Source of the DNA: Maritimibacter sp.
GTDB taxonomy: Bacteria; Pseudomonadota; Alphaproteobacteria; Rhodobacterales; Rhodobacteraceae
Assembly (NCBI GenBank): GCA_002695005.1
Contig: NZNT01000020.1
Span: forward strand, 372,001 to 436,000
DNA length: 64,000 nt
Direction: 5' to 3'
A model generated the notes under the pieces. That model was not told where the DNA came from and did not search any database. It saw only the letters and a program-made list of their open reading frames with translations. The position numbers were made by a program, and so were the translations under genes. Within the stretch, counting starts at the first letter, position 1. Each line of letters opens with the position of its first letter. Shown piece after piece: positions 1 through 64,000 of this stretch.

Positions 1-702
1 CGGTTCTTCCGAACTGTCGTCGAGCCGGGCGCCGGTCTCCTCGAACCAGTCCTTCGAAAAGACAGGGGTGCCGCCCGCAAAGCCGATCCGCTCGCGGATC
101 GGGGCCTCGTCGGTGAAGGTGAACTTGATCGTGTGGTCGTCGATCACGTCGACGTCCTCGATAAAGCCCTCGACGATGCGGCGATACTCGGTGATCCCCT
201 GCTCGAGGAACAGGTTGAACGAGAACTCCACGTCCTCGGCCACCATCGGCTCGCCATCCGCGAAGGTCACGTCGTCGCGCAGGTTGAACGTCACCCACTT
301 GAGATCCTCGGGATACTCCATCGTCGTGCAGATGAAGCAGTAGAGGCCATAGGGGTCGTCCGCGGTCGAGATCACGATGCTCTCGGAGCCGATCGTGGCC
401 AGCGCCGCCGAGACGCCCTTGCGCGAATAGTTGTTGAAGCTGTCGAAGGTCCCCATCGCGGAAATCGAGATCTCGCCACCCTTGGGCGCGTCCGGGTTCA
501 CATAATCCAGATGCTCGATGTCAGGGCCGTACTTCACCTCGCCGAAATTGGAGAACGCGTGGGTTTCGGTCGTGTCCTGCCCCCGGGCGATCTGGGCCCC
601 TGTAAGAACCACCGCGGACGACAAAAGAAGCGCCTTGAGAAGCGGGGCCGGGTTCGGCGCGGTATCGGTGCGGGTGGCAGGGCGCGCGGGGCGGGGCGTC
701 AT
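1..702 (-). CDS. Oligopeptide ABC transporter substrate-binding protein (YejA-like), partial
   Basis: Periplasmic peptide-binding component of an ABC importer (SBP_bac_5 family). The gene runs off the left edge, so only the first 234 residues are present. An N-terminal hydrophobic stretch (about residues 22-40, LLKALLLSSAVVLTGAQ) acts as a signal peptide. The mature start (HAFSNFGEVKYGPD) and the segment ISAMGTFDSFNNYSRKG are characteristic of the YejA branch. The ATG at 702 is preceded by GGAGAC. The cytochrome gene upstream is on the same strand but is separated by a hairpin, so this gene probably has its own promoter. The permease and ATPase genes would lie outside the window. Confidence 0.88.
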   Translation of the reverse strand, partial: MTPRPARPATRTDTAPNPAPLLKALLLSSAVVLTGAQIARGQDTTETHAFSNFGEVKYGPDIEHLDYVNPDAPKGGEISISAMGTFDSFNNYSRKGVSAALATIGSESIVISTADDPYGLYCFICTTMEYPEDLKWVTFNLRDDVTFADGEPMVAEDVEFSFNLFLEQGITEYRRIVEGFIEDVDVIDDHTIKFTFTDEAPIRERIGFAGGTPVFSKDWFEETGARLDDSSEEP

Positions 703-822
703 GGCGTCTCCTCTGAGCTCGGTGCAGACCGGTTGCCGTGAAGGCTAAGCCCGCACTGCCCTGACATTCAAGGCGAGAATTCGTGAGCTAAGTTGCGGGA
801 ACATTACAGGGAGAACGTGAAA

Positions 823-850
823 GGGCCGCCCCGGTTGCCCGGCGCGGCCC
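823..850 (-). terminator. Hairpin terminator after the cytochrome c gene
   Basis: Inverted repeat GGGCCGC (823-829) / GCGGCCC (844-850), followed on the minus strand by TTTC. It lies just beyond the stop of the cytochrome gene and upstream of the peptide-binding protein gene. The short U-tract makes it a moderate terminator. Confidence 0.5.
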
Positions 851-876
851 CTGAAATGTCGTCATGTCCAGCGTGA

Positions 877-1410
877 TCAGCCCGGGTTCGCCTCAAGATA
901 GGCGATGACATTGGCGCGGTCCTCGATATCGTTCAGGCCCGAGAAGGTCATCTTGGTGCCGTTGATGTCGCTGCGCGGGTTCTCGAGGAATGCGTTCAAC
1001 TCTTCCGGGGTCCAGCTGCCTTCGACCGAGGCCATCGCGTCGGAATAGGAGAAATCGCCGACGGCGGCGACTTCGCGGCCGACCACACCGTCGAGATGCG
1101 GGCCGGTGCCGTTGGTGCCGTCGAGCTTGTGGCAGGATTTGCACTTGTTGTAGACCCGCTCGCCCGCGCCGGCATCGGCTTCGGCGAACACTTCTTCAAA
1201 GCTGACTTCGACGGCCTCTTCGCCACCGTCTTCGCTGCTCTCTTCGAGGTTGGCGATCACATAGCCCTGGCTGTGTTCTTCAGCCTCGTCACCATGCCCC
1301 TCGGCCTCGCTCATATAGAGCGCGTCCGCACCCCAGCTGGCGAAGAGAAAAATCAGGAGGGCGGCGCATACGGCGGCGCCGGCCTTGGTGAAGGTCATTG
1401 TGTCGAACAT
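877..1410 (-). CDS. Membrane-anchored c-type cytochrome (CycM-like)
   Basis: Monohaem cytochrome c tethered to the periplasmic face of the inner membrane, likely an electron carrier between the bc1 complex and terminal oxidases. The 177-aa product has an uncleaved signal-anchor (residues about 9-32), an acidic linker (35-85, rich in Glu and Asp) and one haem motif CKSCH (90-94). The candidate distal Met lies in GTKMTF (about 154). This is the layout of Rhodobacterales cytochrome c552/CycM. The ATG at 1410 has GGAA upstream; an in-frame ATG at 1422 would add four residues. A much longer reading frame continues upstream to 2268, but it is antisense to pheA and not real. Confidence 0.9.
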   Translation of the reverse strand: MFDTMTFTKAGAAVCAALLIFLFASWGADALYMSEAEGHGDEAEEHSQGYVIANLEESSEDGGEEAVEVSFEEVFAEADAGAGERVYNKCKSCHKLDGTNGTGPHLDGVVGREVAAVGDFSYSDAMASVEGSWTPEELNAFLENPRSDINGTKMTFSGLNDIEDRANVIAYLEANPG

Positions 1411-1539
1411 GTCGCGTTCCATCTGAAGCCTAGTCTCGCGGGTGTCTACACGCTTTAACCCGGACGTTTCAAGCGGTATGAGGCGCGACGAATTGCGACA
1501 TCGTGTCTGAGCGCAGACCATGAACCGGGAGGGCAGGCC

Positions 1540-2373
1540 GTGACGGGGAAGATAGCGTTCCAAGGCGAACCGGGGGCCTATTCCCATGAGGCCTGCATCG
1601 ACGCGCGCCCCGACATGGAGGCGATCCCCTGCGCCACCTTCGAAGACGTGATCGAGGCGGTGCGTTCGGGCGCGACGGATCTGGCGATGCTGCCGGTGGA
1701 AAACTCCACCTACGGGCGGGTGGCCGACATCCACCGCCTGCTGCCGGAAAGCGGGCTGCATATCCTCGACGAAGCCTTCGTCCGGGTGCGGATTTCGCTG
1801 ATGGGGGCGCCGGGGGCCAGGCTTGAGGACGTCAAGGACGTGCGCGCCCACCTCGTGCTGCTGCCTCAGTCCGCACAATTCCTGAAGCGTCACGGTATCC
1901 GTGGACACGCCGCCGCCGACAGCGCCGGGGCCGCCGCCGACCTGGCCGCGCACCGCACCGTCGGGGAGGGCGTGCTCGCTTCGACGCTGGCCGCCGAGAT
2001 CTACGGCCTCGACGTGCTTGCGCGCGACATCGAGGACCACGGCCACAATACGACCCGCTTCGTCATCATGGGGCGGGACCTGAGCCTTGAACGGCGCGGC
2101 GAAAAGATGATGACCACCTTCGTCTTCGAGGTCCGCAACATCCCGGCGGCGCTCTACAAGGCGATGGGCGGCTTCGCGACGAACGGTGTGAACATGACCA
2201 AGCTGGAAAGCTACATGATCGACGGGTCGTTCACCGCCACGCGCTTCTACTCCGACATCGAAGGCCACCCGGACGACCCGGAAGTGGCGCGCGCGCTGGA
2301 CGAGCTTGGCTACTTCACCAACAACCTCGACATTCTCGGCGTTTATCCCGCCGACCCGCGCCGCGACGGCTGA
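1540..2373 (+). CDS. pheA: Prephenate dehydratase
   Basis: Converts prephenate to phenylpyruvate in phenylalanine synthesis. The 277-aa monofunctional form (no chorismate mutase domain) begins with KIAFQGEPGAYSHEA, typical of the catalytic domain. NTTRFVIM is the active-site region, and the C-terminal ACT domain carries KLESYMIDGSF, the counterpart of the ESRP phenylalanine-binding motif, so allosteric inhibition by phenylalanine is expected. Translation starts at a GTG (1540) with GGGAGGGCAG upstream. The gene is divergent from the cytochrome and convergent with hemC. Confidence 0.93.
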   Translation: MTGKIAFQGEPGAYSHEACIDARPDMEAIPCATFEDVIEAVRSGATDLAMLPVENSTYGRVADIHRLLPESGLHILDEAFVRVRISLMGAPGARLEDVKDVRAHLVLLPQSAQFLKRHGIRGHAAADSAGAAADLAAHRTVGEGVLASTLAAEIYGLDVLARDIEDHGHNTTRFVIMGRDLSLERRGEKMMTTFVFEVRNIPAALYKAMGGFATNGVNMTKLESYMIDGSFTATRFYSDIEGHPDDPEVARALDELGYFTNNLDILGVYPADPRRDG

Positions 2374-2416
2374 AAGTCTGCGAAAGGGGCGCGCTCACGC
2401 GCGCGCTCGATGTCTC

Positions 2417-2439
2417 GGCCCCGTGCGAGGCACGGGCCC
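2417..2439. terminator. Hairpin between convergent pheA and hemC
   Basis: Ten-base arms GGCCCCGTGC (2417-2426) and GCACGGGCCC (2430-2439) with a GAG loop and one mismatch. It sits between two convergent genes, so it could end transcription from both sides. There is no U-tract. Confidence 0.4.
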
Positions 2440-2467
2440 TCGGGCCGCGCGGGTGTCTGCGAAGGGA

Positions 2468-3427
2468 TCAGTGCCAGTCGAAAAAGCCCGGCCCGGCGCG
2501 CTCCAGCAGCTTGCGCGCCATCTCGCGCCCCATGTCGGGGCCGTCGGCGACGGGGCCGCTCATTTCATCCGACAGCGCCTCAGACCCGTTGGTGCGCAGC
2601 ACTTCGCCCCGGAGCCTCATCGTGTCACCGTCGAGTTCCGCAAGCCCCGCGATGGGCGTCTCGCAGGAGCCGTCCAGTTCGGCGAGGAACGCGCGTTCTG
2701 CCGCAAGCCGCTGGCCGGTGGGGCCGTGGTGGATGGCGGTAAGCATCTCGGCGGTCGCGTCGTCATGGGCGCGCCGTTCGATCCCGATGGCGCCCTGTGC
2801 GATGGCCGGCAGCATGTCCTCGGGCGCGATGGCGCCGTGGGGCACCTCGGGCAACATGCCCAGCCGGGTCAGCCCGGCCATGGCAAGGAACGTGGCCTCG
2901 GCCACCCCGTCACGCAGCTTGGCGAGCCGGGTCTGCACGTTGCCCCGGAACTCCACGACCTGAAGGTCCGGGCGACGGTTGAGCAACTGGGCCTTGCGTC
3001 GCAGGGACGACGTGCCGACCACCGCGCCCTCGGGCAGATCGTGGATGCCGCCGCTGCCCAGCGACACGAAAGCGTCCCGCGTATCCTCGCGCGGGAGGTA
3101 GCAGTCGAGCGTGAGGCCCGGCGGCTGCTCGGTCGGCATGTCCTTCATCGAATGGACCGCGATGTCGATCAGCCCGTTCATGAGCTGGTCCTCGATCTCG
3201 CGGGTGAACAGCCCCTTGTTCCCGATCTCCTTGAGCGGCCGGTCCGCCGCGATCATCGCGCGGTCGTCACCGGTGGTCTTGATGACGACGATCTCGAACG
3301 CGGTCTCGGGCAGCCCGAAAGCGATCGCCAGCCGGTCGCGGGTCTCATAGGCCTGCGCCAGCGCGAGCGGCGAGCCGCGGGTGCCGATCTTCATCGGTTT
3401 GGTCGGGTCGGGAAGAGTCACGGTCAT
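2468..3427 (-). CDS. hemC: Hydroxymethylbilane synthase (porphobilinogen deaminase)
   Basis: Polymerises four porphobilinogen units to hydroxymethylbilane in haem synthesis. The 319-aa protein starts [14 protein letters not shown] (family signature). It contains the substrate-binding VHSMKDMP and [11 protein letters not shown]. Cys255 in [10 protein letters not shown] is the attachment site of the dipyrromethane cofactor. The length is normal. It is divergent from hemE with about 100 bp between them, the conserved Rhodobacterales arrangement, which would allow joint control of two haem steps. Confidence 0.96.
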
Positions 3428-3528
3428 GCAACCCGTTTAGACGCGGCCTGAGGCCCTGTCCATGCCCCCGCGTCTTGACATATGGGCACGGAAAGCGGAC
3501 CCAAGCCGTGATAGCGAAAGGACCACGA

Positions 3529-4557
3529 ATGACCAAGCTTCTCATGCGCGCGCTGGCGGGCGAAACGCTTCCGACGCCCCCGATCTGGATGATGCGGCAG
3601 GCAGGCCGCTACCTGCCGGAGTACCGCGCGACCCGTGAGAAGGCCGGGGATTTCCTGTCTCTGTGCTACAATCCCGAGCTTGCGGCCGAGGTGACGCTGC
3701 AACCGATCCGCCGTTTCGGTTTCGACGCGGCGATCCTGTTCGCCGACATCCTGCTGGTGCCGCAGGCGCTGGGCGCGGACCTGTGGTTCGTCACCGGCGA
3801 GGGGCCGCGCCTGTCGACGATCACGGGGGAAGATGACTTTGCCAAGCTTGGTGGGGTCGACGATATCCACGACACGCTTGGCCCGGTCTATGAAACCGTC
3901 TCGATCCTGTCGCGCGAACTGCCCTCCGAGACCGCGCTGATCGGCTTCGCCGGCGCACCGTGGACCGTCGCGACTTACATGGTGGCCGGGCGCGGTACGC
4001 CCGACCAGGGACCGGCCCATGCACTTAAGGACACGAACCGAGACCTCTTCATCCGCCTCATCGACCGGATCACCGAGGCGACGATCGAATACCTTTCACG
4101 ACAGGTCGCGGCGGGCGCCGAGACGGTCAAGATCTTCGACAGCTGGGCAGGCTCGCTCAAGGGGCAGGACTTCGACGACTTCGCTCTGGCACCGACAAAG
4201 CGGATCATCAGCGAGCTCAAGGACCGCCACCCCGGCCTTCCGATCATCGCGTTTCCGCGTGAGGCGGGCGAACGCTACATCGGCTTCCACAAGGCGACGG
4301 GCGCGGATTGCGTCGCGGTCGACAACTCGGTTTCGGCCGAATGGGTCGCGGCGAATGTGCAGGTGGACGGCTGCGTTCAGGGCAACCTCGCCTCCAGCCA
4401 CATGGTCACCGGCGGTCAGGCTCTGGTGGATGAGGCACAGGCCATCACCCGCGCCCTGCGCGGCGGGCCGCACATCTTCAACCTCGGTCACGGCATCACG
4501 CCGGATGCGGACCCCGACAATGTCGCGAAGATGATCGACGCGGTGCGCAGCGCCTGA
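3529..4557 (+). CDS. hemE: Uroporphyrinogen decarboxylase
   Basis: Decarboxylates uroporphyrinogen III to coproporphyrinogen III in the cytosol. The signature [16 protein letters not shown] is at residues 18-33, and the second conserved block is [15 protein letters not shown] place the start at the ATG at 3529 (MTKLLMRAL), which follows AAAGGACC and gives 342 aa, the normal length. The upstream in-frame start at 3475 lies in the hemC-hemE promoter region and adds 18 unconserved residues. Confidence 0.96.
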
Positions 4558-4672
4558 GCCGCGGCGCAATGCAAAGACGAGCTTGAATGGCAACTTTTCC
4601 CTGTGGCTCCCCGGGGACTAGGGTCCGCCCACGTCCGCACCTTCGGACAGGCAATCAGAGCACGGTGATTCA

Positions 4673-5446
4673 ATGACGACGCAAGGCACACCCCGTCCGA
4701 ACCCGATTCTCGACGTGTTGCTCGACGACCTGCCGGAGGTGCAGCCACCGCATTTCGCCGGCCTGTCACATGTGCTGGGCGACTGCGTTCCCGACGAAAA
4801 CGTGGGCCAAGTCGCGGTGCTGGATCATGTCGCCGCGCAGGTTCCAAAGTCCGGGTCGTTCCGTGTGCTCGACCTCGGCTGCGGGTTCGGAAAGTCGAAG
4901 GCCTTTTTCGATGACCTGAACGCGGACCTGCACTGGAACGGCGTCGACATCTCGGAACGCTGGGACGTCGAGGACGAGACCTTCCAAAAGGCCTGCAAGA
5001 CCTACAACGGCGTCGACATCCCGTTTGAGAAAAACACCTTCGACATGGTCTTCAGCACCCAGGTGTTCGAGCATGTCCGCCTTCCCGAGCCGCTTCTGAA
5101 AGAGATCAGGCGTGTGCTGAAGCCGGGCGGGGTCTTCACGGGAAGTGTGTCGTGCATGGAGCCTTTTCACATGCGCAGCATCTTCTGCTTCACGCCCTAC
5201 GGCTGGAAGACGATCCTCGAAGATGCAGGCCTTCCCCTGAGGTTCCTTGCGAGCGGGGTGGACGGTGTGTCGCTGTCGCTGTGGCATTTTCACCGGCACC
5301 TCGATCAGGGCCGGATCTTCCGAAACTCGAACCTGAACGCCGCCATCGACGCGGTGGTCGAGCGTGACGGGCTCGACTGGCGGTCCGGCAACGTGATGAA
5401 GCTCATGTTTTCAGGGCAAATGGTGTTCACCGCGCAGGCCAAGTGA
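4673..5446 (+). CDS. Class I SAM-dependent methyltransferase
   Basis: A 257-aa Rossmann-type methyltransferase (Methyltransf_11/25-like). The SAM-binding motif I is VLDLGCGFG (residues 65-73). The post-motif segments FDMVFSTQVFEHV and EIRRVLKPGGVFTGSV are typical of this class. The substrate is unknown. The gene lies alone between hemE and the SRP RNA with no operon partner, so context does not point to a pathway. Confidence 0.85.
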   Translation: MTTQGTPRPNPILDVLLDDLPEVQPPHFAGLSHVLGDCVPDENVGQVAVLDHVAAQVPKSGSFRVLDLGCGFGKSKAFFDDLNADLHWNGVDISERWDVEDETFQKACKTYNGVDIPFEKNTFDMVFSTQVFEHVRLPEPLLKEIRRVLKPGGVFTGSVSCMEPFHMRSIFCFTPYGWKTILEDAGLPLRFLASGVDGVSLSLWHFHRHLDQGRIFRNSNLNAAIDAVVERDGLDWRSGNVMKLMFSGQMVFTAQAK

Positions 5447-5481
5447 CCGACCATGACGGGGCCCAAGGCTGCGGGGTAAGG

Positions 5482-5578
5482 TGAGAGGCTGGACAACGAC
5501 CCAAGCGGGGCTCGTTACGGCTGCTTCCTTCCGGACCTGACCGGGTTGGCGAGGTGCTTGCCCGCGCCAACCTCTCGA
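5482..5578 (-). ncRNA. ffs: Signal recognition particle RNA, small bacterial (4.5S) type
   Basis: On the minus strand the apical domain reads GGTCCGGAAGGAAGCAG, the near-invariant Ffh-binding loop region of 4.5S RNA. The ends pair to form the terminal stem: GAGAGGTTGG (from 5577 down) with CCAGCCTCTC (5492 down to 5483). The predicted RNA is about 97 nt, the size expected for alphaproteobacteria. Exact ends are estimated from the stem. It is antisense to no gene and lies in the gap between the methyltransferase and nudC. Confidence 0.93.
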
Positions 5579-5678
5579 GCCGTTACATAGGTGACTCGCG
5601 CCTGCGGATCAAGGGATCGGTTTGACACTGCCGGACGGCCTGCGCATACCCGACGGGATGCGGCGCGGGGAGGACAAG

Positions 5679-6650
5679 ATGGACCTGAGTGAACTGGCCT
5701 TCGGTGGCGGCGGGCTCGACCGCGCGGCGCATCTCAGGGGCGAGGCGTCGGCTCTGCGCGCCTCCGGTTCGGCGCAGGTTTTGCCGATCTGGCGGGGCCG
5801 CCCTCTCATGGCGGGAGTGTCGGGGCCGGGCGGTGATCTGCACCTTGAACTGCTCGCCGTCGACCACCCCCTCATCACCGAACACGACCCCCAGTGGATC
5901 TATCTGGGCCATCAGGACGGCGCCCCGCTGTTCGCCGCCGATATTTCGGCCATGCCGGCCTACAGCCATGCGGCCGATGGCGGCCCCGGCGATCCGGGCA
6001 TGGACATGCCGGCCCCGCCGTTGGGCGTGCTGCCCGAGGATGCGCGCTTTCCGGACCTGCGGTCCGCACTCGCGGGCCTCACGCCGTTCGAAAGCGAACT
6101 GGCGGCCACCGCGCGGGGCATCCTCGAATGGCACCGGTCGCACGGGTTCTGCGCTGCCTGCGGCACGCGATCCGAGATCGACGAGGCCGGGTGGCGGCGC
6201 AGTTGCCCTGCCTGCGGCCGTCTGCATTTCCCGCGCACCGACCCGGTGGTCATCATGCTCGTCACCTCCGGCAATTCGGTTCTGCTCGGGCGCTCGCCGG
6301 GCTGGCCCGAAGGGATGTATTCCCTGCTTGCGGGCTTCATGGAGCCGGGCGAGACGGTGTCTGCTGCCGTCGCGCGGGAGGTGGCGGAAGAAACCGGCGT
6401 CCGCGTCGGCCCCTCCGCGATCCTCGCGACCCAACCCTGGCCCTTCCCGGCCTCGCTCATGATCGGGTGCCATGCCGAGGCGTTGAGCCTTGAGATCGAC
6501 GTCGACCCGACAGAGATCGAACACGCGCTCTGGGTCACGCGTGAGGATCTCGTGGACGTCTTCGCGGGCACGCATCCGGTGATCCGCAGACCGCGCCGGG
6601 GCGCCATTGCGCAGGTCCTGATGAAAAATTGGCTTGCCGGGACGCTGTAG
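5679..6650 (+). CDS. nudC: NAD+/NADH diphosphatase (NudC, Nudix family)
   Basis: Hydrolyses NADH to NMNH and AMP and, in E. coli, removes NAD caps from RNA. The 323-aa protein has a zinc ribbon with C158, C161, C176 and C179, followed by a Nudix box (219-241, GFMEPGET then REVAEETGV). The NudC-specific motif is present as TQPWPFPAS. I chose the ATG at 5679 because GGGGAGGAC precedes it at good spacing. An in-frame TTG at 5622 would add 19 residues and come closer to the SRP RNA. No operon partners are evident. Confidence 0.93.
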   Translation: MDLSELAFGGGGLDRAAHLRGEASALRASGSAQVLPIWRGRPLMAGVSGPGGDLHLELLAVDHPLITEHDPQWIYLGHQDGAPLFAADISAMPAYSHAADGGPGDPGMDMPAPPLGVLPEDARFPDLRSALAGLTPFESELAATARGILEWHRSHGFCAACGTRSEIDEAGWRRSCPACGRLHFPRTDPVVIMLVTSGNSVLLGRSPGWPEGMYSLLAGFMEPGETVSAAVAREVAEETGVRVGPSAILATQPWPFPASLMIGCHAEALSLEIDVDPTEIEHALWVTREDLVDVFAGTHPVIRRPRRGAIAQVLMKNWLAGTL

Positions 6651-6681
6651 CTGCCTCAGAATCGCCGTCAAACAACGATAA

Positions 6682-6701
6682 CCGGGCGGCGAAACGCCCG
6701 G
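6682..6701 (+). terminator. Hairpin after nudC
   Basis: CCGGGCG (6682-6688) and CGCCCGG (6695-6701) with a GCGAAA loop, in the nudC to SRPBCC gap. No U-tract is present, so termination is uncertain. Confidence 0.35.
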
Positions 6702-6733
6702 ACGACGGGTAGCGAGCGAAAAAAGGGACAGGC

Positions 6734-7204
6734 ATGAAACTCACCACGCGCGAGGATATCGCGGCGCCGATCGAGGCGGTGTTCGCCAATGTGGCCGACT
6801 TCGGCTGGTTCGAACGGGCCGCGATGCGGCGCGGGGCCGAGGTGGTGCGCACGGATTCGCTTGAAACGCCGGGGGCGGGCATGTCCTGGCATGGCGAGTT
6901 CCAGTATCGCGGGCGCGAACGCAAGGCGGACGTGGACCTGATCGAATATGACCCGCCCAATGCGCTCACATTCCTCATGCGCGCCGCGGGGCTTGAGGTC
7001 GAAATGGCCGTGGACCTCGTCGCCATGTCGCGCACCCGCACGCGGATGAACGTCACGCTTGAGGCGACGCCGCGCACGATTCCGGCGCGGCTGATGATCC
7101 AGTCCGCCAAGCTGGCCAAAACCAACATCCAGAACCGCTACCGTCGCCGGATCGCCGAATACTGCGCCGAGCTCGAAGAACGGTGCCAGTCGCGCGGGTT
7201 CTGA
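6734..7204 (+). CDS. SRPBCC (START-like) family protein
   Basis: A 156-aa protein of the SRPBCC/polyketide cyclase-like superfamily, which builds a hydrophobic ligand cavity. It opens with the family pattern REDIAAPIEAVFANVADF and has a beta-rich centre. The C-terminal helix (LMIQSAKLAKTNIQNRY) is also typical. The ligand or reaction is unknown. The ATG at 6734 follows AGGGACAGGC. The gene converges on the flavoprotein gene with only 6 bp between them. Confidence 0.75.
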   Translation: MKLTTREDIAAPIEAVFANVADFGWFERAAMRRGAEVVRTDSLETPGAGMSWHGEFQYRGRERKADVDLIEYDPPNALTFLMRAAGLEVEMAVDLVAMSRTRTRMNVTLEATPRTIPARLMIQSAKLAKTNIQNRYRRRIAEYCAELEERCQSRGF

Positions 7205-7210
7205 TCGGCC

Positions 7211-8587
7211 TCAGTCCGGGATGACCTTGCCGGGGTTGAGGATGCCCTTGGGGTCAAGCGCGCCCTTGATCGCGCGCATGACATCCAGGGCGACCGGGTT
7301 CTTGTGCCGGGCCATCGACCCCAGCTTGTAAATCCCGATCCCGTGTTCCGCCGAGAACGAGCCGCCGAGTTCCGCGACCAGCGCGTCCTGCGCCTCGGAC
7401 GCCTGCGCCGTGAGCGCTTCGGTCTTTTCGGGCGCATAGGCCACATAATGCACGTTCCCGTCGCCGAGATGCGCGACGCAACTGTCCTGCACGCCCGGCG
7501 CGATACCGGCCATGCGCGTGCCGATCTCGTCAAAGAACCGCGTCAGACTGTCGAGGGGCAGGGCGATGTCGCCTGTGAAGAGCGGAGATTCCCCGCCCAC
7601 GAGCACCTCGGAGGCACGTTCGCGCCGGTCCCACATCGCCGCGCGCTGAGTGTCGTTCTGCGCGATGACCGCGTCGGCCACCCGGCCCGCCTCCATTTCA
7701 TCCGCAAGGACGGTCTCCAGCGTTTCGGTGAGCGCCGCATCCCCCGCCAGTTCCACGAGGACATTGACCTCGTGTGCCGCCTCGAAGGGTTCTCGGGCGT
7801 CCGCGACCTTGGCAAGATGGCGGGCGACGTAGCTGCGTGGCATGTATTCGCAGGCCTCGACGGCCCCGCCGGACGCCTCCTGCAACCGGTTCAGCATGAC
7901 CAGCGCCGCGTCGAGCGAAACCGGCGCGACCATTGCCGTCGCCCGGTGGGCGGGCGCGGCGGCGAGCTTCAGGACAGCCGCCGTGATAATGCCCAAAGTG
8001 CCCTCGGCCCCGATCATCAGATCACGCAGGTCATAGCCGGAGTTGTCCTTGTGCAGCTCCCCCAACAGGTCCATCACGCGCCCGTCGGCCAGCACGACCT
8101 CGAGCCCGAGGCATTGGGCGCGGGTGTTGCCGTACCGCAGGACGTTGGAGCCGCCCGCATTGGTGGACAGGATGCCGCCCACCATCGCCGATCCGCGCGC
8201 GCCGAAAACGACAGGAAAGACGAGGCCCACCTCGTCCGCCGCCGCGCGTATGGTGTCGAGGATCACGCCTGCCTCAGCGATGGCGACCCGCGCCTCGGGC
8301 TTCACGGCGCGGATGCGGTTCATCCGCTCCAGCGACAGCATCGCCGCGCCGTCGTTGAACGTGCCGCCGGACACGCCGGTGTTGCCAGAGACCGGAATCA
8401 CGACCTGACCCACCTCATGCGCGAGCGCCATGAGCGCCGACACTTCGTCTGTGGAGGCCGGGCGCAGCACGCACAGCGGGGTCGAGGTGTATTGCCCCTG
8501 GGCATCGTTGGCATACCGGGCCATGTCCGCCCCGGTCAGCACATGCGACTCGCCTATGATCGCGGTCGCCCGCTCGATGAAACCCAT
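7211..8587 (-). CDS. FAD-linked D-2-hydroxyacid dehydrogenase (D-lactate/glycolate type)
   Basis: A 458-aa flavoprotein of the GlcD/LDHD group, which oxidises D-2-hydroxyacids to 2-oxoacids with FAD. The N-terminal PCMH-type FAD domain contains VIPVSGNTGVSGG and GAEGTLGIITAAVLK. The C-terminal cap domain contains HLGDGNVHYVAY and AEHGIGIYKLGSM, where the His residues shape the active site. A strong GGGGAGGAG site precedes the ATG at 8587. The gene lies 31 bp downstream of hemN on the same strand, so co-transcription from the FNR-controlled promoter is possible. The exact substrate is not shown. Confidence 0.88.
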   Translation of the reverse strand: MGFIERATAIIGESHVLTGADMARYANDAQGQYTSTPLCVLRPASTDEVSALMALAHEVGQVVIPVSGNTGVSGGTFNDGAAMLSLERMNRIRAVKPEARVAIAEAGVILDTIRAAADEVGLVFPVVFGARGSAMVGGILSTNAGGSNVLRYGNTRAQCLGLEVVLADGRVMDLLGELHKDNSGYDLRDLMIGAEGTLGIITAAVLKLAAAPAHRATAMVAPVSLDAALVMLNRLQEASGGAVEACEYMPRSYVARHLAKVADAREPFEAAHEVNVLVELAGDAALTETLETVLADEMEAGRVADAVIAQNDTQRAAMWDRRERASEVLVGGESPLFTGDIALPLDSLTRFFDEIGTRMAGIAPGVQDSCVAHLGDGNVHYVAYAPEKTEALTAQASEAQDALVAELGGSFSAEHGIGIYKLGSMARHKNPVALDVMRAIKGALDPKGILNPGKVIPD

Positions 8588-8618
8588 AGTCTCCTCCCCC
8601 CGTCCGGGCGAGGGGCGG

Positions 8619-9974
8619 TCAGACCGCCTGGCTGTGCCCGGCTTCGTTCATTTCATAGGCGTCGAAATAGCGGGCGATGATCCGGGCGAGCGGCCGCGCG
8701 TCGGGCCGGATCGACAGGACACCGTCGTCAAGCGACACTGTGCCGGGCAGAGTTTCGGCCAAGCCGTCGGCCAGCGCAAGCGCAGTGGCAGGATCTTCCC
8801 CAAGACCGCGGGCGATGGCGGGCAGGTCGGCCTCGAAATCGCACAGAAGCGCCTCGATCACCCGGCCCCGCAGGATGTCGTAACCGGTGAAGGCATGGCC
8901 GCGCGACGTGGCGAACTGGCCTGCACGCACACGCTCCTGATAGGCCGACGTGGCGGGCGCGTTCTGCGCATAGCCCTGCGGAAAGCGCGAGATCGAGGAC
9001 GCCCCGAGACCGATCAGCACCTCGGCGCTGTCCTCCGTATAGCCTTGGAAATTGCGCCGCATGGTGCCGTTCTTCTGCGCCGTTGCGAGGCCGTCCTCGG
9101 GGCGGGAGAAATGGTCGATACCGATCTCGTCATACCCGTCCGCGACGAACAGGTCGCGTGACAGGCTGTAAAGCTCCAGCCGGTCCTCGGGCGACGGCAG
9201 CGCCTCGGTCGGAATGAGCGACTGACGCCGCGCCATCCACGGCACATGGGCGTATCCGAAAAGCGCGATCCGGTCAGGCTTGAGCGAGATGACCTTCTTC
9301 ACCGAATCCGTCATGCGGGCACGGGTCTGGTGCGGCAAGCCATAGAGCAAGTCGATATTGAGCGACGGCACACCGCGCGCCCGCAGGCCATCGACCGCCG
9401 CCTTTGTGATCTCGAAGCTCTGGGGTCGCCCGATGACCTCCTGGATCATGGGGTCGAAATCCTGCACGCCCAGCGACGCCCGGTTGAGCCCGGCGGCCAC
9501 CAGCGCGTCCATCCGCGCGTCGTCGATTTCGTTCGGGTCGATCTCGACCGAGAACTGTGCGCCGTCTCCCAGCGGGGCCGCGTCGAAGATGGCGCGCGAC
9601 AGGCGGTCGATCATCGTCGGATCGAGCAGCGTCGGGGTTCCGCCGCCCCAGTGCAGATGACTGATCGTGATGCCTTCCGGGAGCGTCTTTTTCAGCGCCG
9701 CCAATTCTTGAGTTAGCGAATCAACATAAGCCTCGACCGGGCTCAGCGTGCTCGTCCCTTGCGTGCGACACGCACAGAACCAGCACAACCTGCGGCAGAA
9801 TGGCACATGCAGGTAGAGCGAAATCTGCGATCCGTCGGGAATCGCGCGAATCCAATTACTTACCGTCTCGCCGCCGATGCCGCCGGCAAAATGCGGGGCT
9901 GTCGGATAGCTGGTGTAGCGGGGCACTCGCGCATCAAAAAGGCCGAGTTTGCGAAGTTGCGTCAGGTTGTCCAT
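8619..9974 (-). CDS. hemN: Oxygen-independent coproporphyrinogen III oxidase
   Basis: Radical SAM enzyme that makes protoporphyrinogen IX without oxygen. The conserved start DARVPRYTSYPTAPHF is present, and the [4Fe-4S]/SAM motif is CRRLCWFCAC (C60, C64, C67). I choose the ATG at 9974 (MDNLTQLRKLGLF, 451 aa), which matches the family's N-terminus. An in-frame ATG at 10010 would add 12 residues, but its last base is the first base of a perfect FNR box, which makes it an unlikely start. The gene is divergent from fnrL and probably induced by FnrL at low oxygen. Confidence 0.94.
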   Translation of the reverse strand: MDNLTQLRKLGLFDARVPRYTSYPTAPHFAGGIGGETVSNWIRAIPDGSQISLYLHVPFCRRLCWFCACRTQGTSTLSPVEAYVDSLTQELAALKKTLPEGITISHLHWGGGTPTLLDPTMIDRLSRAIFDAAPLGDGAQFSVEIDPNEIDDARMDALVAAGLNRASLGVQDFDPMIQEVIGRPQSFEITKAAVDGLRARGVPSLNIDLLYGLPHQTRARMTDSVKKVISLKPDRIALFGYAHVPWMARRQSLIPTEALPSPEDRLELYSLSRDLFVADGYDEIGIDHFSRPEDGLATAQKNGTMRRNFQGYTEDSAEVLIGLGASSISRFPQGYAQNAPATSAYQERVRAGQFATSRGHAFTGYDILRGRVIEALLCDFEADLPAIARGLGEDPATALALADGLAETLPGTVSLDDGVLSIRPDARPLARIIARYFDAYEMNEAGHSQAV

Positions 9975-10009
9975 TGGCGTAGGGTTAAAGCCAACTTTCG
10001 CGCGTGACA

Positions 10010-10023
10010 TTGATACGGATCAA
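10010..10023. promoter_or_regulatory. FNR box between hemN and fnrL
   Basis: TTGATACGGATCAA is a perfect match to the FNR consensus (TTGAT-N4-ATCAA). Its centre is 42 bp from the hemN ATG chosen here, so an activated hemN transcript would start almost at that codon. It ends 12 bp before the fnrL ATG, a position more consistent with autorepression of fnrL. Confidence 0.9.
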
Positions 10024-10035
10024 ATGGTCTAAGCT

Positions 10036-10776
10036 ATGGGTTCACTCCACCTAGATCTCAAGGATTGCGGCCAGTGCCCGATCCGCCACCGTGCCGTCTG
10101 TTCGCGCTGCGAACCGGACGAGCTCGAGGTGCTTGAGGACATCAAGTACTACCGCAGCTACGAAGCTGGGCAGCCGATCCTCTGGGCCGGCGACCATATG
10201 GAGTTCGTGGCCTCGGTTGTCACCGGGATCGCGACCCTCAGCCAGACGATGGAAGACGGGCGCACGCAGATGGTGGGCCTTCTCCTGCCGTCCGATTTCA
10301 TCGGGCGGCCGGGCCGCGAAACAGCAGCGTTCGACGTGGTGGCCGTTTCGGACGTGACCCTGTGCTGTTTCCGCCGCAAGCCCTTCGAACACCTCATGAC
10401 GAGCACGCCGCACATCGGACAGCGCCTGCTGGAAATGACGCTGGACGAGCTCGACTCGGCGCGCGATTGGATGCTGGTTCTGGGCCGCAAGACGGCGCGC
10501 GAAAAGATCGCGAGCCTGCTTTTGATCGTGGCACGGCGCGATGCGCTCCTGCGCAAACAGCTTCCCTCCGATGGCATGATTTTCGATCTGCCGCTCACGC
10601 GTGAGGCGATGTCGAATTACCTCGGCCTCACGCTGGAAACCGTGAGCCGCCAGATTTCGGCGCTGCGAAAGGCTGAAATCATCCAGCTGGAAGGCAAGCG
10701 TCGCGTGATCGTGCCCGACCTCGAAGCCCTGATTTCGGAAACCGGCGACGACGTGGACGGCGGGCTGATCGTCTGA
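10036..10776 (+). CDS. fnrL: Crp/Fnr-family oxygen-responsive regulator FnrL
   Basis: Global regulator of microaerobic and anaerobic genes, inactive when oxygen destroys its [4Fe-4S] cluster. The 246-aa protein has four N-terminal cysteines (C11, C14, C22, C25) and the cNMP-like sensor fold. Its C-terminal winged helix has the recognition segment ETVSRQISALRK, the E--SR pattern that reads TTGAT half-sites. It lies next to hemN, and further FNR boxes precede uspA, ccoN and ccoG, its likely targets. No clear Shine-Dalgarno precedes the ATG at 10036. Confidence 0.94.
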   Translation: MGSLHLDLKDCGQCPIRHRAVCSRCEPDELEVLEDIKYYRSYEAGQPILWAGDHMEFVASVVTGIATLSQTMEDGRTQMVGLLLPSDFIGRPGRETAAFDVVAVSDVTLCCFRRKPFEHLMTSTPHIGQRLLEMTLDELDSARDWMLVLGRKTAREKIASLLLIVARRDALLRKQLPSDGMIFDLPLTREAMSNYLGLTLETVSRQISALRKAEIIQLEGKRRVIVPDLEALISETGDDVDGGLIV

Positions 10777-10862
10777 CCGGCCCGCAGGGCCTGTGTCCGT
10801 AAACTTTGCAGTTGCGCTTGCCGCCGCCGTCGGCGCCCGCCCTGCAACGCCGCTTTACCCCG

Positions 10863-10892
10863 AAAAAAAGGCCGGTGGGAGAACCACCGGCC
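10863..10892 (-). terminator. Rho-independent terminator of the stress-protein gene
   Basis: A perfect 9-bp stem, GGCCGGTGG (10870-10878) / CCACCGGCC (10884-10892), with a five-base loop. On the minus strand it is followed by seven Us. It lies between the convergent ends of fnrL and the universal stress protein and may serve both. Confidence 0.85.
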
Positions 10893-10927
10893 AAGTCCTT
10901 CAGGGAGGAAAACGTGTCTTCAGTGCC

Positions 10928-11767
10928 TCAATGCGCGAGGAGCAGAGGACGTTCCGTCGATTCGAGCATATTTCTCGTCGCGCCGCCGAGGATCGATTCA
11001 CGGAAGCGGGAGTGGCTGTAGGCCCCCATGATGATCATGTCGGCGTCGATGTCGTTGGCGTGGCGGGCCAGAACGTCGGACACGCGCGGCATCGTCTTCG
11101 ACAGCACCGACAATTCCGCCCGCACGCCGTGGCGTGACAGGAACTGGCTCAACGGCCCGCCGGGGTCCGAGCGTTCGGGGCCGTGCTTCGGCGGGTCGAT
11201 GATGGCGATATTGACCGTGCCCGCGGCCTTGAGGAAGGGCAGGGCGGCCTTGACCGCGCGCAGCGCCTCGCGGCTTTCGTTCCAGCCGATCAGAATGCGG
11301 TCGACCTTTTCCGGGAACTCGTGTCCGTCCGGCTGGATCAGGACCGGCACGTCCGCCTCGAACATTGCCGCCTCGGTGACCGCCTCAAGGTCATGGCCCC
11401 GCCCTTCGCCGTAAGGCTTCGGCAGGACGACGAGATCCGAGAACCGGGTGCGCAGCGCGATGAGTTGGTTCACCGCTACCATCTGGGCCGACAGGCCCGT
11501 GACGGACCAGTTGAAACCGGCACCCTTCAGCGTCTTGCGGGCGTGATCTTCGAGGGCCAGCGCATCTTCCTGCGCCTGGGCGAGGCTGTCTTGCATCACC
11601 ACGGCGGTCGCGCCGGCGTAGTAAAAACCCGGCTGCGTCATGTCGAGGCCAAGGCAGAGCGCGTCCAGATGGGCATCGTTCGCGGCTGCAATCCGCATTG
11701 CTGCACTAAACGCGGAAGTTGAGTTTTGGATATCCGTTACAACCGTGGTAATGGATCGGTAGGCCAT
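10928..11767 (-). CDS. Universal stress protein (UspA family)
   Basis: A 279-aa UspA-type protein. The C-terminal half carries the nucleotide-binding pattern MGAYSHSRFRE followed by GGATRNML (G-2X-G-9X-G-T), so ATP binding is likely. The N-terminal half is a diverged Usp-like domain. I place the start at the ATG at 11767 (MAYRSITTV); an upstream extension of about 47 residues runs into the FNR-box region. The position, divergent from ccoNOQP with its own FNR box about 92 bp upstream, suggests induction at low oxygen. The molecular role is not known. Confidence 0.88.
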   Translation of the reverse strand: MAYRSITTVVTDIQNSTSAFSAAMRIAAANDAHLDALCLGLDMTQPGFYYAGATAVVMQDSLAQAQEDALALEDHARKTLKGAGFNWSVTGLSAQMVAVNQLIALRTRFSDLVVLPKPYGEGRGHDLEAVTEAAMFEADVPVLIQPDGHEFPEKVDRILIGWNESREALRAVKAALPFLKAAGTVNIAIIDPPKHGPERSDPGGPLSQFLSRHGVRAELSVLSKTMPRVSDVLARHANDIDADMIIMGAYSHSRFRESILGGATRNMLESTERPLLLAH

Positions 11768-11858
11768 GGGAGCAACCCTTTTGCGGACTGTGGCCGGGAA
11801 AACCAGCGGCCGGGGGAAAGTGTCGGGAGCATGGTGCAGGGCAGATGGCCGTTGCGCT

Positions 11859-11872
11859 TTGACTTGGGTCAA
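11859..11872 (-). promoter_or_regulatory. FNR box facing the universal stress protein gene
   Basis: TTGACTTGGGTCAA is a symmetrical FNR/Crp-type palindrome. Its centre is about 98 bp upstream of the stress-protein ATG, leaving room for a -41.5 promoter and a leader of about 57 nt. Whether FnrL also acts from here on ccoN is open. Confidence 0.75.
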
Positions 11873-11901
11873 ATCGCTAATTTCACAAAGCCCTGAGGGT
11901 T

Positions 11902-11915
11902 TTGACATGGATCAA
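11902..11915 (+). promoter_or_regulatory. FNR box upstream of ccoNOQP
   Basis: TTGACATGGATCAA differs by one base from the FNR consensus. It is centred about 116 bp before the ccoN ATG. Regulation of ccoNOQP by FnrL is established in Rhodobacter, and this site fits it. Confidence 0.85.
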
Positions 11916-12024
11916 GGTTACTTCCCCCCCGACACATCAAAACCCCAGTCAGTCGAAAAGCGCGGGCGGGTCTGGATTCGTCTCCTGTCCGAACCGCGTA
12001 GTGAAAGACACGAAGGGACGTAAA

Positions 12025-13623
12025 ATGTGGGATTACCTCAAACTGGTGATCTTCGGCCTGATTGCACTTCTGGCCGCGATCGCCACCACCTATGCCCGCG
12101 ATCTCGCCTATCTGGTCCACGCCATTCTGGTCGTGGCGATCGCGGGTGGCCTGTTCATCTATACGCTGCGGCGTATGGGGCATGAACCGGCTCCGAAAAC
12201 CGGCTACCTCGACGGACCCATCCGGGTCGGGGCAGCCTTGACCGCCTTCTGGGGCGTCGTGGGCTTCCTCGTGGGGACCTACATCGCCTTCATGCTGGCG
12301 TTTCCCCAGCTCAACTTCGCCTGGGCGGAAGGCTTCCTCAACTTCGGGCGGCTGCGTCCGTTGCACACCTCGGCGGTGATCTTCGCCTTCGGGGGCACGG
12401 CGCTCATCACCTCGTCCTTCTACGTGGTCCAGCGCACCTCGGGTGCGCGGCTCTGGAATGATGGCCTCGCCTGGTTCGTGTTCTGGGGCTACCAGATCGT
12501 GATCCTGCTCGCCGCGACCGGCTATGTCCTCGGTTCCACGCAGGGCAAGGAATACGCGGAACCCGAATGGTACACCGACCTGTGGCTGACCATCGTCTGG
12601 GTGGGCTACCTCGTCCTCTTCATGGGCACGCTCATGAAGCGGAAAGAGCCCCACATCTACGTTGCCAACTGGTTCTACCTCGCCTTCATCGTCACCATCG
12701 CGCTGCTGCACGTCGTGAACAACCTGTCGATCCCGGTCTCGATCTTCGGCTCCAAGTCGGTTCAGGTCTTCGCGGGCGTTCAGGATGCGATGACGCAGTG
12801 GTGGTACGGCCACAACGCCGTGGGCTTCTTCCTGACCGCCGGCTTCCTCGGCATGATGTATTACTTCATCCCGAAACAGGCCAACCGTCCCGTCTTCTCG
12901 TACAAGCTGTCGATCATCCACTTCTGGGCGCTGATCTTCCTGTACATCTGGGCCGGTCCGCACCACCTGCACTACACCGCGCTGCCCGACTGGGCCTCGA
13001 CGCTCGGCATGGTGTTCTCGGTCGTGCTCTGGATGCCGTCCTGGGGTGGCATGATCAACGGCCTGATGACGCTCTCGGGCGCCTGGGACAAGCTGCGCAC
13101 CGATCCGGTCATCCGCATGATGGTCATCTCGGTCGGCTTCTACGGCATGTCCACCTTCGAAGGCCCGATGATGTCGATCAAGGCTGTGAACTCGCTCAGC
13201 CACTACACCGACTGGACCATCGGCCATGTGCACTCCGGTGCGCTGGGCTGGAACGGGATGATCACCTTCGGCGTGCTTTACTTCCTGTTCCCGAAACTGT
13301 GGAACAAGGCCGGGCTCTACAGCCTCAAGCTCGTCTCCTGGCACTTCTGGCTCGCGACCATCGGTATCGTGCTCTACGCCGCCTCGATGTGGGTGACGGG
13401 GATCATGGAAGGCCTGATGTGGCGTGAAGTGGATGCGCAGGGCTTCCTCGTGAACTCCTTCGCCGACACTGTGGCCGCGAAGTTCCCGATGTACCTGGTG
13501 CGTGGCTTCGGCGGGATCCTGTTCCTCGCGGGTTCGCTGGTCATGGCCTACAACCTCTGGATGACCGTGCGAAAGGCACCGCTGGCGCAAGCCGCGACGC
13601 CCTCCACGGCCCCGGCTGAATAA
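12025..13623 (+). CDS. ccoN: cbb3-type cytochrome c oxidase subunit I
   Basis: Catalytic subunit of the high-affinity terminal oxidase, binding haem b, haem b3 and CuB in about 12 membrane helices. At 532 aa its length is normal. Metal ligands are visible: [10 protein letters not shown] (low-spin haem), GHNAVGFF (CuB), [13 protein letters not shown] (CuB) and [14 protein letters not shown] (haems b and b3). The ATG at 12025 follows AAGGGACG. It is the first gene of ccoNOQP, with each following gene 9-12 bp away and led by AGGAGG-type sites. Longer in-frame starts run into the promoter. Confidence 0.97.
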
Positions 13624-13635
13624 GGAGGACCAGAG

Positions 13636-14388
13636 ATGGGAATTCTCGATAAACACGCAGTCCTTGAGAAAAACGCCACGCTTCTGCTGGTCGGATCTCT
13701 CCTTGTCGTCACCGTCGGTGGCATCGTCGAAATCGCACCGCTGTTCTATCTCGAGAACACGATCGAGGATGTAGAGGGCGTTCGCCCCTACTCCCCGCTC
13801 GAGATGGAAGGCCGGAACATCTACATCCGCGAGGGCTGCTACGTCTGCCACTCGCAGATGATCCGGCCGATGCGGGACGAGGTCGAGCGTTACGGGCACT
13901 ACTCGCTGGCCGCGGAGTCGAAATACGACCACCCGTTCCAGTGGGGCTCCAAGCGGACGGGGCCCGACCTCGCCCGCGTGGGCGGCCGCTACTCGGACGA
14001 GTGGCATGTCGACCACTTCGTGGACCCGCAGTCGGTGGTGCCGGAATCGGTGATGCCGAAGTACGGCTACCTGCTCGATCGCCCGATCGACGGGGAATAC
14101 ATCGAAGATGTCCTGCGCACCAACGCCTTCGTCGGCGTTCCCTACACGGACGAGCAGCTCGAAATGGCGGTTCAGGACTTCAAGTCCCAGGCCGACCCTG
14201 ACGGCGTCGTCTTTGAAGACAGCGACCCGGACGCGGTCGTGGACCGCTATCCGGGCGCGCAGATCCGCAACTTCGACGGGCAACCCGAAGTAACCGAAAT
14301 GGATGCACTCATCGCCTACATGCAGATGCTGGGCACTCTGGTGGACTTCTCGGAATTCGAGCAGACGCCGGAAGACTGGATCCGCTGA
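13636..14388 (+). CDS. ccoO: cbb3-type cytochrome c oxidase subunit II
   Basis: Monohaem cytochrome c subunit passing electrons from CcoP to CcoN. The 250-aa protein has an N-terminal membrane anchor (about residues 14-38) and the haem motif CYVCH at 68-72. The conserved block [18 protein letters not shown] follows, and the distal Met is probably in SVMPKY. GGAGGACCAGAG precedes the ATG. It is the second gene of the ccoNOQP operon. Confidence 0.97.
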
Positions 14389-14398
14389 GGAGGACATC

Positions 14399-14575
14399 AT
14401 GGATACCTATTCGATCTTCCGGGAAATCGCGGACAGCTGGGTGCTTCTCGCCATGTTCCTGTTCTTCCTGTTCACGGTTCTCTGGGTGTTCCGCCCGGGG
14501 TCGCGTGAACTGCACAAGGACGCGGCTCAGGCCCCTTTCCGCAACGAAACCCCGCCACAGGGCGCACAAGAGTAA
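14399..14575 (+). CDS. ccoQ: cbb3-type cytochrome c oxidase subunit IV
   Basis: A 58-aa single-pass membrane protein (helix about residues 12-32, VLLAMFLFFLFTVLWVF) followed by a short charged tail containing RPGSRELHKDAA. CcoQ stabilises the cbb3 complex, and in Rhodobacter it has been linked to oxygen and redox signalling. GAGGAGGACATC precedes the ATG at 14399, 10 bp after ccoO. The size and position between ccoO and ccoP are diagnostic. Confidence 0.95.
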   Translation: MDTYSIFREIADSWVLLAMFLFFLFTVLWVFRPGSRELHKDAAQAPFRNETPPQGAQE

Positions 14576-14587
14576 GGAGGCCCGGCT

Positions 14588-15457
14588 ATGAGCGACAACA
14601 AGCACGACGAAGTTGAAACCACAGGCCACGTCTGGGACGAAGACCTCAAAGAGTTGAACAACCCGCTTCCGCGGTGGTGGGTCTGGACCTTCTACGCCAC
14701 CATCGTCTGGGGCATCGGCTACACCATCGCCTATCCGGCATGGCCGCTGATCGACCGGGCGACGGGCGGCCTTCTGGGTTACTCGACGCGGACCGAAGTT
14801 GCCGCCGAGATCAACCGGTTCGAGGAAATGAACGCCGAGGTGCGCGCGCAGCTCGCCGGCATGGAACCGACCGAGATCGCGGCGAACGAAGCGGTCTACA
14901 ACTACGCGATCCAGTCGGGTCAGGCGACGTTCTCGACCTACTGTTCGCAGTGCCACGGGTCGGGCGCCAACGGCATCGCCGAGGGGAACGGTTATCCCAA
15001 CCTCCTCGACGATGAATGGCTCTGGGGCGGCGATATCGAGGCGATCACCTACACGGTGACCCACGGTATCCGGAACGAGGACGACCCCGACGCGCGGTAT
15101 TCGCAGATGCCCGCCTTCGGCGACGACTACCTCACGGACGAGGAAATCTCGAACGTGGTGGCCTATGTCATGTCGTTGTCGGGGATGGAGGCTTCCGAGG
15201 GCGACGCGACCGAGGGCGAAGTGGTGTTCGTGGATAATTGCACGGCCTGCCACGGAGAAAATGCCCAGGGTGATCCAGATCAAGGCGCGCCGAATCTGGC
15301 CGATGCAATCTGGCTCTACGGCGCAAGCGAAGCCGCGATCGAAACTTCGGTCAGGCAGGGTCCGTTCGGCGTGATGCCGAACTGGAACACCCGCCTCGAC
15401 GAAGCCGAGATCAAGGCTGTTGCGGCCTATGTTCACCAGCTGGGCGGCGGCGAGTAA
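14588..15457 (+). CDS. ccoP: cbb3-type cytochrome c oxidase subunit III
   Basis: Dihaem cytochrome c that receives electrons from soluble or membrane cytochrome c and feeds CcoO. The 289-aa protein has a single membrane helix (about residues 31-50) and two haem motifs, CSQCH (119-123) and CTACH (218-222), each in a cytochrome c domain. The N-terminal HVWDEDLKELNNPLPRWW is the family signature. AAGGAGGCCCGGCT precedes the ATG. It is the last gene of the operon, followed by a series of stem-loops. Confidence 0.97.
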   Translation: MSDNKHDEVETTGHVWDEDLKELNNPLPRWWVWTFYATIVWGIGYTIAYPAWPLIDRATGGLLGYSTRTEVAAEINRFEEMNAEVRAQLAGMEPTEIAANEAVYNYAIQSGQATFSTYCSQCHGSGANGIAEGNGYPNLLDDEWLWGGDIEAITYTVTHGIRNEDDPDARYSQMPAFGDDYLTDEEISNVVAYVMSLSGMEASEGDATEGEVVFVDNCTACHGENAQGDPDQGAPNLADAIWLYGASEAAIETSVRQGPFGVMPNWNTRLDEAEIKAVAAYVHQLGGGE

Positions 15458-15474
15458 GCCGGCCAGTGAAAGTT

Positions 15475-15545
15475 CCGGGGCCTCACTCCCCGGTTGAAGG
15501 CACCGATCCCTGATCCTGTTCGCGCGTTTCTCCGGGGTCGGTGCC
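15475..15545 (+). other. Two stem-loops in the 3' region of ccoNOQP
   Basis: Eighteen bases after the ccoP stop, CCGGGG (15475-15480) pairs with CCCCGG (15488-15493). Then GGCACCGATCCC (15499-15510) pairs with GGGGTCGGTGCC (15534-15545), 12 bp with one G-U pair. With the terminator at 15560 they form a run of three hairpins. They may protect the operon mRNA or be part of a processed 3' RNA. Confidence 0.5.
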
Positions 15546-15559
15546 AATTCACAGCAGAA

Positions 15560-15588
15560 GGGTCGGAGGGCTGCCTCCGGCCCTTTTT
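15560..15588 (+). terminator. Rho-independent terminator of ccoNOQP
   Basis: GGGTCGGAGG (15560-15569) pairs with CCTCCGGCCC (15574-15583) around a short loop, followed by TTTTT. It ends just before the acetyltransferase gene, which therefore needs its own promoter or read-through. Confidence 0.9.
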
Positions 15589-15605
15589 CGTGTCAGTGTC
15601 CGTGC

Positions 15606-16103
15606 ATGACAGACGCCACGCCCTACCAGTTCCGCCCCGCGACCTGCGACGACCTGCCGATGCTGCGTCACTGGCTTGCCGCGCCTCATGTCGCGCGCTG
15701 GTGGGAGAATGCCGATCCGTTCGACGCCGAGGACATGGCCGATCCCCATTTCCGCGCCTGGATCGTGCATCACGCGGGGGCACCCTTCGCCTATGTGCAG
15801 GACTACGCCATCCACGGCTGGCCCGACCACCCGCTCACTTTCCTGCCGGAAGGGTCCTACGGGATCGACCTGTTCATCGGGCCGGAAGAGATGCTGGGAC
15901 AGGGGCACGGCCCGGCCTTCGTCGCGCAGTTCTCGGGCGGTCTGATCGCGCAGGGTGCCCCGGCTGTCGGCGTCGACCCGGACCCGGCCAATGCGGGCGC
16001 CATCGCCGCCTTCGGGCGGGCCGGGTTTCAGCCGGTGGGCAAGGCGCAGGACGGCCCGCAGGGGCGCTACCTTCCCATGGTGCGCCTTGCGGGGGCAGGG
16101 TGA
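15606..16103 (+). CDS. GNAT-family acetyltransferase (AAC(6')/IucB-like)
   Basis: A 165-aa N-acetyltransferase of the Acetyltransf_8 type, related to AAC(6') aminoglycoside and lysine acetylases. Typical segments are RPATCDDLPMLRHWL, HVARWW, SYGIDLFIG and the acetyl-CoA-binding region GQGHGPAFV. The C-terminal NAGAIAAFGRAGFQPVG is also conserved. The substrate cannot be told from sequence. It starts 18 bp after the ccoP terminator and is convergent with the metalloprotease gene. Confidence 0.82.
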   Translation: MTDATPYQFRPATCDDLPMLRHWLAAPHVARWWENADPFDAEDMADPHFRAWIVHHAGAPFAYVQDYAIHGWPDHPLTFLPEGSYGIDLFIGPEEMLGQGHGPAFVAQFSGGLIAQGAPAVGVDPDPANAGAIAAFGRAGFQPVGKAQDGPQGRYLPMVRLAGAG

Positions 16104-16111
16104 GAACCGGT

Positions 16112-17902
16112 TCAGGTGAAATCGTAGGACGGAGAGACATAGAGCACCACATCCTGAAAATCGGCGTCGCCGAGATCGCGCTGATCCTCGAATGCGATGA
16201 CAAGTTGATTGGAATCAAAAGCGCTCGTCGCAGTGTGTTCCTTGCCGTCACGGTTCATGGTGGCGCTGTAGCTGTGGAACATTTCCAGCCAGACCATCGA
16301 CCCGTTCACCTCGAAGTAGACGTAGGGTCCGTCCGAAACATTGGCCAGCCCGCCGTCTCCATCGACGAATTTCAGTTCGTCGGTCTGCGACAGCGACATG
16401 GCGAGATCGGCTCCGTCGCGTGCATAGAAAAAGGCGAGTTCATTGTCCGCGTCGACGCCGTCAATGGTCGTGTAGGGATTGTTGAATGTCGTCGACGTGT
16501 CGTCGTAGGCGATGCCCACATCGACGATGGTCCCGTTCGGCGTGACCTCATAATAGCCGAGGAAGCCGCGCGTCGACGTCAAGCTTTCGTATCCTGCAAA
16601 AAGATTGAACGAGTCCGCGTTTTCACCCAGCAGGAACGACGACTCAACGCGTCCGTTGTTCGTTCCCGACTCGATGGCAATCCCTTCACCCTTTTCAGGC
16701 GAACGGGGCAAATGCGTTATCACGGAGTCCCGCCCGTTGAAGCCTAACAGGACAGGGCTGAAGCTGAATTCCGTGTCGAAGTTTATTTCGATGGTCGGAA
16801 GGCCGTTCGCCGTGAATGTCATGACTGCGCTGCCCGAACCGTTCACGACGTCGAGATCGTCACCGGTCTGAAAGGGCATGCCGAAGCGCATGTTGTATAT
16901 GAGAATCTGGTCGCCAAACCCGAAATTGTTGATCTGGTCGCCGTCGAGGTTCGCCCAGGAATCGAACACCCGGTCGCGGCCGTCGCCCAGTTCATAGGTG
17001 TCAGCTCCCGCGCCCCCCGAAAGGGTGCTCCCGGCCTCGTGCGCAACCAGTGTGTCCGCGTTGGTCCCGCCATTCGCTTGCTCGATGACCGTGCCGAAAG
17101 CGATGGCCACATCCTCATAGACCCCGCCCATCGAGGAATAGTACCCCTCCCGCAGATCAAGCGTGACCGCGTTGCTCTGCGCGCTCGCGTCCAGGATGTC
17201 ATATCCGCCCGTGTCCCAGATCGTATCTGTGACCGTGGTCGTCCCCGTCGTGTTCGTGACGGGCCCGGTGTAGGTGGTGTCACCCGTGTTGGATGCGACC
17301 GCGCCCCAGATGTGCTGAAGCGCGAAGACGTCGAGATACATCATGGCCGACGTCTCGACCCCGGGGGAAAGCGCCGGGTCCAGATTGTAGGACATGATCG
17401 TGTGGTGCATGTCGTCATACGCCGCGATGCTGTTGCCGGGGTGATCGAGCCCGAGGCCATGCGCGATCTCGTGCAGAGCCGTGGACATGCCGAAAAAGCC
17501 CGTGAGGTCCATGTTGCGGTCGAACATGATCTGCGCGTCCCACTGGACCGTGCCACCGACGCGCCGGACCGAGGTATTCGCGCTCCCCGCCCAAGTCTCG
17601 GGCGCGGGGTCGGACAGGCCGAAGTGGAAATCGGGATCCGGGACGCCGGTGACCTCGTCGAAGTCTACGTTCAGGAACGTCTCGATATGTTCCAGCGCGG
17701 CGCGTATGACGTTCTTTTCCGTCTCGGTATAGGCCGTCCACCCGGTATAGCCGTTGTCGAGATCGTCCGCCGGGGGCGCGGCGCCTGCAAACTGGTAGGT
17801 CAGCGTGTATCGCGCATCGCCGTCACCGTTCATCGGGACGAATGGCGTGACGGAGGGGATGAGGAGCCCGTCGAGTATCTCCTGTTCGGAAAGTGGAAAC
17901 AT
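16112..17902 (-). CDS. Serralysin-like secreted zinc metalloprotease (M10 family)
   Basis: A 596-aa metzincin protease. The zinc site is HEIAHGLGLDH (H144, H148, H154, catalytic E145) with the Met-turn IMSY (M170). A short glycine-rich RTX-like piece (LSGGAGADTYELGDG) follows, then a C-terminal beta-rich region of about 250 residues with no recognised domain. There is no N-terminal signal peptide, consistent with type I secretion by a C-terminal signal, but no transporter genes lie nearby. The ATG at 17902 has AGGGA at good spacing. A longer in-frame start at 18022 lacks support. It sits between the two cco operons and is unrelated to them. Confidence 0.88.
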   Translation of the reverse strand: MFPLSEQEILDGLLIPSVTPFVPMNGDGDARYTLTYQFAGAAPPADDLDNGYTGWTAYTETEKNVIRAALEHIETFLNVDFDEVTGVPDPDFHFGLSDPAPETWAGSANTSVRRVGGTVQWDAQIMFDRNMDLTGFFGMSTALHEIAHGLGLDHPGNSIAAYDDMHHTIMSYNLDPALSPGVETSAMMYLDVFALQHIWGAVASNTGDTTYTGPVTNTTGTTTVTDTIWDTGGYDILDASAQSNAVTLDLREGYYSSMGGVYEDVAIAFGTVIEQANGGTNADTLVAHEAGSTLSGGAGADTYELGDGRDRVFDSWANLDGDQINNFGFGDQILIYNMRFGMPFQTGDDLDVVNGSGSAVMTFTANGLPTIEINFDTEFSFSPVLLGFNGRDSVITHLPRSPEKGEGIAIESGTNNGRVESSFLLGENADSFNLFAGYESLTSTRGFLGYYEVTPNGTIVDVGIAYDDTSTTFNNPYTTIDGVDADNELAFFYARDGADLAMSLSQTDELKFVDGDGGLANVSDGPYVYFEVNGSMVWLEMFHSYSATMNRDGKEHTATSAFDSNQLVIAFEDQRDLGDADFQDVVLYVSPSYDFT

Positions 17903-18343
17903 CTTAAATCCCTGAGCTGCGAAATGGCCGACTGAAAAATGTCTATGACTGCCAAGCTGCCACAGATTCCGCGTCCATGCAGGGAAAACCTGAATCCTAA
18001 GGTCAGTTATCGAGGATGACACGCACCCTTGCCAAAATTTCGGGCAGTCCTGTCTTGCTCACGGGGAAGCGATTGTCGGCCAAGGTCGCGGCGGGCCGGA
18101 GGGACTGACCCGCCGCAAGCACCTTTGCCGACCGAACCCGTCCTGTTCGCAATTCCGGGGTCGGTTCACCCCATCGTCTCATTGACGACGCGGTTCGCCA
18201 AGTGGGACGATCGCGACCATATCCGGCGCGGACGCTGCTTCAGACGGTCACAGGCGCGGGAAATCGCCTCGTTTCAGCTGCTTAAAAGGTGCGTCGGAAA
18301 ATTAACTTACGTCGCGTAACCTGAATTGCTGCGACAGGAATTG
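17903..18343. other. Intergenic region between the metalloprotease and ccoG promoters
   Basis: About 440 bp before the ccoG FNR box with no recognisable gene. A 96-codon open frame (18029-18319, plus strand) has no ribosome-binding site or familiar sequence. The region is probably divergent promoter and leader DNA for the metalloprotease and ccoG. Confidence 0.5.
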
Positions 18344-18357
18344 TTGATCCAAGTCAA
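18344..18357 (+). promoter_or_regulatory. FNR box upstream of ccoGHIS
   Basis: TTGATCCAAGTCAA matches the FNR consensus except for one base. Its centre is about 68 bp before the ccoG ATG. A -41.5 promoter would place the transcript start near 18392, with CCTAGA near the -10 position. Confidence 0.85.
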
Positions 18358-18418
18358 GGCTGGCATCCTTCCCGAAACCTAGAACCGGGACAACCCAACG
18401 TGCAGGACAGGGATTCCC

Positions 18419-19855
18419 ATGTCGACAAGTGACAACCCCGAAGCCCCTCAGAAACTCTACGCCGCGCGCGAGCCGGTCTTTCCGCGCCGGGTGCGCGGCA
18501 ATTTCCGGGCGCTCAAGTGGTGGATCATGGCGATCACGCTCGGCATCTACTACCTGACCCCGTGGATTCGCTGGGACCGGGGCCCGAACCTGCCCGATCA
18601 GGCTGTGCTGATCGACATGGCGGGGCGCCGCTTCTTCTTCTTCTGGATCGAGATCTGGCCGCACGAGTTCTACTTCATCGCGGGCCTTCTCATCATGGCC
18701 GGCCTCGGGCTGTTCCTGTTCACCTCGGCGCTAGGCCGGGTCTGGTGCGGATATGCCTGTCCGCAGACGGTCTGGACCGACCTCTTCATCCTTGTCGAAC
18801 GCTGGATCGAGGGTGACCGCAACGCGCGGGTGCGCCTGTGGAAATCCAAGTGGGACTTGCGCAAGTGGCGGCTTCGGCTGTCGAAATGGGCGGTCTGGCT
18901 GCTCATCGGGCTCGCGACCGGCGGGGCCTGGGTGTTCTATTTCACCGATGCGCCGACGCTCCTGCGCGACCTCGTCACGCTGAATGCCCACCCGATCGCC
19001 TACACCACGATGGGCGTGCTGACCTTCACCACCTTCTTCTTCGGCGGCATCGCGCGTGAGCAGATCTGCATCTACGCCTGCCCCTGGCCGCGCATCCAGG
19101 CCGCGATGATGGACGACGACACCGTGACCGTGGCTTACCGCGAATGGCGGGGCGAGCCGCGCGGCAAGCATCGCAAGGGGCCCGAGGCCGAGAAGCTGGG
19201 CGATTGCATCGACTGCATGGCCTGCGTGAACGTCTGCCCGATGGGGATCGACATCCGCGATGGTCAGCAGCTCGAATGTATCACCTGCGCGCTCTGCATC
19301 GACGCCTGTGACGAGGTGATGGAAAAGATCGGCAAGCCGCGCGGCCTGATCGACTACATTGCGCTCAAGGACGAGGCGCATGAACGCGCCGGGGGCCACA
19401 AACGCTCGCTCATGAAGCACATCATGCGCCCGCGCACGATGCTTTACACGGTCCTCTGGGCCGGTGTCGGCATCGCGCTCACCGTCGCGCTCTTCGTGCG
19501 CCCGGACCTGCAACTCACCGTCCATCCGGTACGAAATCCGACCTTCGTCACGCTATCGGACGGCGCCGTGCGCAACACTTACGAGGTGGGCGTGCGCAAC
19601 AAGCATGGCGAGACGCGGCCGTTCTATTTCTCGCTCGGATATGATAGCCCGTTCGACGTGGCCGTCGAGGGATCGGGCGAGCGTGTCCTCGTCGTCGACG
19701 CCGATACGCAGGGCGCAACGCGGCTTTACGTCACCGCGCCTGCGGGCAGCGACGAAGCGGCGGACGACCGTACCGAAATCCGTATCTGGGTGATCGACGG
19801 CGTGACCGGCGACCGGGCCTTCCACGACACCGTCTTCAATGGGAGAGGACAATGA
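18419..19855 (+). CDS. ccoG: cbb3 oxidase accessory ferredoxin-like protein CcoG (FixG/RdxA)
   Basis: Membrane iron-sulfur protein that reduces Cu(II) during cbb3 assembly. The 478-aa protein has several transmembrane helices and the segment WCGYACPQTVWTDLF with a CxxxCP motif. Two 4Fe-4S ferredoxin motifs follow (DCIDCMACVNVCPMG and CITCALCIDACDE), and the C-terminal Ig-like periplasmic domain starts near residue 360. It leads the ccoGHIS operon under an FNR box and overlaps ccoH by 4 bp. Confidence 0.96.
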   Translation: MSTSDNPEAPQKLYAAREPVFPRRVRGNFRALKWWIMAITLGIYYLTPWIRWDRGPNLPDQAVLIDMAGRRFFFFWIEIWPHEFYFIAGLLIMAGLGLFLFTSALGRVWCGYACPQTVWTDLFILVERWIEGDRNARVRLWKSKWDLRKWRLRLSKWAVWLLIGLATGGAWVFYFTDAPTLLRDLVTLNAHPIAYTTMGVLTFTTFFFGGIAREQICIYACPWPRIQAAMMDDDTVTVAYREWRGEPRGKHRKGPEAEKLGDCIDCMACVNVCPMGIDIRDGQQLECITCALCIDACDEVMEKIGKPRGLIDYIALKDEAHERAGGHKRSLMKHIMRPRTMLYTVLWAGVGIALTVALFVRPDLQLTVHPVRNPTFVTLSDGAVRNTYEVGVRNKHGETRPFYFSLGYDSPFDVAVEGSGERVLVVDADTQGATRLYVTAPAGSDEAADDRTEIRIWVIDGVTGDRAFHDTVFNGRGQ

Positions 19856-20346
19856 CCATGACTCACGAAGCCCCGGATACGGGCAAGAAGCTCACCGGCT
19901 GGCATGTTCTGGCCATCGCCGTGGGCGCGTTCTCGATCATCATCGGCGTCAACGTCTTCATGGCGGTCAAGGCGGTCGGAACCTTCCCGGGACTGGAGAC
20001 CAAGAACTCCTATGTCGCGAGCCAGAAGTTCGACGGCGACCGCGCGGCACAGGAAGCGCTGGGGTGGGATGTCGTGCCCACCATGACGGGCGAGACGCTG
20101 ATGCTCATGATCACGGACGAGGTGACGGGCCTTCCGGTCCGGGTGAAGGAAATCGGCGGCGTGCTGGGCCGTGCGACCCATGTCGCCGATGATCAGGAGC
20201 CGTTCTTCACCCGCACCATGTCGGGCGCCTACACCGCGGACGTGGGCGACCTCGACTTCGGCAAGTGGGAGCTGCGGCTCGAAGCGGTGGCGGAGGATGG
20301 TACGCCCTTCCGCCAACTCATCGAACTCTACGTTCCGAAGTACTGA
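19852..20346 (+). CDS. ccoH: cbb3 oxidase assembly protein CcoH (FixH family)
   Basis: A 164-aa single-pass membrane protein needed for stable cbb3 assembly. The N-terminal helix spans about residues 15-37 (GWHVLAIAVGAFSIIIGVN), followed by FMAVKAVGTFPGLETKNSY, a family signature, and a periplasmic domain. The start overlaps the ccoG stop (ATGA), indicating translational coupling. Confidence 0.93.
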   Translation: MTMTHEAPDTGKKLTGWHVLAIAVGAFSIIIGVNVFMAVKAVGTFPGLETKNSYVASQKFDGDRAAQEALGWDVVPTMTGETLMLMITDEVTGLPVRVKEIGGVLGRATHVADDQEPFFTRTMSGAYTADVGDLDFGKWELRLEAVAEDGTPFRQLIELYVPKY

Positions 20347-20349
20347 CCC

Positions 20350-22548
20350 ATGGCCGCGCCGGTTTCAGCCTGTCCCGCCTGTGATGCGGCCCACTTCGCC
20401 GAGGAAACGGCGGGGCGCGGCTATGCCGGGGACGGGGGCGAGGGCAAGCGCATCATGTTGTCGCTGCCGCAGATCTATTGCGCGGCCTGCATCGTGGGTG
20501 TCGAATCCGGCCTCGCCAAGCAACCGGGCGTGCGCTCTGCACGGGTGAACCTGACGCTCAAGCGCGCGACGGTCGAGACCGATCAGGGCGTGGAGGCCGA
20601 CGACCTCGCGGGCTATCTCACCGGCATCGGGTTCGAGGCTTATGAGCTTGACGCGGGCGCGCTGTCGTCCACCGAGACCGACAAGCGTTCGCGCGATCTG
20701 CTGATGCGGCTCGGGGTCGCGTTCTTCGGCATGATGAACGTGATGCTCCTGTCCGTGGCGGTCTGGTCCGGGGCATCGGACGCGACGCGCGATCTGTTTC
20801 ATTGGGTCAGCGCCGGCATCGCGCTCCCCATCGTCGCCTTCTCGGCCCAGCCCTTCTTTACGAGCGCCTGGAGCGCGCTCAGGGTGCGCCGGCTCAACAT
20901 GGACGTGCCGATTTCGCTCGCCATCCTGCTGGCCGCCGGGATGTCGGTCTACGAGACGATGCACTCCGGCGAACATGCCTATTTCGACGCCGCACTTTCC
21001 TTGACCTTCTTCCTGCTCGCGGGTCGTTACCTCGATCACCGCACCCGCGCCGTTGCGCGGTCCGCGGCCGAGGAACTCGCCGCCCTCGAAGTGCCGCGCG
21101 CCCACCGGATCGTGGGCGAGGCAGAAGAGGTCGTGGCGGTCAGCGCGCTTGCCATCGGTGATCTTGTGCGCGTGACACCGGGCAACCGCGTGCCGGTGGA
21201 TGGCATGGTCGAGACGGGTGAATCCGAGGTGGACCGTTCGCTCCTGACCGGGGAGTCCTTGCCTGTCTTTGCTGGCCCCGGGGACATGCTGAACGCGGGC
21301 GAAGTGAACCTGACCGGCCCGCTGACCCTGCGCGTCGCGGCGGCGGGGCAGGACACCGCGCTGCACCGCATGGCCGACCTTGTGGCCATCGCTGAAACCG
21401 CGCGCAACAAATACACCTCACTCGCCGACAAGGCCGCCGCTATCTATGCGCCCGTGGTGCATCTGCTTGCGCTTGCGGCCTTCACTGCATGGCTCGTGAT
21501 CTCGGGCGGCGACGTCCGGCTGTCGCTGAACATCGCGGTCGCCGTGCTCATCATCACCTGTCCTTGTGCGCTGGGACTTGCCGTTCCGGCCGTGACGACT
21601 GCGGCCTCCGGGCGGCTGTTCAAGAGGGGGATGCTCCTCAAATCCGCGACCGCGATGGAGCGGCTGGCGGAGGTCGATCATGTGGTTTTCGACAAGACCG
21701 GGACGCTGACCGAGGGCGCGCCGAAGCTTGAAAACCTTGGCGATCACGAGGGCGACGATCTGTCCGTCGCGCTGGCGCTTGCGCAAGGATCGTCGCATCC
21801 GCTGGCGCAGGCCATCGCGGCGGCGGCGCGCGCGGCGGGCCATGCGCCGGTGGGCCTGTCCCACGTCACCGAGGTTCCCGGACATGGGGTCGAGGGCGAG
21901 TGGAACGGGCAGCAGGTGCGGCTCGGTCGCGCCGAATGGGTCGGCGCGCATGTCCTTGGCCGCACCGCGACCTACCTCAAGATCGGCAAGCAGCCCGCTG
22001 TCGCCTTCACCTTCACCGACGCGCTGCGTGACGGCGCGAAAGAGGCGGTAACCGCTTTGAAATCAGCGGGTTGCGGAGTCACTCTGATTTCGGGCGATGC
22101 GGAGGACGCGGTGCGTGACGTGGCGTTCCGGCTTGGTATCGAGGACTACCGCGCCGGTATGCTGCCCGATGGCAAGGTGGCCGAAGTCGAGGCGCTCGCC
22201 GCCTCGGGCAAACGCGTGCTCATGGTCGGTGACGGGCTGAACGACACCGCCGCGCTGGCCGCTGCGCATGTTTCGATCAGCCCCGCCTCGGCGCTGGAGG
22301 CGGCGCGGGTCGTGTCGGATATCGTGCTGCTGGGCAAGAGCCTCGCCCCTCTTGGCGACGCGCTTATCACGTCGCGCAAGGCGACGCGGCGGATCAAGGA
22401 AAACTTCGCGATTGCAGCGAGTTACAACGCCATCGCCATTCCCGTGGCCCTCCTCGGCTTCGCCACGCCCCTGGCGGCGGCCTTGGCCATGTCGGCCTCG
22501 TCGATTATGGTCACCCTGAATGCTCTTCGACTGAAGGTCGGCAAATGA
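20350..22548 (+). CDS. ccoI: Copper-translocating P-type ATPase for cbb3 assembly (CcoI/FixI)
   Basis: P1B-type ATPase exporting copper across the membrane for insertion into CcoN. The 732-aa protein has an N-terminal cysteine-rich piece (CPACDAAHF) and a heavy-metal-binding domain with YCAAC. Membrane helices flank TCPCALGLA, the CPC metal site. The phosphorylation loop DKTGTLTEG and hinge MVGDGLNDTAAL are intact. It starts 4 bp after ccoH and overlaps ccoS by 4 bp. Confidence 0.96.
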   Translation: MAAPVSACPACDAAHFAEETAGRGYAGDGGEGKRIMLSLPQIYCAACIVGVESGLAKQPGVRSARVNLTLKRATVETDQGVEADDLAGYLTGIGFEAYELDAGALSSTETDKRSRDLLMRLGVAFFGMMNVMLLSVAVWSGASDATRDLFHWVSAGIALPIVAFSAQPFFTSAWSALRVRRLNMDVPISLAILLAAGMSVYETMHSGEHAYFDAALSLTFFLLAGRYLDHRTRAVARSAAEELAALEVPRAHRIVGEAEEVVAVSALAIGDLVRVTPGNRVPVDGMVETGESEVDRSLLTGESLPVFAGPGDMLNAGEVNLTGPLTLRVAAAGQDTALHRMADLVAIAETARNKYTSLADKAAAIYAPVVHLLALAAFTAWLVISGGDVRLSLNIAVAVLIITCPCALGLAVPAVTTAASGRLFKRGMLLKSATAMERLAEVDHVVFDKTGTLTEGAPKLENLGDHEGDDLSVALALAQGSSHPLAQAIAAAARAAGHAPVGLSHVTEVPGHGVEGEWNGQQVRLGRAEWVGAHVLGRTATYLKIGKQPAVAFTFTDALRDGAKEAVTALKSAGCGVTLISGDAEDAVRDVAFRLGIEDYRAGMLPDGKVAEVEALAASGKRVLMVGDGLNDTAALAAAHVSISPASALEAARVVSDIVLLGKSLAPLGDALITSRKATRRIKENFAIAASYNAIAIPVALLGFATPLAAALAMSASSIMVTLNALRLKVGK

Positions 22549-22706
22549 ACGTGCTCGTCTATCTTATCCCGGTCTCGATTTTCCTCGGCGCGATGGGGCT
22601 TCTGTTCTTCTTCTGGACGATGAAGTCGCGGCAATACGACGATCCCGAAGGCGACGCGCGGCGCATCCTGTCGGGTGCATACGACGACGCACCGCCCGAG
22701 GGCTGA
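22545..22706 (+). CDS. ccoS: cbb3 oxidase maturation protein CcoS
   Basis: A 53-aa membrane protein beginning MNVLVYLIPVSIFLGAMGLL, one helix, then FFWTMKSRQYDDPEGDARR, the CcoS signature. CcoS is required for cofactor insertion into cbb3 oxidase. The ATG at 22545 overlaps the ccoI stop (ATGA), so it is coupled to ccoI. It is the last gene of ccoGHIS. Confidence 0.95.
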   Translation: MNVLVYLIPVSIFLGAMGLLFFFWTMKSRQYDDPEGDARRILSGAYDDAPPEG

Positions 22707-22744
22707 TCCCGCGCCAACCCTCTGAGATCGCGGCGAAATCGCGA

Positions 22745-22780
22745 TGCACAGGGCGTACACATCCTGTGCACACGCTGTAC
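22745..22780. promoter_or_regulatory. Inverted repeats upstream of the urease operon
   Basis: TGCACAGG (22745-22752) and CCTGTGCA (22763-22770) form a perfect inverted repeat with a 10-bp spacer. It interleaves with a second pair, GTACA (22755-22759) / TGTAC (22776-22780). The cluster lies about 200 bp before ureD in an otherwise gene-free 268-bp gap. It may be an operator for the urease operon, though no regulator is encoded nearby. Confidence 0.5.
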
Positions 22781-22974
22781 ATACGATTCTGCATACCGGC
22801 GCGATTGCGCGGCGTTTCTCACTCCCGTTTCCTGTCCGCCTGTTTTTTGTGCGATGCGCCCAATCCCGCGCCGTGCGCGGCGGGCGGCGGGTAGAATCCG
22901 GCCCGCGCTCCGGACAGCCCCCTGACTCCCCCGTGGTGCGGAGTCACTGTGGCGGGAGGACAGCCGGAGGAATC

Positions 22975-23811
22975 ATGAACCTGCACCCGGGGGCGATCGC
23001 GGAGCACGAGGCGAGCCAGCCGCGCGCGCGTGGACAGGTGCGCGTGACCTCCAAGCGGCGCGACGGGCGGAGCGTCATCGACGACCTCGCCATGTCCGGT
23101 TCCATGAAGCTCCTGTTTCCCCGTCCTTCGGGCGATGCGCTCGACGCGATGCTCATCAACACCGCGGGCGGCGTGACGGGCGGCGACCGGTTCTTTGTCG
23201 AGGCGGGCGCGGGGCCGGGCACCACGCTCACCCTCACCACGCAGGCCGCCGAACGCGCCTATGCCGCACGGGGCGAGACGGCGGGGCGGATCGAGACGCA
23301 TCTGAGCGTGGCGGCGGATGCCCGGCTCAACTGGCTCCCGCAGGAGACGATCCTGTTCGACAACATGAATTTCGAGCGCGGGCTGACCGCCGATCTGGAC
23401 TCCGGTGCGCGGTTCCTGATGGTCGAGCCGCTGGTGCTGGGCCGGGTCGCGATGGGCGAGCGTCTGCGCGCGGGGCGGTTTCGCGACCGGGTGGAAATCC
23501 GGGTCGGCGGGCGGCCCGTCTATCTTGACGGTGTCGCGCTGACCGGAGACGTGGAGGCGCAGATGGCGCGGCCCGCGACGATGAACGGCGCCCGCGCTGT
23601 CGCCGCGCTTGTTTATGCCGGACCGGATGCCGAAGCCTGGCTCGCCCCGATGCGCCGCCTGATGCCCGAGACCGGGGGCGTGAGCCTGCATTCCCCCGGG
23701 CTTTTGACCTGCCGGATCGTGGCCCCGGACAGCTTTGCGCTTCGCAAGGCTCTGATCCCCGCGATGCGTCTGATGAACGCTGACGAAATCCCAAGACCCT
23801 GGATGTTGTGA
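22975..23811 (+). CDS. ureD: Urease accessory protein UreD
   Basis: Part of the UreDFG complex that delivers nickel to apo-urease. The 278-aa protein contains the UreD signatures [32 protein letters not shown] and [11 protein letters not shown]. The ATG at 22975 follows CCGGAGGAATC. A longer open frame from 22744 would translate the upstream promoter region and is not supported. First gene of the urease operon; the stop is 1 bp from the ureA ATG. Confidence 0.95.
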
Positions 23812-23812
23812 C

Positions 23813-24115
23813 ATGAACCTGACCCCCCGTGAAAAAGACAAGCTGCTGGTCGCGATGGCCGCCATCGTCGCGCGAAAGCGGCTGGAGCGCGGCGTGAAGC
23901 TGAACCACCCTGAAGCCATCGCGCTGATCACCGACACGGTGGTCGAGGGCGCGCGCGACGGGCGCTCGGTCGCCGAGATGATGCAGGCCGGTGCCGGCGT
24001 CATCACCCGCGACCAGTGCATGGAGGGCGTGCCCGAGATGATCCACGAGGTTCAGGTCGAAGCCACGTTCCCGGACGGCACCAAGCTCGTCACAGTTCAC
24101 AACCCTATTCGCTGA
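23813..24115 (+). CDS. ureA: Urease subunit gamma
   Basis: The 100-aa gamma subunit of urease, which hydrolyses urea to ammonia and carbamate. It begins [17 protein letters not shown] and contains the conserved [16 protein letters not shown] and [18 protein letters not shown]. The length is exactly that of the family. It is translated almost directly after ureD. Confidence 0.97.
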
Positions 24116-24126
24116 GGAGACACCGC

Positions 24127-24303
24127 ATGCGTTATCTTGTTGCCCTTCTGGCCACCACGGCCCCGGCGCTGGCCCATCCCGGTCACGGCGCGACGCTGCA
24201 CCTGCATGAAAAAGACGGGCTCCTGATCGCGGGCATCGCATTTGTCGTGGGGGTGTCGCTGTCGGGAGTCGCCGTGGTCCGGGCCGTGAGGGCGCGGGCA
24301 TGA
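24127..24303 (+). CDS. Small membrane protein with HPGHG motif, inside the urease operon
   Basis: A 58-aa product with a signal-like N-terminus ([16 protein letters not shown]), then [15 protein letters not shown] and one membrane helix (about 33-52). The HPGHG start resembles the mature N-terminus of HupE/UreJ nickel permeases, but the remaining helices are absent. It may be a truncated relative, a metal-binding peptide or something else. GAGGAGACACCGC precedes the ATG, and the gene overlaps ureB by 4 bp, so it is clearly translated with the urease genes. Confidence 0.75.
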
Positions 24304-24605
24304 TCCCCGGTGAGATCATGGCGGCGGAGGGCGAGATCGTCCTCAACGCTGGTGCCGAGGTGACGGTGCTGATGGTCGCCAATACCGGGGACCGCCCGGT
24401 TCAGGTCGGCTCGCACTATCATTTCGCCGAGACCAACAGCGCGCTCGATTTCGACCGGGAGGCGGCGCGGGGCCTGCGGCTCGACATCGCGCCGGGAACG
24501 GCCGTGCGGTTCGAGCCGGGACAGTCGCGCGAGGTGAACCTCATCCCCATCGGGGGTGCGCGCAAGATCTACGGGTTCAACCAGAAAGTCATGGGAGAGC
24601 TGTGA
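24300..24605 (+). CDS. ureB: Urease subunit beta
   Basis: The 101-aa beta subunit. It begins [18 protein letters not shown] and contains [19 protein letters not shown] and [21 protein letters not shown], all diagnostic. The start overlaps the preceding small gene by 4 bp, and the stop overlaps the start region of the next gene. Confidence 0.97.
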
Positions 24606-25084
24606 TGCCGATGACGCTGGAAGGGTCGTGCCAGTGCGGGGCGGTGAATTTCACCGTCCAGAGCCACACGCCTGTGCCCTATCAGCGGTGCTATTGCTCG
24701 ATCTGCCGCAAGCAGTCGGGGGGTGGCTATGCGGTGAACCTCGGCGCGCTGGCCGACACGCTGTCGGTGAACAACTGGGAGGCGCTGGGGCTTTACCACG
24801 CGGTCCATGACGACGGCGAGGTGTCGGTGGCGGAGCGGTATTTCTGCGGCGTCTGCGGCACGCCCCTGTGGCTTTACGACGAACGCTGGCCGGAGCTGGT
24901 GCATCCGGTGGCGAGCGCCATCACCACGGCACTTCCGATGCCGCCCAAGCGCACGCATGTCTTTCTGGACGACAAGCCCGAGTGGGTCGAGATCGACGCC
25001 GGAGCGGGGGACCAGACGTTCGCGGGCGGACCGGATCTGTCCCTCGAAGACTGGCACAAGGCGAACGGGGTTTGGGTGGAGTGA
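24605..25084 (+). CDS. GFA/CENP-V domain zinc protein
   Basis: A 159-aa protein of the GFA-like (CENP-V/glutathione-dependent formaldehyde-activating) fold. The zinc cysteine motifs are GSCQCGAVNFTV, YQRCYCSICRKQSGG and YFCGVCGTPLW. Many members have no known reaction, so a formaldehyde role should not be assumed. The ATG at 24605 overlaps the ureB stop by one base; GTG at 24602 is an alternative. Its place between ureB and ureC is unusual for urease clusters. Confidence 0.85.
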   Translation: MPMTLEGSCQCGAVNFTVQSHTPVPYQRCYCSICRKQSGGGYAVNLGALADTLSVNNWEALGLYHAVHDDGEVSVAERYFCGVCGTPLWLYDERWPELVHPVASAITTALPMPPKRTHVFLDDKPEWVEIDAGAGDQTFAGGPDLSLEDWHKANGVWVE

Positions 25085-25150
25085 TGATGGCATCCCGGCA
25101 TATCGGTCCCGCGCGGACCATAGGGTTGCGCCCGGCCCGAGGGGGGGCGC

Positions 25151-25204
25151 TTGCGCCCGCCCTGGGGGCGGGGCGGGCGCAAACCGGATCGCAAGCGATC
25201 CGGT
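25151..25204. terminator. Two strong back-to-back hairpins
   Basis: TTGCGCCCGCCC (25151-25162) pairs perfectly with GGGCGGGCGCAA (25171-25182). Directly after, ACCGGATCGC (25183-25192) pairs perfectly with GCGATCCGGT (25195-25204). They lie between convergent genes, so they probably stop transcription from both sides, although neither has a U-tract. Confidence 0.5.
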
Positions 25205-25208
25205 GGGG

Positions 25209-25289
25209 TCAGAGGTGTTTTAGGATCACCACCAGCGCCAACAGGGCGAGGGCGGAAAGTTCTATTGCGAATACGAGGTTCCCATTCAT
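25209..25289 (-). CDS. 26-aa membrane micropeptide
   Basis: A short frame, MNGNLVFAIELSALALLAL then VVILKHL, predicted to be one transmembrane helix. It is too small to be found by length. The support is a near-perfect ribosome-binding site, AAGGAGAAACCC, before the ATG at 25289, and hairpins immediately after the stop. I do not recognise the product. It is antisense to no gene and opposite in direction to the urease operon, so it would have its own promoter in the ureC leader region. Confidence 0.5.
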   Translation of the reverse strand: MNGNLVFAIELSALALLALVVILKHL

Positions 25290-25365
25290 GGGTTTCTCCT
25301 TGGTTGCGCACCGGACGATCCAGCGCAGGAGCCTTCTAAGAATCTCACATTTTGAATTGGGCGAA

Positions 25366-25416
25366 TGCCCCACGCATAGCGTGTGTATTGGGGCAAGATG
25401 CTCGCTCAGCGTGTGT
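25366..25416. promoter_or_regulatory. Nested inverted repeat and direct repeats upstream of ureC
   Basis: TGCCCC (25366-25371) and GGGGCA (25390-25395) enclose a smaller hairpin, CACGC/GCGTG (25371-25383). The sequence AGCGTGTGT occurs at 25378 and again at 25408, 30 bp apart (three helical turns). It lies 65-115 bp before ureC and may mark an internal promoter or attenuator. Confidence 0.4.
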
Positions 25417-25479
25417 TCTGACGTGCACCGAGTGCCTGCCAACTGAACAACAGTCTTGAACGCGACGGAGACCGCCTAA

Positions 25480-27201
<1,722 letters not shown>

Positions 27202-27205
27202 GGTA

Positions 27206-27787
27206 ATGATGATCCTGCGCGCCCTCTCCCTCGTCCTGCTTGCCACCCCTGCCGTCGCTGCCTGTCCGGTGCCGGCGGATATGGACGGGGCGGGTGTGCG
27301 GTTCACGGCGGAGACGGGGGATGTGGAGACGTTTACGCGCTCCGCGGACGGGGTGACGCAATCCACCGTTGAGAGCAGGTCGAAGCCGATGGTGCGGGCC
27401 GAGCTGGCCAAGGGGCTGTACCTCACGCGGATTTACGACGTCGTGGACGGGGGCAGCGCGAACGAGGTGAGCTACAGCTACCCGACCGCGCTGGGCAATC
27501 TGCCGGAGCCGTTTGCGCAGGGCGCGCTGACGCTGACCGTCGAGGGCACGGATGATCAAGGGAAGTTCAAGTCGACCGAGACCTATACTTTCGGCGCGGC
27601 TTCGGGCCTGACCATCGGAACCTGTGCCTTTGAGATGATCCCGGTGGAGCTGACTTACGCCGGGACCGACCAGTGGGACCTGTTCCATTACCTGCCCGAA
27701 TACGGGCTGTCCTATCTCGCGGCGACCTTCGCCGCGGACGGGGCCAAGACCGACTATTCCTTCAACGACGTGATGGGGCTGAGATGA
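27206..27787 (+). CDS. Exported protein of unknown function in the urease operon
   Basis: A 193-aa protein with a signal peptide (MMILRALSLVLLATPAVAAC); VAAC could be a lipobox, or the cysteine may pair with a later one. The mature part is beta-rich with no motif I recognise. It starts 4 bp after the ureC stop, behind GAGGT, and overlaps ureE by 4 bp, so it is co-translated with the urease accessory genes. An extracytoplasmic role linked to urea or nickel uptake is only a guess from position. Confidence 0.75.
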   Translation: MMILRALSLVLLATPAVAACPVPADMDGAGVRFTAETGDVETFTRSADGVTQSTVESRSKPMVRAELAKGLYLTRIYDVVDGGSANEVSYSYPTALGNLPEPFAQGALTLTVEGTDDQGKFKSTETYTFGAASGLTIGTCAFEMIPVELTYAGTDQWDLFHYLPEYGLSYLAATFAADGAKTDYSFNDVMGLR

Positions 27788-28272
27788 ACCTGCCGGTGGC
27801 GCAAAGCGTGACGCATGACCATCACCCTTCGCTTCGGGTGGTGCTGTCCTATGACGACCGGTTCCTGAGGCGGAAGGTTCTGACCGCCGATGGCGGCGAG
27901 CGGTTCCTTGTGGACCTCGGCAAGACGGCGAGCGTGAACGGCGGCGATGCCTTCGTGCTCGACGACGGGCGGCGGGTTGGTGTGGTGCCTGCGGAAGAGC
28001 CGTTGCTGGAGGTGACGGGCGGCGACCTCGTCCGCCTTGCGTGGCACATCGGGAACCGGCACACGCCCGCGCAGATCGAGCCCGCGCGCATCCTGATCCA
28101 GCGCGATCATGTGATGGCGGACATGCTGGGCAAGCTTGGCGCGACCACGCGGGAAGTGGTCGAGCCGTTCACGCCGGAGGGCGGTGCCTATGGCCACGGG
28201 CGCACCCACGGCCACGACCATTCCCATCCTCACGCCCACGATCACGGGGAGCATGACCATGCGCACGGATGA
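27784..28272 (+). CDS. ureE: Urease accessory protein UreE (nickel chaperone)
   Basis: Nickel-binding metallochaperone of 162 aa. The N-terminal peptide-binding domain starts near HHPSLRVVLSYDDRFLRRK. The metal-binding domain contains LAWHIGNRHTPAQIE. The tail (GHGRTHGHDHSHPHAHDHG) is a histidine-rich nickel store. The ATG at 27784 overlaps the preceding gene, and the histidine tail reading frame overlaps the ureF start. Confidence 0.94.
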   Translation: MNLPVAQSVTHDHHPSLRVVLSYDDRFLRRKVLTADGGERFLVDLGKTASVNGGDAFVLDDGRRVGVVPAEEPLLEVTGGDLVRLAWHIGNRHTPAQIEPARILIQRDHVMADMLGKLGATTREVVEPFTPEGGAYGHGRTHGHDHSHPHAHDHGEHDHAHG

Positions 28273-28897
28273 CGTTCTGACACTGACCCAATGGCTGTCG
28301 CCCGCCTTTCCGGTGGGGGCCTTCACCTATTCCCACGGGCTCGAGGCCGCGTTTCATGCGGGCTGGGTGCAGGATGCGGCGAGCCTTCGGGCGTGGCTGA
28401 CCGATCTGCTTACGCTGGGCAGCGGGCTGGCGGATGCACATTTCGTCGCCGCCGCGTATCACGGCCGCGCACCCTTGAACGAGATCGACGCGGCCGCGCG
28501 CGCGTTCGCGCCGTGCCGCGAGCGGCTCTTGGAGGCCGAAGCGCAGGGGCGGGCGTTCTGCGATGTGGTTGGGCATGTGTGGGACGCGGACCTTGCGGGC
28601 CTGACCTATCCGGTCGCGCTGGGCCGGGCGGTGGCGATCGAGAAACTGCCGCTGGAGCTGTCGCTTACCCTCTATCTTCAGGCCTTCGTGTCGAACCTCG
28701 TCTCGGCGGCACAGCGCCTTGGCCCCATCGGACAGACCGAGGCGCAGCGGGTGATCCGTGCGCTCGGACCGATCTGCGAGGAGACGGCGGCGGAGGCCGT
28801 GGACGGGGAGCTGACTCATATCGCGTCGTCGTCGTTCCTGTCGGACATCGCGGCGATGAAACACGAAACCCAGGGCTCGAGGATTTTTCGGACATGA
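28259..28897 (+). CDS. ureF: Urease accessory protein UreF
   Basis: Component of the UreDFG activation complex, acting on UreG GTPase. The 212-aa protein contains [20 protein letters not shown] and [14 protein letters not shown] near the N-terminus and [16 protein letters not shown] at the C-terminus, all typical. Two in-frame ATGs (28253 and 28259) lie behind GGGGAG; I use the second because of spacing. It overlaps ureE at its start and ureG by 4 bp at its end. Confidence 0.95.
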
Positions 28898-29529
28898 ACG
28901 GACCTTTGAGAGTCGGCATCGGCGGCCCGGTGGGCGCTGGCAAGACCACCCTGACGGCGGAACTGGCCAAGGCGCTGAAAGACCGCTGTTCGATGGCGGT
29001 CATCACCAACGACATCTACACGCAGGAAGACGCCGAGGCGCTGATGCGGATGCAGATCCTGCCCGCCGACCGTGTGGTCGGGGTCGAAACCGGGGGCTGC
29101 CCGCATACGGCGATTCGCGAGGATGCCTCGATCAACCTCGCCGCCATCGCGGACCTGACGGCGCGGCACCCTGACCTTGACCTCGTCCTGATCGAAAGCG
29201 GGGGCGACAACCTGTCGGCCACGTTCAGCCCGGAACTGGCCGATATCACGCTCTACGTCATCGACGTGGCGGCGGGGGAGGAGATTCCGCGCAAGGGCGG
29301 CCCGGCGATCACGCGGTCGGACCTTCTGGTCATCAACAAGCGCGATCTGGCCCCCTATGTGGGGGCGGATCTGGGGGTGATGGAGCGGGATGCGACCCGG
29401 ATGCGGAACGGAAAACCCTTTGTTTTTTCTGCGTTGCGGCATGGCGAGGGCGTTGCGGAGATCGTGGAAGTCATTGAGAACATTGGAGGGCTTGAGCTGG
29501 CACCGCCCGGCTCTGCAAATGCTGCATAG
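28894..29529 (+). CDS. ureG: Urease accessory GTPase UreG
   Basis: SIMIBI-class GTPase driving nickel insertion into urease. The 211-aa protein has the P-loop [11 protein letters not shown] (residues 10-20), the nickel-binding [22 protein letters not shown] and the guanine motif NKRDL. It is the last urease gene; its ATG overlaps the ureF stop. Confidence 0.97.
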
Positions 29530-29627
29530 CGGCATTGCCGATCTGGAGGTTTTCGCGGAGGGCCTGCGGGGGTATCTGGTTGGCCAAGGGAGAGAACCCA
29601 GAAACAACTCACTTTGAGGTCTCCAAG

Positions 29628-29849
29628 ATGGCTTACACTGCAACCAACTCCGATTTCGCCGTATCCCACCCGGTCTTCGCCCGCGTGATCAACGCGCTGA
29701 AGTCCTTCGGGACGTCCTATGTCGAGGCGCGTTCGCGTCAGGCCGAGATCGCCGTGCTGGAATCGATGTCCGACGCCGAGCTGGCCGAACGCGGCATCAC
29801 CCGCGAAGGCATCGTCCGCCACGTTTTCGCGGACACCTACTACATCTGA
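29628..29849 (+). CDS. DUF1127-type small protein
   Basis: A 73-aa protein whose C-terminal half (ISMSD-like LESMSDAELAERGITREGI) matches the DUF1127/YjiS pattern common in alphaproteobacteria. Small members of this group have been linked to RNA binding, phosphate or C1 metabolism and stress. GAGGT precedes the ATG at 29628. It lies about 100 bp after ureG and ends at a strong terminator, so it may be the tail of the urease transcript or a separate unit. Confidence 0.75.
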   Translation: MAYTATNSDFAVSHPVFARVINALKSFGTSYVEARSRQAEIAVLESMSDAELAERGITREGIVRHVFADTYYI

Positions 29850-29873
29850 TCGCGCACCACTCGCGAGACGCGG

Positions 29874-29898
29874 AGCCGGGCCTTTGGTCCGGCTTTTT
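29874..29898 (+). terminator. Rho-independent terminator after the DUF1127 gene
   Basis: AGCCGGGCC (29874-29882) pairs with GGTCCGGCT (29886-29894) around a TTT loop, followed by a run of Ts. It probably ends the urease-region transcript. Confidence 0.92.
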
Positions 29899-29975
29899 GC
29901 GTTTCGGCGGTCCGGTGGCGCGGCCGGGGGCCCGTCGGTCGCTGCGAATTGAATTGAATTCCTGCGCCTCGTTCG

Positions 29976-29991
29976 CTAACTCATGGGTTAG
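29976..29991. promoter_or_regulatory. Palindrome upstream of the TPP-enzyme gene
   Basis: CTAACTCATGGGTTAG is a 16-bp palindrome with one mismatched pair, centred on CATG, 23 bp before the TPP-enzyme ATG. Symmetry and size fit a TetR- or GntR-type operator; the TetR gene at 35255 is a candidate. Confidence 0.45.
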
Positions 29992-30014
29992 TAAATGATC
30001 GAGGTGCCTGTCGG

Positions 30015-31637
30015 ATGGTCAAGCTGCATGTCGCCCTCGCGACGGCGCTCAAGGAGAACGACGTGGCGACGCTGTTCGGCGTCGTGGGCGATGCCAACGC
30101 CTATTTCGTCGATGCCTATTCCCGCATGAACGGTGCGCGTTACGTCAGCGCCGCCAACGAAAACGGCGCGGCCCTGATGGCCATCGGTCACGCGATGACA
30201 ACGGGCGGCGTCGGGTTCTGCACGGTCACGCATGGCCCCGCGCTCACCAACTGCGTCACGGCGCTGACCGAGGGGGTGCGGTCGAACACGCCCGTCGTCC
30301 TGCTCTGCGGTGACACGCCGGCCAAGGACAGGGAGAACCTGCAAAACACCGATCAGAAGGCGGTCGTTCAGGCGGCGGGGGCCGGGTTCGAGCAGGTGCG
30401 CGCGCCGGGAACCGCGCTCGACGATCTGGCGCGGGCGGTGCGGCGGGCGAAGGCGGAGCGTCGGCCGATCGCGCTCAACATGCCCGCCGATTTCCAGTGG
30501 GAGGATGTCAGCCACCGCGCCGTAAGCTGGGAGGTGCCCCCGCTCGGTCCCACGCGGATCGAGGGCGATGCGCTGGACGAGGCGGTGGGGATCATCGCGG
30601 CGGCCCGCCGGCCCGTGGTGCTGGCCGGGCGCGGCGCCATCGACGACGAAGCACGGGCCGCGCTTTTGCGTCTTGCACGCCGGATCGAGGCGCCGCTTGC
30701 GACGACGATCCGGGCGAAGAACCTGTTTCGGGGCGAGGACCATGTGCTGGGCGTCTGCGGCACGGTGTCGACGCCGCAGGCCGCCGAGGCGCTCATGACC
30801 GCCGATTGCATTATCGCCTTCGGCGCGTCGCTGAATTTCCACACCACGGGGAATGGCGGATATGTCGAGGGCAAGCGGGTGATCCAGGTTGCGGACCGGG
30901 CCTGCGACCTCGGGACCGGCGCGGTGGCCGATGTGGCCATCCTCGGCCAGCCTGCGGCGGTGGCGGAGACCTTTGCCTACTGGCTCGACGAGGCCGAAGT
31001 TCCCGCGTCGGGCTTCACGCGCGATCTGCCGGCCACCGGGCTCGACACCTCGCCCGCCGCCAAGCCGGCGACCACGCGGGAGGGAACGGTCGATTTCCTG
31101 ACCACGCTGGCGCGGCTGGACGCGGTGCTGCCGGCCGAACGCACGCTTGTGACCGATGCCGGGCGCTGGATGGTGCGGAGTTACGGGCTGCTGACCGCGC
31201 CGCATCCGCGTGACTTCGTGACATCGGCCAGTTTCGGGGCGATCGGCCTTGGTCTCGCGACCGCGATCGGTGCGGGGCTTGCCCATCCGGACCGGCCCAC
31301 GGTGCTGTTCAACGGGGACGGCGGCTTCATGCTTGGCAACCTTGCGGAGTTCAACGCCGCGGTGCGGGCGCGGATGGACCTGATCGTCGTGCTGTTCAAC
31401 GACGGCTCCTACGGGGCGGAGCATATCCAGTTTTGCGACAAGCAACTGGACCCGGCGATCACGCTGTTCGACTGGCCGGACTTCGTTCCGCTCGCGCGGG
31501 CGCTGGGCGGTGACGGGGTGCGGGTCGGGTCAGCGGAGGACCTCGACCGGCTGGGCGAGGCGCTGGAGGGCCGCGACCGGGAGCGGCCTTTGCTGATCGA
31601 CGTGCGGCTTGACCCGGATCATGTCGCGATGTGGTGA
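30015..31637 (+). CDS. Thiamine pyrophosphate-dependent enzyme (acetolactate synthase-like)
   Basis: A 540-aa three-domain TPP enzyme. The N-terminal Pyr domain has the catalytic Glu in SAANENGAALMAIGHAM (E49). The middle domain is a Rossmann-like fold. The C-terminal PP domain has the diphosphate motif GDGGFMLGNL (from residue 434) ending in LFNDGSYG. It is not a clear acetolactate synthase, oxalyl-CoA decarboxylase or benzoylformate decarboxylase from reading alone. It leads into the TRAP operon region but is separated by 241 bp containing operator-like repeats. Confidence 0.85.
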   Translation: MVKLHVALATALKENDVATLFGVVGDANAYFVDAYSRMNGARYVSAANENGAALMAIGHAMTTGGVGFCTVTHGPALTNCVTALTEGVRSNTPVVLLCGDTPAKDRENLQNTDQKAVVQAAGAGFEQVRAPGTALDDLARAVRRAKAERRPIALNMPADFQWEDVSHRAVSWEVPPLGPTRIEGDALDEAVGIIAAARRPVVLAGRGAIDDEARAALLRLARRIEAPLATTIRAKNLFRGEDHVLGVCGTVSTPQAAEALMTADCIIAFGASLNFHTTGNGGYVEGKRVIQVADRACDLGTGAVADVAILGQPAAVAETFAYWLDEAEVPASGFTRDLPATGLDTSPAAKPATTREGTVDFLTTLARLDAVLPAERTLVTDAGRWMVRSYGLLTAPHPRDFVTSASFGAIGLGLATAIGAGLAHPDRPTVLFNGDGGFMLGNLAEFNAAVRARMDLIVVLFNDGSYGAEHIQFCDKQLDPAITLFDWPDFVPLARALGGDGVRVGSAEDLDRLGEALEGRDRERPLLIDVRLDPDHVAMW

Positions 31638-31641
31638 CGCC

Positions 31642-31668
31642 ATTTCGTCCCGTATTATGGGACAAAAT
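31642..31668 (+). promoter_or_regulatory. Operator-like palindrome, site 1 (GGGACAAAAT type)
   Basis: ATTTCGTCCC, seven bases (GTATTAT), then GGGACAAAAT: a 27-bp palindrome with one mismatched pair. It starts 4 bp after the TPP-enzyme stop and lies 211 bp before dctP. The same right arm and spacer start (GTAT) recur at 41098-41124. Confidence 0.65.
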
Positions 31669-31783
31669 AGGGGAATGCGTCCCGAGGGATGGGAGGCAAA
31701 TCGCCTCAGCTCGCCCAATAAATCCTGCCGAAGCGGAATAATCCCTGATAATACTGGATTGCAGCCTGTCCGGGGCCAACTCA

Positions 31784-31800
31784 CGCTTGTCCCACAAAGT
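31784..31800 (+). promoter_or_regulatory. Operator-like half-site, site 2, before dctP
   Basis: CGCTTGTCCCACAAAGT shares the TTGTCCC arm of site 1, but its second arm is poorly kept. It is about 80 bp before the dctP ATG, where a repressor could block the promoter. It is weaker than the other two sites. Confidence 0.4.
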
Positions 31801-31878
31801 AGGAGGTGTTAGCGTTTCAGCATCGCGGACCACTGCCGCGGCACATACGATCGCCGGCGACGGCGCAGGGAGGAATAC

Positions 31879-33099
31879 ATGACACACACCACAAACTGGA
31901 CAGGTCTGTCCGCCGCCACGCTGCTTGCCGTGTCCGGCATGACTTTCGCGACCGGGGCACAGGCGCAGGACTGGCTCGACAACCTCGAGCCGATGACGCT
32001 GAAGCTGGCCGACTTCTCGGGCAACCAGGATGCCAACTTCGGCAAGGCCATGGTCGCATGGGAAGACTCGATCACCGAATTCACCGACGGCAAGATCACG
32101 TTCGAGAACTACTGGTCCTCGTCGCTGCTGGGCGCGCTGGACACGCTTTCGGGCGTGGGCGACGGGGTGGCCGATATCGGCCTTATCATCCCGTCCTACA
32201 TGCCGCAGGAACTTCCCGTCGGCTCATGGCTGTTCGGCATGGGCGCGGCGCTGTCCGGCTCGACCGTGCATGACGTGGCCGCCGGGGGTGCGACCGCGCT
32301 TGAGACCGTGCTGACCTTCGAGCCGCTGACCGAGGAATACGCCCGCCACAACGTGAAGGTGCTTCAGGCCACGGCGACGCCCGCCTACAACCTGCTGTGC
32401 AACACGCCGATTTCGTCGCCCGAAGAGGCCGAGGGCAAACGCGCCCGCGCCATCGGGGCGGTCTGGTCGCAATCGGCCGAGGCGCTGGGCATGACGCCCG
32501 TGTCGATCGCATGGGGCGAAGCCTATGAAGGCCTGCAACGCGGCGTGTTCGACTGCATGGTCATCAACCCGAACCAGTATGCCGATGGCCTTGTCCTCAA
32601 GGACGTGGCGCCGGAATTCGTGCCGGTCACGATGGCGCAGCTTCAGGCCTCGACCTGGGTCATGAACCTCGACGTCTGGAACGACTTCCCGAAAGAGCTT
32701 CAGGATTTCATCACGCAGGCCAACGTGAAGGCCGCCTATGATATCTGGGCGGGCTACATGGACATCGAGGCCAAGGCGGGCGAGCTGATCGCCGCGGGTG
32801 AAGAGATTCACACCAACGATGTCTCGACGCTCGAACCCATCGTGAAGGAGCAGCGCGCGGCCTATGTCGCCGGGCTGGCCGACACCGCGCCGGATGCCGT
32901 GGAGAACCCGCAGGCCTTCGTCGACGATTATCAGGCCCGCATCGACTACTGGACCGAGGCGCTGGTCGCGGAAGGCTATGACGTGGCCGAGCGCACGCCG
33001 GAGGCCATTCTGGAAGCCTTCGCCGGTCTTTCCGAGGTGGGCCTGTCGGGCTTCTACGAGAAGTTCAACGCCGAGGTCACGCCTCAGCTGATGAAGTAA
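31879..33099 (+). CDS. TRAP transporter substrate-binding protein (DctP family)
   Basis: Periplasmic receptor of a TRAP importer for an organic acid. The 406-aa protein has a signal peptide ending in ATGAQAQ-D (about residue 31). It has the DctP fold with DFSGNQDANFGKAM and a ligand-pocket region around AEGKRARAIGAVWSQ, where the conserved Arg binds the carboxylate. The ATG at 31879 follows GGGAGGAATAC. It is the first gene of the dctP-dctQ-dctM set; the gap to dctQ contains two strong hairpins. The long form (over 400 aa) suggests a bulkier ligand than succinate. Confidence 0.9.
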   Translation: MTHTTNWTGLSAATLLAVSGMTFATGAQAQDWLDNLEPMTLKLADFSGNQDANFGKAMVAWEDSITEFTDGKITFENYWSSSLLGALDTLSGVGDGVADIGLIIPSYMPQELPVGSWLFGMGAALSGSTVHDVAAGGATALETVLTFEPLTEEYARHNVKVLQATATPAYNLLCNTPISSPEEAEGKRARAIGAVWSQSAEALGMTPVSIAWGEAYEGLQRGVFDCMVINPNQYADGLVLKDVAPEFVPVTMAQLQASTWVMNLDVWNDFPKELQDFITQANVKAAYDIWAGYMDIEAKAGELIAAGEEIHTNDVSTLEPIVKEQRAAYVAGLADTAPDAVENPQAFVDDYQARIDYWTEALVAEGYDVAERTPEAILEAFAGLSEVGLSGFYEKFNAEVTPQLMK

Positions 33100-33106
33100 C
33101 CAAGGT

Positions 33107-33164
33107 CGCCCGCCCCGGCCACCGGGGCGGGCGCTTGATGCTTGCCCGGACCTGATGTCCGGGC
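33107..33164 (+). other. Tandem intercistronic hairpins between the TRAP receptor and permease genes
   Basis: A perfect 12-bp stem, CGCCCGCCCCGG (33107-33118) / CCGGGGCGGGCG (33122-33133), is followed by GCCCGGAC (33144-33151) / GTCCGGGC (33157-33164). Such structures between receptor and permease genes usually stabilise the upstream message, giving excess binding protein. No U-tract, so it is unlikely to be a full terminator. Confidence 0.7.
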
Positions 33165-33178
33165 GACACTTGCCCCAC

Positions 33179-33745
33179 ATGTCCGATTTCACCGCACCCC
33201 CCACCGCCGCCGCGCGCCGCGACCCTTTCCCGCTTCGGCTGGTCGACGGGATCGCCAAGGCGTTCGCCTTGCTCGCCGCGCTCGCGCTGGTGCTGCTGGC
33301 GCTGAACGTCCTGGTGGACGTGATCGGACGGGCCGCGTTCAACAAACCTTTCACCGGCACGCTGGAATTCACCGAAAACTGGTGGATGCCCACGCTGACG
33401 CTCATGGCCTTCGCCTTCACGGAATACCGGCAGGAGCACATCAAGGTGACGATCCTTCTGGACACGCTTCCCGTCGGGATGCGCCGTGTGGTCGAGGGCG
33501 TGTTCGGCGCGGTGGCCACGATCCTGCTGCTCGTGCTGGCGTGGCATGGGCTGAGCGAGGCGCTGGAAGCGGCGGAGTATCGTCAGACCACTGCGTCCAG
33601 CCCGCCCGTCGCGGTCTGGCCGTTCAAGTTCGCGGCCCCTGTGGGCGTTCTTGCACTGGCACTTCAGATGGCCGCGACAAGCTATCGCTACCTCGCGGGC
33701 CACTTGCCGCGCGACGCAGGGCAGGCGGAGGGTGAGGCGGTATGA
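33179..33745 (+). CDS. TRAP transporter small permease (DctQ family)
   Basis: A 188-aa four-helix membrane protein. Helices lie near residues 20-40, 60-78, 95-118 and 140-160. NKPFTGTLEFTENWWMPTL in the second region is typical of DctQ. I take the ATG at 33179 (MSDFTAPP); an in-frame ATG at 33155 lies in the loop of the preceding hairpin and is less likely. No clear Shine-Dalgarno is seen. It overlaps dctM by 4 bp. Confidence 0.88.
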   Translation: MSDFTAPPTAAARRDPFPLRLVDGIAKAFALLAALALVLLALNVLVDVIGRAAFNKPFTGTLEFTENWWMPTLTLMAFAFTEYRQEHIKVTILLDTLPVGMRRVVEGVFGAVATILLLVLAWHGLSEALEAAEYRQTTASSPPVAVWPFKFAAPVGVLALALQMAATSYRYLAGHLPRDAGQAEGEAV

Positions 33746-35220
33746 CCAGTCAGACCGAAACCGTCGCACCGATGCGTGCCCTGTCTTGGGTGGGCGTGAC
33801 GATTTTCGTCATCGGCCTTGTCGTGGCTGCCGGATCGCTTTGGGGGATGCTCGGGGCGGACCTGCCGAAAGAGATCACCGGGCTGCTGATCGTGGTCTTG
33901 TCCATCGTGCTGCTGCTCATGGGGATCCCCGTGGGGGTGGCGATGCTGGGGGCGGCGGTGGTCGGGCTCTATGCGCTGTCCGGCGGGCGCGTCGTGCGCT
34001 CGACGATGGAGAGCGTGGCGTTCGACGCGACCGCGTCATGGTCGCTGTCGGTGATCCCGATGTTCATCCTGATGGGCATGATCCTGTGGAAATCCGGGCT
34101 GACCACCTCGGCCTTTTCCGCCGCGCGGATGTGGCTGGGCTGGATGCCCGGCGGGCTGGCGGTGGCCACGAATTTCGCGGGCGCCGCGCTGGCGGCGAGT
34201 TCGGGCAGCACCATCGGCATCACCTATGCGCTGGGGCGGGTTTCGATTCCCGAGATGCTGAAGTCGGGCTATCACCCGCAGCTTGCCGTGGGCAGTGTCG
34301 CCGCCGCCGGGACGCTGGGCCAGATCATTCCGCCCAGTCTGCTTCTTGTCGTTTATGCGGGGGCGGCGTCGCTCCCGGTCGGGCAACAGCTTCTTGCGGG
34401 TGTCGTTCCGGGCGTGATCCTCGCCTTCGCGTTCGGGCTGATGATCGTGCTGCACGCGACGCTGCGGCCCGGCATCGCGCCGCGGGCGGACCTGTCGGAC
34501 GTGACATGGCCGATGCGGATGCGGTCGCTTCTGGACGGGATGCCCATCGCGCTGGTCATCGTCATCGTGATCGGCGGGCTGTTCGCCGGCATCTTCACCG
34601 CGACCGAGGCCGGTGTCTGCGGCATGATCGTCGCGCTGATCCTCGGCGTGATCCATCAGTTGCGTCTCGGGACCGCGGTGCGCGACATCGCCCGGATGCT
34701 GCGCGAGGCGCTCGTGGGTACGCTGACCGGCACCGCCTCGGTCTTCCTGCTGATCGTCGGGGTCGCGGTGCTGACCCGCGCAATGGCGTTGAGCCAGGTG
34801 CCCAACTTCATCGCGAGCGGGATCGCGGAGATGGGGCTGGGCCGGGTGGAGCTGTTGTTCATCCTGATAGGGGCCTACCTGATCCTCGGCATGTTCATGG
34901 ATACGCTGGCGATGATGCTCCTCACCATTCCCGTGCTGCTCGGCCCGCTGGCCTCCGTGGGTGTCGACCCGCTGTGGTTCGGGGTGTTCCTCGTCGTCAT
35001 GGCGGAGGTCGGGCTGTTGACCCCGCCGCTGGGTATCCTCACGTTCATCGTCCATCGCATCGCGTCGGACCCCGAGGCGAACCTTGGCAACCCGATCTCG
35101 CTCGGCACGGTGTTCCTTGGGGTCCTGCCCTTCGCGCTGACTGCCATCGCGGTGGTGATCCTGCTCATCCTGGTGCCCGACATCGTCACATGGCTGCCGG
35201 GGGCCAGTACGGGCCGATGA
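33742..35220 (+). CDS. TRAP transporter large permease (DctM family)
   Basis: The 492-aa channel-forming subunit with about 12-13 helices, driven by a sodium gradient in known systems. Diagnostic segments are SWSLSVIPMFILMGMILWKSG, GQIIPPSLLLVVYAG, FTATEAGVCGMIVALI and GMFMDTLAMMLLTIP. The start overlaps dctQ (ATGA). It is followed 34 bp later by the TetR gene. Confidence 0.93.
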   Translation: MTSQTETVAPMRALSWVGVTIFVIGLVVAAGSLWGMLGADLPKEITGLLIVVLSIVLLLMGIPVGVAMLGAAVVGLYALSGGRVVRSTMESVAFDATASWSLSVIPMFILMGMILWKSGLTTSAFSAARMWLGWMPGGLAVATNFAGAALAASSGSTIGITYALGRVSIPEMLKSGYHPQLAVGSVAAAGTLGQIIPPSLLLVVYAGAASLPVGQQLLAGVVPGVILAFAFGLMIVLHATLRPGIAPRADLSDVTWPMRMRSLLDGMPIALVIVIVIGGLFAGIFTATEAGVCGMIVALILGVIHQLRLGTAVRDIARMLREALVGTLTGTASVFLLIVGVAVLTRAMALSQVPNFIASGIAEMGLGRVELLFILIGAYLILGMFMDTLAMMLLTIPVLLGPLASVGVDPLWFGVFLVVMAEVGLLTPPLGILTFIVHRIASDPEANLGNPISLGTVFLGVLPFALTAIAVVILLILVPDIVTWLPGASTGR

Positions 35221-35254
35221 CGGGACGGGCCAGAAGCACGGCGAGGGAGAGGGC

Positions 35255-35872
35255 ATGACCACGACGGAGCCGGACACCCGCAAGGCGCGCCGCGAGGCGT
35301 CGGACCGACGGATGCTGCGCGCCGCGACCGCGCTGATCAGCAAAGGCGGGATCGCCGGGGCGAAGCTGGCGCAGATCGGGGTGGATGCGGGCTACAGCCC
35401 CAACCTGCCGGTGCAGCGGTTCGGCACCAAGCTCGCGCTGCTCGAAGCGGTGCTCGACGGGATCGAAGAGCGGTTTCTGCGCCACGTGGAGGCGCGGGTC
35501 GGCACCCGGCGCGGGGCCGAGGCGCTGGCGGAGCGTATCCGGCTCCAGCTCGAGGCCGTGCGCGACATGCCTGAAAGCGCCGTCGCGCTCTATCACCTCA
35601 TCATCGAAAGCACCGGTTCGATGCCCGATCTCAGGCCGCGGGTCGCGCGGCTTCAGCGGGCCTATCACGACAACCTGCGGCTCTACCTCGAACAGGCGGC
35701 GCTGGCCGGAGAGCTGGCCCCGGAGACGGATATCGACCGGGCGGCGCGGGTGATTTCGGGGGCGATCGGCGGGATGTCGATGCAGGCGATCGTGGAGGAC
35801 CGCACGAGGGCCCTGGGCGATGACGCCGAGGCGCTGGCCTCCCATCTCCTCGCCCCGATCCTCGCGCGCTAG
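35255..35872 (+). CDS. TetR/AcrR-family transcriptional regulator
   Basis: A 205-aa repressor-type protein. The helix-turn-helix lies near residues 30-60 (GGIAGAKLAQIGVDAGYS then RFGTKLALLEAVLD). The C-terminal ligand domain ends with a TetR-like stretch (ISGAIGGMSMQAIVED). GAGGGAGAGGGC precedes the ATG. It is probably co-transcribed with the TRAP genes. The palindrome at 29976 is a candidate target; an acyl-CoA or related ligand is likely from context but not shown. Confidence 0.88.
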   Translation: MTTTEPDTRKARREASDRRMLRAATALISKGGIAGAKLAQIGVDAGYSPNLPVQRFGTKLALLEAVLDGIEERFLRHVEARVGTRRGAEALAERIRLQLEAVRDMPESAVALYHLIIESTGSMPDLRPRVARLQRAYHDNLRLYLEQAALAGELAPETDIDRAARVISGAIGGMSMQAIVEDRTRALGDDAEALASHLLAPILAR

Positions 35873-35873
35873 G

Positions 35874-36650
35874 TCAGGCGGCGGCGATGCGGGCCTGCGT
35901 CTCGCCGATCTCTTCACGGAGAATCGCCTTCCAATCAGCGATGCGGCCCTCGTCCACCTCGTCGGAATGAACGGCGATGGAAATGGCGAGGTCCGGTTCC
36001 TCGGCGAAGGCGCAGACGCCCATGCCCATCCCGAAGATCGAGCGATAAGCGCGTCCGCGGCTTTCGGAAAACCCGGTCTCGCGGGTCGTGGCGACCGCCT
36101 GACGCACGCTGTCTGCATCAAGGTTTTCGAACCCGCCGAGTTCGGGCGCGATGGTGCCGATCACACGTTCGACCGTCTCGTCCGGCAAGCCCGCGAGAAG
36201 CGCGGTGGCCCCGGCGCCGACACCGAGGTAGCGGCGCTGCCCGACCTCCACGGGAATGACGCGGATGACCGCGCGGCCCTCGGCCTTGTGCATGCAGACG
36301 GCCTCGAACCCCGAGCGGCGCATGAGATAGGTGGTCACGTTGGAGCGTTCCGCCACGCGGTCCACGCAAGCCGTCCAGGGGGCGAGCGCCAGCACCCGGT
36401 CGCTCACCGCGAGGCCCAGTTCGTAACTCAGCATCCCGACTTCGTACTTTCGCGAGGCGGTGTCGTAGGCGGCGAGGCCGGTGTCGGTCAGGCTTTTGAG
36501 AATACGGTGGGTGGTCGAGCGGGGCAGGCCCACGGCCTCGGAAATGGCGCGCAGGTTGCGCGGGGCGTCGCCGGAGACATGCGAGATCTGGCGCAGGATC
36601 GCGGCTGCCCGCCGGATCGCCTGTGTGCCGTCCTGATTTTCGTCTTTCAT
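35874..36650 (-). CDS. IclR-family transcriptional regulator
   Basis: A 258-aa regulator with an N-terminal winged helix (residues about 33-56, AISEAVGLPRSTTHRILKSL). The C-terminal GAF-like effector domain contains CMHKAEGRAVIRV and LGVGAGATALLAGL. The start is the ATG at 36650 (MKDENQDGTQ). It is the last gene of the minus-strand operon ACAD-ACAD-hydratase-ligase-iclR (28-bp gap to the ligase) and is convergent with tetR, 1 bp apart. It is the best candidate to bind the GGGACAAAAT palindromes. Confidence 0.9.
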   Translation of the reverse strand: MKDENQDGTQAIRRAAAILRQISHVSGDAPRNLRAISEAVGLPRSTTHRILKSLTDTGLAAYDTASRKYEVGMLSYELGLAVSDRVLALAPWTACVDRVAERSNVTTYLMRRSGFEAVCMHKAEGRAVIRVIPVEVGQRRYLGVGAGATALLAGLPDETVERVIGTIAPELGGFENLDADSVRQAVATTRETGFSESRGRAYRSIFGMGMGVCAFAEEPDLAISIAVHSDEVDEGRIADWKAILREEIGETQARIAAA

Positions 36651-36678
36651 GCCCGGTCCCCGTGCGATTTCGAGCAGC

Positions 36679-38253
36679 CTACAGGCTCCCGTCCGTGCCT
36701 GCCACCAACTCTGCCGCCCGTTTGCGCAGGTCGGGTTTCTGCACCTTGCCAACGGCGTTCATCGGCAGAGCTTCGACGTGTTCGAGACGCTCGGGAAATT
36801 TCTGCCGGGCGAGGCCCGCGGCGGTGAGGTGGCGTGTCATGTCGTCGAAGCCGAACGGACCGTTGCCCACGACGAACGCCACGACCATCTCGCCCCGCTC
36901 GGGCTCGGGCGTGCCGACGACCGCGACCGCATCGACATGCGGGTGGGTGAGCAGCGCGTTTTCGATTTCCAGCGGGCTGATGTTCTCGCCCTTGCGGATG
37001 ATGATGTCCTTGCGACGCCCGGTGATGACGACAAAGCGGTCCTCGACGATCCGGGCGAGGTCGCCCATGCGGAAGAACCCGTCTTCGGTGAAGGCCCCCG
37101 CGTCGTGGGCGGGGTCGAGGTAGCCGGGAAACATCTGCGGGCCGCGCAACAGGATCTCGCCATCGTCGAGCCGGTGGTCAACGGCCAGCTCACCATCCGT
37201 GTCCGTATGGTCCTCGGCCGCGGCGCGGTCCCGGATGCCGGGGCAGGCCAGTGGAATCTCGGTCGAGCCATAGGCGCGTGAGACGATGGCCTGCGGCCAA
37301 GCCCTGAGAGCGTCGCGCACGAGGTCCGGGGGCACCGAGGCGCCGCCGCAGATGAAGCGGCGCAGCGAGGGCAGGGCGGTGCCGGAGGATCGGCAGGCGG
37401 ACAGGAGAGCGGTGAGGAACGGCGTGGCCCCGGCCATGAAGGTCGCCCCCTCGGCCGCGATCCGGGAGACGGCGCGCTCAGCGTCCCACTGGTCTTCGAG
37501 CACCGTCCGGCATCCGGTGATCCACGGAAACTCGAAGGCATAGATCGAGCCGCCGATATGCCCGATGGGGGAGGGGACGTAGAGCACATCCTCATCCCCG
37601 AGCGACCAGAAGCGGCCCGCGTGGCGCACCACGGCGTCGAGGCTGTCATGGGTGTGGATCACGCCCTTGGGCGCTCCGGTGCTGCCGGAGGTGAAGATGA
37701 TGAGCTTGGCGTCGCGGCTGTCGGGCAGACGCGGCGCTGCCGGGGGCCCGTCCATGAGCGCGTCGAAGGTGAGCGGCCCGTCGCCGCGCACGGTGATGAC
37801 GTGCTTGGGCGGCGTGGCGAGCGAGGCCACCAGACCGGGATAGTCAACCTTGCCCGCAGGCGGGATGAAGATCGCCTCTACCCCGCAGGTGGGCAGAATC
37901 GCCGTGAGTTCGGCGCGCCGGTAGATCGGCAGGAGCGGAACGACGCGGTAGCCCGTGAGCGCGGCTGCGAGGTTGATGATCGTCGCTTCCCACCAGTTCG
38001 GAAGCTGGAACGCGATGGCCGCGCCGGGCGTCAGCCCCAGCCGGTCCAGACCGCCCGCGAGGCGCAGGGCGCGGTCGACCATGTCCGCACGGGTGAGGCG
38101 GGTGTCGCCCTGCCGGACCACTTCGCGCATCGGGTCCGCGTCGCGGAGGTCCAGCGCGATCTGGCCCAGCGTCGGGCGGCGCTCGGCCCGGTGTCGCCCG
38201 GCCTGCCCCAACGCCGCCATGCGCGCGGCGAGCCGGTCCGTGGCCTCGCTCAT
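36679..38253 (-). CDS. Acyl-CoA synthetase (AMP-forming)
   Basis: A 524-aa adenylate-forming ligase that activates a carboxylic acid to its CoA thioester. The ATP/AMP motif FTSGSTGAPKG is at residues 187-197, YGSTE at 328-332, and the hinge region includes MGDLARIVEDRFVVITGR. The catalytic C-terminal lysine is in NAVGKVQKPDLRK. The ATG at 38253 overlaps the hydratase stop by 4 bp. The specificity is not evident; it resembles the cyclohexanecarboxylate/long-chain type rather than acetyl-CoA synthetase. Confidence 0.9.
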   Translation of the reverse strand: MSEATDRLAARMAALGQAGRHRAERRPTLGQIALDLRDADPMREVVRQGDTRLTRADMVDRALRLAGGLDRLGLTPGAAIAFQLPNWWEATIINLAAALTGYRVVPLLPIYRRAELTAILPTCGVEAIFIPPAGKVDYPGLVASLATPPKHVITVRGDGPLTFDALMDGPPAAPRLPDSRDAKLIIFTSGSTGAPKGVIHTHDSLDAVVRHAGRFWSLGDEDVLYVPSPIGHIGGSIYAFEFPWITGCRTVLEDQWDAERAVSRIAAEGATFMAGATPFLTALLSACRSSGTALPSLRRFICGGASVPPDLVRDALRAWPQAIVSRAYGSTEIPLACPGIRDRAAAEDHTDTDGELAVDHRLDDGEILLRGPQMFPGYLDPAHDAGAFTEDGFFRMGDLARIVEDRFVVITGRRKDIIIRKGENISPLEIENALLTHPHVDAVAVVGTPEPERGEMVVAFVVGNGPFGFDDMTRHLTAAGLARQKFPERLEHVEALPMNAVGKVQKPDLRKRAAELVAGTDGSL

Positions 38254-39035
38254 GTCTTTTTCGACTTCGCGAGGAACGCCTCGACCCGCGCGCGGTGGTC
38301 GGCGCTGCGCACGGTCTGCGCCTCGAGCGCGAGGCCGGGGTCCATCATGGCATGGGCCAGCCGTTTGAGTTCCATGTTCATCACGATCTTGGTGCCGCGG
38401 ATCGCCTCGGTCGCGCCGGCGAGCAGGCGGTCGCAGAAGGCATCGACCGCGTCGTCCAGCGCATCCTCGGCCAGAACGTGGTTCACCAGACCGATCTCGG
38501 CCGCTTTCCGGGCGGTCAGAATCTCGCCGGTGAACAGGTATTCCTTGGCGCGGTGCAGGCCCACCAGAACCGGCCAAATGATCGCGCCGCCGTCGCCGGC
38601 CACCAGCCCGATGGTGACGTGGGGGTCGCCGATCTTCGCGGTTTCGGAGGCGAAGGTCACGTCGCAGAAAAGCGCGATGGTCGCGCCAAGTCCGACAGCG
38701 GGGCCGTTGATACGGGCGATGACGGGTTTTTCGATGTCGAGGAGGGTGTAGATCAGCGCCCGCGCATCCTCGACCTCGGTGTCGAAGGTTTCGGGGGCTT
38801 CGATCACGCGCCGCATCCCGTCGATGTCGCCGCCTGCCGAAAAGGCCCGGCCCGCGCCGGTGATGACCACCACGTCGCTGCCGGTGTCGTCGCGGGCGAA
38901 GGCCAGCGCGTCCACGATCTCGCGATGCATCGGGCCGCCGAAAGCGTTGAGCACCTCGGGCCGGTTCATGGTGATCGTCAGGCGCCGTCCGGTGCGCTCG
39001 ACCAGCAGGGTTTCGAATGTTGGCGTGTCGCTCAT
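38250..39035 (-). CDS. Enoyl-CoA hydratase/isomerase family protein
   Basis: A 261-aa crotonase-fold enzyme, likely hydrating or isomerising an enoyl-CoA. Oxyanion-hole segments are GRAFSAGGDIDGM and NGPAVGLGATIALFCDVTF. The position of the second catalytic acid is occupied by GDPHVTIGLVAGDGG, where Asp replaces the usual Glu pair partly, so an isomerase or hydrolase role is possible. The ATG at 39035 overlaps the stop of the preceding dehydrogenase (ATGA). Confidence 0.88.
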   Translation of the reverse strand: MSDTPTFETLLVERTGRRLTITMNRPEVLNAFGGPMHREIVDALAFARDDTGSDVVVITGAGRAFSAGGDIDGMRRVIEAPETFDTEVEDARALIYTLLDIEKPVIARINGPAVGLGATIALFCDVTFASETAKIGDPHVTIGLVAGDGGAIIWPVLVGLHRAKEYLFTGEILTARKAAEIGLVNHVLAEDALDDAVDAFCDRLLAGATEAIRGTKIVMNMELKRLAHAMMDPGLALEAQTVRSADHRARVEAFLAKSKKT

Positions 39036-39949
39036 GGCTTTCCCCATCGCGTGTCAGCGTAGTCGAGGAAGGCCTGCGGTGCGCCCCCCATTTCGGCCCG
39101 GAGGGCGCGGGCGCGGTAGGTCCAGCGGTGGAGCGGGTGTTCCAGCGTCAGGCCCATCGCCCCCATGAACTGGTGCAGGTCATAGCCGATCCGGGTCGCG
39201 TGGCTTTGGATGTGGGCAAGGGCCAGCGCGGCGTGGGCGGGGTCGCGGGTGGATGCGGCGCGCAGGGTCAGGAGCCGGGCGCCGTCGATCCAGACGGCAT
39301 CAGTGGCGAGCCGGTGCTGCACGCCCTGAAAGCTGCCGATGGGGCGGCCGAATTGCTCGCGCTCGCGCACATAGCGCAGGACCGAGGCGAGGCCGCCGTC
39401 CAGAACACCGCCCAGCTCGGCGGCGAGCGCGATCTGCCAGAGGGTGCGGATGGTCTGCGGGTCGGCGTCGAGGGGCTGCCAGTCGAGGTCTTGCCCCGCG
39501 ACGCCCATCGGGTAGGCGTAGAGGCTTTCGACCGGTTCCGCCTGACCGTCCAGCCGGGCGAGGCGCACGGCGTCGGGAGTGATCGACACCAGCGCGCGGG
39601 CTTGCGGGAGGAAGCGGATCGCGCCGGGCGCGTCGTCCACCACGACCGCGAGCGGGCGGGGGAGGTCGTCGCCGAGGAAGGGGCGCAGGAGCGCGGAGGC
39701 GGCGCATTCAATGACCACCGGCACTCTGGCGACGTCATGCACCATCGCCGCCGCGGCGACGGTGCCCAGATCCTCCTCACGCGCGGCGTCGAAGAACCCG
39801 GCCTCCTCCAGCCGGGCGTCGAGCGCGTGGCCGTAGTCGTACCGGCCCCAGCCTTCGACGGTGTGAAACCCGGCTTCGACCTCGTCGCCGAGCATCTGTC
39901 CGAGGACGGTCGAGAAGGTCGCCTGATCCTCGTTGAACGCAAGCCGCAT
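39032..39949 (-). CDS. Acyl-CoA dehydrogenase, short partner subunit
   Basis: A 305-aa ACAD-fold protein, shorter than the usual 380 residues and diverged in the N-terminal half. The C-terminal half keeps REQFGRPIGSFQGVQHRLA and HQFMGAMGLTLEHPLH. Such short ACADs pair with a full-length partner as an alpha2beta2 enzyme in steroid side-chain degradation. Its partner is the gene immediately upstream (2-bp gap). Confidence 0.85.
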   Translation of the reverse strand: MRLAFNEDQATFSTVLGQMLGDEVEAGFHTVEGWGRYDYGHALDARLEEAGFFDAAREEDLGTVAAAAMVHDVARVPVVIECAASALLRPFLGDDLPRPLAVVVDDAPGAIRFLPQARALVSITPDAVRLARLDGQAEPVESLYAYPMGVAGQDLDWQPLDADPQTIRTLWQIALAAELGGVLDGGLASVLRYVREREQFGRPIGSFQGVQHRLATDAVWIDGARLLTLRAASTRDPAHAALALAHIQSHATRIGYDLHQFMGAMGLTLEHPLHRWTYRARALRAEMGGAPQAFLDYADTRWGKP

Positions 39950-39951
39950 GG

Positions 39952-41094
39952 TCAGGCCCCCTTGGGCAGGTCGAGGTGGCGCCGGGCCACGAGGTTGAGC
40001 TGGATCTCGGCGGCCCCGGCCGCGATGCCGGTCACGATGGCACGCTCGTGGTGGGCCTGAAATGCAGCGTGGTCGGTGCCGGAGTAGCAGTCGGGAAGGA
40101 AATCCATCCCGAAATCCGTGACCTTGTGATCGGCCTCGACCACCGCGACGCGGGCGAGGTTGGCCGCGGTTCCCGGCGGCTCGCCCCGCGCGCGCTCATC
40201 GACGACGCGGTAGACCAGCATCCGTGCCGCATCGCAGGCGGCGGCGGCCTCGGCCGCGCGGGTGCGGATGACCGCGTTGTCAAAGCCGTCGCGGGCCTTG
40301 AGCTGTGCGACCATCGCGTCCAATTCGCGCGACGACATTTCGTAGCGTGGGATGCCGACCCGTTCATTCGCGAGCGCGTAGGAGATGATCGTCCAGCCTT
40401 CGCCTTCGTCGCCCAGACGGCAGGACGCGGGGACGCGGACGTCGGTGAAGAACACTTCGTGGATGTCGCCGTGGCCGATGAGGCTGGGGATCGCACGGAC
40501 CTCGATCCCCGGTGTGTCCATCGGGACGAGGAAAACGGCGATGCCGTTACGCCCCTCGCCGGTGCGGGCGAGCAGGAAGCAGGTTTCGGCCAGCCCGGCG
40601 TAAGAGGTCCAGATCTTCTGCCCATTGATGACGTAGTCGTCGCCGTCGCGCAGCGCGCGGGTGCGCAGCGAGGCGAGGTCGGAGCCCGCGCCCGGTTCGG
40701 AAAAACCCTGACACCAGATCGCGCGCCCTGCGGCCATCGGGGGCAGGTAGCGCTGTTTCTGGGCGTCGGAGCCGTAGCGCATGAGGACGGGGCCGATCCA
40801 GTTGACGTTCATGTACTGACCGCCGCGCGGCTCGCCCGCCGCCCACATTTCCTCGCCGAGGATGAAATGCTCCCATGTCGGGCGGTCCGCGCCGCCCCAT
40901 TCGGCGGGCCAGTGCGGGACGAGCAGCCCGGCCTCGGCAAGCTGCGGGCAGAACGACAGGCTGAACTCGGTCTGTTCGCGTGACCCCGGCCCGTGTCTTG
41001 CGGTAGCGTCCCAGTCGGAGGGCAAGACGCGGTCGAGGAAATCGCGCACCCGCGTGCGAAACGCGTCGTTTTCATCCGACCACGCGAAATCCAT
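39952..41094 (-). CDS. Acyl-CoA dehydrogenase, full-length subunit
   Basis: A 380-aa flavoenzyme. FAD and substrate segments are IWCQGFSEPGAGSDLASL, VINGQKIWTSYA and the C-terminal AAGAAEIQLNLVARR. The ATG at 41094 follows GGGAGGATACGG; the longer in-frame start at 41121 lies inside the operator palindrome. It is the first gene of the five-gene minus-strand operon and divergent from a second ACAD pair. Confidence 0.9.
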   Translation of the reverse strand: MDFAWSDENDAFRTRVRDFLDRVLPSDWDATARHGPGSREQTEFSLSFCPQLAEAGLLVPHWPAEWGGADRPTWEHFILGEEMWAAGEPRGGQYMNVNWIGPVLMRYGSDAQKQRYLPPMAAGRAIWCQGFSEPGAGSDLASLRTRALRDGDDYVINGQKIWTSYAGLAETCFLLARTGEGRNGIAVFLVPMDTPGIEVRAIPSLIGHGDIHEVFFTDVRVPASCRLGDEGEGWTIISYALANERVGIPRYEMSSRELDAMVAQLKARDGFDNAVIRTRAAEAAAACDAARMLVYRVVDERARGEPPGTAANLARVAVVEADHKVTDFGMDFLPDCYSGTDHAAFQAHHERAIVTGIAAGAAEIQLNLVARRHLDLPKGA

Positions 41095-41097
41095 TCC

Positions 41098-41124
41098 GTA
41101 TCCTCCCGTATCGTGGGACAAAAT
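41098..41124. promoter_or_regulatory. Operator-like palindrome, site 3, between the divergent ACAD operons
   Basis: GTATCCTCCC, spacer GTATCGT, then GGGACAAAAT: 22 of 27 positions match site 1 at 31642. It touches the ribosome-binding site of the minus-strand operon and lies about 175 bp before the plus-strand one. A related copy, TGTGGGGAAAATGCC, follows about 25 bp away. Confidence 0.65.
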
Positions 41125-41296
41125 GCCCCGACTTTCTGTGGGGAAAATGCCGGTCCGCTATCGCCATGTCAACACTGCTGCGGTTGACCCGCTGCAAATC
41201 GAACGTATAACTTGGGCGATAGCCGACACGAACTGCGCTGGCCTGTGCGAAATCGCTTCATATCACAATATGGAACGAGGTCGCTGGAGGAGGACA

Positions 41297-42427
41297 ATGG
41301 AACTCACGCCCACGGACGAGGACGAGGCGTTTCGCATCGCCGCCCGCGACTGGCTTCTCGCCAATCGCCCGACCCAGACGCCCCCGCGTGAGGGGCAGGC
41401 GTCGCGCGAATTCGCGACCGCGTGGCTTGCCAAGTGCCATGCCGCCGGGTGGTCCGGTCTGGCCTGGCCCACGGATTATGGCGGGCAGGGGCTTTCCCCG
41501 GCCCGGCTGATGCTGTGGTACGAAGAATATGTGCGTGCGCGCGCGCCCTCGACGCTCGATTGCAGCTTCGTCGCGCTCAACCATGCCGGGCCGACCGTGA
41601 TCGCACGCGGGACCGAGGCGCAGAAGGCGTTTCACCTTCCGCGCATCCTTGAAGGCCGGTCGATCTGGTGTCAGGGCTTCTCGGAGCCCGGTGCGGGGTC
41701 GGACCTCGCGGCCCTGCGCACGACCGGGCGGGTCGAGGGGGATGAGCTGGTGGTGAACGGCCAGAAGATCTGGTCGAGCTATGCCGATATCGCGGATTAC
41801 CAGGAGCTTCTGATCCGGACCGAACCGGGGTCAAGCCGGCACAAGGGGCTGTCATGGGTGATCTGCGACATGACCCTTCCGGGGATCACTGTGCGGCCCA
41901 TCGCCAACATGGCGGGGGTCACCCACTTTGCCGAGGTCTTCTACGACGACGTGCGTATTCCTCTGTCAGATGTGGTGGGCGCGTTGCACGACGGCTGGTC
42001 GGTGGCCATGACGACGCTGGCGTTCGAGCGGCGCACCGCCGCGCTCGCGCTGCAACTGGAGCTGTCGGTGAAGGTCGAAGACCTGATCGCGATGGCCGGG
42101 CCTGCGCCGGGATCGGCGACCGCCGAACGGCTGGCCGATCTGCGCGCCGAGGCCGCCGCCCTGCGCGCGATGACATGGCGCACGGCGCTGCGCGAGCCCG
42201 CGACGCCCTTCGACGGCTCGCTCGTGCGGCTGACCTTCGCGGAACTCGCGCAACGTATCCACCGCGCGGCGATGGATATCCTCGGTCCCGCCGGGCTGAC
42301 CGACAGCCACTGGTCCTACGATTATCTCGAGAGCTATTCCGAAACCATCGCGGGCGGGGCGGCTGAAATTCAGCGCAACATCATTGCGGAGCGCATCCTT
42401 GGACTGCCACGGGAGCCACGGCCATGA
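41297..42427 (+). CDS. Acyl-CoA dehydrogenase, full-length subunit
   Basis: A 376-aa ACAD. Conserved segments are IWCQGFSEPGAGSDLAAL, VNGQKIWSSYADIADYQ and ETIAGGAAEIQRNIIAERI. The start at 41297 (MELTPTDEDEAF) follows GGAGGAGGACA; the open frame extends upstream through the divergent promoter and that part is not coding. It overlaps its short partner by 4 bp and resembles the full-length ACAD on the other strand, suggesting duplication of the pair. Confidence 0.9.
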   Translation: MELTPTDEDEAFRIAARDWLLANRPTQTPPREGQASREFATAWLAKCHAAGWSGLAWPTDYGGQGLSPARLMLWYEEYVRARAPSTLDCSFVALNHAGPTVIARGTEAQKAFHLPRILEGRSIWCQGFSEPGAGSDLAALRTTGRVEGDELVVNGQKIWSSYADIADYQELLIRTEPGSSRHKGLSWVICDMTLPGITVRPIANMAGVTHFAEVFYDDVRIPLSDVVGALHDGWSVAMTTLAFERRTAALALQLELSVKVEDLIAMAGPAPGSATAERLADLRAEAAALRAMTWRTALREPATPFDGSLVRLTFAELAQRIHRAAMDILGPAGLTDSHWSYDYLESYSETIAGGAAEIQRNIIAERILGLPREPRP

Positions 42428-43350
42428 GTTTCGACCTGACCCCCGGCGAAGACCTGCGCCAGATCCTCGACGCGGCGCAGTCGATGCTCGACAGCCATTA
42501 CCCGGTGGCGCGTCTGCGGGAAGGCGGGGCGGACGACCTTGGGCCGTTGGAAGACTTCGGCGCTTTCGTGCTGGCCCTTTCGGAGGCGGACGGCGGGGCG
42601 GGGTTCTCGCTCATCGAGGAGGCGCAGTTGCATGTCGCGCTGGGCCGTCACCTTGTCACGCCCTCGGCTCTGGCGACGGCGGTGGCGCGGCGCGTCGATC
42701 CCGAGGTCACGGCGGCGATGGGCGTGGTGGACGGAGACCAGTGGCTCGCGGTTGCGCCGGAGGGTGCGACGCATGTCTTGGTCCGGTCGGGGGAGGCCCT
42801 GACCCTCGCGCCGCTCGAAGGGCAGGTGGCCGCCACACCTTTTGGCGCCGGGCTGCCCACGGCGCATGTCGCGCCCGCACCGGACAATCGGCGCGCGGAC
42901 CCGGCGACCGATCACCTCGCGGGCCTGCTGACCGGGGCGCAGCTGCTGGGTGTCGCGATCGGGGCGCGTGACCTTGCCGTGGCCTATGCGGGCACCCGTG
43001 AGCAGTTCGGGCGGCCCATCGGCAGCTTTCAGGCCGTGAAACACCATGCCGCGAACATGGCGCTCGGGATCGAGATGGTGTCTGCCCAGCTCGACATGGC
43101 GGCCATCGCGCTGCGCGACGCGCGCGAGGATGCGGGGTTCCAGGTCGCGGCGCTGGCCCGGCTCGCCCCCCGCGTCGCGCTGGAGACTGCGCGGTCGGGC
43201 ATCCAGATTCACGGCGGGATCGGGTTTTCGGCCGAGGCCGACGCGCATCATTTCCTCAAGCAGGCCCATATCCTGCGTCAGTTCCTTGGGCCGCGTGATA
43301 TACTGGACGAGGCCGCGCCGCTTGCCCCCTATGGAAAGGACAGCCCATGA
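42424..43350 (+). CDS. Acyl-CoA dehydrogenase, short partner subunit
   Basis: A 308-aa ACAD-fold protein with a reduced N-terminal domain. REQFGRPIGSFQAVKHHAANM and IQIHGGIGFSAEADAHHFLK are the recognisable C-terminal blocks. It overlaps the full-length subunit before it and the SDR after it by 4 bp each. It probably forms a heteromeric dehydrogenase with the preceding gene product. Confidence 0.87.
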   Translation: MSFDLTPGEDLRQILDAAQSMLDSHYPVARLREGGADDLGPLEDFGAFVLALSEADGGAGFSLIEEAQLHVALGRHLVTPSALATAVARRVDPEVTAAMGVVDGDQWLAVAPEGATHVLVRSGEALTLAPLEGQVAATPFGAGLPTAHVAPAPDNRRADPATDHLAGLLTGAQLLGVAIGARDLAVAYAGTREQFGRPIGSFQAVKHHAANMALGIEMVSAQLDMAAIALRDAREDAGFQVAALARLAPRVALETARSGIQIHGGIGFSAEADAHHFLKQAHILRQFLGPRDILDEAAPLAPYGKDSP

Positions 43351-44150
43351 GAACCGCCCTGATCACCGGCGCGTCGAGCGGCATCGGACTCGCCACCGCG
43401 CGCAAGTTCCTGAGCGAAGGCGTGGCCGTTGTCGGCGTGGGCCGCGACCGGGCCAAGCTGGACGCGGCGGTCGCGGGCTGCGCCGACCTCCCGGCGCCGT
43501 TCCTGCCGCTGGCCGCCGATATTACAGCGGACGACGCCCCCGCCCGCGCCGTGAAGCTGGCGATGGATGAGACGGGGCGGCTCGATCACCTCGTCAACAA
43601 CGCAGGTGTCGGCAGCCCGCAGCCGGTTCACAGCACCGATGACGAGACGCTCGACAACTTCCTGAACCTCATGCTGCGCGCGCCCTTCCGGCTGGCGCGC
43701 GAGGCGCTGACCGCCTTCGGGGATACCGCGACCATCGTGAACGTCTCTTCGACCTATGCGCTCGTGGGCGGGCTGCGGGGCGGGGCCTATTCGGCGGCCA
43801 AGGCGGGGCTGAACGGTCTGACGCTCCACATGGCCGCGCAGTATGGGTCTGCTGGTATCCGGTCGAACGCGGTCGCGCCGGGGGTGATCCCCACACCGAT
43901 GACCGAACACCGGCTGGAGGTCGAGGCGTTTCGCAGGATGAATTACGACATGACGCCCGCGGCGCGCTGGGGCACGGCGCAGGATGTGGCGGAAGCGATC
44001 TGGTTCCTGTCCTCACCCGCCTCGGGCTGGATCAACGGCCAAGTGCTCGCCGTCGATGGCGGCTGGACGACCACCAAGTTCCTCACGGAATCTGCTTTGA
44101 CCTCAGAGCGCGACGACCAACCGGCGGACTGGAGTCATTCCGGGCGGTGA
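43347..44150 (+). CDS. Short-chain dehydrogenase/reductase (SDR)
   Basis: A 267-aa classical SDR. The cofactor motif is TGASSGIG (residues 7-14), NNAG follows, and the catalytic YSAAK is present with the upstream Ser in NVSSTYALVGG. It is likely an NAD(P)-dependent hydroxyacyl or alcohol dehydrogenase acting on an intermediate made by the ACAD and hydratase enzymes. It is the last gene of the plus-strand operon; 177 bp of plain intergenic DNA follow. Confidence 0.92.
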   Translation: MRTALITGASSGIGLATARKFLSEGVAVVGVGRDRAKLDAAVAGCADLPAPFLPLAADITADDAPARAVKLAMDETGRLDHLVNNAGVGSPQPVHSTDDETLDNFLNLMLRAPFRLAREALTAFGDTATIVNVSSTYALVGGLRGGAYSAAKAGLNGLTLHMAAQYGSAGIRSNAVAPGVIPTPMTEHRLEVEAFRRMNYDMTPAARWGTAQDVAEAIWFLSSPASGWINGQVLAVDGGWTTTKFLTESALTSERDDQPADWSHSGR

Positions 44151-44327
44151 AACAGAGCAGGGCGTGATCGCTCGGGTGAATTTCAACGCAACCGACCGGA
44201 TCAAAGACAAGTATCAAGATGTCCCCCGAAATCGTCCGACTGGCGGTGATGCTGCACGGTCGATTTCCGCGAACGCCCGGACCCATCGCGCTTGGCGGCT
44301 CGCCGCGCGCAACGTAAACTGCCGGGC

Positions 44328-45332
44328 ATGGGATATGTGACGTCGCTTTTCGCGCGCAAGGTGGTCGCCGCGGCGGGCGGCGGGATCGATGCTGCGGCGA
44401 TGCTGGCCAGTGTCGGGATCGCCCCCGACGACCCCTGGGACTCCGGGCAGATGGTTCCGGCGGAGCGTTACTATGACATGCTGGAAAGCATTGCCGCTCG
44501 GATCGACGTGACCGATTTGCCGGTGCGCGCGGGCGCCTCGATGCGGCTGGACGAATACGGTGCGCTGGGATTGGCGTTCAAGGCGGCGACGACGCTCGGG
44601 ACGTCCTATGCGCGGGTGGAACGCTATGCGCGGCTCTGGACCAGCGTCGTCGAATACGAGATGCGGCCGGCGTCGGGGGGCACGCTGTTCATTCTGCATC
44701 GGGCGGGCGAACGGCGCCTCGGGATGCGGCTTTCGAACGAGGCGACCCTCGTGAGCGCGGTTGCCATCGCAAGAGAGGTCTGCCCGGTGCCGCTCGCGCC
44801 CGTGGAAGTGCTGATCCGCCATCCCGCCCCACGCAGTCTTGTCGCGCATGAGGACTGGTTCGGCTGCCCGGTGCGCTTCGGGGCCGAGCTCGACGCGATC
44901 CTCTATGCCGATGAGGTGCTGGCCCGCCCCAACATCCTTGGAGACGAGGGGATCTCGCAATACCTGACCGCGCATCTCGACGCGGAGCTGTCCGAGATCA
45001 CCCATGAGCCCGAGCTCGTGGCGCAGGCGCGCGCCGCGATCGCCCAGGCTCTCAGCGACGGGGCGCCCAAGATGGGCGAGATCGCCGGCAGCCTCGGGCT
45101 CAGCGCACGCTCCTTTCACAGGCGCCTCTCCGAGCACGGAATGAGCTTTCAGGCCCTCACCGAGGAAACGCGCCGCGACCTTGCCGAGGGGCTCTTGCTG
45201 GATGAGAGCCATTCACTGGCTGAAATCGCGTTTCTCACCGGTTTTTCCGAGCAGAGCGCCTTTACCCGCGCCTTCAAGCGCTGGATCGGCACGACGCCCG
45301 CGACCTACCGCAAGGACATGGCCCGCCGCTGA
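44328..45332 (+). CDS. AraC-family transcriptional regulator (OruR-like) A
   Basis: A 334-aa regulator with a large N-terminal ligand domain of the arabinose-binding-2 type. The C-terminal double HTH contains GEIAGSLGLSARSFHRRLSE and LAEIAFLTGFSEQSAFTRAF. I take the ATG at 44328 (MGYVTSLFAR); the TTG at 44292 adds 12 doubtful residues. Direct repeats spaced 21 bp lie just downstream, before the next operon, and are its likely target. It is similar in size and layout to the AraC protein at 50587. Confidence 0.9.
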   Translation: MGYVTSLFARKVVAAAGGGIDAAAMLASVGIAPDDPWDSGQMVPAERYYDMLESIAARIDVTDLPVRAGASMRLDEYGALGLAFKAATTLGTSYARVERYARLWTSVVEYEMRPASGGTLFILHRAGERRLGMRLSNEATLVSAVAIAREVCPVPLAPVEVLIRHPAPRSLVAHEDWFGCPVRFGAELDAILYADEVLARPNILGDEGISQYLTAHLDAELSEITHEPELVAQARAAIAQALSDGAPKMGEIAGSLGLSARSFHRRLSEHGMSFQALTEETRRDLAEGLLLDESHSLAEIAFLTGFSEQSAFTRAFKRWIGTTPATYRKDMARR

Positions 45333-45348
45333 CGGGCGCATTGGCGAC

Positions 45349-45380
45349 GGCGGTCAAAAGGCTGGCATCGCCGGTCAATA
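45349..45380 (+). promoter_or_regulatory. 21-bp-spaced direct repeats (AraC-type operator) before the NmrA operon
   Basis: GGCGGTCAAAA (45349-45359) and GCCGGTCAATA (45370-45380) agree at 9 of 11 positions and are exactly 21 bp apart, so both face the same side of the helix. TATCCC at 45401 could be the -10. The layout matches activation sites of AraC-family proteins. Confidence 0.6.
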
Positions 45381-45440
45381 CCGCGCGGCATCCCCGCGCC
45401 TATCCCTTGGCGACCGAAACCGAAGCCAGGGAGACACCCC

Positions 45441-46268
45441 ATGAAAGATCAAGATATTCTCGTCATCGGCGCAACCGGCAAGACCGGCCGCCGCGTCGCC
45501 AGCCGCCTCGAGGCGCGCGGCATCCCCGTGCGCCGGGGCTCGCGCAGCTCGGCGACACCCTTCGACTGGGAGGCGCCGCAGACCTGGGCGCCTGCGTTGC
45601 GCGGGGTCCGTGCGGCCTATGTCACCTACTTTCCCGATCTCGCCTTTCCCGGCGCCGTCGAAAAGCTCGAGTCCCTATGCGAGACGGCCCGCGACATGGA
45701 CGTCGAGCACCTCGTGCTGCTGTCTGGCCGTGGCGAACACCACGCGCGGCTGGGCGAAGAGGTGGTGCGCAAGTCCGGCCTCGACTTCACCATCGTCCGG
45801 GCGTCCTGGTTCGCGCAGAACTTTTCCGAAGGCTATCTGCGCGATCCGATCCTGGCCGGCGTTCTTCCGATGCCCGGCGGCAATGTCGCCGAGCCGATCC
45901 TCGATATCGACGACATCGCCGATGTTGCCGTCGCGGCGCTGACGGAAGAGGGCCACAGGGGCGCACTCTACGAGGTGACTGGCCCGCGGCTGATGTCTTT
46001 CGCCGACATGGCCGCCGAGCTCTCGCAGGCCACCGGTCGCCAGATCCGGCATGTCCCGATCAGCTTCGAGGATTTCCACGCGAACGTCGCCCAGGCTGGC
46101 GGTGACTTCGTCGCCGACGTCTTTACCGCCATTGCTCGCGAAACGCTGGACGGGCGCAACGCCCACACCACGGACGGCGTGATGCGCGCGCTCGGCCGGG
46201 CCCCCCGCGACTTTGCGGAGTTCGCCCGCGCGGCCGCGCAATCCGGCGCCTGGACAAGCGCCGCCTGA
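45441..46268 (+). CDS. NmrA-like NAD(P)-binding protein
   Basis: A 275-aa atypical SDR (NmrA/NAD(P)H-binding family). The dinucleotide motif is VIGATGKTGRRVASRL near the N-terminus. LVLLSGRGEHHARLGEE follows in the central sheet. Relatives are redox sensors or quinone reductases. It begins an operon with two small membrane proteins and a GNAT enzyme, probably switched on by the adjacent AraC regulator. Confidence 0.85.
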   Translation: MKDQDILVIGATGKTGRRVASRLEARGIPVRRGSRSSATPFDWEAPQTWAPALRGVRAAYVTYFPDLAFPGAVEKLESLCETARDMDVEHLVLLSGRGEHHARLGEEVVRKSGLDFTIVRASWFAQNFSEGYLRDPILAGVLPMPGGNVAEPILDIDDIADVAVAALTEEGHRGALYEVTGPRLMSFADMAAELSQATGRQIRHVPISFEDFHANVAQAGGDFVADVFTAIARETLDGRNAHTTDGVMRALGRAPRDFAEFARAAAQSGAWTSAA

Positions 46269-46292
46269 CATCCCGTTGAAAAGGACCATGAC

Positions 46293-46721
46293 ATGACACC
46301 CACACGTTTCGAAAAGATCGCGCTCGGCCTCGCTGGCCTCACCGCGCTCACCATCGGCGCTTTCATCCTGTTCGCGCCGCACGCCTTCTACGCCAGCTAC
46401 GGCATCACCCTTGGCGACGACGCCAGCCTGCTCAGCGAATTGCGCGCGCCCGGCGCCGGACTCGCGGGGTTCGGCTTGCTGATGCTGCTCGGCATCTGGC
46501 GGCACGCGGTCCTGCCGATTGGCATGACAGCGGCCCTGACGGTGTTCATCGCCTTTCCGGTCGGGCGGCTGGTCGGGCTTGCTGTAGACGGGATGCCCTC
46601 CGGCAACGTCATCGGCGCTCTCACCGTGGAACTGATCATCGCCGCTTTGTGCCTCGCCGCCTTTCGCCGTCGCCTCTGGCGGCCGGCGTCCGGCCTCTCG
46701 ACGGCGCAGCCCGCGCGCTGA
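46293..46721 (+). CDS. DUF4345-like membrane protein
   Basis: A 142-aa protein with four predicted helices (about 10-30, 50-68, 72-95, 105-125). The pattern IALGLAGLTALTIGAFILFAP with SELRAPGAGL fits the DUF4345 family. No biochemical role is known. It lies 24 bp after the NmrA-like gene. Confidence 0.75.
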   Translation: MTPTRFEKIALGLAGLTALTIGAFILFAPHAFYASYGITLGDDASLLSELRAPGAGLAGFGLLMLLGIWRHAVLPIGMTAALTVFIAFPVGRLVGLAVDGMPSGNVIGALTVELIIAALCLAAFRRRLWRPASGLSTAQPAR

Positions 46722-46797
46722 GACTGCCGCGGCGGCGCGGTCCGCGTTTGCGCGCCGCCGCAAATCCCAATCGAAACCTCCATGAGGAGACAAGCCA

Positions 46798-47295
46798 ATG
46801 ATCCAACAACTCTTTGAAATCAGCCTCGTTGCCGCAACGCTGGCCACGGGCCTCGTCGCAGGGGTGTTTCTCACCTTTTCCGATTTCGTGATGCGCGCGC
46901 TTGGCCGCGCCGAGCCCGCAGCCGGGATCGAAGCGATGCAGATCATCAACCGTGAGGTCTATCGGTCGCTGTTCATGACGCTCCTCCTCGGGCTGACGAT
47001 TGTCTCGATCCTGCTCGCCGTCGTCGGTATCTTCCTTGTGGGACCTGACGTGGCGCTCTGGCTCTTCGGGGCCGCCGGGTTTTACATCGTCGGGGTCATG
47101 GCGGTCACCGCGCGAAAGAACGTGCCGATGAACCAGCGCCTCGACAGCATGGAGCACCGGAGCGCCGACGCACACGCGTATTGGACCACCTACACGCGCG
47201 ACTGGACCCGCTGGAACCATCTGCGCTGGGTCGCCGCGCTGGCCGCCGCGATCGGCTACCTCGGTGCGACCATCACGGTCGCCGGACCGTTATGA
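46798..47295 (+). CDS. DUF1772 (anthrone oxygenase-like) membrane protein
   Basis: A 165-aa four-helix membrane protein. The conserved KNVPMNQRLDSM and YTRDWTRWNHLRWVAA place it in DUF1772, which includes fungal anthrone oxygenases and many uncharacterised bacterial proteins. GAGGAGACAAGCC precedes the ATG. It is third in the NmrA operon. Confidence 0.82.
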   Translation: MIQQLFEISLVAATLATGLVAGVFLTFSDFVMRALGRAEPAAGIEAMQIINREVYRSLFMTLLLGLTIVSILLAVVGIFLVGPDVALWLFGAAGFYIVGVMAVTARKNVPMNQRLDSMEHRSADAHAYWTTYTRDWTRWNHLRWVAALAAAIGYLGATITVAGPL

Positions 47296-47353
47296 CCGGG
47301 TGCGGGCAGGGTCGGTCGGCCCCGGTCCTGCCGCATGGTTCGAAGGACAAGGC

Positions 47354-47818
47354 ATGATGGATGAACCGCTGACCTTTCGCCCGGCGTGCGAGGCCGATCT
47401 GTTCGGGATCGTCGAGATGCTGGCAGATGATCCGCTGGGTGAACTGCGTGAGGATCTGCGGGCGCCGCTGCCCGAGGCCTACCGCGCGGCCTTTTGCGCA
47501 ATCGAAAGCGATCCGAACCAGTTGCTCGTCGTGGCCGAGCGCAACGGGGCGCTCGTCGGCACGCTGCAACTCAGCTTGCTGCCCGGCCTCGCCAGACAGG
47601 GCGCCTGGCGTGGACAGATCGAGGCGGTGCGGATCGCGCGCGATCATCGGGGCGGCAAGCTTGGCGAAGCGATGTTCAACTGGGCGATCGACGAATGCCG
47701 GGCGCGCGGGTGCTCGTTGGTTCAACTCACCACGGACAAGGCCCGGCCAGACGCCCATCGCTTCTATGACCGTCTGGGCTTTGAGCCGACACATGTCGGC
47801 TACAAGCTGAAGCTCTGA
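47354..47818 (+). CDS. GNAT-family N-acetyltransferase
   Basis: A 154-aa acetyltransferase. The acetyl-CoA-binding motif A is VRIARDHRGGKLGEAMFNW, and the C-terminal DAHRFYDRLGFEPTHVGYK is also typical. The substrate is unknown. GAAGGACAAGGC precedes the ATG at 47354. It is 58 bp after the DUF1772 gene and may be the end of that operon. It is convergent with the next gene; the 186-bp gap holds nothing recognised. Confidence 0.88.
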   Translation: MMDEPLTFRPACEADLFGIVEMLADDPLGELREDLRAPLPEAYRAAFCAIESDPNQLLVVAERNGALVGTLQLSLLPGLARQGAWRGQIEAVRIARDHRGGKLGEAMFNWAIDECRARGCSLVQLTTDKARPDAHRFYDRLGFEPTHVGYKLKL

Positions 47819-48004
47819 GGTCGGGCAGCGGACCATTCTTTCCCCCGGAGCACGCCGCGCTGGTGCGGCGAGCCGAGGCCAGACCTGGCCGAGTAGGGCG
47901 GGAAGCTGCTTTTCGGTGCGTCCGTCACGAACTGGCGACATGGGCGGGAACGGGCCATGAGCCAGGTCATGGCGTATTGGCCGCTCCCCGCCTGCCTGGT
48001 CGCG

Positions 48005-48661
48005 TCACGACGTCCTCAAAAGCGCCCACCCGACGAGCACGAACCAGACGATTGCGCCAAGGCCGAAAACCGCGCCGACCGCGTCGCCAATCGGGGCGAT
48101 GACGGTCGCCAACCCTGCCACGCCGGCGATGAGCCCGAGCACCGTGATGCTTCGGGGCAGAAGCGCGCCCTTGCTGGCCGCCAGGCTCACCGTCGCGATC
48201 CAGGCGCCGCCCGCGATTTCGTTCCCGCCGCCCAAGCCGAGCTCGACCGTGCGAAGCACGGACCACATCTGCGCGGCCCCGTCCGGGTCCGTCGCGAAGA
48301 GATGTGCGGCCGTTTCCACCGCCACATTGGCGATCATCCCCGCGCCCAGCACCAGCGTCGCCCAGATCAGGCCAAGCGCTCTGGTCACATCCGCAAAGCC
48401 GGGCCGGGACGCGGCGAGCCTGCGCGCGAGGGCGACGGTGAGTACGGCGAGCGCGAGGGCGTTGACCACATAGATCGTCAGGTTCCACGCGATAAGGATA
48501 CTGGCCCCGCCGTCGTCGATGAACCGCACGACCTGGGCCGGGTCGATGTTCGCCGTGCCGAAATTGAGAGGCGCGAAAACGGTCAGGAGAAGCGCGAAGC
48601 CGATGACATAAGTGATAGCGCAAAGAAGTGCGGCGAGACCGCCGGTTTTGGACAGAGTCAT
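48005..48661 (-). CDS. DUF4386-like integral membrane protein
   Basis: A 218-aa protein with about six helices. The first is GGLAALLCAITYVIGFALLL. It broadly resembles the DUF4386 group. It is the last gene of a minus-strand operon (lipoprotein, 62-aa protein, four-helix protein, NAD(P)-binding protein, this gene), 11 bp after its neighbour. No function can be given. Confidence 0.7.
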   Translation of the reverse strand: MTLSKTGGLAALLCAITYVIGFALLLTVFAPLNFGTANIDPAQVVRFIDDGGASILIAWNLTIYVVNALALAVLTVALARRLAASRPGFADVTRALGLIWATLVLGAGMIANVAVETAAHLFATDPDGAAQMWSVLRTVELGLGGGNEIAGGAWIATVSLAASKGALLPRSITVLGLIAGVAGLATVIAPIGDAVGAVFGLGAIVWFVLVGWALLRTS

Positions 48662-48672
48662 TTGAATACCTT

Positions 48673-49533
48673 TCAGGTTGAATGTGAGGCGCCGGAGATG
48701 CGCTCGGCGAAATGATCGCGCAGGCGTCGCGTGCCGCGCGGTTCGCCGACCATCTCCACGCCCAGTGCGGTGAGGAAAAACGCGACCGGGCCCCCGATGC
48801 GGCGCGGCGTGATCTTTGGCAGAACGGCAAGCGTCATGCGGCGTAGACCGTCCGGGAGGCAGGTGATGCGCGCCGGGCGGCCTGCGACCTCACAGGCCAG
48901 CGCCGCAAGATCGCGGTGGGTGAAGATGTCGGGTCCGCCCACGTCGAGCCACGGTGTGCCCGCGTCCACCGCGTCGGCGACGGCCCCGGCGAGGTCGGCG
49001 CCGTGGATCGGGTTGATCCGAAGCGCCCCGTCGCCGAACAACCAGACACGGCCCTGCTGCGCCATGGCGAGGAAGTCTTCCATGTCCGAGAAATACCCCG
49101 ATGGCGCGATCACCGTGCTCGCGATCTCTGCGGTCTGAAGCGCCGCGACGAAGTCCGACTTGGCGTCCACCAGGGGCACGCCGCGCATCTTGTCCGCATT
49201 GAGAACATGGACGTAGGCGAACCGCGGGACGTTTGCCGCTTCGGCTTCGCGCAGCAGGTTGAGGTTCGCCTGATAATCCACGTCGCGATACCCGAGCCCG
49301 TCTGCCTGCCGGGTGATCCCGAGGGCGGAAACGACGAGGTCAACACCCTCCATCACCCCGACAAGGGATGCCGGGTCCGTCGCCTCGGCTTCGATGAGCG
49401 TATCGGCGGCCAGACCCTTGGCGCGCGATCTGGAGCGCACCAGAGCTGAGACATACCAGCCGCGCCGGGCGTATTCGGCACAGAGGTAACTGCCGAGGTA
49501 GCCGGTCGCACCGGCGATCAGAACATTTCCCAT
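48673..49533 (-). CDS. NAD(P)-binding atypical SDR (NmrA/complex I 39-kDa-like)
   Basis: A 286-aa Rossmann protein. The dinucleotide motif VLIAGATGYLGSYLCAEYAR lies at the N-terminus. It lacks the catalytic YxxxK and resembles divinyl-reductase-like and NDUFA9-like atypical SDRs. I choose the ATG at 49533, which follows GGAGGGACGG. The ATG at 49545 would overlap the preceding stop (TGATG) and adds four residues. The parallel with the NmrA gene of the other AraC locus is notable. Confidence 0.83.
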   Translation of the reverse strand: MGNVLIAGATGYLGSYLCAEYARRGWYVSALVRSRSRAKGLAADTLIEAEATDPASLVGVMEGVDLVVSALGITRQADGLGYRDVDYQANLNLLREAEAANVPRFAYVHVLNADKMRGVPLVDAKSDFVAALQTAEIASTVIAPSGYFSDMEDFLAMAQQGRVWLFGDGALRINPIHGADLAGAVADAVDAGTPWLDVGGPDIFTHRDLAALACEVAGRPARITCLPDGLRRMTLAVLPKITPRRIGGPVAFFLTALGVEMVGEPRGTRRLRDHFAERISGASHST

Positions 49534-49544
49534 CCGTCCCTCCA

Positions 49545-49916
49545 TCACCGAACCGCCACGACGAGCGTCGAGACGAGCATGAGGCTCGTGACCGGTCCCC
49601 AGAGCATCCGCTCGAGCGTCGATGGCGTTGCCCAATTGGCAAGGCAGGTCAGGACGCCGAGCGCGATCACCCCCCAGAAAAACGGTTTTGGCAAGCCCAG
49701 TCGCAGGATCTCGGCACGGTCGAGAACCACCGCGGCCATGAGCGCGAGAAGCCCGGCTTGCGCGACGGCCAGCCCGCGCAAGAGCGGGGGCAGCACACCG
49801 TCGATTTGGCCGCCGAGCGTGGCCTGCCCCCAAGGTGCACCAAACGCGAGGCCGACGTGCATGGCCACGGGCAGTGCGGCAAGACCCGCGTAAGTGAAAG
49901 CGAAAGCCTGTTTCAT
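49545..49916 (-). CDS. Small four-helix membrane protein
   Basis: A 123-aa protein with four predicted helices starting AFAFTYAGLAALPVAMHVGL. I do not recognise the family. It overlaps the 62-aa gene upstream by 4 bp, and its stop meets the NAD(P)-binding gene start. Small polytopic proteins also flank the NmrA-like gene in the other AraC-linked operon. Confidence 0.7.
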   Translation of the reverse strand: MKQAFAFTYAGLAALPVAMHVGLAFGAPWGQATLGGQIDGVLPPLLRGLAVAQAGLLALMAAVVLDRAEILRLGLPKPFFWGVIALGVLTCLANWATPSTLERMLWGPVTSLMLVSTLVVAVR

Positions 49917-50101
49917 GACTTTGGTCTCCTTTTGATGAACCGATCCAGAACCTCGATCGTGCGCAGGTCTTGAAAGATCGGACGCCGCGGCTTGCGCGGG
50001 GCGTCTTTCGCGACTTGCCCGGTCAGAATTTTGTGCAGCGCGTCAAAGCGGTGGCGGCGGTGTTCGAGCAGCAAGGACTGCGATCTCCAATCTCCGTTCA
50101 T
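49913..50101 (-). CDS. 62-aa basic protein of unknown function
   Basis: A small positively charged protein (MNGDWRSQSLLLEHRRHRF... ending RFIKRRPKS) without membrane segments. The ATG at 50101 lies 5 bp after the lipoprotein stop, behind GGGTGAG, and the stop overlaps the next ATG. Tight packing supports translation. I do not recognise it. Confidence 0.6.
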   Translation of the reverse strand: MNGDWRSQSLLLEHRRHRFDALHKILTGQVAKDAPRKPRRPIFQDLRTIEVLDRFIKRRPKS

Positions 50102-50106
50102 CACGC

Positions 50107-50481
50107 TCACCCGACGACCCGGTAGCCGCGCCCGCGCAGGCACTCGATGACGATGGATTGGCGGCGGTCCGAGACGCTCACCGCGCTGGCGACGCCGCCG
50201 GTCAAGGCTCCCGCCACCGCGCCGCCAATCGCCCCGCCGAGCGGGTCGTGATCATCGTCCAGCGCGCCGATGAGGGCGCCCGCCCCCATGCCCATCGTTG
50301 CTGCCGCCATCGTTTCATGGTCGAACTGCCTTTGCGATTTCGCAAGCGTCTGACAGGCGGCAAGGTCAGACTGGAACGCGGCGGTCTGCGGCCCGTCCAG
50401 AATGGGAGTGTAATTCGCGCCCATGTCGTCGCAGGCGGCCAAAGTCGCCGCCGCGAACAGGGACAGAAACACAGGTTTCAT
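50107..50481 (-). CDS. Glycine-zipper lipoprotein
   Basis: A 124-aa predicted lipoprotein with signal MKPVFLSLFAAATLAAC (lipobox LAAC, Cys17). A glycine-zipper segment (MGAGALIGAL and GGAIGGAVAGALTGG) resembles the YmgG/SlyB-type outer-membrane proteins. The C-terminal IVIECLRGRGYRVVG is typical of this group. The longer in-frame start at 50538 would hide the signal and is not used. First gene of the minus-strand operon, 105 bp after the AraC gene. Confidence 0.82.
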   Translation of the reverse strand: MKPVFLSLFAAATLAACDDMGANYTPILDGPQTAAFQSDLAACQTLAKSQRQFDHETMAAATMGMGAGALIGALDDDHDPLGGAIGGAVAGALTGGVASAVSVSDRRQSIVIECLRGRGYRVVG

Positions 50482-50586
50482 ATCGTATCCTCGATCTTCG
50501 TTTCGATGACGAGGACATAGGGGAGCGCCCCCGCTCACGGCATGACCGGGCCGATCAGAGGTTTGACACTTGGTAACAGAGGCGCG

Positions 50587-51609
50587 TCAGGTCGCGTCGC
50601 GATAGGCCGTCGGGCTTTTCCCGGTCCAGCGTTTGAACGCGCGCACGAAAGAGGACGCCTCGGAAAAGCCGAGCAGATAGGCGGTCTCGTTCACCGACAC
50701 CTTGCGCGCGGTCAGATAGTCGCGCGCCATGCGTTCACGGAGCTGGTCGTGGATTTCGGCAAAGGTCACGCCCTCGTCTTTCAGCCGCCGATAGAGCGTC
50801 TGCCGGCTCATCCCGAGCGCGCGGGCCGACTTGTCCATCGACAGCGCGCCCTTGTGGAGATCGGGCAGGATCTGCGCCTCGATGCGTGACCGGATGCTGT
50901 CGGACTGGGCGAGCTCGGCGAGCATCGTGTCGGCGTGACGGGTAAAAACACCGAAGACATATTCATTGCCAGGCTCGAACGCGCTCTCGGTCGTGGCCCA
51001 GACCGGATCGATGCGAAGTGCGTTTCTTTTGGCTTCGAAGGTGACGGGGATGCGAAAGAGTTCTGGATACTCGCCAACATGGGGCGGAGGTGCGTAGGTG
51101 ACCTCCATCGCAAGCTCGAAATTGATGCCCTCGAACGAGCGCCGGAACTCGCTGATGAACCGCGCGAAGGACGCCTCGATCGAGATGTAGTCGGGCCCCT
51201 CCACGGGAAGGTGATCGACGATCCAGACCTCTCCCCGCTCCCGGACAAGCTCGAACCGGTCGCGGTCTGCGAAGGCCAGATTTTCGGCCATAAGCCGCAA
51301 ATAGCGGTTCAGCTGCTCGATGGAATGGGCGAGCGAGGACGACGTATGCACGATCTGGCCGACCACCGACATGGTCTCCAGCCGGGTCTCAAGCGTGTGG
51401 CGCAGGAGGAGCGCCGTGTCGCCGGTCGCCGCAATCCCCGCCCCGATGAGCGACTGATACGACGCCACCGGCACGCGATTGTCCTGATCGGCAAGGTCGT
51501 CTTCGCCTAGCCCGATTTCCGCAAGGAGCGCGGCGCGGTCCGCGCCCCGTGCCACCGTGTAATCCAAAAGCGCCGAAACAAAGCCCGCCGCCATCATCGT
51601 GTCGGTCAT
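50587..51609 (-). CDS. AraC-family transcriptional regulator (OruR-like) B
   Basis: A 340-aa regulator with an arabinose-binding-2-type N-terminal domain. The C-terminal double HTH contains MDKSARALGMSRQTLYRRLK and NETAYLLGFSEASSFVRAF. It is similar in length and architecture to the AraC protein at 44328. It is divergent from the alpha/beta hydrolase and upstream of the lipoprotein operon. Direct repeats spaced 21 bp lie 10 bp before its ATG. Confidence 0.92.
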   Translation of the reverse strand: MTDTMMAAGFVSALLDYTVARGADRAALLAEIGLGEDDLADQDNRVPVASYQSLIGAGIAATGDTALLLRHTLETRLETMSVVGQIVHTSSSLAHSIEQLNRYLRLMAENLAFADRDRFELVRERGEVWIVDHLPVEGPDYISIEASFARFISEFRRSFEGINFELAMEVTYAPPPHVGEYPELFRIPVTFEAKRNALRIDPVWATTESAFEPGNEYVFGVFTRHADTMLAELAQSDSIRSRIEAQILPDLHKGALSMDKSARALGMSRQTLYRRLKDEGVTFAEIHDQLRERMARDYLTARKVSVNETAYLLGFSEASSFVRAFKRWTGKSPTAYRDAT

Positions 51610-51618
51610 GAAATGAAA

Positions 51619-51650
51619 CCTGAGGTCAATTTGATGTCACCTTAGGTCAT
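51619..51650. promoter_or_regulatory. 21-bp-spaced direct repeats between the AraC regulator and the hydrolase
   Basis: CCTGAGGTCAA (51619-51629) and CCTTAGGTCAT (51640-51650) agree at 9 of 11 positions with a 21-bp period. TAGTAT at 51673 is a plausible -10 for the hydrolase, placing the repeats at the activator position. The GGTCA core is shared with the repeats at 45349. Confidence 0.65.
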
Positions 51651-51710
51651 CGTCCTGTCGTGGCAAACCCTTTAGTATTCGCCCAATCACTAGACGGAAA
51701 GGACGATGCA

Positions 51711-52697
51711 ATGAAACGCAAGATACTCAAAACCGCAGGCGTGCTGCTTGGCATTGCAGCGCTTGGATTTGCCGGGCTTATGGCCGCGACCTCGGGCGAT
51801 GCGCCGGTCACGGACCTCGTTGTGCACGACGCAGACCTGCCCCGGCTCACGGTGAACGGCATCACGCTTCATGGCGAGGTGATCGGCGACCCCGGCGCGC
51901 CACTCGCCATTGTCCTTCACGGTGGACCCGGAGGCGATCATCGCTCGCTCAAGGCGCTGGCAGCGCTCGAAGAAACGCACAGGGTTCTTTTCTTCGACCA
52001 ACGCGGCGCGGGGCTTTCTGAGCGGGTCGCGCCAGAGGATCTGACCCTTGCCGCACAGCTGTCAGACATCGACGCTCTGGCCGAGCAGTTTTCGCCCGAC
52101 GGGCAGATCACCCTCATCGGGCACTCTTTCGGCGCGATGCTGGCGCTCGCGTATATCGGCGCGCATCCCACCCGCGTCAGCCGCGCGGTCTTGATCGAAC
52201 CGGGATTTCTGGACGCGGCAGGGTATGAGGCGTGGGAGGCGCGGCGGGCCGAGATGTCACGGACATTTCCCGTTGTTCGCGCGGGCCTGCTCGCCGGGTT
52301 TCAATCTCGCAACGTCACCGCCACGGATGAAGCCGCGCCACAGGATTATGTCGTGGGCACCGTTGTGCATGCCTTCGCGGACCACCCGGACAACCCCTAC
52401 CATTGCGCGGGCAAGCCATACGACGCGCCCGCGTGGCGGTTCGGCGCGACCGCGAGCGACACGTTCTGGGCCGATCCTTCGGTGATTTTCCCGGCGCTCG
52501 ATGCTGCGTTCAGTGCGGATGTGCCGCTGCTCTTCGTCGCTGGCGGCTGCAACGACTGGACCGGAGAGGCGCTTCAAGCCGCCCATGCCAGCCGTTTTCC
52601 GACCGCCGAACTGGCCGTCGTCGAGGACGCCGGACATGACGTGATCTGGGATCAACCTGCCCACGCGCTCACTGCCATCCGCGCTTTCCTTGACTAA
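51711..52697 (+). CDS. Alpha/beta hydrolase (proline iminopeptidase-like)
   Basis: A 328-aa hydrolase with a membrane signal-anchor (about residues 8-26). The oxyanion motif is HGGPGG (70-75), then FFDQRGAGLSE, and the nucleophile elbow is GHSFG (Ser139). The C-terminal catalytic His is in EDAGHDVIWDQ and an Asp in GGCNDWTGE. The HGGPGG motif suggests aminopeptidase S33-type activity, but an ester or lactone substrate is possible. GGAAAGGACGATGCA precedes the ATG. It is probably activated by the divergent AraC protein. Confidence 0.88.
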   Translation: MKRKILKTAGVLLGIAALGFAGLMAATSGDAPVTDLVVHDADLPRLTVNGITLHGEVIGDPGAPLAIVLHGGPGGDHRSLKALAALEETHRVLFFDQRGAGLSERVAPEDLTLAAQLSDIDALAEQFSPDGQITLIGHSFGAMLALAYIGAHPTRVSRAVLIEPGFLDAAGYEAWEARRAEMSRTFPVVRAGLLAGFQSRNVTATDEAAPQDYVVGTVVHAFADHPDNPYHCAGKPYDAPAWRFGATASDTFWADPSVIFPALDAAFSADVPLLFVAGGCNDWTGEALQAAHASRFPTAELAVVEDAGHDVIWDQPAHALTAIRAFLD

Positions 52698-52960
52698 GCG
52701 CCGCTGCACTGCGCGGGCAGTCGCGGGACGGGGTCGCGCGGGGCACCGTCCACCGTCACGCCGGTAAATGCCTTCTGAAGGTGCCAGTTGCGGTCCAGAT
52801 ACAGGGTCGGCGGGCCCCTGGAACCGCGTCTTGTGTCGTCGTTGTTGAAGGCCTGCAGATCCGAAGCGGTCAACCAGTCCGGTCTCTGGATGGGCATCGG
52901 CAAGGTTCCAGCAGACCCTGCTGACGCAACACCATCCCAAGTGGGGGCGCGTTGCATCAC
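52694..52960 (-). pseudogene. Remnant of an epoxide hydrolase-like alpha/beta hydrolase
   Basis: On the minus strand the translated piece contains PDWLTASDLQAF, then RGSRGPPTLYLDRNWHLQKA and FTGVTVDG. This order (WLTE-DL, GFRG-LNWYR, DRNWEL--P--G) is that of the cap-to-core region of soluble epoxide hydrolases, but key bases are altered. The nucleophile and the C-terminal His region are missing. No intact start or ribosome-binding site is seen. I infer a decayed fragment left by rearrangement at the nearby tRNA. Identity is moderately supported. Confidence 0.4.
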
Positions 52961-53121
52961 CTTCGCGCGCTGGACCTGCTTCTCCGGAGGCCGCGTGGAA
53001 AACCTTCATGCCCGGTATCTGCGGAGACCTCCCGCCACGTTATGAACGTCTGCGCGAGAAACCGGTGTCAGGTAAAACTGTCAGCAAAGAGAGCTTTGTT
53101 GCATCTTGTTTCAAGTAAGTC

Positions 53122-53165
53122 TGGAGCGGGCGACGGGAATCGAACCCGTATCATCAGCTTGGAAG
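53122..53165 (-). repeat. Partial copy of tRNA-Gly 3' half (att-like direct repeat)
   Basis: 44 bp identical to 53259-53302, covering the tRNA 3' CCA end through the anticodon loop. The rest of the tRNA is absent here (the match stops after GGAAG), so this copy is not functional. A duplicated tRNA 3' end is the usual mark of site-specific integration. The 93 bp between the copies are AT-rich and code for nothing I recognise. Confidence 0.85.
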
Positions 53166-53258
53166 ACAGATGTTTAAATGTAAATTTATCTCATATTTTC
53201 AATTACTTAACCTCACACCAAGAAGTAATTTGTAGGCAAAATGTCGGAAAGGAATTTT

Positions 53259-53332
53259 TGGAGCGGGCGACGGGAATCGAACCCGTATCATCAGCTTGGA
53301 AGGCTGAGGTCTTACCATTACACAACGCCCGC
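53259..53332 (-). tRNA. tRNA-Gly (anticodon UCC)
   Basis: Minus-strand cloverleaf: acceptor GCGGGCG pairing with CGCCCGC, anticodon stem TCAGC/GCTGA with loop CTTCCAA (anticodon TCC), and T-arm GGGTTCGATTCCC. The 3' CCA is encoded. The 3' end faces left, toward the duplicated copy at 53122. Confidence 0.96.
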
Positions 53333-53542
53333 GCAGTGATCTCGTAACTATGACATCACATTTCCGGGGTCAAGATAGCCCCCGGTAGACAGTGAACTCT
53401 AGGTCAGTATCGGCCCATTCCGGCCATTGGGAGTGTTTTTGAGTGCTGCGAGGCAGTTCCGCATTGCGGACGTTGGCGTCTGCCTTCAACGAACCTTTAT
53501 GGTCGCCCTGAGGTGCCGCCGAAGCGTCATCACAACGCCGTA

Positions 53543-54436
53543 TCAGCGCCCGATGATCTCCACGCGGCGGTTCTGTTCGCGGCCTTCTTCTGTCTCGTTG
53601 CTGGCCAGCGGATTGGATTCGCCCCGACCTTCGGACGAAATCGACACGTTGGTCAGAATGTCCAAGCTGGCGAAATAGGCCCGCACGGCCGCGGCACGCT
53701 CTTGCGACAGTGTCAGATTGTAGGCGTCGCTGCCGGTGGCATCGGTGTGGCCAACAACGCGAAAGGCGGAGAGATTGGCGTCGGCGATCTGCATGGCGAG
53801 TTCGTCGAGCGCGGCCTTGGCATCAGGCATGAGGTCGTTGCTGTCATGGGCAAAGAGCACGGCGCCGTCCAACGTGAAGCGTAAGGCAGAACCAATGGCC
53901 GCGACCGCATCGACGTCCGCCCCGGCAAATGAGGTGCCACAGCCCTTTCCGTCATCGGCAAGGCGCACAAAGCGGAAATCAGTGCCGTCTTGCGCAGCGC
54001 CTGCGATGTCTACCTCGGCCCGCCCGCCGGTAATAGCGCCAATGTCTGTCCATTCCACACCATCGGTAGAAATGGCGAGCGACATAGCCTCGACTTTCGG
54101 CCCGACCTCAAACACGTATAGGTCCGGCCCCTCGACATCCACCAGCGCGTTGTCGGTAAACTGCAAGACCACATTCCCGTCGCAGCCGAGTGACAGGAAG
54201 CTGCCATCATTCACATTCCCGGAATAATTCGGTGCGCCCAGCGTAGCGGCGGGATCTGTGGCCGAACTCTTGATCGTTCCGCTGCCGACTGTGCTTGAGA
54301 CAACCGCATCGGCGAAGGAACGATCGCCCTGAGGCAGAACGACAGTCCCACGGGTGGCGTCGCTATACTCGGTCTGCTGTGCGGCGGCAGGGGCGGAGGC
54401 GAGGCAGAATGCGAGAGCGCGAATGATATGGGACAT
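53543..54436 (-). CDS. OmpA-domain outer-membrane protein
   Basis: A 297-aa exported protein. A signal peptide (MSHIIRALAFCLASAPAAAQ) is followed by a beta-rich N-terminal domain of about 170 residues. The C-terminal OmpA peptidoglycan-binding domain contains FRVVGHTDATGSDAYN, LSQERAAAVRAY and EGREQNRRVEI. AAGGAGATTTTTC precedes the ATG at 54436. The upstream open extension is not coding. The N-terminal part resembles discoidin-like domains seen with other OmpA fusions, but I am not certain. It probably anchors something to the cell wall. Confidence 0.88.
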   Translation of the reverse strand: MSHIIRALAFCLASAPAAAQQTEYSDATRGTVVLPQGDRSFADAVVSSTVGSGTIKSSATDPAATLGAPNYSGNVNDGSFLSLGCDGNVVLQFTDNALVDVEGPDLYVFEVGPKVEAMSLAISTDGVEWTDIGAITGGRAEVDIAGAAQDGTDFRFVRLADDGKGCGTSFAGADVDAVAAIGSALRFTLDGAVLFAHDSNDLMPDAKAALDELAMQIADANLSAFRVVGHTDATGSDAYNLTLSQERAAAVRAYFASLDILTNVSISSEGRGESNPLASNETEEGREQNRRVEIIGR

Positions 54437-54602
54437 GAAAAATCTCCTTATGAGAGGAGGAAAACCGACGAGTGCGGCATGGGTCAAGCCCGGAGTTCGG
54501 CAGGACGAAAGACGGCTACGCCGGACGCCAACCGGTGCGCGGCGAATGATGTTCGATGCGGGGTTATCAGCGGGTCTGTCCACCTTGGACGGCCTATTTC
54601 GG

Positions 54603-54773
54603 TCGATTGTGTTGAAAAAGTCCCCATCCCTACAAGTGCAGGCCTCCGGCCAGAACTTTGTTCTCCAACGGTCGGTTTTGACCCTATGACAGGCGTTTAA
54701 GGCAACTGACAAAATCGGGCGTTCTCGCAAGTCTGGCCGTTTTGAGACGGCTCGAGTTTTGCAACACAATCGG
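54603..54773. repeat. IS-end-like inverted repeats, no gene between
   Basis: TCGATTGTGTTGAAAAAGT (54603-54621) and, inverted, GAGTTTTGCAACACAATCGG (54754-54773) share the core CGATTGTGTTG and an A-rich tail. They lie 132 bp apart in a 389-bp region (54437-54825) with no supported gene. The spacing suggests a small nonautonomous element or IS ends left by deletion. Confidence 0.5.
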
Positions 54774-54825
54774 CCCATAAGAGACATTCATTCGTTTTCG
54801 CCTCAAAGCGACTTGAATAGAACCC

Positions 54826-55203
54826 TTAGCCCACAAATTCTTCGGGGCACATGACCTCGAGGGAAAACTCGATCCCGTCGATTTCGCCCGCAATTGTCAC
54901 AGGGAACGAGAGGCCGTCGACGCTCGCCGGGACCGTCGCCCCGAACTGCCGCGAAATCTCGTCGGTGCGGATTTCCATGCTAACGACTCCACTCGGCAAA
55001 ATCGCGGCCTCGAAAGCTGGCATGCCGTTCGCACCATGCGTCCGAGCGGTTACAAACGGCGCGCGTTCGCACAGGACGGGCGCGTCAAACTCGGTGCTCC
55101 CGAATGCACCGGAAACCGAGCCATTCGGGTTTTCGACAGGTTGCGCGCCAAGAACGGTCGGAGCCGTCAGTAGAAAAAACGGCAGAAAGATCAGTCGTGA
55201 CAT
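54826..55203 (-). CDS. Exported protein of unknown function
   Basis: A 125-aa protein with a signal peptide (MSRLIFLPFFLLTAPTVLGA) and a small beta-rich domain containing two cysteines (in APVLCERAPF and LEVMCPEEFVG) that could pair. GCGGGAGCGCCAC precedes the ATG at 55203. Neighbours are IS remnants, so it may be part of the acquired segment. I do not recognise the family. Confidence 0.6.
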   Translation of the reverse strand: MSRLIFLPFFLLTAPTVLGAQPVENPNGSVSGAFGSTEFDAPVLCERAPFVTARTHGANGMPAFEAAILPSGVVSMEIRTDEISRQFGATVPASVDGLSFPVTIAGEIDGIEFSLEVMCPEEFVG

Positions 55204-55518
55204 GTGGCGCTCCCGCTTTTTAATTGGACGCTCGAATAAACCCAACGGTGTTCCCCTCAACCCCTAACAAAGTTAAGAACCTACCGCAAACCAGCCATCA
55301 TACAGCGTTAGCGTCGCCTCGTCGCGGTTAAGTGCATTGCTGCGCTCCAGACACTTTCTACTGCAGAAATCGAATAAACTTAGAACACAGCATGCTCCAA
55401 CAAAACGGACGTTGGTACAGAATGCAGCGAAGGTCAGCTCTCCGCCCATTCTGTAGAAGAACATCCTTTGTCTACTGCAGTGATCCGGTGCGTGAGAGAT
55501 GCGCATGCGCCTTCCTGG
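55204..55518. other. Intergenic region, no supported gene
   Basis: About 315 bp of lower-GC DNA between the exported-protein gene and the transposase remnant. A 77-codon minus-strand frame (55273-55506) contains FCSRKCLERSNAL, faintly like a treble-clef zinc knuckle, but it lacks a ribosome-binding site and runs into IS-derived sequence. I do not call it a gene. Confidence 0.4.
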
Positions 55519-55840
55519 TCAGGCTTCGCGCGTCTCCTGCGGTGCAGGAAAGATCTTCGCCAGCTTTCGGAGGTTCTAGGCGGCGGCGAGGAAAAATTCG
55601 TCGTTTTCACCGCATGGGTCACGTAGTGGAAACCGGCCTAAGCCAAGAATGAGTTTGAGGTGCGCGCATAGCATCTCGATCTTTTTCCGAAGCTGCATCG
55701 AGAACGTCATATTGCCGGTTCATGGCGATGTCGCGGGCGATCTGGCGGGCGCCTTCATGTCCTTCACGGGAGATGGAGCGAAAGTCCATGTTCGGGCAGG
55801 AGCGCGTTTTCAATGGGCGAATCATATCTGCACAGCGCTC
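55519..55840 (-). pseudogene. IS1182-type transposase, 3' fragment with frameshift and stop
   Basis: Minus-strand translation gives CPNMDFRSISREGHEGARQIARDIA. After a frameshift near 55690 it continues RKKIEMLCAHLKLILGLGRF, GENDEFFLAAA, stop, NLRKLAKIF. This is the C-terminal sequence of IS1182-like DDE transposases (the KK-EM-FAHLK block with its catalytic Glu). The N-terminal two-thirds are missing, and the stop replaces a Gln codon. It is a dead IS fragment, abutting the end of the tctA gene by about 6 bp. Confidence 0.8.
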
Positions 55841-55845
55841 TTGTT

Positions 55846-57438
55846 TTACGAGGGTTTTTTGCCGCCGCGCGACAAGAAGACCGGGGCCGCCAGAGACAGA
55901 ACAAGGAACGCAACCGAGATAGGGCTCTTGAAGAGAAACCATGGGTCGGCGCCGGAAGCCGAGAAAGCTTCACGGGCGCTGCGTTCTATGGGACCCGCGA
56001 GGATGTAGGCGATGACAAAGGGCAAGACCGGCACCTGCATCTTTCGCATGAAGAAGCCGAATACACCGAACCCGAGCGTCGTCCAGATCGCGAACATCGA
56101 GGTTTCCTGAAAGTAGATTGCGGTCATGGCCACGAGCAGCACGACCGGCAAAAGGTAGTGCGCCGGTATCTTTGCAAGCACGCCCATCGCCCGCATGAAC
56201 GAACCGCCGACCGTCCAGTTCAACAGGTTACCCAGTGCCATCAGCGTGAATATCCCGAAGGCCGTCACGAGCTGCGGATTGATCTCATTTTCCGTGAATG
56301 TGAAGACTGCGGGGCCAGGATTGAACCCCCCTATGCTGTCGGCCGCGAGGATCAGGAAAACAGCGGCCGCGTTGCCAGGGATACCAAGGGACAAGACCGG
56401 AATGAGGTTCGCGCCGGAGACAGCGGAGTTCGCCGCCTCGGTCGCAGCGATGCCTTCCGGCACACCGGTCCCGAACTGTGGGTCTTCCGAAGCGGTTATT
56501 GCGCGGTGGCGGCGCCTGGCAAGTGTATAGGAGAGCGTCGCTGCAAGCGTCGATCCGACCCCTGGTAGCGCGCCGATCATGGTCCCCACGACAGCACCAC
56601 GCCCGATATAGGGAACGATCCGGCGGATGTCGCCCCGCTGAAGACCGTCTATCGCCCCGCGGTTCTCGACGTCCTTCACCTTCAGGGCATGCTTGTTCCG
56701 CCAGAGTTCTTCCAGTGTCGACAGGATTTCACCCACGATCAACACGCCAAGAACGGCGGCGGTCAGCGAGAACCCTTCTCGCAATGCCGGAATCCCCATG
56801 GTCAGGCGCGGGGAGAGGTCACTTCCCGATGCAATAAAGGCGGCGATCAATCCGAGGCTCACGGAAAGGAGCCCCTTGCCGACAGATGCCCCCATCACCG
56901 CGGCGATGAACGATATCGACAGGATGAGGAGCGCGGTCTTTTCCGGCAGGTCGAGGTAGCGCTCGACGATCACTGCGAGGAATGGTGCACAGACAAACAA
57001 AACGATGTCCGAGAATGTATCCCCCGACACCGACGACAGCTGCGCGATCCTTAGTGCACGCTTCGGCTGGCCGTTTTGTGCCATTGGATGACCATCGAGC
57101 GTGGTCATCATGGCGTCCGGCGTTCCCGGCAGGTTGAAAAGGATCGCGGGGACGGCTCCGCCGAGCGTGGCGCCCTTCATGATCCCGATCAGAAACGCGA
57201 AGACCGGCAAGAGGGCATCCGGTGTGAAACCGAAGGCAGAAATGAGTAACGGCAGCGAAATCGCCATCGCCATTGGTCCCGCAAGACCGGGCGTCGCGCC
57301 AACGGCGATGCCCGTCAGAAGCCCGCCCATGAGCATGACAATGGCCACAGGAACCCCGATCCCGAAGATCGAAAACAATTCAGGTCCATTCAGGACCGAC
57401 ATGATCCCGAGGCCGATGTATTGAAGCGTCTCGCTCAT
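55846..57438 (-). CDS. tctA: Tripartite tricarboxylate transporter large permease (TctA)
   Basis: The 530-aa 12-helix permease of a TTT-family importer for carboxylates. Family segments are GATPGLAGPMAMAISLPL, GGAVPAILFNLPGTPDAMMT, LPGVGSTLAATLSYTLA and LSLGIPGNAAAVFLILAAD. It overlaps tctB by 4 bp. Its natural stop is only 6 bp from the transposase fragment, so the module's left border was probably set by IS activity. Confidence 0.94.
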   Translation of the reverse strand: MSETLQYIGLGIMSVLNGPELFSIFGIGVPVAIVMLMGGLLTGIAVGATPGLAGPMAMAISLPLLISAFGFTPDALLPVFAFLIGIMKGATLGGAVPAILFNLPGTPDAMMTTLDGHPMAQNGQPKRALRIAQLSSVSGDTFSDIVLFVCAPFLAVIVERYLDLPEKTALLILSISFIAAVMGASVGKGLLSVSLGLIAAFIASGSDLSPRLTMGIPALREGFSLTAAVLGVLIVGEILSTLEELWRNKHALKVKDVENRGAIDGLQRGDIRRIVPYIGRGAVVGTMIGALPGVGSTLAATLSYTLARRRHRAITASEDPQFGTGVPEGIAATEAANSAVSGANLIPVLSLGIPGNAAAVFLILAADSIGGFNPGPAVFTFTENEINPQLVTAFGIFTLMALGNLLNWTVGGSFMRAMGVLAKIPAHYLLPVVLLVAMTAIYFQETSMFAIWTTLGFGVFGFFMRKMQVPVLPFVIAYILAGPIERSAREAFSASGADPWFLFKSPISVAFLVLSLAAPVFLSRGGKKPS

Positions 57439-57989
57439 TGATCGCCGTTCGGGGGCAACAGAAGATTATCGAAAGCAAGATCGAAGACACCAACAAGCGC
57501 AAGCGCCGCGGCAAGCCCGATCATCACCGCGTTTGACGTGACCCGCTTTTCGACAAGCGCGATCAGAGTTGTCACGAGGCCGGTGCCGCCCAGCACGAAG
57601 CCGATGTGCTTCCAGGGGGCCGTGTCGCGCAGGTTCCGGTATGTGTCGCCCTCCCCGCCAAAGACCGCGACCGCAAGCGGGCCTGCCCAGATCATGACGC
57701 CGAAAGAAACGGCGCAGGCGGTGAGCGCGACCAGAAGGAAAGCGAAAGTGCGCTGTTCGAGGGCCCCGGGCATGTCGCCCTTGCGGGCTTCCAGCAGAAG
57801 GATCAACCCCGAGAGCGCCATGAGACCGAAGGCGATCCCTGGCGCCATTGCGTCGCCGATCGACAAGCGGCCCCGCTTGGATTCCACGAAACCGGACACG
57901 GTATCGTTCGGCACCCAGGCGAAAAGCGCGAAGAGTGCCAGCGCGACGATCACGGCCCCGAGGGCCATATTCTGATTGATGCGTCGCAC
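57435..57989 (-). CDS. tctB: Tripartite tricarboxylate transporter small permease (TctB)
   Basis: A 184-aa four-helix membrane protein of the TctB family, starting with AVIVALALFALFAWVPN. The second helix contains GIAFGLMALSGLILLLEARK, a typical pattern. It lies 24 bp after tctC and overlaps tctA by 4 bp. Confidence 0.88.
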   Translation of the reverse strand: MRRINQNMALGAVIVALALFALFAWVPNDTVSGFVESKRGRLSIGDAMAPGIAFGLMALSGLILLLEARKGDMPGALEQRTFAFLLVALTACAVSFGVMIWAGPLAVAVFGGEGDTYRNLRDTAPWKHIGFVLGGTGLVTTLIALVEKRVTSNAVMIGLAAALALVGVFDLAFDNLLLPPNGDQ

Positions 57990-58013
57990 TGGCCTGATCC
58001 TGACGTCGCGGAT

Positions 58014-58967
58014 TTATCCGTTCACCGCTTCGATCAGCGCTGCGGCGTCCTTGACGGAATGCTCCATGAAGATATCGAGGTCTTCACCCGTGACCACGGC
58101 CGCGCCGCCGAAAGCCTTTGTCAGCATGGCATTCGCGTCGGTCGAGCTGTCGTTTGCCACGGCACGGATTGCGTTCCCAAGCGCTTCGCGCGCGTCAGGG
58201 TCCAGATCGCCGGGGGCAATGAACATGAAGTAGCCGTCGAGCAGGTAATCGCTGCCAAGTTCGGTGATGACCGGCGCGTCCGGGGTGTCGGCCAGCGGCG
58301 TCTTGATGCCACGTGCGATGTTTGTCATCTCGCCTTGCTGAACCGGTTTGGACTGCGCGCCTGCGACCCAGCCAATGTCGACATCACCGCCGCGCAGGCC
58401 GTCCATGACGCCCTTGCCGCCGCGCACCTCCACAATGTTGAAGTCGATGCCGACTTTCTGGCCGAGGTGCCATGCCATATCGGCTTGACGGTCGGACGCT
58501 GTGGCGAAGCGGATCGGGGTCCCGGCCTCGGCGGCGGCTGTGACCTTGTCCCAGCTGTCGAAATCTCCGCCATCCATGGCGACCATACCCATCTGGAATT
58601 GCGCCGTGGTCGCGAGAGGGGTGAATTTGTCCAGCTGCACAGAAGGATCACCGGAGGCGAGCGCCGAGTAAGTCAGCGTTTCGGAAACCACCATGCCGAT
58701 TGCCGTGCCGTCTGCGGGGGCATCCGCCAGTTCAGCAGCGAGGTTGAGGCCGGAGTTTCCCTGCGCCTGCTGCGGAATCACCGTCCAGCCGAATTTTTCC
58801 TCCAGCCCCTGCGCGATCAGGCGGGCCTGGGTATCTGCTCCACCACCGGCCGCGAAGCCGATATACATCGTGATGGGACCCGGCGGCGTCCAGCCCTGAG
58901 CCTGAGCTGAGAAGGGAGCGGCGCACAGTGCGGCAGCCGCGACGAGCGGTTTGAAAATATTGGTCAT
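58014..58967 (-). CDS. tctC: Tripartite tricarboxylate transporter substrate-binding protein (TctC/Bug)
   Basis: A 317-aa periplasmic Bug-type receptor with signal peptide MTNIFKPLVAAAALCAAPFSAQAQG. The mature domain has the family's PITMYIGFAAGGGADTQARL loop, where the carboxylate is bound. Bug receptors bind mono-, di- and tricarboxylates; the ligand cannot be read from the sequence. It is transcribed away from the MarR gene across a large palindrome. Confidence 0.93.
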   Translation of the reverse strand: MTNIFKPLVAAAALCAAPFSAQAQGWTPPGPITMYIGFAAGGGADTQARLIAQGLEEKFGWTVIPQQAQGNSGLNLAAELADAPADGTAIGMVVSETLTYSALASGDPSVQLDKFTPLATTAQFQMGMVAMDGGDFDSWDKVTAAAEAGTPIRFATASDRQADMAWHLGQKVGIDFNIVEVRGGKGVMDGLRGGDVDIGWVAGAQSKPVQQGEMTNIARGIKTPLADTPDAPVITELGSDYLLDGYFMFIAPGDLDPDAREALGNAIRAVANDSSTDANAMLTKAFGGAAVVTGEDLDIFMEHSVKDAAALIEAVNG

Positions 58968-58998
58968 GAGATCCTCCCTTGGATGGGAGATTCGTGAA

Positions 58999-59049
58999 GC
59001 AATAAGGTGGACAAGTCAACGAAAAAGGTTGACTTGTCCACTTTATTGC
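58999..59049. promoter_or_regulatory. 51-bp palindromic operator between tctC and the MarR gene
   Basis: Two 22-bp arms with one mismatched pair, separated by seven bases (GAAAAAG). The core of the left arm is GTGGACAAGTCAAC. It lies 32 bp before the tctC ATG and 30 bp before the MarR ATG, so it can control both directions. It is the clearest operator in the window. Confidence 0.88.
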
Positions 59050-59078
59050 GAAATGGCTTTGGGTGGGAGGATACCAGA

Positions 59079-59576
59079 ATGCCGAGAGATCGTGACGGAA
59101 ATGGCGAAAGGCTGGACCCTATCGAGACCTTTCTGCCGCTCGCATATCAGATTCATCAATTGGATCTGAAACTGGCCGCGCAAGCCCGGTCGGTTATCGC
59201 CGGCCACGGGGGCCTATCGCTGCCACAGTGGCGTGTTCTGCGCGTTATCGGCATGCGGGTCGCCACGAGTTCAACCGCCGTTCGCAAGTCGCTGGGATTC
59301 GACAAGAGCCAGTTCTCGAAGACGGTCAGCAGCATGGTGGAGGCCGACTTGATCCGTGTCGGTCCGCACGCGAGAGACCGGCGGCAATCGGAGCTCAATC
59401 TAACACCGAAAGGACAAGCCGCGCTCGATCAACTCGGGCCCGTATTGGATGACCGCAACAAGCACCTCTTGGCAACGCTGTCACCGACTGAACGCAAAGT
59501 CATCGCCACCGCACTCGCGAAGCTGAGCCGCGCCGCCGAAATCACGGAATTCGACAACGAAGACCCGGAAACATGA
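59079..59576 (+). CDS. MarR-family transcriptional regulator
   Basis: A 165-aa winged-helix regulator. The HTH region contains GLSLPQWRVLRVIGMRVAT, SLGFDKSQFSKTVSSMVEA and the wing GPHARDRRQSELNLTPKG. The ATG at 59079 follows GGGTGGGAGGATACCAG. An earlier open start lies inside the palindrome. The stop overlaps the sulfatase start by 4 bp. It most likely represses both its own operon and tctCBA until the substrate is present. Confidence 0.92.
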   Translation: MPRDRDGNGERLDPIETFLPLAYQIHQLDLKLAAQARSVIAGHGGLSLPQWRVLRVIGMRVATSSTAVRKSLGFDKSQFSKTVSSMVEADLIRVGPHARDRRQSELNLTPKGQAALDQLGPVLDDRNKHLLATLSPTERKVIATALAKLSRAAEITEFDNEDPET

Positions 59577-61009
59577 ACAGATCAAAGAACCTTCTCGTCA
59601 TCATGTCGGACGAGCATCAGGCCCGCGCGATGTCCTACCTCGGGCATCCGCTGGTCAGGACGCCGAATTTCGACAAGCTCGCGGCCCGGGGCATCACGTT
59701 CACGAATGCCTACACCCCGTCGCCGATCTGCGTGCCCGCCCGCGCGGCATTCGCGGCCGGTCGATACGTGCATGACATACGCTTGTGGGACAACGCGATG
59801 CCCTATACCGGTGAGCCGCGCGGATGGGGGCATGCACTACAGGACAAGGGTGTGCGGGTCGAATCCATCGGCAAGCTGCACTACCGCGATGAAGCGGACG
59901 ATGCCGGTTTTGACGTCGAGCACATCCCGATGCAGGTCGCGAACGGTGTGGGCATGGTCTGGGGCTCGCTCCGGCGCGAAGACGAAAGGGTCACCAAGGA
60001 CGGGCGGATGCTCGGCCCCTATGTCGGCCCCGGCGAGAGCAACTATACACGCTACGACAAGGCAGTCGTTTCTCGCACCCGCGACTGGCTTGCAGATGCC
60101 GCCGCACGCGACAGGGACGAATGCTGGTGCCTGTATGTCGGTTTGGTCGCCCCACATTTTCCGCTGATCGTGCCGCAGGAATACCTCGACATGTATCCGC
60201 TCGACAGCCTGCCGCCCATCAAGAGCCGCCCGGATGATGGATACATCCAGCACCCATGGGTCGCGAAACAGAACAACGCGCTGCGCGGGGACAATGCGTT
60301 CAAGGACGAAGAAGAGCGGCTGACCGCGATCGCCTGTTACTTTGCACTGTGTTCTTTCCTCGACGAGAATGTCGGGCACCTGATGTCGGCCCTTGAAGAA
60401 ACCGGTCAGCTGGATGACACGACGATTATCTACACGTCGGATCACGGCGACAACGTTGGCGCGCGCGGACTCTGGGGCAAATCCAACATGTATGAGGAAT
60501 CGGTCGCGGTCCCGATGATCGTTGCCGAACCCGGCACCACGGCTTCGACATGCGCAACGCCCGTCAGCCTGCTCGATGTCTCGCAAACCATCATCGACCA
60601 TTTCGGCGCGTCATTGCCGGGGGATCGTCCCGGCCAAAGTCTTTATGACATCGCCGATGAGCCCGAAGATCCGGACCGCGTCATCTTTTCGGAGTATCAC
60701 GCCGTGGGCGCGGTCTCGGCCGCCTACATGGTGCGCAAGGGCAAATGGAAGCTCATCCATTACCACGGCTTCGCTCCCGAGCTTTTCGATCTCGACGCCG
60801 ACCCCGAAGAACTGACCGATCTCGGAAGTGATCCTGCATATGCAGAGGTGGTTGCCCAGATGGAGGCGCACCTCGAAGAGATCTGCGACCCGGAGGCGAT
60901 GAACGACCTCGCCTTCGCCGATCAGGACGCGATGATCGAGCGATATGGAGGGCGCGAGGTTGCAATGAACATGGGGGCGCCCGCCGCGACGCCGCCGCCC
61001 GAAACCTGA
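59573..61009 (+). CDS. Cytoplasmic sulfatase (choline-sulfatase-like)
   Basis: A 478-aa formylglycine-type sulfatase. The modification motif CVPAR (Cys53-Arg57) has the C-x-P-x-R pattern, metal-binding residues are in MSDEHQARAM (D13) and YTSDHGDNVGARGLW, and the C-terminal ELFDLDADPEE loop is typical of arylsulfatases. There is no signal peptide, so it acts in the cytoplasm on an imported sulfate ester. Phosphonate monoester hydrolase activity is an alternative. It lies between MarR (overlap) and the FAD dehydrogenase (12-bp gap). Confidence 0.88.
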   Translation: MNRSKNLLVIMSDEHQARAMSYLGHPLVRTPNFDKLAARGITFTNAYTPSPICVPARAAFAAGRYVHDIRLWDNAMPYTGEPRGWGHALQDKGVRVESIGKLHYRDEADDAGFDVEHIPMQVANGVGMVWGSLRREDERVTKDGRMLGPYVGPGESNYTRYDKAVVSRTRDWLADAAARDRDECWCLYVGLVAPHFPLIVPQEYLDMYPLDSLPPIKSRPDDGYIQHPWVAKQNNALRGDNAFKDEEERLTAIACYFALCSFLDENVGHLMSALEETGQLDDTTIIYTSDHGDNVGARGLWGKSNMYEESVAVPMIVAEPGTTASTCATPVSLLDVSQTIIDHFGASLPGDRPGQSLYDIADEPEDPDRVIFSEYHAVGAVSAAYMVRKGKWKLIHYHGFAPELFDLDADPEELTDLGSDPAYAEVVAQMEAHLEEICDPEAMNDLAFADQDAMIERYGGREVAMNMGAPAATPPPET

Positions 61010-61021
61010 GGACACGGACCG

Positions 61022-62410
61022 ATGAACGACATGCCCCGCACGACCAACATCGACGCGGCGCTGGACGCCCTGCGCGCTTTGCTCGAAGACAAGCTTTCCA
61101 CCGGCACGTCGATCCTCGATCAGCATTCCCATGACGAGGCTTACACGACGCCTGTCCTGCCAGACGCCGTCGCATTCCCGGAAACCACCGAAGACGTCGC
61201 GCAGATCGTTCGTATCTGCGCGGAGCACGACTGTCCGATCGTGCCCTATGGTTTCGGCACCTCCCTGGAAGGTCAGATTGTCCCGGTGTCCGGTGGGATC
61301 AGCCTGGACATGAGCCGGATGGAGCGGGTCATTGCGATCAACGAAAGCGACCTCGACGCAGTCGTGCAGCCGGGCGTGCGCCGGACCCAGCTGAACGACG
61401 CTTTGCGTGGCACCGGGCTCATGTTCACCGTTGATCCCGGCGCTGACGCGTCGATGGGTGGCATGGCCTCGACCCGCGCATCCGGCACCAACACGGTACG
61501 CTACGGCACCATGCGCGAAAACGTCCTCGCGCTGGAAGTCGTGCTGGCAACCGGTGAGGTTATTCGCACCGGCAGTCGCGCGCGGAAATCCTCATCCGGC
61601 TATGACCTGACGAACCTGTTCATCGGGGCCGAGGGCACGCTGGGCATCATCACGGAGCTTACCGTCAAGTTGCACGGCCAGCCGGACACGATCCTGTCCG
61701 CGACCTGTGCGTTCGAAACGGTGGATGACGCGGTGAACACAGTGATCCTTGCGATTCAGATGGGCCTTCCCCTGGCGCGTATCGAATTGCTCGACGATGT
61801 GCAGATGAAAGGGATGAACTTGTTCAAGCCTGAGCTCGGCCTGCCGGAGAAGCCGCACCTTTTCCTAGAGTTCCACGGAAGCGAAGCCGGTGTCGCCGAG
61901 CAAGTCGAACTGTTCCAGTCCGTCGCCGAAGAGCATGGCGCGAGTGACTTCGCCTCATCGACCAAGATGGAGGAACGCAATGCCCTTTGGGCAGCGAGAC
62001 ACGAGGCATACTACGCCGGACGCGCGCTGAAACCGGGCGCGAAAGGTCTGATCACCGATTGCTGCGTGCCAATTTCGGCGCTGGCGGAGTGCATCGCACG
62101 CACGAGGATCGAAATCGAAGAAGCCGGTCTTGTCGCTCCGCTCGTGGGTCATGTCGGAGATGGTAATTTCCACCTGAATATCCTGATCGACCCCGACGAC
62201 GCGAGTGAGCTTGATCGCGCCAAAACGCTCGCAGCAAAAGTGAACGAAATCGCCCTGTCCCTTGGCGGGACCGTGACCGGCGAACACGGAGTTGGATTGG
62301 GCAAAAAGAAATACATGAGTGCGGAACACGGTGGTTCCTATCCGTTCATGCAGCTTTTGAAGAGAAGCGTTGACCCAAAGGGCATCCTGAACCCTGGAAA
62401 GCTCGTCTGA
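61022..62410 (+). CDS. FAD-linked D-2-hydroxyacid dehydrogenase (GlcD/LDHD-like)
   Basis: A 462-aa flavoprotein. The FAD-binding PCMH domain has CPIVPYGFGTSLEGQIVPV and FIGAEGTLGIITELTVK. The C-terminal domain has HVGDGNFHLNILID and TGEHGVGLGKKKYM, where His residues bind a 2-hydroxycarboxylate in related enzymes. It is the last gene of the MarR-sulfatase operon. It probably oxidises the hydroxy-acid freed by the sulfatase. Confidence 0.92.
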   Translation: MNDMPRTTNIDAALDALRALLEDKLSTGTSILDQHSHDEAYTTPVLPDAVAFPETTEDVAQIVRICAEHDCPIVPYGFGTSLEGQIVPVSGGISLDMSRMERVIAINESDLDAVVQPGVRRTQLNDALRGTGLMFTVDPGADASMGGMASTRASGTNTVRYGTMRENVLALEVVLATGEVIRTGSRARKSSSGYDLTNLFIGAEGTLGIITELTVKLHGQPDTILSATCAFETVDDAVNTVILAIQMGLPLARIELLDDVQMKGMNLFKPELGLPEKPHLFLEFHGSEAGVAEQVELFQSVAEEHGASDFASSTKMEERNALWAARHEAYYAGRALKPGAKGLITDCCVPISALAECIARTRIEIEEAGLVAPLVGHVGDGNFHLNILIDPDDASELDRAKTLAAKVNEIALSLGGTVTGEHGVGLGKKKYMSAEHGGSYPFMQLLKRSVDPKGILNPGKLV

Positions 62411-63153
62411 TCGTGGCTTGGAATGGGAGGGTCTTGACCGGGTACGAGGTCGAACGTGGAGGCCCATCGAATGCGGCCGGCATTTGTGTTGAAAGCACAA
62501 TGCTGCAGAACGAGCACATTGCTCCACCGTATAGAAGCATGCACTCTGTTTTGACGGTGCGCTGGACCGCGATTATGGACGTGCTGCGATGAATTCGCTT
62601 GTTCAAAAACCGGACATATCTGCCGAGTGGAACGACGGTCTGCTTCCTTCCCAAGATTGCCTGACCCCCGCCGAAAGTGCCCGAACGCGCGCCTCCGCAA
62701 TCGCCCGGCCACTGCGCAGGTTGAAAATTCCGAGCGTCGGGCGATCGCTCAACCTGCGCCGGTCGGCGCGAACAGCCAGCCTGGCTCAAATAGCGGCTGT
62801 GTGAAGCTTCAGTGGCGAGACGACCCCGTACCACTTGTTTTCGGAGGGCGGCAACGACCCGGAACGTTCGGTGGTTAAGCACACGTTGTTCTACGCGGGT
62901 CTCTGCAGCAGCGTCGCCTGCCCCAACCCTTCTCGAGGTCTCCGCGCTCACTTGAACTTGCTTGCTATTGCGGCCCTTGCCTGAGACCCGATCAAAAAGT
63001 CCGGCAGCGGGATACTCGGCCGGTCCGAACAGCGCGAGCCACTACCGTCCTCACTGAAACCTTCCCAAAACGGCGCGATGCCAAAGTCAAAACTGCCATT
63101 GCGGAAGTTCATGTTGCATGTTACATGTAATTTGAATGCAGCGGGAGGAACTG
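62411..63153. other. Gap of about 740 bp without a recognised gene
   Basis: Between the flavoprotein and the Rieske gene I see no supported gene. Open frames on both strands lack ribosome-binding sites. A 54-codon minus-strand frame (62948-63112) ending PLPDFLIGSQARA recalls the N-terminus of sulfotransferases, but it is too short. At the right end TTACATGTAA (63121-63130) is a perfect palindrome with TGCAT (63115) and ATGCA (63136) around it, a likely operator for the Rieske operon. Confidence 0.5.
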
Positions 63154-63465
63154 ATGAAGTGGAAGGCTTTCTGCGCGGTCGATGACCTAGAGGACGGCGA
63201 CATGCGGAGCTTTTGTCACCAGCCGAAGATCGCGATCTATCGCGTTGGCGATGAATTCTTAGCGACTGGGGCAATCTGTACGCACATGGAGTCGGACCTG
63301 ACCGAAGGGTATCTCGACGACGATGTCGTGGAGTGTGCGCTTCACGCCGCGACCTTCAATGTTCGTGACGGGCGAGCGCTTTCCCTGCCGGCCACAGAAC
63401 CTCTCACGACCTATCCGGTTCGTGTCGAAGGCGGGATGGTCGAGGTTGGGTTCGAAAATGACTGA
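63154..63465 (+). CDS. Rieske-type [2Fe-2S] ferredoxin
   Basis: A 103-aa Rieske ferredoxin. Cluster ligands are CTH (in AICTHMESDLTEG) and CALH (in VVECALHAATFNV), the C-x-H...C-x2-H pattern. The start at 63154 follows GCGGGAGGAACTG. Such proteins pass electrons from a reductase to a ring-hydroxylating oxygenase or a P450. It overlaps the reductase gene by 8 bp; the terminal oxygenase is not in the window. Confidence 0.92.
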   Translation: MKWKAFCAVDDLEDGDMRSFCHQPKIAIYRVGDEFLATGAICTHMESDLTEGYLDDDVVECALHAATFNVRDGRALSLPATEPLTTYPVRVEGGMVEVGFEND

Positions 63466-64000
63466 ACTCCGCCACATCGCCATTGTAGGCGCGAGCCTTG
63501 CCGGAGCCCGGGCTGCGGAAGGGCTGCGCAAGCAAGGTTTCGAGGGTCGGATCACGATGTTTGGCGAGGAGCCTTGGCGCCCTTACGAACGGCCCACGCT
63601 GTCCAAGACAGCTCTCCTGAACGAAGGCGAAGAACCCGTGTGGGTTCACCCCGCGACCTATTACGCAGAAGCCGGGATCGATCTGAGGGCCGGGCGCGCC
63701 GTGGAGCGGCTCGAGCGGCTGGACGAGGGGTTTCGGCTTTTCGTTGGAGATGAGGGTGTGCAGGCAGACAAGGTCCTTCTCGCCACTGGTGCGGCGGTGC
63801 GCAGGCTTGCGGGCACCGAGAACCTCACGCGTGTACATTACCTGAGAGATTGGCGCGATACGCAGACTCTGGGCAACGCCCTTCGGAAATCCGAGCGGGT
63901 GATCGTCGTCGGAAGTGGTTTCATCGGTGCCGAAATCGCGGCCACCGCTTCTAAGCTTTGTAATGAAGTCATCCTGATCGAAGCTTGTCCTGACCTGTTT
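63458..64000 (+). CDS. FAD-dependent ferredoxin reductase, partial
   Basis: First 181 residues of a flavoprotein that reduces ferredoxins with NAD(P)H (rubredoxin/putidaredoxin reductase type). The FAD motif is HIAIVGASLAGARAAEGLR, then RPYERPTLSKTAL, DKVLLATGA and the NAD motif VIVVGSGFIGAEIAA. The gene continues past the right edge. The ATG overlaps the Rieske stop. Confidence 0.93.
   Translation, partial: MTELRHIAIVGASLAGARAAEGLRKQGFEGRITMFGEEPWRPYERPTLSKTALLNEGEEPVWVHPATYYAEAGIDLRAGRAVERLERLDEGFRLFVGDEGVQADKVLLATGAAVRRLAGTENLTRVHYLRDWRDTQTLGNALRKSERVIVVGSGFIGAEIAATASKLCNEVILIEACPDLF

Follow-up and report, generated by a model that had tools for sequence, protein, structure and literature searches.

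The window analysed here, a 64,000-nt stretch of the Maritimibacter sp. contig NZNT01000020.1 (positions 372,001-436,000), carries a six-gene locus at window positions 55846-62410. Three genes on the forward strand, marR (59079-59576, 165 aa), a sulfatase gene (59573-61009, 478 aa) and a gene for an LDHD-type FAD-dependent D-2-hydroxyacid dehydrogenase (61022-62410, 462 aa), are transcribed away from three on the reverse strand, tctC (58014-58967, 317 aa), tctB (57435-57989, 184 aa) and tctA (55846-57438, 530 aa). A 51-bp inverted repeat (58999-59049) lies between the two groups. The sulfatase gene overlaps marR by 4 bp and is separated from the dehydrogenase gene by 12 bp; tctB overlaps tctA, also by 4 bp. 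Gene calls, coordinates and a repeat search agree with the first-pass annotation of this DNA, which had placed tctCBA opposite a marR-sulfatase-FAD dehydrogenase operon across a 51-bp palindrome and had given the same overlap and gap within that operon. Pfam models score above cut-off for TctA (PF01970, 322.9 bits), TctC (PF03401, 42.5 bits), MarR (PF12802, 41.0 bits), the sulfatase (PF00884, 147.8 bits, together with PF16347) and the dehydrogenase (PF02913 and PF01565). Downstream of the module are genes for a Rieske ferredoxin and a ferredoxin reductase, TRAP-type genes and meta-cleavage lower-pathway genes.

The TTT subunit set is complete. The large permease TctA and the periplasmic Bug-type receptor TctC exceed their Pfam cut-offs, whilst the small permease TctB, with 21.8 bits against PF07331, is under the cut-off of 29.1 but in place, and its homologs hold the same position in related loci. 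TctA, a TctB-like protein and TctC are encoded in one operon, in common with TTT transporters that use Bug receptors; the failure of TctB to reach the Pfam threshold is the point of difference. The closest solved sequence to TctC is Bug27 (E 6.9e-10) and the N-terminus, judged by eye, resembles a signal peptide. We know of no sulfate-ester ligand for a TTT transporter. In 30 of 295 family genomes a TctA homolog at E<=1e-150, at least 55% identical, is present, and in 26 of these 30 it is positioned approximately 6 kb or less from the sulfatase, with coordinates matched by hand.

The arms of the inverted repeat (58999-59020 and 59028-59049) are 22 nt each, 95% complementary and separated by a 7-nt spacer. 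The repeat scores 18.4 compared with no more than 4.1 in shuffles (n=3). With up to two mismatches allowed, matches to the arm sequence in the window are confined to this repeat, and 2 of 100 shuffles likewise gave two matches; with one mismatch allowed, the 4.27-Mb genome contains both arms, one lone site and nothing else. Similar repeats are present in 16 of 18 examined loci of the same sulfatase clade, the window counted. The repeat probably serves as the operator for MarR and as a point of control for both gene groups, with the caveat that it is also the longest terminator-like hairpin scored in the region, which counts against this view. The listed marR reading frame begins at a GTG (59007) that falls within the repeat and the in-frame ATG at 59079, behind GGGAGG, is the more likely start. 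The protein itself, probably the local regulator, scores far under the cut-offs of both the HpaR and BilQ models. Recurrence of the repeat in related loci and its near-uniqueness in the genome make a single divergent regulon likely for the six genes. The proposal of one regulon made in the first-pass annotation holds to that extent, but elsewhere the six genes do not form a fixed unit.

Eighty loci were fetched from other genomes. One (L074) was left out, its sulfatase being identical to that of L073, to give 79 distinct loci or 80 rows with the window; in 24 of the 79 less than 6 kb was available on one side. A divergent tctC is found within 2 kb of the sulfatase in 62 of the distinct loci, a TctA match of 50% or more no further than 6.5 kb away in 64, and a MarR homolog anywhere in the fetched stretch in 65. 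The conserved, widespread core is MarR, TctCBA and the sulfatase, and the dehydrogenase is an accessory of one sulfatase clade. A search for the same six genes in other neighbourhoods, a check proposed at the outset, recovers this core with the dehydrogenase outside it, and variation of the dehydrogenase among loci rules out the six genes as a fixed unit.

Neighbouring dehydrogenases were scored as homologs, above 150 bits, of three seeds (LDHD, GlcD-like and LldD). In the window's clade 14 of 22 rows have at least one type within 6 kb, as opposed to 1 of 58 other rows; for loci with full 6-kb flanks and the window excluded the figures are 13 of 20 compared with 0 of 35, though we caution that the clade (SH-aLRT 99) was delimited after the dehydrogenase labels had been seen and that Fisher values on the contrast take no account of relatedness. 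The tree is the product of a quick search with SH-aLRT support only, and long-branch warnings apply to L087 and to the SAR116 rows with the outgroup. The first-pass annotation had asked whether homologous dehydrogenases are ever near the sulfatase in other genomes; in this clade they frequently are.

The recurring types comprise two distant FAD enzymes (LDHD and GlcD-like) and one unrelated FMN enzyme (LldD). LDHD is encoded directly 3' of the sulfatase on the same strand in the window and in seven other fetched loci, namely L008, L012, L014, L016, L020 and the plasmid loci of Paracoccus seriniphilus and Sulfitobacter SK012. A GlcD/D2HGDH-like gene follows tctA in L019, L050, L054 and L072, and LldD follows a second sulfatase in L023, L024 and L060, the last outside the clade. 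Seventeen plasmid loci were found, and seven of the nine fetched have a dehydrogenase within 6 kb; these loci lie outside the tree, L139 is G200 of the family sample, and L143 and L144 are from the same species as L011. The sister-type plasmid locus L140 also has LDHD, so the link with the dehydrogenase is not an exclusive property of the clade. Culturable carriers include Paracoccus seriniphilus, which has LDHD, and Tritonibacter mobilis, which does not. The convergence of three dehydrogenase types on one sulfatase clade supports an O-sulfated 2-hydroxyacid as the substrate.

Is the dehydrogenase simply a chance or household neighbour, and the sulfatase active on some other imported carboxylate such as a sulfated amino acid or sugar acid? 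We consider this unlikely, although several observations are in keeping with it. All three types are absent within 6 kb from 8 of the 22 clade rows and from 57 of the 58 others, and the dehydrogenase label requires eight changes on the tree. LDHD-type genes are common (homologs at E<=1e-100 occur in 242 of the 295 family genomes), and a household enzyme could therefore have been recruited. PLP enzymes adjoin the module in L037 (a beta-eliminating lyase) and L048 (PALP), and many relatives outside the clade have an MBL-fold hydrolase and an additional sulfatase in place of a dehydrogenase, with both present in 30 of 58 rows; given such partners the sulfatase family probably extends beyond 2-hydroxyacid esters. 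Against this reading are the recurrence of three dehydrogenase types in the window's clade set against none in the 35 full-flank loci outside, and the gene order in the eight loci listed above, where LDHD comes next after the sulfatase and shares its strand. Protein starts in the eight dehydrogenase-free clade rows, inspected by eye, give no sign of another flavin hydroxyacid dehydrogenase in the surrounding 6 kb or so. In L013 the start of an NAD-type 2-hydroxyacid dehydrogenase-like protein occurs some 6.2 kb away. In the sister loci, the MBL protein resembles RNase Z about as closely as it does an MBL arylsulfatase. The seven closest LDHD homologs without the sulfatase (L120-L126, 62-68% identity) have, by eye, unrelated neighbours that offer no clue to a substrate.

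The dehydrogenase contains FAD_binding_4 and FAD-oxidase_C domains and matches the mitochondrial D-lactate dehydrogenase 8jdc (phmmer E 2.9e-138), which we take to be mouse LDHD. Five residues of subsite A (Arg347, His398, His405, Glu442 and His443) are all kept. These features support assignment as an LDHD-type 2-hydroxyacid dehydrogenase, in line with the earlier description of an FAD hydroxyacid dehydrogenase. It is not a GlcD glycolate oxidase subunit, scoring 336 bits against the 567.9 demanded by TIGR00387. When compared with the mouse enzyme (PMC10589216), the protein is alignable across residues 14-461 and the metal- and carboxylate-binding residues are identical; the differences are in subsite B, with V101L, W351Y, S365I and I407N in the window protein and A363G adjacent. 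In LDHD, subsite B lines a small, mainly hydrophobic pocket, and the Asn at the position of Ile407 introduces a polar group, which counts against the module reading preferred below. Mouse LDHD displays no activity on glycolate (PMC10589216). On the basis of the sequence, the pocket is better suited to D-lactate-type acids than to glycolate. The first-pass annotation had offered a glycolate or lactate O-sulfate as substrate. The 2-hydroxyacid gains support from the convergence described above, but of the two esters the lactate type is more likely than the glycolate type because the pocket is not GlcD-like and the mouse enzyme is inactive on glycolate.

The pocket also bears on another reading, in which the imported compound is an aromatic 2-hydroxyacid, for example of the hydroxymandelate or hydroxyphenyl-lactate type, whose ring hydroxyl bears the sulfate. 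LDHD or LldD would then oxidise the 2-hydroxy group and the ring would enter a nearby aromatic pathway. The ferredoxin, reductase, TRAP-type and meta-cleavage genes close downstream would fit, as would the ring-dioxygenase genes annotated close to two plasmid loci, the matches of MarR to the HpaR and BilQ models, though far sub-cut-off, and the fact that mandelate-oxidising enzymes also match the LldD homologs. However, seven proteins encoded in that downstream region all lack homologs (E<=1e-10) in what was fetched of the seven other loci with LDHD immediately after the sulfatase, the LDHD pocket is small and mainly hydrophobic, and the enzyme closest in fold to the sulfatase takes a small alkyl sulfate. 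We regard an aromatic substrate as improbable.

The sulfatase appears to be an intact, cytoplasmic class I enzyme of the formylglycine type, and the assignment is supported by retention of all the catalytic residues. The CxPxR motif, C53-V-P-A-R in the window, is present in 114 of 114 sulfatases examined, a redundant set. Nine positions aligned to catalytic residues (D13, C53, R57, K101, H103, H195, D290, H291 and K303) are invariant in all 80 rows, the window counted; for some of the nine the catalytic role is presumed. No signal peptide is visible by eye, as the N-terminus runs directly into the first strand, formed in the model by residues 6-12, and the first-pass annotation is borne out on this point. 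The curated cut-off for Mn-arylsulfatases is missed. The closest fold is that of choline sulfatase, with TM 0.84-0.86. SmCS (BetC of Sinorhizobium meliloti, 6fny) resembles the window enzyme in its class I fold and catalytic residues, and in SmCS the substrate is a small alkyl sulfate and the product is oxidised next. The position of SmCS Gln15 is Glu or Gln across the clade. When the two are compared, the window sulfatase is without a visible signal peptide. They differ in that Glu386 of SmCS is Val here, in length (478 residues, compared with an SmCS tail at 449-512) and in context, the window sulfatase adjoining TTT genes and a hydroxyacid dehydrogenase, unlike the bet operon. A phosphonate monoester or phosphodiester hydrolase in place of a sulfatase is highly improbable; the superfamily is shared and the fold matches at TM 0.73-0.74, but the choline sulfatase fold is closer and the PehA model (NF045661) returns 171 bits against 900. 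Choline sulfatase itself, despite being the top NCBIfam and fold match and despite the betC annotation of a Neorhizobium homolog in CP030828, can hardly be entertained, since the enzyme reaches 265.6 bits with TIGR03417, which demands 433.45, the sequence match stops at residue 433 of 515, short of most of the tail, the neighbouring transporter is of the carboxylate type, and the choline-binding Glu386 is replaced in all 80 rows (V378 in the window; over the rows Val 34, Ala 30, Ile 10, Ser 5 and Thr 1), where Glu386Leu lowers SmCS activity approximately 1000-fold (PMC5870055).

A matter absent from the first-pass annotation is the maturation of the formylglycine. By eye, no canonical FGE is recognised in the organism's own genome, which has a NirV-like protein and one weak match only, and there is no match to anSME. 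The NirV-like protein adjoins what appears, by eye, to be a nitrite reductase gene. The absence of a recognised maturase is not decisive, because in E. coli formylglycine is formed by an unidentified enzyme according to PMC5870055, a study in which SmCS was produced with an FGE expressed alongside it.

We now consider the locus as a whole. The six genes probably act together as a single catabolic module under local control, with an O-sulfated 2-hydroxycarboxylate, most likely of the D-lactate-2-sulfate type, as its substrate, and the module interpretation of the first-pass annotation is partly supported. In the periplasm the acid, which carries two charges, would be bound by TctC and then imported by TctAB. 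The cytoplasmic sulfatase would attack at sulfur, like choline sulfatase, to release sulfate and the free D-2-hydroxyacid, which the LDHD-type flavoprotein would oxidise further, giving pyruvate or another 2-oxoacid. With MarR on the 51-bp repeat, both transcripts would stay repressed until substrate or product is present.

The predicted desulfation has a precedent. We take EC 3.1.6.17 to denote D-lactate-2-sulphatase, a reaction in which an O-sulfated 2-hydroxyacid would yield the hydroxyacid and sulfate, as predicted here. That enzyme, from Pseudomonas syringae GG, was purified in 1984 (Crescenzi, a title cited in PMC5870055); it is known here by title alone, so no homology claim is possible, and our search found no gene or sequence for it. 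The first-pass annotation knew of no described pathway with this combination, and in titles and the beginnings of abstracts, with subscription papers mostly outside the search, we likewise found no pathway combining a TTT transporter, a sulfatase and a hydroxyacid dehydrogenase, though the 1984 work anticipates the desulfation step. The same search gave no gene set for consumption of glycolic or lactic acid sulfates. These compounds are often among the five most abundant organosulfates of fine aerosol (PMC12224290), and a sea-spray study uses glycolic acid sulfate as a standard and, in the portion available, names no bacterial consumer (PMC12183759).

A broader proposal, which we offer tentatively, is that this sulfatase clade may represent the missing gene family for lactate-2-sulfatase. 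Rhodobacterales and their relatives would import the esters by TTT transporters, desulfate them in the cytoplasm and oxidise the products with stereospecific D- or L-2-hydroxyacid dehydrogenases that vary from locus to locus; glycolic and lactic acid sulfates of aerosol may be among the substrates. If true, this would link a candidate gene to an activity first purified in 1984 and would provide a new class of ligand, the sulfate esters, for TTT receptors, and a marker for marine metagenomes.

The six genes occupy window positions 55846-62410 exactly as the first-pass annotation had them, in divergent order, with tctA, tctB and tctC running leftwards (-) and marR, the sulfatase and the FAD dehydrogenase rightwards (+). 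The window ends within a 572-kb contig (C20) of a 4.27 Mb draft genome, and a species-level genome scan together with the tree places the nearest named relatives of the sulfatase in the Rhodobacterales. The listed GTG start of marR at 59007 falls inside an inverted repeat; an in-frame ATG at 59079, which reads with GGGAGG ahead of it, appears the better start.

The sulfatase carries the Pfam domains Sulfatase and SGSH_C and reaches the cut-off of no curated NCBI family. Models for choline sulfatase (265.6 bits, cut-off 433.45), arylsulfatase (213.5, cut-off 481) and PehA (171, cut-off 900) were rejected. Among the best 50 matches listed for the predicted structure (mean pLDDT 90.8), the closest fold is choline sulfatase (TM 0.84-0.86), followed by arylsulfatases, carrageenan sulfatase and phosphonate monoester hydrolases (TM 0.73-0.76). 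Nine positions aligned to catalytic residues, some with roles that we assume, are unchanged in all 80 sulfatase rows. The fold resembles that of SmCS, the Sinorhizobium meliloti choline sulfatase, but Glu386, which according to PMC5870055 holds the choline ammonium, is Val in the window enzyme and one of V, A, I, S and T throughout the 80 rows; a recount over all of them found no Glu there. With the nearest fold and the catalytic positions kept and Glu386 replaced, the protein resembles an esterase for small alkyl sulfates whose specificity pocket has changed. It shows no signal peptide, and the ester would therefore need import. A relative with 59% identity (L141, CP030828.1 338176-339624) is annotated as betC choline-sulfatase; it lies outside the 80 rows, whose uniform loss of the Glu suggests that this label is a misannotation.

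The sulfatase was sought in one genome per species (84,980 species) and the best 80 of 210 relatives, comprising 79 distinct proteins, were taken. A divergent tctC within 2 kb is present at 62 of these 79 distinct loci, TctA at 50% identity or more within 6.5 kb at 64, and a MarR homologue anywhere in the fetched stretch at 65, so the conserved core is MarR, TctCBA and the sulfatase. A search for all six genes in other genomes, proposed earlier, thus finds the core widespread but a linked dehydrogenase mostly confined to the clade of the window sulfatase. Among 295 family genomes the sulfatase occurs in 43 (E<=1e-90) and TctA in 30 (E<=1e-150); hand comparison puts them about 6 kb apart or closer in 26 of these 30 genomes, all but G102, G134, G142 and G177.

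That clade has 22 rows (SH-aLRT 99). An LDHD, GlcD-like or LldD gene lies within 6 kb of the sulfatase in 14 of them (eight, four and two, respectively), against one of the 58 others (L060, LldD); the remaining eight clade rows have none of the three types linked. Loci with 6 kb on both sides, the window left out, give 13 of 20 against 0 of 35 (Fisher 5e-8, a value that ignores relatedness and concerns a clade picked after the labels were known), and the pairing of sulfatase and dehydrogenase thus recurs in other genomes. On the sulfatase tree the dehydrogenase label changes 8 times, against a shuffled mean of 13.9. LDHD stands directly 3' of the sulfatase, the GlcD-like gene after tctA, and LldD behind a second sulfatase; in L024 and L060 an FGE gene comes next. 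The loci L015 and L018, which lack tctCBA of the window's type, have an LDHD of 50% identity adjoining an aminotransferase gene; annotated plasmid locus L137 shows the same arrangement. The closest solved relatives of the GlcD-like proteins are a putative oxidoreductase and D-2-hydroxyglutarate dehydrogenase; the LldD proteins pass a broad L-lactate dehydrogenase model but fall short of the strict LldD cut-off. One sulfatase clade is thus joined by both FAD and FMN enzymes, with D and L specificity expected, a convergence that would follow from an O-sulfated 2-hydroxyacid as substrate.

Plasmid records, the best nine of 17 matching being fetched and kept off the tree, offer an only partly independent check (L139 and L142 are near-alike, L143 and L144 share the species of L011, and the L139 genome is already in the family sample as G200). 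In seven of the nine a dehydrogenase of these types lies no more than 6 kb away: LDHD immediately 3' of the sulfatase in L136 and L138, LDHD at 50% in L137 and at 69% in L140, LldD in L139 and L142, and a GlcD-like protein (34%) in L141; L143 and L144 have none within that distance. The MarR, second sulfatase and MBL gene of L140 mark it as sister-type, yet it has an LDHD, which counts against strict confinement to the clade. Here, on a Sulfitobacter SK012 plasmid, a sulfatase fragment and the LDHD abut the sister-type module (L140:2119-3652); also on Sulfitobacter SK012 plasmid sequence, a second TctCBA-sulfatase set follows a clade-type module (L138:15267-19434). The layouts look as if modules recombine on plasmids.

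The window dehydrogenase aligns over nearly its full length with 8jdc (D-lactate dehydrogenase, mitochondrial; E 2.9e-138), presumed to be mouse LDHD (PMC10589216), as residue numbering and an H405A variant agree. In mouse LDHD, according to that paper, Mn and the 2-hydroxycarboxylate are held by Arg347, His398, His405, Glu442 and His443; all five are present in the window protein and in 27 aligned fetched homologues (duplicates included). The side-chain pocket differs but stays small; its single polar change in the window protein is Asn in place of Ile407, and the GlcD-marking Tyr is missing. Together these features favour D-lactate-type acids over glycolate. The proposal of an imported, desulfated and oxidised 2-hydroxyacid had named glycolate- and lactate-type O-sulfates as examples; the lactate type agrees with the small pocket, but glycolate fares worse, the GlcD Tyr being absent and mouse LDHD being described in PMC10589216 as a general D-2-hydroxyacid dehydrogenase with no glycolate activity. 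LDHD homologues are widespread, being found in 242 of the 295 family genomes. In this sample the four that are at least 74% identical, the window's own included, all directly adjoin the sulfatase, and the next seven (62-68%) are not beside it. Identity is no clean divider, since sulfatase-adjoining LDHDs share 68-70% identity with the window's in L020, L136 and L138.

The inverted repeat between the two divergent starts comprises 22 + 7 + 22 bases with arms 95% complementary. For 34 loci, window included, the best repeat between tctC and marR was sought; 18 are from the clade (L015, L017, L018 and L038 being left out) and 16 are sister loci. A repeat around GTCAAC-N(4-8)-GTTGAC, with typical arms GTGGACAWGTCAAC...GTTGACWTGTCCAC, is found in 16 of the 18 clade loci, window included; by the same measure L009 and L014 have none. 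Relative to the window, L008, L012, L013 and L020 have one base pair changed in both arms simultaneously, and L010, L011, L016 and L021, among others, show a poorer arm-to-arm match. Repeats at the sister loci are weaker, or strong with a different sequence. Across the whole host genome an arm with at most one mismatch occurs at this site and one lone site only. Recurrence in the clade and near-uniqueness in the genome fit a dedicated candidate MarR operator controlling both transcripts. The 51-bp repeat may also have a role as folded RNA, since it is the longest terminator-like hairpin of the region.

No formylglycine maturase was recognised in the host genome, which is rated 99.81% complete and has several sulfatase-family genes. 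Its best PF03781 protein adjoins a nitrite reductase-like protein and, by eye, is without the paired cysteines that are the FGE signature; a second match is weak and anSME was not found. Of the 43 family genomes carrying the sulfatase, 22 (counted by hand) have no FGE match at E<=1e-15. According to PMC5870055 an unknown enzyme in E. coli likewise matures sulfatases of this kind, so the lack of a recognised FGE or anSME is a puzzle and not a refutation; a maturase of unknown kind may be at work.

At sister loci the core is often accompanied by an RNase Z/MBL-fold hydrolase and, following tctA, by another sulfatase of roughly 508 aa; 30 of 58 rows have the pair. PLP enzymes lie near some of these modules. 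The sulfatase-transporter core would thus probably serve a wider set of O-sulfated carboxylates, the 2-hydroxyacid reading probably applying to the window's clade. The MBL-fold hydrolase, 3' of the sulfatase in L022:10422-11270 and many sister loci, is weakly similar to the MBL arylsulfatase 8gyg and could be a third enzyme that hydrolyses the same substrates. A beta-eliminating lyase (L037:1563-2777) and a PALP protein (L048:11473-12702) are PLP enzymes adjoining sister modules, a hint that further substrates include sulfated amino acids. Tryptophan 2,3-dioxygenase- and kynureninase-like proteins also occur near modules (L024 by eye; L086 and L087 by cluster). Downstream of the module, in the window (63136-63465) and L117:9324-16306, are Rieske ferredoxin, ferredoxin reductase and TRAP-type genes (TRAP by eye), with an FAA-type hydratase, an acylating acetaldehyde dehydrogenase and a DmpG-type aldolase, followed by CoA-transferase-like and quinone-oxidoreductase-like genes (by eye); together they form a putative aromatic (meta-cleavage) lower pathway. 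Seven further LDHD-linked loci have no homologues of these aromatic genes in the stretches fetched.

No paper on the combination of TTT transporter, sulfatase and hydroxyacid dehydrogenase was found, as judged mostly from titles and abstracts. Glycolic and lactic acid sulfates are often among the five most abundant aerosol organosulfates, according to PMC12224290. The module is filed as a putative organosulfate-ester catabolic operon. Its predicted desulfation step has a precedent in a D-lactate-2-sulphatase reportedly purified in 1984 (Crescenzi 1984, cited in PMC5870055). Degradation of propan-2-yl sulfate reportedly ran through lactate-2-sulfate, and lactate-2-sulfatase, which we take to be EC 3.1.6.17, is to our knowledge an enzyme without an assigned gene. 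There is a fair chance that this module is the missing lactate-2-sulfatase locus.
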